From the NCBI GenBank assembly GCA_015067375.1, contig SVMQ01000035.1, positions 1 through 13,372 on the forward strand: a stretch of DNA of 13,372 nt. The letters run 5' to 3'. Under the pieces are notes generated by a model. It did no database searches, was not told where the DNA came from, and saw only the letters and a list, made by a program, of their open reading frames with translations. The DNA is from Oscillospiraceae bacterium (GTDB lineage Bacteria; Bacillota; Clostridia; Oscillospirales; Ruminococcaceae). The position numbers were made by a program, and so were the translations under genes. Positions 1 to 13,372 of the stretch are shown one piece after another (position 1 is the stretch's first letter; each line of letters begins with the position of its first letter).

Positions 1-270
1 GTCTGTTGCGCCCTGCTTAACCATGACGTTATCGCCTACCGAAAAGCCTGAGCCACCCGAAGCTGCCCTAGATGTTACACTGCTGTTCAGCCAGTTTTTC
101 AGCCATATACCGTCCCTGTCGTCTAGCTGTACATTGATATCATCAGTCTTATCCTCTTCCTCATCCGTGTAAGACACGGAAAGCAGATAGCCACGCATAT
201 CCTCACTGATATCTGCACCATTTATCGATACAAGGACATCTGTACGTCTTGCAAGACTATCATTACTCAT
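1..270 (-). CDS. Late control D-like baseplate hub protein, N-terminal fragment
   Basis: The first 90 residues of a protein cut by the window edge. The frame is open from ATG 270 to base 1: MSNDSLARRTDVLVSINGADIS, then YLLSVSYTDEEEDKTDDINVQLDDRDGIW and LKNWLNSS. This matches the N-terminal beta-barrel part of P2 gpD/late control D family proteins, which form the trimeric hub under the tail tube, like T4 gp27. The downstream place after tape measure and gpX is the usual one. It shares ATGA with the end of gpX and has only a modest ribosome binding site (AGGGGTG). The full protein is normally about 300-400 residues, so most is missing here. Confidence 0.85.
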   Translation of the reverse strand, partial: MSNDSLARRTDVLVSINGADISEDMRGYLLSVSYTDEEEDKTDDINVQLDDRDGIWLKNWLNSSVTSRAASGGSGFSVGDNVMVKQGATD

Positions 271-476
271 GAGGTATCACCCCTTTTCCACGGCGGGAGC
301 GTTTGCTCTTGTACAGGAGCGACAAGAGGGATATTCAGCTGCACTCCCGCCGAAAAAGTAACAATATCAGCATACTGCACATTGCTTTTCATGATTGCCG
401 TCGAATGCATCTCACTGCCTAATGTTTTCAGCGCAATAACATCCCATGTATCACCCTGTATGGTCGTATAGGTCAT
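267..476 (-). CDS. Tail protein X (LysM-like)
   Basis: A 69-residue protein with a single LysM-type module: MTYTTIQGDTWDVIALKTLGSEMHSTAIMKSN, then a hydrophobic IPL ending (GVQLNIPLVAPVQEQ). P2 gpX is of the same size and type, and lies at the tail tip or baseplate; the LysM fold may help assembly or contact peptidoglycan. I start it at ATG 476 because AAAGGAG lies 8 nt upstream, 14 nt after the tape-measure stop. The open frame continues upstream to 713 only as an artefact across the tape measure gene. The stop overlaps the next gene's ATG by 4 nt (ATGA), so the two are likely coupled. Confidence 0.88.
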   Translation of the reverse strand: MTYTTIQGDTWDVIALKTLGSEMHSTAIMKSNVQYADIVTFSAGVQLNIPLVAPVQEQTLPPWKRGDTS

Positions 477-489
477 AGGTACTACTCCT

Positions 490-3400
490 TTAACGGTATG
501 CGTTCCTGTATGCATCCTCAGACATCTCAGAAATAACGCGCTTGATATGCTCTGCAAGATTAGCATTATAGCTGTCCATGTGATTTTCATAAGCATCCGC
601 CGCAGCATTGAAGGTCGGGCTTGAGTTAATATTAACAGTAACCGAACCTCCCGTAAACATCGGTGCAACTGCCGCAGCGAGCACCTGAGGAAGCACATAC
701 GCAACCGTTTCATAACTCTCCAAGATAGCTCTTGTATCCTCAGCGGTATATACTCTTTCGCCGCCGTTAAAATCTACAAGCTCTGGACCCTGTTCTCCGA
801 CAAGTGCCAATCCACGAGCAGCGGCGTTTGTGCCAGTTGCATACTGAGCTAGATTGTAGGGATCGGCAGGGTCGTACTTTTTATTTGCGCTTAGTATATA
901 AGCAACGTCATACTGAGCCAGATTATAAGGATCAGAAGGGTTGTATGCAGTCAATGCGTTGCTAGCAGTCTTTGCCGCTTCTGCTCCATTGATGATTTCA
1001 ACAGGTATCTGTATGGGATTGATATTCAGTGCATTAATTCCGTTGTTGATGGTCTCTTGAAGATCGGCAAAATCCTTTTCTACACTTGTACGCAAAGCAC
1101 CTCGCGCAAAATCTTCAATTGTTTTTCCTGTATTATATTCACCAGCGTCCATAGCTGCATCCATAGCTAAAGCGCCTATCCAGTAATGCGTTGGCTTTAA
1201 ATCTCCATTTTCAACCGTTTGTTTGATTGTTATGTCAAGTCTAGACCTAAGCATTCCATATGTATCTCTTGCAGTTGCAATAAAAGCTTCACGATCGGAT
1301 AGATAGTCCTGATAGGTAGCTGACTGTGCAAAATCTAGGGCTTCTGAGAATAAAGTATATTCATCTACTGATATCCTGCCGTGTTTCAGTAATACGTCAT
1401 TGGTATTACGTAGTTCTTGATACTTGCGATTAAGATTGTCCTGTGCTTCATCAAGTTCGGCGATATATTCGACAGCATATTGGTTCAACTCATCCAAGTG
1501 GTCAAGTGCATCCTGTTTGTTGCCACCAAAATTCACACCTTGCGCCGCTGCGACAGCCTGATTGTATTCATAGAGGGAAGCAGAATCAGCTGCGGACATA
1601 TCGCTGACAAAAGCGAGCTGGCTTTTAAGCGATGCCATTGTCTCAGTTGAAATTTCCTCGCCTGAAATCATCTTATCAAGTATCCCGGTAACTACCGCTT
1701 CAGCCTCGTCAATCTCCTGAACATACTTTTTGTTGAACGCATCCAGATTTAGCGTTACATTGTGTATATCTTGATTTGCACTTTCTGCAAGTCCACTGAC
1801 GGCAGTTTTGAAATTATCAAATATAAGACTATATTTCTTTTCAAAATCATCTTTTAGATATGCCACAAGCTCACCGAACGGCTCCTTTAACGCTTCAGCT
1901 TCAGCGGTAGATAATGTACCATCTTCGCGAAGTGCAGTTCCATAAAGCTCAACCTCGCTTCTTGCAAGCGACATCTCATAAGATATCTCATCAAGCTCAT
2001 CACAGGTCTCGTTGGTCTCCTGTGCAAATCGGAAGCTTTCATCAGTGCTGTCTTTGAGTGCCTCAGTATACTCTTCAAGTGATGGTAAGCCATTATCAAA
2101 GAGTAAACCTTCTGCATACTCCACAGCTACTGCAGTTGCCGCTTCATGCTGTGCCCACAACGCTGCTGCAACCGCAGCTATTGTAGTAACAGCTCCAGCG
2201 CCCACCGCAATATAACCTGCAGTATTTGCAGTCAGACCCGTAAGGCTAGAAGCGAAAGTACTGAGCCTTGCACCTTTATCAGCTGCCTTAGCCGCGGTAA
2301 CAGCAGCAGTAACCTTTCCTATGCCCTTAGCAACAGTAAGACCTGCTACATTGATACCATGATAAGCTACCTGCATTCCCTTTAGGGCTAGCGTTCCGCC
2401 CGCGATCTTAAGGGCAAGCTCTCCTGCTGCCTCAATGGTCTCGCTATTGTTATCTACCCATCGCTGTGCACCGCGCAGAGCCAATGTAAACTCATCCGCG
2501 ATATCCTTTATATATGGCAACGTCATGTCGCCAAGAACAATGCCAAGATTCTCAAAGCTGTTTGCAGTCATCTGCATACGGCTTTCGGTAGTAGCATAAC
2601 GCTTTTCAGCCTCAATGGTCAGTGCGGTATTTTCTTCCCATGCAGCATTAGCAGTTGCAACAGCCTTAGTCAGAATATCATCAGAGGATGCAAGTGCAAG
2701 CACTGCATTTGAAAGACGCTCTTCGTTGATACCCATATCATTGAGTATCTGAATAGCTGTTCTGCCGTTTCGCGCTTCATCGTTAAGGCCCTGCGTGAAT
2801 TTCGATATAGCAGCAAGGCTATCCTCATTGTATAGTGCCGCAAAAGCTTCTTCGGTCATTCCTGCTATATCGGCATAATCCTTCATATCGCCGTTTGCCG
2901 CTGCGTTAGCAAACTGTTTCAGAAGCTTTGATGCAGCTGTACCGCCTGCTTCTGCCTCGATACCGAGAGATGACAGCGCCGTTGCAAGTCCCATTATCTC
3001 AGCCTCTGATAAGCCTGTCAGCTCACCTGTAGACGCAAGACGGGTACCCATAGCAACTATGTCAGCCTCAGTTGTTGCATAATTGTTGCCGAGATCTACA
3101 ATAACAGATCCAAGCTCGTCGAAATTATCCTGTGCCATCTGCGTTACGTTCGCAAACTTCGCAAGTTCGCTTGCCGCTTCGTCAGAGCCAAGGTTAGTGG
3201 ATTCGCCAAGGTCTATCATTACCCTAGAAAAGTCAAGAATATTTTCGGTCTGTATTCCCAACTGACCTGCCGCCTCTGCAACCGCCGCAATCTCGCTAGC
3301 TGATGCTGTGACATCGTTCTGCGACATATCAAGTATGCCCTCGCGGATCTCTTCAAGCTCCTCGGCAGTTCCGCTGACCGTTTTTGTCACACCTGCAAAA

Positions 3401-4005
3401 GCACTTTCAAAGTTGATCGCCTTAGACGATGTCGCACCATAGAGTGCAGTTCCTGCTGCTGTATACGCACCGGCCATTAAACCAAGCTCTACTGATGACT
3501 CTTTGAGCTTTGTTTTTTGATCTGACAGTGCCGAAGAAATATCTTCGACATAACGACGGCTGTCAGACAGTTGTTCATACTGCTGACGCAGATTTGCGGT
3601 TTCATCCGCAAGGTTATCTGTATCTATGCCTGCGTTTTGCAACGTAGTACGCAACTCCTCGTGTGCCTGTGTCTGCTCCTCTAGCCTGCGTGTAGTTGAC
3701 TGTATCTGTCGCTCTATATTTGCATACTGACTCTGCAAACGCTCAGAAGGCTGTTCAGTAGCATCCATTGCCGCTTGTATCTCTTCCTGTCTCTGACGCA
3801 GATTCTGTAGCCTTGTGGATGTATTATCTATGGCGTTTTGCTGACGCGAATAAGCTCCGATATCATTCAGCGTAGAGTTGGTGTTGCGCATTGCAGTGCG
3901 CAACGCGTTTACTTCAGTAGAAGCGGAGCGGAACGTTCGTGTGAACTCGCCACCCATCTGTCCGTTCAGACGGAACATCATCTCATATTCACTTCTGCCG
4001 CTCAT
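490..4005 (-). CDS. Tail tape measure protein
   Basis: The 1171-residue protein that fills the nascent tail tube and sets its length, then leaves ahead of the DNA. I start it at ATG 4005 (MSGRSEYEMMF), which has AGGAGG 6 nt upstream; the longer form starting MRRRK would read through that site. Residues about 50-170 are heptad-rich and Gln/Glu/Arg-rich, a likely coiled coil. Residues about 190-450 are the TP901-type tape-measure core (INFESAFAGVTKTVSGTAEELEEIR; EIAAVAEAAGQLGIQ; ATALSSLGIEAEAGGTAASKLLKQF). An Ala/Gly-rich hydrophobic stretch near 595-620 is a possible membrane segment. Near the C-terminus (about 1055-1090) is the common GTNAAARGLALVGEQGPELVDF and GGERVYTAEDT motif. A short duplicated motif sits just before it. 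The start overlaps the frameshifted chaperone. Confidence 0.93.
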   Translation of the reverse strand: MSGRSEYEMMFRLNGQMGGEFTRTFRSASTEVNALRTAMRNTNSTLNDIGAYSRQQNAIDNTSTRLQNLRQRQEEIQAAMDATEQPSERLQSQYANIERQIQSTTRRLEEQTQAHEELRTTLQNAGIDTDNLADETANLRQQYEQLSDSRRYVEDISSALSDQKTKLKESSVELGLMAGAYTAAGTALYGATSSKAINFESAFAGVTKTVSGTAEELEEIREGILDMSQNDVTASASEIAAVAEAAGQLGIQTENILDFSRVMIDLGESTNLGSDEAASELAKFANVTQMAQDNFDELGSVIVDLGNNYATTEADIVAMGTRLASTGELTGLSEAEIMGLATALSSLGIEAEAGGTAASKLLKQFANAAANGDMKDYADIAGMTEEAFAALYNEDSLAAISKFTQGLNDEARNGRTAIQILNDMGINEERLSNAVLALASSDDILTKAVATANAAWEENTALTIEAEKRYATTESRMQMTANSFENLGIVLGDMTLPYIKDIADEFTLALRGAQRWVDNNSETIEAAGELALKIAGGTLALKGMQVAYHGINVAGLTVAKGIGKVTAAVTAAKAADKGARLSTFASSLTGLTANTAGYIAVGAGAVTTIAAVAAALWAQHEAATAVAVEYAEGLLFDNGLPSLEEYTEALKDSTDESFRFAQETNETCDELDEISYEMSLARSEVELYGTALREDGTLSTAEAEALKEPFGELVAYLKDDFEKKYSLIFDNFKTAVSGLAESANQDIHNVTLNLDAFNKKYVQEIDEAEAVVTGILDKMISGEEISTETMASLKSQLAFVSDMSAADSASLYEYNQAVAAAQGVNFGGNKQDALDHLDELNQYAVEYIAELDEAQDNLNRKYQELRNTNDVLLKHGRISVDEYTLFSEALDFAQSATYQDYLSDREAFIATARDTYGMLRSRLDITIKQTVENGDLKPTHYWIGALAMDAAMDAGEYNTGKTIEDFARGALRTSVEKDFADLQETINNGINALNINPIQIPVEIINGAEAAKTASNALTAYNPSDPYNLAQYDVAYILSANKKYDPADPYNLAQYATGTNAAARGLALVGEQGPELVDFNGGERVYTAEDTRAILESYETVAYVLPQVLAAAVAPMFTGGSVTVNINSSPTFNAAADAYENHMDSYNANLAEHIKRVISEMSEDAYRNAYR
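840..945 (-). repeat. Tandem-like imperfect duplication inside tape measure gene
   Basis: Two 37-nt copies (840..876 and 909..945), 69 bp apart and in frame, share most positions. They encode YNPSDPYNLAQYDVAY and YDPADPYNLAQYATGT, i.e. Y-N/D-P-S/A-DPYNLAQY twice at a 23-residue period. The third-base differences between copies suggest the duplication is not recent. It lies directly before the conserved GLALVGEQGPELV motif of the tape measure C-terminus. Confidence 0.75.
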
Positions 4006-4494
4006 TTTCCGCCTCCTCATATATTTCGTTAACGGCTGTTATCCAGGCCTTCAGTTGTCGTATCGTCATAGAAAAGTAAAAGCTGGCATCGGTGTTTGTA
4101 TACCTTGCCAGCTTTACACTCTCCTTCCTGAACCATTTCAGCGGGTCTGATTTCAGAAACCCAGCTTTAAGAAAAAATACTTCATCTTAAGACGAATAGT
4201 ATTCGCCTCTACCAGCGGCAGATTCTCGATTACCGAGTAATGCACCTTTGCCGCCCTCGCCGCGAGTCTGAACATATATGTACTTGAGCTGTCAGGCGCA
4301 TACGCTATGAAGTGCTCACGTGACATTTCAAGCTCTACAAGCTCCATATCCTTACCTGTAAGGCTATCAAAATCAAAGGTAAGCTCCTCGTAGGTCGTAC
4401 CCTCCCATGTAAAGGGCTTTTTCAGCTTGTGTATATATACTCCGCCGTCCTCGATCTCCTCATCAACGATCTTTTCCTCCAGCTTCTCTGCCAT
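3989..4494 (-). CDS. Tail assembly chaperone, -1 frameshift long form (E+E'-type fusion)
   Basis: Reading shifts by -1 at T_TTT_TTC (4177..4171) after codon 108 of the short form. The new frame stays open for 60 residues to TGA at 3991..3989, giving 168 residues. The extension contains FLKSDPLKWFRKESVKLARY and TIRQLKAWITAVNEIYEEAENE, which is helical and charged and ends within the tape-measure gene. It has no good start of its own, fills an otherwise empty gap of about 150 nt, and matches the known arrangement in P2 (E/E'), Mu and lambda (G/GT), where a few percent of ribosomes shift to make the long chaperone that recruits tape measure. Coordinates span both frames. The open frame and signals are seen; actual shifting is inferred. 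Confidence 0.82.
4143..4177 (-). promoter_or_regulatory. Programmed -1 ribosomal frameshift site: slippery heptamer and hairpin
   Basis: The heptamer T TTT TTC lies in the zero frame of the chaperone gene as X XXY YYZ, the standard -1 simultaneous-slip form. An 8-nt spacer leads to a hairpin at 4162..4143: outer GGG/CCC, a TT bulge, and inner TCTG/CAGA closed by loop AAAT. Spacer length and position fit known stimulators. The zero-frame stop (TGA, 4155..4153) lies inside the hairpin, nine codons after the heptamer's first codon. Confidence 0.8.
4153..4494 (-). CDS. Tail assembly chaperone, short form (P2 gpE / Mu gp41-like)
   Basis: The 113-residue zero-frame product. After an acidic N-terminus (EEKIVDEEIEDGG) comes YIHKLKKPFTWEGTTYEELTFDFDSLTGKDMELVE, the pattern L..P..W.G..Y.EL..DFD.LTG.D typical of the P2 E/Mu gp41 chaperones, followed by the helical ending that includes FRLAARAAKVHYSVIENLP. 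These proteins coat the tape measure while the tube polymerises and are not part of the finished virion. It lies between tube and tape measure, the invariant place for this gene. AGGAGG lies 7-8 nt before the ATG. Near its end it carries a slippery heptamer that yields a longer form. Confidence 0.85.
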   Translation of the reverse strand: MAEKLEEKIVDEEIEDGGVYIHKLKKPFTWEGTTYEELTFDFDSLTGKDMELVELEMSREHFIAYAPDSSSTYMFRLAARAAKVHYSVIENLPLVEANTIRLKMKYFFLKLGF

Positions 4495-4517
4495 GTTATT
4501 TTCCTCCTTGTTTTTAT

Positions 4518-4539
4518 TGGGCGGCGCATCTGCCGCCCA
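4518..4539 (-). other. Intercistronic hairpin between tail tube and chaperone genes
   Basis: TGGGCGGC and GCCGCCCA form a perfect 8-bp, GC-rich stem around a 6-nt loop, just before the ribosome binding site (AAGGAGG) of the chaperone gene. On the minus strand it is followed by AATAAAAAC, with no U-run, so it does not look like an intrinsic terminator. Such hairpins can protect the 3' end of a processed upstream message, and could help keep tube protein levels high relative to chaperone and tape measure. The stem is seen; the role is inferred. Confidence 0.5.
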
Positions 4540-4550
4540 TAAATCGCACC

Positions 4551-5069
4551 TTATGCCTTGCCGAGATTCTTTCTCGGCTCCTCAAGATAATCCTTGCCGT
4601 TTACACGGAAAGTATAGTTGAACGGATCCACACAAAGCACCTCAACACCGTCCATATAGGTGGTGATGCTTGTTACCGTATACTCTGCCTTGGTATCGCC
4701 CTTGGCGTAATTTGCAAGCTTGCCGAGATCAAGGTTGATCGGCTCACAGGTAACAACGTGCTTGACACCAACATTTCTCACACCGTTTACAGTGTCGCGC
4801 TCCTGAATATTGCCGCGCAGATCGAGCTGATGCGTATCAGGTGTGAAAAGCTTGAACGCGTCAGTGGTGGGATTACGGAACTGGATGCTCATTTTCATAG
4901 CATCGATATGTCCACGCACAACGGCATCGTACTTACCTGCTACGCCTGCGCCCTCCATACCCTCGGTGATCTGCTGAATATTAGGCAGCGTAATGTCTGC
5001 AATGCCGTAGAAATCCACTGCATTTTCGTATACAGCAAACGACGTGTTGATTTCAGAAAACTGTGCCAT
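4551..5069 (-). CDS. Tail tube protein (P2 FII-like)
   Basis: A 172-residue tube subunit. It follows the sheath gene with a 14-nt gap carrying AAGGAGG. NTSFAVYENAVDFYGIADITLPNIQQITEGMEGAGVAGKYDAVVRGHIDAMKMSIQFR is the standard start of P2-type tube proteins, with the pattern G.AD..LP and the MEGAG.AG loop, followed by DLRGNIQERDTVNG and a strand-rich C-terminus with VTSITTYMDGVEVLCVDPFNYTFRVNGKDYL. It forms hexamer rings that make the inner tube through which DNA passes. Length is normal for the family. A 56-nt gap with a strong hairpin separates it from the chaperone gene. Confidence 0.92.
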   Translation of the reverse strand: MAQFSEINTSFAVYENAVDFYGIADITLPNIQQITEGMEGAGVAGKYDAVVRGHIDAMKMSIQFRNPTTDAFKLFTPDTHQLDLRGNIQERDTVNGVRNVGVKHVVTCEPINLDLGKLANYAKGDTKAEYTVTSITTYMDGVEVLCVDPFNYTFRVNGKDYLEEPRKNLGKA

Positions 5070-5083
5070 ATTACTCTACCTCC

Positions 5084-6520
5084 TTAGCCGCCGAGCGCCT
5101 CTGTGACGTAATCAACGTCGTATTCCTGTACGAATTCCATCTCCTTTGCAGGCGAAGGCGGTGTCATATAGATGCGGAACTTAAGCTTGCCTGCCATAAG
5201 CGAAGTTACAGGATTGTCATCCGCGTCAAACTCTACTCTGCCACCGTACAGATGCTCTGCCGTCTTAAGTCCTGCAAGCCAGATGTTGAGAGTGTCCATG
5301 ATGCTGTCGATAAGGCGTCTGGACATCCTGCTGTCGATCTTGCTCTGGAATGTAAGGATAACTACCTGCGCCACATAACCGAACATACGGTTGACGCTGA
5401 TAAAATAATCCTTGACATCTGTCGAAGTAGGATAGCACGCCGTTTCATTGCCCCACAGGACAAAGCGGCCCGCAATATTCGTCGCGCTTACAACGCCCTT
5501 TGAGTTAAGAACATTGACCTCCGACAGTTCCATAACGATCTCGCTGCCGTCGGCAAGTACAGTGCTGTCAGCCTGCAGCGCTTTGTTGGAGGGCGATTCA
5601 GACGGAACACCGCCATTGGCGCTGTCAACAGAAGCCATAAGAGCCGCAATATGTGAGGACAGGTGATATTTCACACCGCCAAGCGCAACCATAGGCCAAC
5701 CGAGGATCACGTTGCTGTCATTGATGTTGTTATCAGACTTCCACTGGTATACATCGCTGTACTTCGTAACTGTCGAGCTGTCAGCATCAACGATCGCCTT
5801 ACCCTTGAAAAGAGAACTGATAGACCCTGCCTTTGTTGCCATAACAGCCGCAACAGTAGCATCCGAAGAAAATCCGGGTGCAATGATAAGTTCAGGGATG
5901 ATACCATACTTGGGATATACTGAGTTTACAAGCTCAAGACCTGTCTTTGCACCTGTGGTAACATCGATGCCTCCGATGATATCAGCGCCTTTGATATCGG
6001 TGATATCAGCCTTGTCGTAGCTTACAAAGATGCTGGTACCAGTGATAGCACCGCCGTCAACTGCCTCGATAACAAGACTACCATCGGAATAGAACGCCTC
6101 GTAATCGGTGCCTGCTACAAGAGCATCACCTGCGGCAGATGCCTTAACAACCACCGAGCCAATGATCGCTATATCGGGCAGTTTAACTGCCTTGTCCACA
6201 AGCGTCATTTCGGTTTCTGCTACCGCCGACTTATGCTTCTCGGGATCGAACACATTTACGAAGATGACAGGACCAACCCCATACAGCTGGTAATGTGTCT
6301 TCATCACTTCACAGAGCGTGAAAGTGTCCCAGTCATCAGAATAACCGAGCGCAGCGACAGCCTCGGAATAGTTATTAGCAAAGAGCACCTTGTTAGTACC
6401 GCCATCACCCATATATACAGGGGCTGTACCAATAGCAAAGGTAATACCCGTCTGCACCTCGGCAGGAGTAGAAAGCGATGTAGCTACCTCGCTTGTCTTT
6501 ATGCCGTGATAATAAGCCAT
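5084..6520 (-). CDS. Contractile tail sheath protein
   Basis: The 478-residue sheath subunit that stacks in rings around the tail tube and contracts to drive it through the host envelope. The N-terminus (MAYYHGIKTSEVATSLSTPAEVQTGITFAIGTAPVYM) and C-terminus (YFISVNRMFGYVAQVVILTFQSKIDSRMSRRLIDSIMDTLNIWL, then RIYMTPPSPAKEMEFVQEYDVDYV) are typical of P2 FI/Mu L-type sheaths and hold the strands that interlock neighbouring subunits. The middle includes a beta-rich insert around residues 110-165 (SVVVKASAAG to GTSIFVSYD), a variable outer domain. GGAGG overlaps the stop of the previous gene. Presence of a sheath shows the phage is a myovirus type. Confidence 0.93.
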   Translation of the reverse strand: MAYYHGIKTSEVATSLSTPAEVQTGITFAIGTAPVYMGDGGTNKVLFANNYSEAVAALGYSDDWDTFTLCEVMKTHYQLYGVGPVIFVNVFDPEKHKSAVAETEMTLVDKAVKLPDIAIIGSVVVKASAAGDALVAGTDYEAFYSDGSLVIEAVDGGAITGTSIFVSYDKADITDIKGADIIGGIDVTTGAKTGLELVNSVYPKYGIIPELIIAPGFSSDATVAAVMATKAGSISSLFKGKAIVDADSSTVTKYSDVYQWKSDNNINDSNVILGWPMVALGGVKYHLSSHIAALMASVDSANGGVPSESPSNKALQADSTVLADGSEIVMELSEVNVLNSKGVVSATNIAGRFVLWGNETACYPTSTDVKDYFISVNRMFGYVAQVVILTFQSKIDSRMSRRLIDSIMDTLNIWLAGLKTAEHLYGGRVEFDADDNPVTSLMAGKLKFRIYMTPPSPAKEMEFVQEYDVDYVTEALGG

Positions 6521-6526
6521 AAGCCT

Positions 6527-6934
6527 TTAACCTCCTATTTTATTATCAAGCGCCTTGTATTTCATACTCAGCGCATTATTGCCCTTGATAAGCTTGTTGC
6601 GTGCCTCGGGAAGATTCTCAACAGGCACGCACAGCGCCGTTACCTCAGGATATCTCTTGATCTCGTCAGGATAAGACGCTGCAATATCCTTGACATCCTT
6701 GAAGATCCTACCCTTCACAAACACACTGCGCGGAATCGTAGGGCCGATATAGCAGAGCGTTCTTGCAGGTGCTTCAGTTGTAGGCATTTTGTTCGCCTCG
6801 GCAGCAGGCGCTGCCTCCTCGTTAGCTGCCTCGGTGCCGTCGATATCAGATGCTGTTATATCCTCGGGCGCAGTCTCAGGCACTGTCACTTCGTCAACAT
6901 CCTCAAGAACCTCGTCAAGCTTTTTCTTAGACAT
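6527..6934 (-). CDS. Hypothetical protein upstream of tail sheath, acidic low-complexity N-terminus
   Basis: I start this 135-residue protein at ATG 6934 (MSKKKLDEVLED) because AAGGAGG lies 8 nt upstream; the longer form starting MMNKEVY would translate the ribosome binding site. Residues about 5-60 are acidic and rich in Ala, Glu, Pro and Thr with no predicted order. The rest (RTLCYIGPTIPRSVFVKGRIFKDVKDIAASYPDEI, then YPEVTALCVPVENLPEARNKL) looks like a small folded domain. I know no family for it. The place, directly before the sheath gene with a 6-nt gap, is where Mu-like phages carry a small protein (gp38/DUF2635), but I see no sequence likeness. A connector or tail assembly role is a guess from context. 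Confidence 0.7.
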   Translation of the reverse strand: MSKKKLDEVLEDVDEVTVPETAPEDITASDIDGTEAANEEAAPAAEANKMPTTEAPARTLCYIGPTIPRSVFVKGRIFKDVKDIAASYPDEIKRYPEVTALCVPVENLPEARNKLIKGNNALSMKYKALDNKIGG

Positions 6935-6941
6935 AGAATAT

Positions 6942-6948
6942 ACCTCCT
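6942..6948 (-). promoter_or_regulatory. Ribosome binding site deciding the start of the pre-sheath gene
   Basis: AAGGAGG lies 7-8 nt upstream of ATG 6934 and falls at the end of the preceding gene. It argues for the MSKKKLDEV start over the longer MMNKEVYSM form that would begin upstream of it. Confidence 0.75.
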
Positions 6949-7523
6949 TATTCATCACGCATATACTCCGAAATGCACTTCGGAAGTACAGCGGGAAGTT
7001 CGAATTTCATTACCATTTCACCGAAATAATACGGTGTTTCGGGGCGTGGGTCGATGGCCCACTCTATCTTTTCCTTTAACAGGAACTGACCGCCAATTAT
7101 CTCACGCTGCAACAGCCTCATTCTTATGCGTGTTATAATGTTTAGAACATTCAGTTTACCTTCACCCATATCTGGACTATACACAGCCATAACGATACGC
7201 ACAGTGCAATCGCTCTGCGCAAGATCTCCCGACGGCTGCTCGTCAAGTCCACCAAGCACCTGCACAAGAATGTAAGGTATCTGCTTGATATCATCTTCCT
7301 TTTGCGGAAGATCCATCTTGAAGAACAACGGTCGTCTGTATTCATCAGACTTGCCTTTTTCGCCGCGAACAGGAAGTAAAAGATCCTCTGTAGCCTCATC
7401 ACATTCATTCACAATGCAATCGAGGAGCGCTACTGGCGTCATACCCTGCACGCCTCCGCTTTTAGCGCGAAGGTTCTGCACCTCATTCGCATCGAATATC
7501 AAGCTATGGTCAATTGGTATCAT
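6948..7523 (-). CDS. Putative tail terminator/neck protein
   Basis: A 191-residue protein that I do not recognise by motif. Visible features are PVALLDCIVNECDEATEDLL, a beta-rich centre with IPYILVQVLGGLDEQPSGDLAQSDCTVRIVMAVYSPD, then LNVLNIITRIRMRLLQREII and a C-terminal YFGEMVMKFELPAVLP. The alternation of a strand with VRIVMAVYSP, a helix containing NIITRIRMRLL, and a final strand MVMKFELP resembles tail terminator proteins (lambda U-like fold, or the protein just before the sheath region in Mu), which cap the tail and join it to the head. Position supports this. It starts within the stop of the preceding gene (4-nt overlap) and its end overlaps the ribosome binding site of the next gene. 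Confidence 0.5.
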   Translation of the reverse strand: MIPIDHSLIFDANEVQNLRAKSGGVQGMTPVALLDCIVNECDEATEDLLLPVRGEKGKSDEYRRPLFFKMDLPQKEDDIKQIPYILVQVLGGLDEQPSGDLAQSDCTVRIVMAVYSPDMGEGKLNVLNIITRIRMRLLQREIIGGQFLLKEKIEWAIDPRPETPYYFGEMVMKFELPAVLPKCISEYMRDE

Positions 7524-8092
7524 ACTCCGTACCCCCTGATTATTCGGTCAATCTCATGCTCAAGGCGCTTATCGAACGTCTCCTGTACCGCCTTTGATAC
7601 CTTATCGGTAACATCCGCATTCGCAGCCATATGAGCCGCGGAAGGTCCATATAACTGCGACGAGCTGTTTCTCTTTGGAGAAAGACGCTCAAACACAGCC
7701 TCGCCGTAGGTACCGAGATTAGCTATATAGGCGTGCTTTAAGGTTTCAGACGCGCCCTGATAGACCGCAGCCTTTACCAATCTCACAGAACGCCGCTCGT
7801 GTGACCGATAGCCCGAAACGTTGAAGTCTATAAGCGGTATCACATTACCCCTAAATTCCAGTGCCGCACCAAGAGCGGATGCATTCGCCCTGTGCACCTT
7901 GATCTTAGTATCACGGTAAAACGCTGTGCGCTTTACCGTGTACTGCTCATGGACTGCCTTCCAGATCTCCGAGCGTGCTGTTGTCATTGCACGGTTTGCA
8001 GCATTGGCAAGAGCTGCCTTTGTTTTGTTACCGGGCAGATCCCTAAGTAGGGTGCTTACACGCTCCATCTGTTCAGCAGATACATTGATCAT
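7520..8092 (-). CDS. Minor tail protein Z-like (GpZ family) connector protein
   Basis: A 190-residue protein whose N-terminal half (LLRDLPGNKTKAALANAANRAMTTARSEIWKAVHEQYTVKRTAFYRDTKI) is the alpha-helical, Arg/Ala-rich pattern typical of prophage minor tail protein Z. It is followed by ALEFRGNVIPLIDF and a basic segment GYRSHERRSVRLVKAAVYQG. Lambda Z is needed for correct tail completion and for DNA positioning at the tail end. Here it sits between connector genes and the contractile tail genes, so a neck role is likely. It overlaps the preceding gene by 4 nt (ATGA) and has only a weak ribosome binding site, pointing to coupled translation. Confidence 0.72.
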   Translation of the reverse strand: MINVSAEQMERVSTLLRDLPGNKTKAALANAANRAMTTARSEIWKAVHEQYTVKRTAFYRDTKIKVHRANASALGAALEFRGNVIPLIDFNVSGYRSHERRSVRLVKAAVYQGASETLKHAYIANLGTYGEAVFERLSPKRNSSSQLYGPSAAHMAANADVTDKVSKAVQETFDKRLEHEIDRIIRGYGV

Positions 8093-8424
8093 TCGTCATA
8101 CCTCTCAAGCTTCAATACGATCTCGCCCATCTCAAGATCGACCGAGATGATGCGATACGTATAATCGCCTATTTCGATGCGATTATTAACCGACGGCAGA
8201 AAACCGAGGCTGTCAAAAGGTATATAGACCGTCTTAACAATGGAATATATGCCGTCGTTATAGTCGTCGTTGCTGCGGCTGATCTCCTCAGGCGAATAGT
8301 CACTTACCACAACAGGGGCAGTATAATATTTGCCATTATAGCAGATCTCCGTATCCTCCGAGAATTCGTCGTTATTGTGGAACGTCTGCAGGATATCAGC
8401 AGCGGCAGCCTTCTTAAAAGTCAT
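8089..8424 (-). CDS. Putative head-tail attachment protein (FII-like position)
   Basis: A 111-residue protein starting MTFKKAAAADILQTFHNNDEF. It is rich in beta-prone segments (GKYYTAPVVVSDY; YSIVKTVYIPFDSLGFLP; RIEIGDYTYRIISVDLEMGEIVLKLERYDE), as expected of small connector proteins such as lambda FII, which form a ring at the head-tail joint. I make the call mainly from position after the major capsid gene and from length; I do not see a diagnostic motif. The start has no ribosome binding site of its own and uses TGATG overlap with the capsid gene. Its own stop overlaps the next start by 4 nt. Confidence 0.6.
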   Translation of the reverse strand: MTFKKAAAADILQTFHNNDEFSEDTEICYNGKYYTAPVVVSDYSPEEISRSNDDYNDGIYSIVKTVYIPFDSLGFLPSVNNRIEIGDYTYRIISVDLEMGEIVLKLERYDE

Positions 8425-9464
8425 CAGAGCACCGTACCGACGTACCAGCTCATCAGCTCATGTGCCACCATCAGCGGACGTGCAGACAGGCGCAGTGTTC
8501 TTGTTCTGTGATTGGATGACAGGAAACTCTCGGGCACTCTCTTGCCCTTATAAGTAACAGGCTTCTCCGTCTTGGGATCGAAGTACGTAACCGCTCCGTA
8601 AAGACGGGAGAAATTAGCCTGTGTAGAAAGCAGCGCCACAGTACCGTCAGGAACATAGGGTTTAAGGGTGGGATTAGCAGGATCGGTCCAGTCGTCCATG
8701 TAATATTCTGAATAAGAGTAGAAACTGATACCAAGCATGGGGTATGTACCGATATAGCGAGCACCGTTCTTGAGCGCCTTGGGTGCGATAGTCGCGATAT
8801 CCATATTCTTTACGTCAAGCTGTTCCTTGACATTCGGATTGTTGATAAACGCATTAGCCACATCCTGCGACATAATCATTATATCTGCCTTGACAAGACC
8901 GTTCTTGGAGATCTCATCATACCAGCGCTGAATATCCGCAAAGGGATCAGATGCAGGATCGCTCCACTTTGTGTCAAGCGTTTCGAAATTGCTGAAACCA
9001 AAATCGATATATTCATCGATTCCCTCACCCTTTACAGTAATTCCGCCCGAGAACAGAAGCTCAGCACACATTACCTCCTCGCGGCGCGTGATGGAGTCAT
9101 CCATTTTGCTGAGATCTTCACCAAGCTGTCCCATGCCGCGCTGCGTAGGTGTAAGCTCGCTGTCAAGATCTTCACCGGGTGCTCTTTTCATAAGCTCGTC
9201 CGCTGTTGTAGCCATTTCAGGCGAAACCAGTGGAGCAGTATACTCCTTGGTTTCGTAACCCTGGTTGCTGATAACCTTGCCGCCCTTTACGGGATGAACA
9301 AAGGGAGCAACCTCACGACCACCCATAACAACGTCGAAAAGCACCTTTTCCGTGTCGAATGTCTTAACATTCCTGAAGAAAGTATCACGCAGGAATGTTG
9401 TAACAGGCGCGGTTCTTTTGATAATACCCGCAAGATGACGGGTTGTATAGATATCATAAGCCAT
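8424..9464 (-). CDS. Major capsid protein (lambda gpE family)
   Basis: The 346-residue shell subunit with the HK97-type fold expected for the lambda gpE family. Recognisable features are the N-terminal RHLAGIIKRTAPVTTFLRDTFF, VLFDVVMGGREVAPFV, the TADELMKRAPGED segment followed by TPTQRGMGQLGEDLSKMDDSITRREEVMCAELLFSG, the ITVKGEGIDEYIDFGF region, and a C-terminal stretch ending SARPLMVAHELMSWYVGTVL. Length is typical. A strong AAAGGAGG precedes the ATG. There is no long N-terminal scaffold-like delta domain, which fits the scaffold being supplied by the protease gene upstream. The stop TGA shares its last A with the next gene's ATG (TGATG), so the two are coupled. Confidence 0.92.
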   Translation of the reverse strand: MAYDIYTTRHLAGIIKRTAPVTTFLRDTFFRNVKTFDTEKVLFDVVMGGREVAPFVHPVKGGKVISNQGYETKEYTAPLVSPEMATTADELMKRAPGEDLDSELTPTQRGMGQLGEDLSKMDDSITRREEVMCAELLFSGGITVKGEGIDEYIDFGFSNFETLDTKWSDPASDPFADIQRWYDEISKNGLVKADIMIMSQDVANAFINNPNVKEQLDVKNMDIATIAPKALKNGARYIGTYPMLGISFYSYSEYYMDDWTDPANPTLKPYVPDGTVALLSTQANFSRLYGAVTYFDPKTEKPVTYKGKRVPESFLSSNHRTRTLRLSARPLMVAHELMSWYVGTVL

Positions 9465-9479
9465 TTTCAGACCCTCCTT

Positions 9480-9827
9480 TTACTTAAGAAAAATACCGAG
9501 CTTGCGGAACGGCACCTCAAGATCAGCCGCCGCAACACTCGCAGGAAGCGTAAGAGCAGAGGCAAAGACCTCGCCCGTCAGCAGTACAGGTACCACTCTG
9601 CCGTCCTGAACAGCCTTTTCGTCAGCCTCCTCCAGGGCAATGCCGTAAAGTCCTGTATCTGTTGCTGCTGTGAGGCTTGCAAGCTTGCCGTCAGAATCAA
9701 TAGCAACAGGCTCATACTTTGCGATGACTGCAGAAGCCGCCTTGCCGCCTGTCATACGCGGATACTGTGCGCCCGCATAAAAATTTTCAGGCTCATAAGA
9801 GTGAGTTTTTACATCATAAAGACCCAT
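9480..9827 (-). CDS. Head decoration protein (lambda gpD-like, HDPD family)
   Basis: A 115-residue protein of the type that binds the outside of the expanded capsid as trimers and stabilises it against internal DNA pressure. The N-terminal PENFYAGAQYPRMTGGKAASA and the pattern ALEPVAID-like (here IAKYEPVAIDSDGKL), followed by GLYGIALEEAD and VVPVLLTGEVFA, match the HDPD/gpD decoration family in sequence style and length. It lies between protease and major capsid gene, the lambda order C/Nu3-D-E. AAGGAGG lies about 9 nt before the ATG. It should be one of the more heavily made structural proteins, since it is used in numbers similar to the capsid protein. Confidence 0.85.
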   Translation of the reverse strand: MGLYDVKTHSYEPENFYAGAQYPRMTGGKAASAVIAKYEPVAIDSDGKLASLTAATDTGLYGIALEEADEKAVQDGRVVPVLLTGEVFASALTLPASVAAADLEVPFRKLGIFLK

Positions 9828-9841
9828 AATCCTTTACCTCC

Positions 9842-10189
9842 TTACGCGTTGAAAACAGCGTCGAGATCATCCTCGAACTGCTTTTCGTCGGAATCGCCAC
9901 CAGCAGGAACGTGTACGCTGCCGACATCCTGAACACCTGCTGCGAGCGCGTCAGCCTGTCTGTTCTTGATAACCTCTGCGCCTTCCTTCTTCATTGCCGC
10001 AAGGATCTTGACAGCGAGCGCGTCGCCCGAAATAGGATTATCGTACTTTGCATCCTGCACAAGATCCTCATAACCATCGTAGGAGTTTTCCTCGATGTTC
10101 TTGATCCTCTCGCGCTCAGCCTTTGTTGCTGCATCCTCGATGGCCTTAACGACATCGGGATACTTCGCCCTGAGTTCATTCTCGTTCAT
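9842..10189 (-). CDS. Probable internal-start scaffolding protein (nested, Nu3-like)
   Basis: Inside the protease gene, in the same frame, ATG at 10189 follows AAGGAGG (10207..10201) at 11 nt. Starting there gives a 115-residue protein beginning MNENELRAKYPDV, which is just the charged helical C-terminal domain. In lambda, gene C contains Nu3, a separate scaffold translated from an internal start. The domain boundary, linker and ribosome binding site here fit the same plan. The spacing is longer than ideal and AAGGAGG also encodes Lys/Glu residues of the linker, so it could be coincidental. The nested product is inferred, not demonstrated. Confidence 0.5.
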   Translation of the reverse strand: MNENELRAKYPDVVKAIEDAATKAERERIKNIEENSYDGYEDLVQDAKYDNPISGDALAVKILAAMKKEGAEVIKNRQADALAAGVQDVGSVHVPAGGDSDEKQFEDDLDAVFNA

Positions 10190-10978
10190 AGCCTTATCTT
10201 CCTCCTTGTTAGTAGTTGAATTGATTATATTGCCGCTGCCCTCGTTCTCGTTCAATGAGGAACAGTTAAGCACATTCCTAGGAATTTTGCTACTATATTC
10301 TCCGAATTCCACCGAGTTTACAAATACCCTGCCGTTGCAGTTCTCGACCTTCATATCGTCAAGACCGAAAAGCTTATCGCAAAAACCGCTTTCAACAGCT
10401 GTTTTTCCGTCATACCACGTTTCAGCATCCATGATTGCGGAAATATCCTCGATAGACTTGTTTGTTTTCTTGGCATAAGCCTCAGCAATAGCGGATTTGA
10501 CTACGAAAAGCTCACCCTGCAGCTTTTCAAGGTCGTCGCTGTTATATCCACCCCAAAGGCAGACCGACGGATTATGTACCATAAAGCACGCCGCCGCAGG
10601 GATCTCAATGCTCTCGGCTGCCATTGCAATGACCGTAGCAGCCGAAGCCGCCCAACCATCTATTATCGCCCTCACCGCTACACCGTTTTTACGGAGCGTG
10701 ATAAGGCGGTTGTAGATAGCGAATGCCGCGAACACGTCACCGCCGCCGCTGTTTATACGCACATCCAGTGCCGAAATGTCACCGAGAGCCGACAGATCCT
10801 CATCAAACTGCTTAGGAGTAACCTCATCGCCCCACCAGCTCGACTGCGAGATATCACCGTAAAGCACAAGCTGCGCAGGCTCGTCAGTATCAGCACTGTT
10901 AGTAAACTTCCAGAACGGCACTGAGTTCTGTTTCTGCGGTCTTGCCGTCGCATTTATAATCTTAATCGGCTGTTTCAT
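9842..10978 (-). CDS. ClpP-like head maturation protease with C-terminal scaffold-like domain
   Basis: A 378-residue fusion. Residues about 35-210 are a ClpP/S49-type serine protease that processes capsid components during head maturation. NSGGGDVFAA (76-85) is the oxyanion-hole glycine segment, Ser112 in DGWAASAAT is the likely nucleophile, and His135 in MVHNP is the likely base. The third residue lies in MDAETWYDG (183-191) and is not certain: the position I align with the ClpP Asp is Glu186, with Asp184 next to it. Residues about 240-262 are a linker rich in Asn, Ser and Glu. Residues 264-378 are charged and helix-prone (ELRAKYPDVVKAIEDAATKAERERIKNIEE), as in scaffold domains. The layout parallels lambda C/Nu3. 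The gene begins inside the portal gene; AGGAGG lies 12 nt upstream of the ATG, a long spacing. Confidence 0.88.
   Translation of the reverse strand: MKQPIKIINATARPQKQNSVPFWKFTNSADTDEPAQLVLYGDISQSSWWGDEVTPKQFDEDLSALGDISALDVRINSGGGDVFAAFAIYNRLITLRKNGVAVRAIIDGWAASAATVIAMAAESIEIPAAACFMVHNPSVCLWGGYNSDDLEKLQGELFVVKSAIAEAYAKKTNKSIEDISAIMDAETWYDGKTAVESGFCDKLFGLDDMKVENCNGRVFVNSVEFGEYSSKIPRNVLNCSSLNENEGSGNIINSTTNKEEDKAMNENELRAKYPDVVKAIEDAATKAERERIKNIEENSYDGYEDLVQDAKYDNPISGDALAVKILAAMKKEGAEVIKNRQADALAAGVQDVGSVHVPAGGDSDEKQFEDDLDAVFNA
10201..10207 (-). promoter_or_regulatory. Internal ribosome binding site for nested scaffold
   Basis: AAGGAGG inside the protease gene, 11 nt upstream of the in-frame ATG at 10189. 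It is a full-strength match to the anti-Shine-Dalgarno sequence used by most genes here, and lies at the join between the linker and the scaffold-like domain. Confidence 0.5.
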
Positions 10979-12500
10979 TCTGTGATCTTGCCTCCTGTAA
11001 TAACTGATTTTCCGTTACCAGCTGACGGACATTCGCATAGAAGTTGCTTCCTGTCAACTCAGTCGCTTCGCTGTCATGTGTCGAGAAGCCGTGCTCTGCT
11101 CGCTGGATAGCCGCATTTACTTCCTTAAGCGGGTCAAGCTGTCCCTGTGTCGGACCGTTCCACTTTGCGCCACAATAAGCCTTTCGTACAAGCGGATCAG
11201 TAAAGAATCCGGGCGCCTTGATCCTGCCCTTGGCTACAGCTTCCCACATCCACTCCTCGAACACTGGCTGACAGAAGTCATTTACAAGCCATCCACGATA
11301 CATCGTGAAAAGCTTCCATGCTTCCAGCAAGGCACCACGCGAAGCGGAATAATTACTCGAAAAGTGCTTTGTCAGCACCTCGTATGGCACTTCCAGTGCC
11401 GCGCCGATCTGACAGGATACCGCCTCGACGAATCCGCCGAAGTTTGCATTTGGTCTGCCTGGTGTTACAGGATTTGCCTTTTCGCCCTCCTGCAGATCTA
11501 TAATAGAGCCATTTCCGAGATTGATATTGCCGCTTACAGGACTAGCGAGACCAGCAAGCGGATCGTCTGTTTCCTCTCCGAAAGGTGCGTCATCGCTGAC
11601 GCCCTGCTTTTCGATGAATACCGTAAACAGCCCCGATACCACTGCCGCCATAAGCTCAGCGTCGGTATATCTGCCAAGCTGCTTAAGGGATTCGATGACA
11701 GGAGCCACGAAAGGCAATCCACGTATCTGTCCGATACGCTCACGATTTGCAAGGAACAATACATTCCTACGCCCTGTTTTCTCGCCGTACACCTCGACCC
11801 TGCGCCACTCCTGAACACCACGATGTTTGCAATTGATTGCAAAAGGGTGATATTTTGAGATATGGAACGCTACGAGTTCACCGAAGTAGTCGGTTTCGGC
11901 ACCGTCATGAATATTTTCATCAAAGGAAAGCATCTCAGGGGTCGATATCCTGTCCGCTTCGATAAGCTGTATTGTCAGCTCGTACACAGAGCCTGCTCGC
12001 TGCTTGAAAGGCAGCAGCGCTACCACATCACCTGATAAAAGCCAATTCAGGAACGCCATCTGCTGAAGCTCGTAGAAATTATCCATCCTCGAAGCATCAC
12101 AGTCGGGACTGTCCGCAAACAGTGAAAACTCGCGCTCGATCGTCGCCTCAATATCTCTGGCATCTTCTTTCGATATACCGAGATATTCGTAGTCGATCTG
12201 ACTTTTCAACCGCAGACCGCTGCCGACAACGTTTGTTCTCATTGTCTTTACAGCACCCGTTGCAAGCGGTGCGCCTGCGTACAGATCACGCGACCGCTGC
12301 CGAAGCACATCAAGATTATCGTGGATATCCTCGTCCGCTGAACCGCCTTCGAAATTCCAACCGCGCATCGAATTGCGCGATAGACTAGCACCATAATTGC
12401 CATAGCCGCTATCAAGTATCTGCAGCCTTTTACGCGCCGCAACTCGTTCCAGCGCCTTTTTCGGAGATATGGCCGCTATAGTTTTATCAAGAAAATTCAT
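10962..12500 (-). CDS. Phage portal protein, lambda gpB family
   Basis: The portal is a dodecameric ring at one capsid vertex through which the terminase pumps DNA, and it later joins the head to the tail. The 512-residue product has the usual length and landmarks of the lambda-type portal family: an N-terminal segment with NSMRGW, the RSRDLYAGAPLATGAVKTMRTNVVGSGL region, LLSGDVVALLPF, a QLIEADRISTP stretch, NRERIGQIRGLPFVAPVIESL, and a C-terminal SRGALLEAWKLFTMYRGWLVNDFCQPVFEEW block. I start it at ATG 12500 because GGAGG at 12510..12506 is 5 nt away; the TTG three bases upstream is not needed. Its 3' end overlaps the protease gene by 17 nt, suggesting coupled translation. It is the first gene after the structured RNA gap. 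Confidence 0.93.
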   Translation of the reverse strand: MNFLDKTIAAISPKKALERVAARKRLQILDSGYGNYGASLSRNSMRGWNFEGGSADEDIHDNLDVLRQRSRDLYAGAPLATGAVKTMRTNVVGSGLRLKSQIDYEYLGISKEDARDIEATIEREFSLFADSPDCDASRMDNFYELQQMAFLNWLLSGDVVALLPFKQRAGSVYELTIQLIEADRISTPEMLSFDENIHDGAETDYFGELVAFHISKYHPFAINCKHRGVQEWRRVEVYGEKTGRRNVLFLANRERIGQIRGLPFVAPVIESLKQLGRYTDAELMAAVVSGLFTVFIEKQGVSDDAPFGEETDDPLAGLASPVSGNINLGNGSIIDLQEGEKANPVTPGRPNANFGGFVEAVSCQIGAALEVPYEVLTKHFSSNYSASRGALLEAWKLFTMYRGWLVNDFCQPVFEEWMWEAVAKGRIKAPGFFTDPLVRKAYCGAKWNGPTQGQLDPLKEVNAAIQRAEHGFSTHDSEATELTGSNFYANVRQLVTENQLLQEARSQNETAD

Positions 12501-12525
12501 CAATACCTCCGATAGATTTATTGGA

Positions 12526-12579
12526 GATAAGCCGCAGGGTGTGCCCTGCGCCGTCGGAGCGCCGCCCCGAACACTTATC
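12526..12579 (-). ncRNA. Compact three-way-junction RNA fold upstream of portal gene
   Basis: On the minus strand GATAAG (12579..12574) pairs with CTTATC (12531..12526) and encloses two hairpins. The first is TCGGGGC/GCTCCGA with a 3-nt loop (12570..12554, 7 bp, one G-U). The second is CGCAGGG/CCCTGCG with loop CACA (12550..12533, 7 bp). Junction linkers are 3, 3 and 1 nt. It ends 16 nt before the portal ribosome binding site (GGAGG, 12510..12506), so it could shape portal translation or protect a processed 5' end. There is no U-run after it, so it is not an intrinsic terminator. The pairing is seen in the sequence; the role is inference. Confidence 0.45.
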
Positions 12580-12667
12580 GTTTTGATCTGTGCCCTTCAC
12601 AGACGATACCCTGTACCGCCTGCAAAGTGAAAGGACAAAACATGAACAGTACCACCGCACAGAAAGG

Positions 12668-12733
12668 GCGGGCGCGCGGAATTGAACCACGTCTAGGGGC
12701 AATTGCCTCCCCAGGAATAACCTTATCACCCGC
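12668..12733 (-). ncRNA. tRNA-like cloverleaf, non-canonical
   Basis: The 5' strand GCGGGTG (12733..12727) pairs over all 7 positions (one G-U) with CGCCCGC (12674..12668). Immediately inside the 3' strand is a canonical-looking T-arm: stem CGTGG/CCGCG (5 bp, one G-U) around loop TTCAATT (12675..12691). The remaining arms are reduced: a D-like arm AGG/CCT with a 5-nt loop (12713..12723), and an anticodon-like arm GGGG/CCCC with a 9-nt loop (12696..12712) that can be read as 7 nt closed by an A-G mismatch, centring CAA. It lacks the usual D-loop GG and the U before the anticodon, and encodes no CCA. It is 66 nt, shorter than an ordinary tRNA. It may be a decayed tRNA, a tRNA mimic or an RNase P/Z processing signal. 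A functional translation tRNA seems unlikely. Confidence 0.5.
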
Positions 12734-12772
12734 ATATATGCCCCTGCGCCCGATATCACAGGGGCGAAATCA

Positions 12773-13009
12773 TCAAAAATCGCGCGGCACTACCCGATAT
12801 ATACGGTTCCTGCCACCGCCGTTTTCTTTTCGTTTAAGCTTCGTGACCCAGCCGTTCCAGTATTCGATCTGGCTGCGTATCTCACCGAGATTTGCTCTGG
12901 TCAGCGATCGCGTTCCTATCGTGTAGCTCTGTCCAGTTGCACAAGCCTCCTCAGCTCCAAGCCACATTTCAAGATGCTGTACAGCCTTTTCATAAGTGAT
13001 TCCTGCCAT
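12773..13009 (-). CDS. DUF6148-like small head protein (gpW position)
   Basis: A 78-residue protein starting MAGITYEKAVQHLEMWLGAEE and containing a GQSYTIGTRSLTRANLGEIRSQIEYW core, ending in a basic tail. This matches my memory of DUF6148 proteins of Bacillota phages, which sit between terminase and portal where lambda has gpW, a head-completion protein that joins the head to the tail connector. That role is inferred from position. I chose ATG at 13009: AAGGAG at 13020..13015 lies 5 nt upstream. A GTG at 13015 would put the start inside the ribosome binding site, so I rejected it. The start is 9 nt after the terminase stop. The gene is followed by a long structured gap rather than directly by the portal gene, which is unusual in such a tightly packed cluster. 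Confidence 0.75.
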   Translation of the reverse strand: MAGITYEKAVQHLEMWLGAEEACATGQSYTIGTRSLTRANLGEIRSQIEYWNGWVTKLKRKENGGGRNRIYRVVPRDF

Positions 13010-13018
13010 AGCCACTCC

Positions 13019-13372
13019 TTAAGTGATGCCTCCCGAGCGTGTCCTTCTGCCGCGCTTTGCCGCTGTCGTTGGCTTTGACTGCGGCGGTTTAAGCTCAGGG
13101 TTATGTATCTCAAGCGCTGCACCCGCATAAACGCGGATATCAAGCGGCTCGTTTCTCTTGTGTTTCTTGTCTTTAAGCCTCCAAGCCGTTGTTGGTACGC
13201 CTTTTTTAAAAGTCATTATCATCTGCTCGGCTGTAAGACCCTTGAAATACTCCTCGCTATAACCTGTACCCTTATCGATTGGGAAGTGACAGTAGTTAGG
13301 CCCTTCATCGGTAACGCGTAATCGTTGATATAACAGCGCCTTGCCAGTGTCAACACCGATCTTGAATAGCGG
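13019..13372 (-). CDS. Large terminase subunit (GpA family), C-terminal fragment
   Basis: This is the C-terminal end of the ATP-driven motor and nuclease that packages phage DNA through the portal. The frame is open to the window edge and gives 117 residues before TAA. The visible part has the GpA-type C-terminal pattern: FKIGVDTGKALLYQRLRV, then GPNYCHFP, then EEYFKGLTAEQ, a WRLKDKKHKRNEPLD segment, and a short basic tail ending RRTRSGGIT. The family is normally about 600 residues, so the ATPase domain and most of the nuclease lie outside the window. The gene heads the head module. Its stop codon overlaps the ribosome binding site of the next gene, so translation of the two is probably coupled. 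The ATG at 13222 is an internal methionine, not the start, because homologous-looking sequence continues upstream of it. The family call is from recognition of the motif pattern; the truncation is certain. Confidence 0.88.
   Translation of the reverse strand, partial: PLFKIGVDTGKALLYQRLRVTDEGPNYCHFPIDKGTGYSEEYFKGLTAEQMIMTFKKGVPTTAWRLKDKKHKRNEPLDIRVYAGAALEIHNPELKPPQSKPTTAAKRGRRTRSGGIT

Follow-up and report, generated by a model that had tools for sequence, protein, structure and literature searches.

The junction between a gpW/DUF6148 gene and the portal gene carries in many phages a clearly conserved two-hairpin RNA with strong covariation, and in the window (the whole 13,372-nucleotide stretch of Oscillospiraceae bacterium DNA analyzed here) an untranslated gap of 269 bases that, judging from thermodynamic predictions, probably folds into an RNA as well. 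The new structured RNA that a preliminary description of this DNA had placed at the junction is thus upheld by covariation in many other phages, while in the window, where the evidence is one of folding, the claim does not reach that standing. For both RNAs, cis-control of portal translation appears the most likely role, a view that we hold with no more than moderate confidence.

Results

Gene neighborhood and content of the gap

The window holds, on the minus strand, a phage late operon with the order GpA terminase, DUF6148/gpW-like gene, gap, lambda-type portal, Clp protease, and major capsid protein E (Table 1). The gap between the DUF6148 and portal genes is present as first described, flanked by matches to PF19645 and PF05136, and measures 269 bases to TTG 12503, where the ORF list places the portal start, or 272 to ATG 12500, taken as the start here. 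The accompanying statement that the other gaps are of 0-60 nt does not hold throughout: a spacing of 132 nt at 4021-4152 is taken up by a shifted frame that stays open, and one of 219 nt at 271-489 is overlapped by a further reading frame. At 4021-4260 on the minus strand, the 132-nt gap separates a 113-aa tail gene from the tape measure gene, and the shifted frame, open from within the upstream gene onward, continues past a T-TTT-TTC-like run, as would be expected for a programmed frameshift in tail assembly chaperones of the G/GT type.

Table 1. Features of the late operon and of the gap, with the evidence for each
Feature	Position	Strand	Evidence
Terminase large subunit GpA, C-terminal part	13019-13372	-	PF20454, E 6.3e-21; truncated by window end
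DUF6148 (gpW-like) gene	12773-13015	-	PF19645, E 3.7e-19
Gap, probably a structured intercistronic region	12504-12772	-	fold z -3.12; no protein, no Rfam match
Hairpin 1, 9 bp (12765-12757 with 12748-12740)	12740-12765	-	MFE and centroid
tRNA-like cloverleaf	12668-12733	-	predicted fold; acceptor + T-arm in 0/30,000 shuffled gaps
7-bp closing helix (12663-12657/12593-12587)	12587-12663	-	MFE; closing helix absent from centroid
15-bp hairpin (12627-12613/12609-12595) inside closing helix	12595-12627	-	MFE and centroid
7-bp hairpin UCGGGGC/GCUCCGA	12554-12570	-	predicted fold
7-bp hairpin CGCAGGG/CCCUGCG	12533-12550	-	predicted fold
Shine-Dalgarno (SD) hairpin, GGAGGUA 12510-12504 with UAUCUCC 12529-12523	12504-12529	-	pair probabilities 0.84-0.97
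Portal gene (Phage_portal_2, lambda-type)	10962-12500	-	PF05136, E 7.8e-94; ATG at 12500

The longest minus-strand open frame of the gap (12487-12759, 90 aa) matched no Pfam family, and its comparison with 5.8 billion proteins returned a sole match, an entry of 82 aa that is 100% identical and given with no source, and which is therefore the window's own protein or a copy of it. A protein in the gap was rejected on these grounds, as the preliminary description had anticipated in finding none credible; its failure to recognize a described RNA family is likewise matched by the Rfam 15 search of the gap, with nothing at the gathering score. No promoter- or terminator-like match was found in 12300-13100. 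On the plus strand, an ORF of 99 aa (12627-12926, listed from GTG) runs antisense through DUF6148 and is opened by AAAGTGAAAGGACAAAACATG, which resembles a ribosome site (SD-like AAAGGA); stretches like AAAGTGAAAGGACAAAACATG are found elsewhere in the host family too.

Predicted fold of the gap and of the portal SD

On the minus strand, the gap reaches a minimum free energy (MFE) of -111.4 kcal/mol as against -96.0 +/- 4.9 for shuffled sequences (z -3.12; 0/200 as low), whereas the plus strand gives z -1.48, with 15/200 shuffles as low, so that the argument for minus-strand transcription drawn earlier from the G-U pairs holds. Of the helices previously listed, the MFE structure and, mostly, the centroid recover the 9-bp hairpin and the cloverleaf-like fold, together with further hairpins; the three-way junction is confined to an alternative structure lying about 3 kcal/mol higher than the MFE, in which the SD is not freed. 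The whole fold and the acceptor/T-arm combination lie beyond chance in the window, SD sequestration only marginally so.

The portal SD has an unpaired probability of about 0.01 in 50-, 100-, and 160-nt contexts and, in the 50-nt context, is the least accessible of the 13 starts scored (next, 0.21; one more start had no SD), the SDs of the genes starting at 8424 and 6958 being equally buried in wider contexts. Burial as strong arises in 206, 112, and 80 of 2000 shuffles with 30, 60, and 100 nt upstream, respectively, and since 4-10% of shuffles bury the SD equally, its sequestration in the window is suggestive only. A bistable switch, in which GAUAAG from 12579 would capture the anti-SD segment UAUCUCC, was rejected: this alternative costs about 3 kcal/mol and, when it is forced, the SD stays paired. 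A second UAUCUCC, at 12463-12469 on the minus strand within the beginning of the portal coding sequence, could pair with the SD instead.

The tRNA-like unit

The predicted cloverleaf combines a 7-bp acceptor (12733-12727/12674-12668) and a 5-bp T arm (12691-12687/12679-12675) closed by the loop UUCAAUU with a short D-like arm (3 bp) and an anticodon-like arm, and its four-arm fold is valued at -28.2 kcal/mol. The acceptor with a canonical T-arm appeared in 0/30,000 dinucleotide shuffles of the gap, a figure to be taken as a guide rather than as a clean p-value because the definition was written after the sequence had been seen, and in 0/600 strand searches of shuffled windows. The tRNA hallmarks present are the 7-bp acceptor, the 5-bp T stem, and the UUCRANY loop, while U33, a 7-nt anticodon loop, a GG-bearing D loop, and CCA are absent from 12668-12733 and its flank. 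A working tRNA was thus rejected for lack of U33 and CCA and for its short D arm. ARAGORN reported no tRNA in the gap at normal settings; at half threshold it gave three poor folds, of which two overlap and none corresponds to the cloverleaf. RF00005 (tRNA) is not among the Rfam matches listed in the gap at E<=10, which leave aside one lower-scoring match of the tRNA/tmRNA clan; the best listed match of clan CL00001 is cyano_tmRNA (9.6 bits vs a gathering score of 70). Furthermore, an origin from a host tRNA is unsupported by the comparison with 28 tRNA readings of 17 own-genome loci (the genome being 74% complete), as 114/500 shuffles score as well and the likeness is confined to the T-loop region.

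Relatives of the window element

Near-identical copies of the element are found in two IMG/VR contigs, and the searches below recovered it only in such near-identical records, with no diverged homologue. BLAST of the gap in phages gave a single 21-nt match only. When BLAST was extended to 396 family genomes, matches at E<=1 occurred in 275 and, except for the window itself, were all short; 29 of these loci (L087-L115) were inspected, and L098, a promising homologue candidate, was rejected as it is actually a transporter leader. The exact T-arm pattern has three matches in IMG/VR: two belong to the same phage, and the third, L132, falls by chance within a coding region. A covariance model of the window element (R3), run with strict filters, matched 14/297 family genomes at E<=1, the window's own among them, and the best other matches (21.9, 21.0, and 19.8 bits; per-genome E 0.007-0.016) are about at chance level for 297 genomes. 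When R3 was run on 58 sources, namely the window, L002, and 56 further loci, nothing fell below E 2 except the window and its copy L002.

In a same-genus phage (L313), whose portal is 63% identical, 14 nt separate the DUF6148 stop from the portal start; absence of the gap from close relatives, which the preliminary description had named as counting against its proposal, is what we find for the window in this one relative. Lachnospiraceae-type relatives, at 50-62% portal identity, have unrelated sequence there, mostly of 152-179 nt, with TTGCCCG/TTTCCCG repeats, a promoter-like box recognized by eye, and a short terminator-like hairpin. Larger inserts of 432 to 1948 nt occupy the junction in L004, L005, L008, L024, L028, and L138, of the same type (521-1948 nt if L008 is set aside). 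Clusters of the TTGCCCG/TTTCCCG repeats were observed at the DUF6148-portal gap of L003, L012, L022, L029, L077, L137, and L140. As far as seen, the window element is lineage-specific.

A two-hairpin RNA at the same junction in other phages

Order-level genomes with a portal identity of 43-48% have gaps of about 60-110 nt that are alike in look. The same layout is found between the annotated gpW-like and portal genes of the Faecalibacterium phages Taranis, Pioen, and Lagaffe and of phage nd4, the named hosts being Faecalibacterium; phages Toutatis and Shimadzu, with gaps of 12-13 nt, are devoid of it. Two IMG/VR scans with gpW-type alignments provided 69 and 80 loci, that is 115 distinct gaps. 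A folding rule, which demands that two hairpins be adjacent and that the loop of the second hold a YTYYKTT-type motif, was passed by 79 of 123 distinct gaps (reference loci added) and failed by 44, of which L217, L225, and L311 nevertheless match the covariance model; L125 was added to the set by hand.

The RNA is about 75 nt long, on the same strand as the late genes. P1 reads GGUA-n-GCCC-tetraloop-GGGC-UUUACC, and P2, mostly of 12-17 bp, bears an apical loop mostly of 10-18 nt with UUU..YUCCUUU and is followed by a short T-rich linker and the portal SD. In 69/76 members the loop heptamer reads CUCCUUU, a figure partly built in since the folding rule demands such a motif, and L291, one of the other seven, was mis-picked and also has CUCCUUU. 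L170, L179, and L206, wrongly trimmed by the automatic procedure, were excluded from the loop-SD and heptamer counts, and all three match the model.

Covariation was measured first on a plain MAFFT alignment of 37 members. Paired cells amount to 90.4% vs 72.7% after shuffling, 21/23 pairs are changed on both sides vs 14.0, and the covariation score is 0.514 vs 0.200 for shuffled and 0.069-0.160 for slid alignments; for each of these measures, 0/500 shuffles reach the observed value. The alignment of 79 sequences fitted to the model, which leans towards the structure, gives 93.6% paired and a score of 0.699. Covariance models were built from the 37 members (R1) and from the 79 sequences (R2). 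When R1 was applied to 41 further loci, it recovered all but L310 at E<=0.04 (40/41). This is not a blind test, given that L121-L123 nearly duplicate training rows and that the folding rule had selected most of the 41. R1 matched none of 8 Lachnospiraceae-type loci. A blind test on 295 order-level genomes with strict filters yielded seven matches, one per genome, all 7/7 located 0-110 nt before an independently found portal match. Portal matches were present in 16/295 genomes, and the nine without a model match include the window's own and L119, which reaches 30.7 bits when searched as a locus. In addition, an exact 19-base loop pattern retrieved six IMG/VR contigs, three of them new, all 6/6 with a portal reading frame just downstream. 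In nine loci, eight of them carrying the two-hairpin RNA, no Rfam match reached its gathering score; at lower thresholds (E<=1 in 8 loci, E<=0.1 in 15 loci), FinP and rsmX alone appear, the latter in 1/8 loci, on the opposite strand and with 25.8 bits vs a gathering score of 56.

The P2 loop can form at least four contiguous Watson-Crick pairs with the SD in 71/75 members (mean 5.1), the duplex having a median of -9.4 kcal/mol. No loop-SD covariation was detected in the family (161/200 shuffled pairings are as good) and the nested model leaves the SD about half open (median 0.57), so that the SD mechanism is one that we infer in this family too. UUUC is often retained in the loop opposite SDs that lack the matching GAAA, a pattern that may reflect a mimic of the 16S tail or a protein site. 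The P2 loop CUCCUUUC of L164-L312 and of phage loci corresponds to the anti-SD tail of 16S rRNA in Firmicutes, and it often persists where CUCC is the only part matched by the local SD. A T-rich tail follows the two close hairpins (4.2/8 T vs 1.7 further on, 76 members).

Some variants deserve mention. In one branch of the family (L120, L160, L233-L241), P1 (GAAAGAAGCCCC-GAAA-GGGGCUUUUUUCAU) resembles the terminator-like hairpin of the Lachnospiraceae-type (L003-type) gaps, in which the model has no match, and the two hairpins perhaps have one common origin. By eye, L249 has an intact P1 after the gpW stop, and its P2 seems reduced to a short remnant ahead of the SD, possibly by a natural deletion.

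Discussion

Our tentative first choice for the window is that the gap forms, on the late mRNA, a folded leader between the two cistrons that is not itself translated and that limits or times portal translation. Only the phage lineage of the window would have gained or retained this leader; pairing of the SD with the upstream anti-SD strand would lower initiation on the portal gene, and the structure might be opened by ribosomes finishing DUF6148, by a phage or host protein, or by tRNA-type factors acting on the tRNA-like domain. As a result, the portal, of which each head requires one ring, could be made in the right proportion. By analogy, support comes from the unrelated two-hairpin RNA, which at the same junction would present a loop anti-SD (mostly CUCCUUU) to the portal SD. 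Of the three functions put forward in the preliminary description, this cis-regulation of portal translation fits best, as a function that we infer.

Two rivals of this reading are serious. The gap might be a functionally neutral insertion at a tolerant junction, folding well from its G+C-richness and having no selected RNA role; this is unlikely in our opinion, even though the element is confined to near-identical records, the same-genus L313 has no such gap, and the junction accepts large inserts in Lachnospiraceae-type phages, since neutrality sits poorly with the difference in z-score between the transcribed strand and the other one and with an acceptor/T-arm combination that shuffling did not reproduce. 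Distinctly less likely is a stable or processing RNA, by which tRNA enzymes (RNase P/Z, CCA enzyme) would cut the mRNA between DUF6148 and portal or release a small RNA: the acceptor stacked on the T arm, the UUCRANY loop, and the stability of the four-arm fold speak for it, and the missing CCA and U33, the 3-bp D arm, the lack of a listed Rfam tRNA match, and the absence of visible derivation from the own-genome tRNAs speak against it.

The remaining readings carry less weight. A transcription-level element, either a put- or EAR-like processive antiterminator or an attenuator in the late operon, would suit a mid-operon site before a long distal operon, and the two-hairpin family has its two close hairpins followed by a T-rich tail; the lack of a terminator-like site around the gap and of any Rfam match at gathering score makes it improbable. 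That the window element is a diverged member of the two-hairpin family was rejected as largely refuted and is highly improbable: the junction is the same and the window has GUUUUGUCCUUUCAC, like the family loop, but R1 run on the whole window with filters off found nothing in the gap at E<=10, the best R2 match there is an 8-nt loop piece of 2.3 bits, and GUUUUGUCCUUUCAC-like stretches are found elsewhere in the host family, some resembling reverse complements of ribosome sites. UCCUUUC, at 12628-12635 in the window, is unpaired and outside any hairpin loop in the MFE structure. Finally, the packaging RNA acting with terminase and portal, which had been suggested from the gene neighbors, gained no support, having no Rfam match and being absent from L313, which has DUF6148 and a similar portal; we regard it as the most improbable of all. 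On the best reading, RNAs that govern portal translation in cis recur at this junction, and the window has an unrelated, lineage-specific one.

How the portal is kept at one ring per head, when the capsid protein is present in hundreds of copies, is an old question. A covarying RNA before portal genes, not detected at Rfam 15 gathering scores in the loci tested, is a testable candidate for the control of portal dosage, and if the orphan of the window truly does the same job by another fold, the junction would be a recurrent regulatory site and not a lone oddity. One may go further, in a proposal that we rate as unlikely, and regard the junction as a dedicated slot where unrelated RNAs, that of the window having a tRNA-like domain, evolved independently to throttle the portal, as an RNA governor in place of protein autoregulation. 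The literature search recognized, among the matches listed, no paper on an RNA of the gpW-portal junction. Viral and phage structured RNAs have reportedly been screened on a larger scale, and the two-hairpin motif may be listed there, which bears on priority. The main texts of PMC8632094, PMC11109978, PMC6429828, PMC2864571, and PMC8040213 contain neither "portal" nor "terminase"; PMC8040213 describes 28 candidates near integrase, sortase, or phage domains.

Comparison with known systems

With tRNAs and tRNA-like RNAs (RF00005, clan CL00001), the window unit shares the acceptor and T-arm geometry, the T-loop consensus, and four arms, and it differs from tRNA by the absence of CCA and U33 and by its truncated D arm. 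The EAR element (the epsC antiterminator) and the HK022 put RNA are cis RNAs located inside or early in a long operon, and put consists of two adjacent hairpins; neither gives an Rfam match at gathering score in the window or in eight two-hairpin loci, put being compared via Rfam only. FinP (RF00107) is antisense to traJ of the F plasmid and targets a ribosome-binding site. The two-hairpin family shares with FinP the two-hairpin layout and the U tail, and FinP scores 35.0 and 31.3 bits in 2/15 two-hairpin loci, below the gathering score of 45; unlike FinP, the family would act in cis and not as an antisense RNA, in another host and with another loop. As for the window, its element has in common with the two-hairpin RNA the intercistronic position, the strand of the late genes, and an anti-SD segment near the portal SD, whereas the P1 and P2 layout itself is undetectable in the gap. 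The best reading of this likeness is that the window carries an unrelated, lineage-specific RNA, which shares with the two-hairpin family a junction and a strand rather than kinship.
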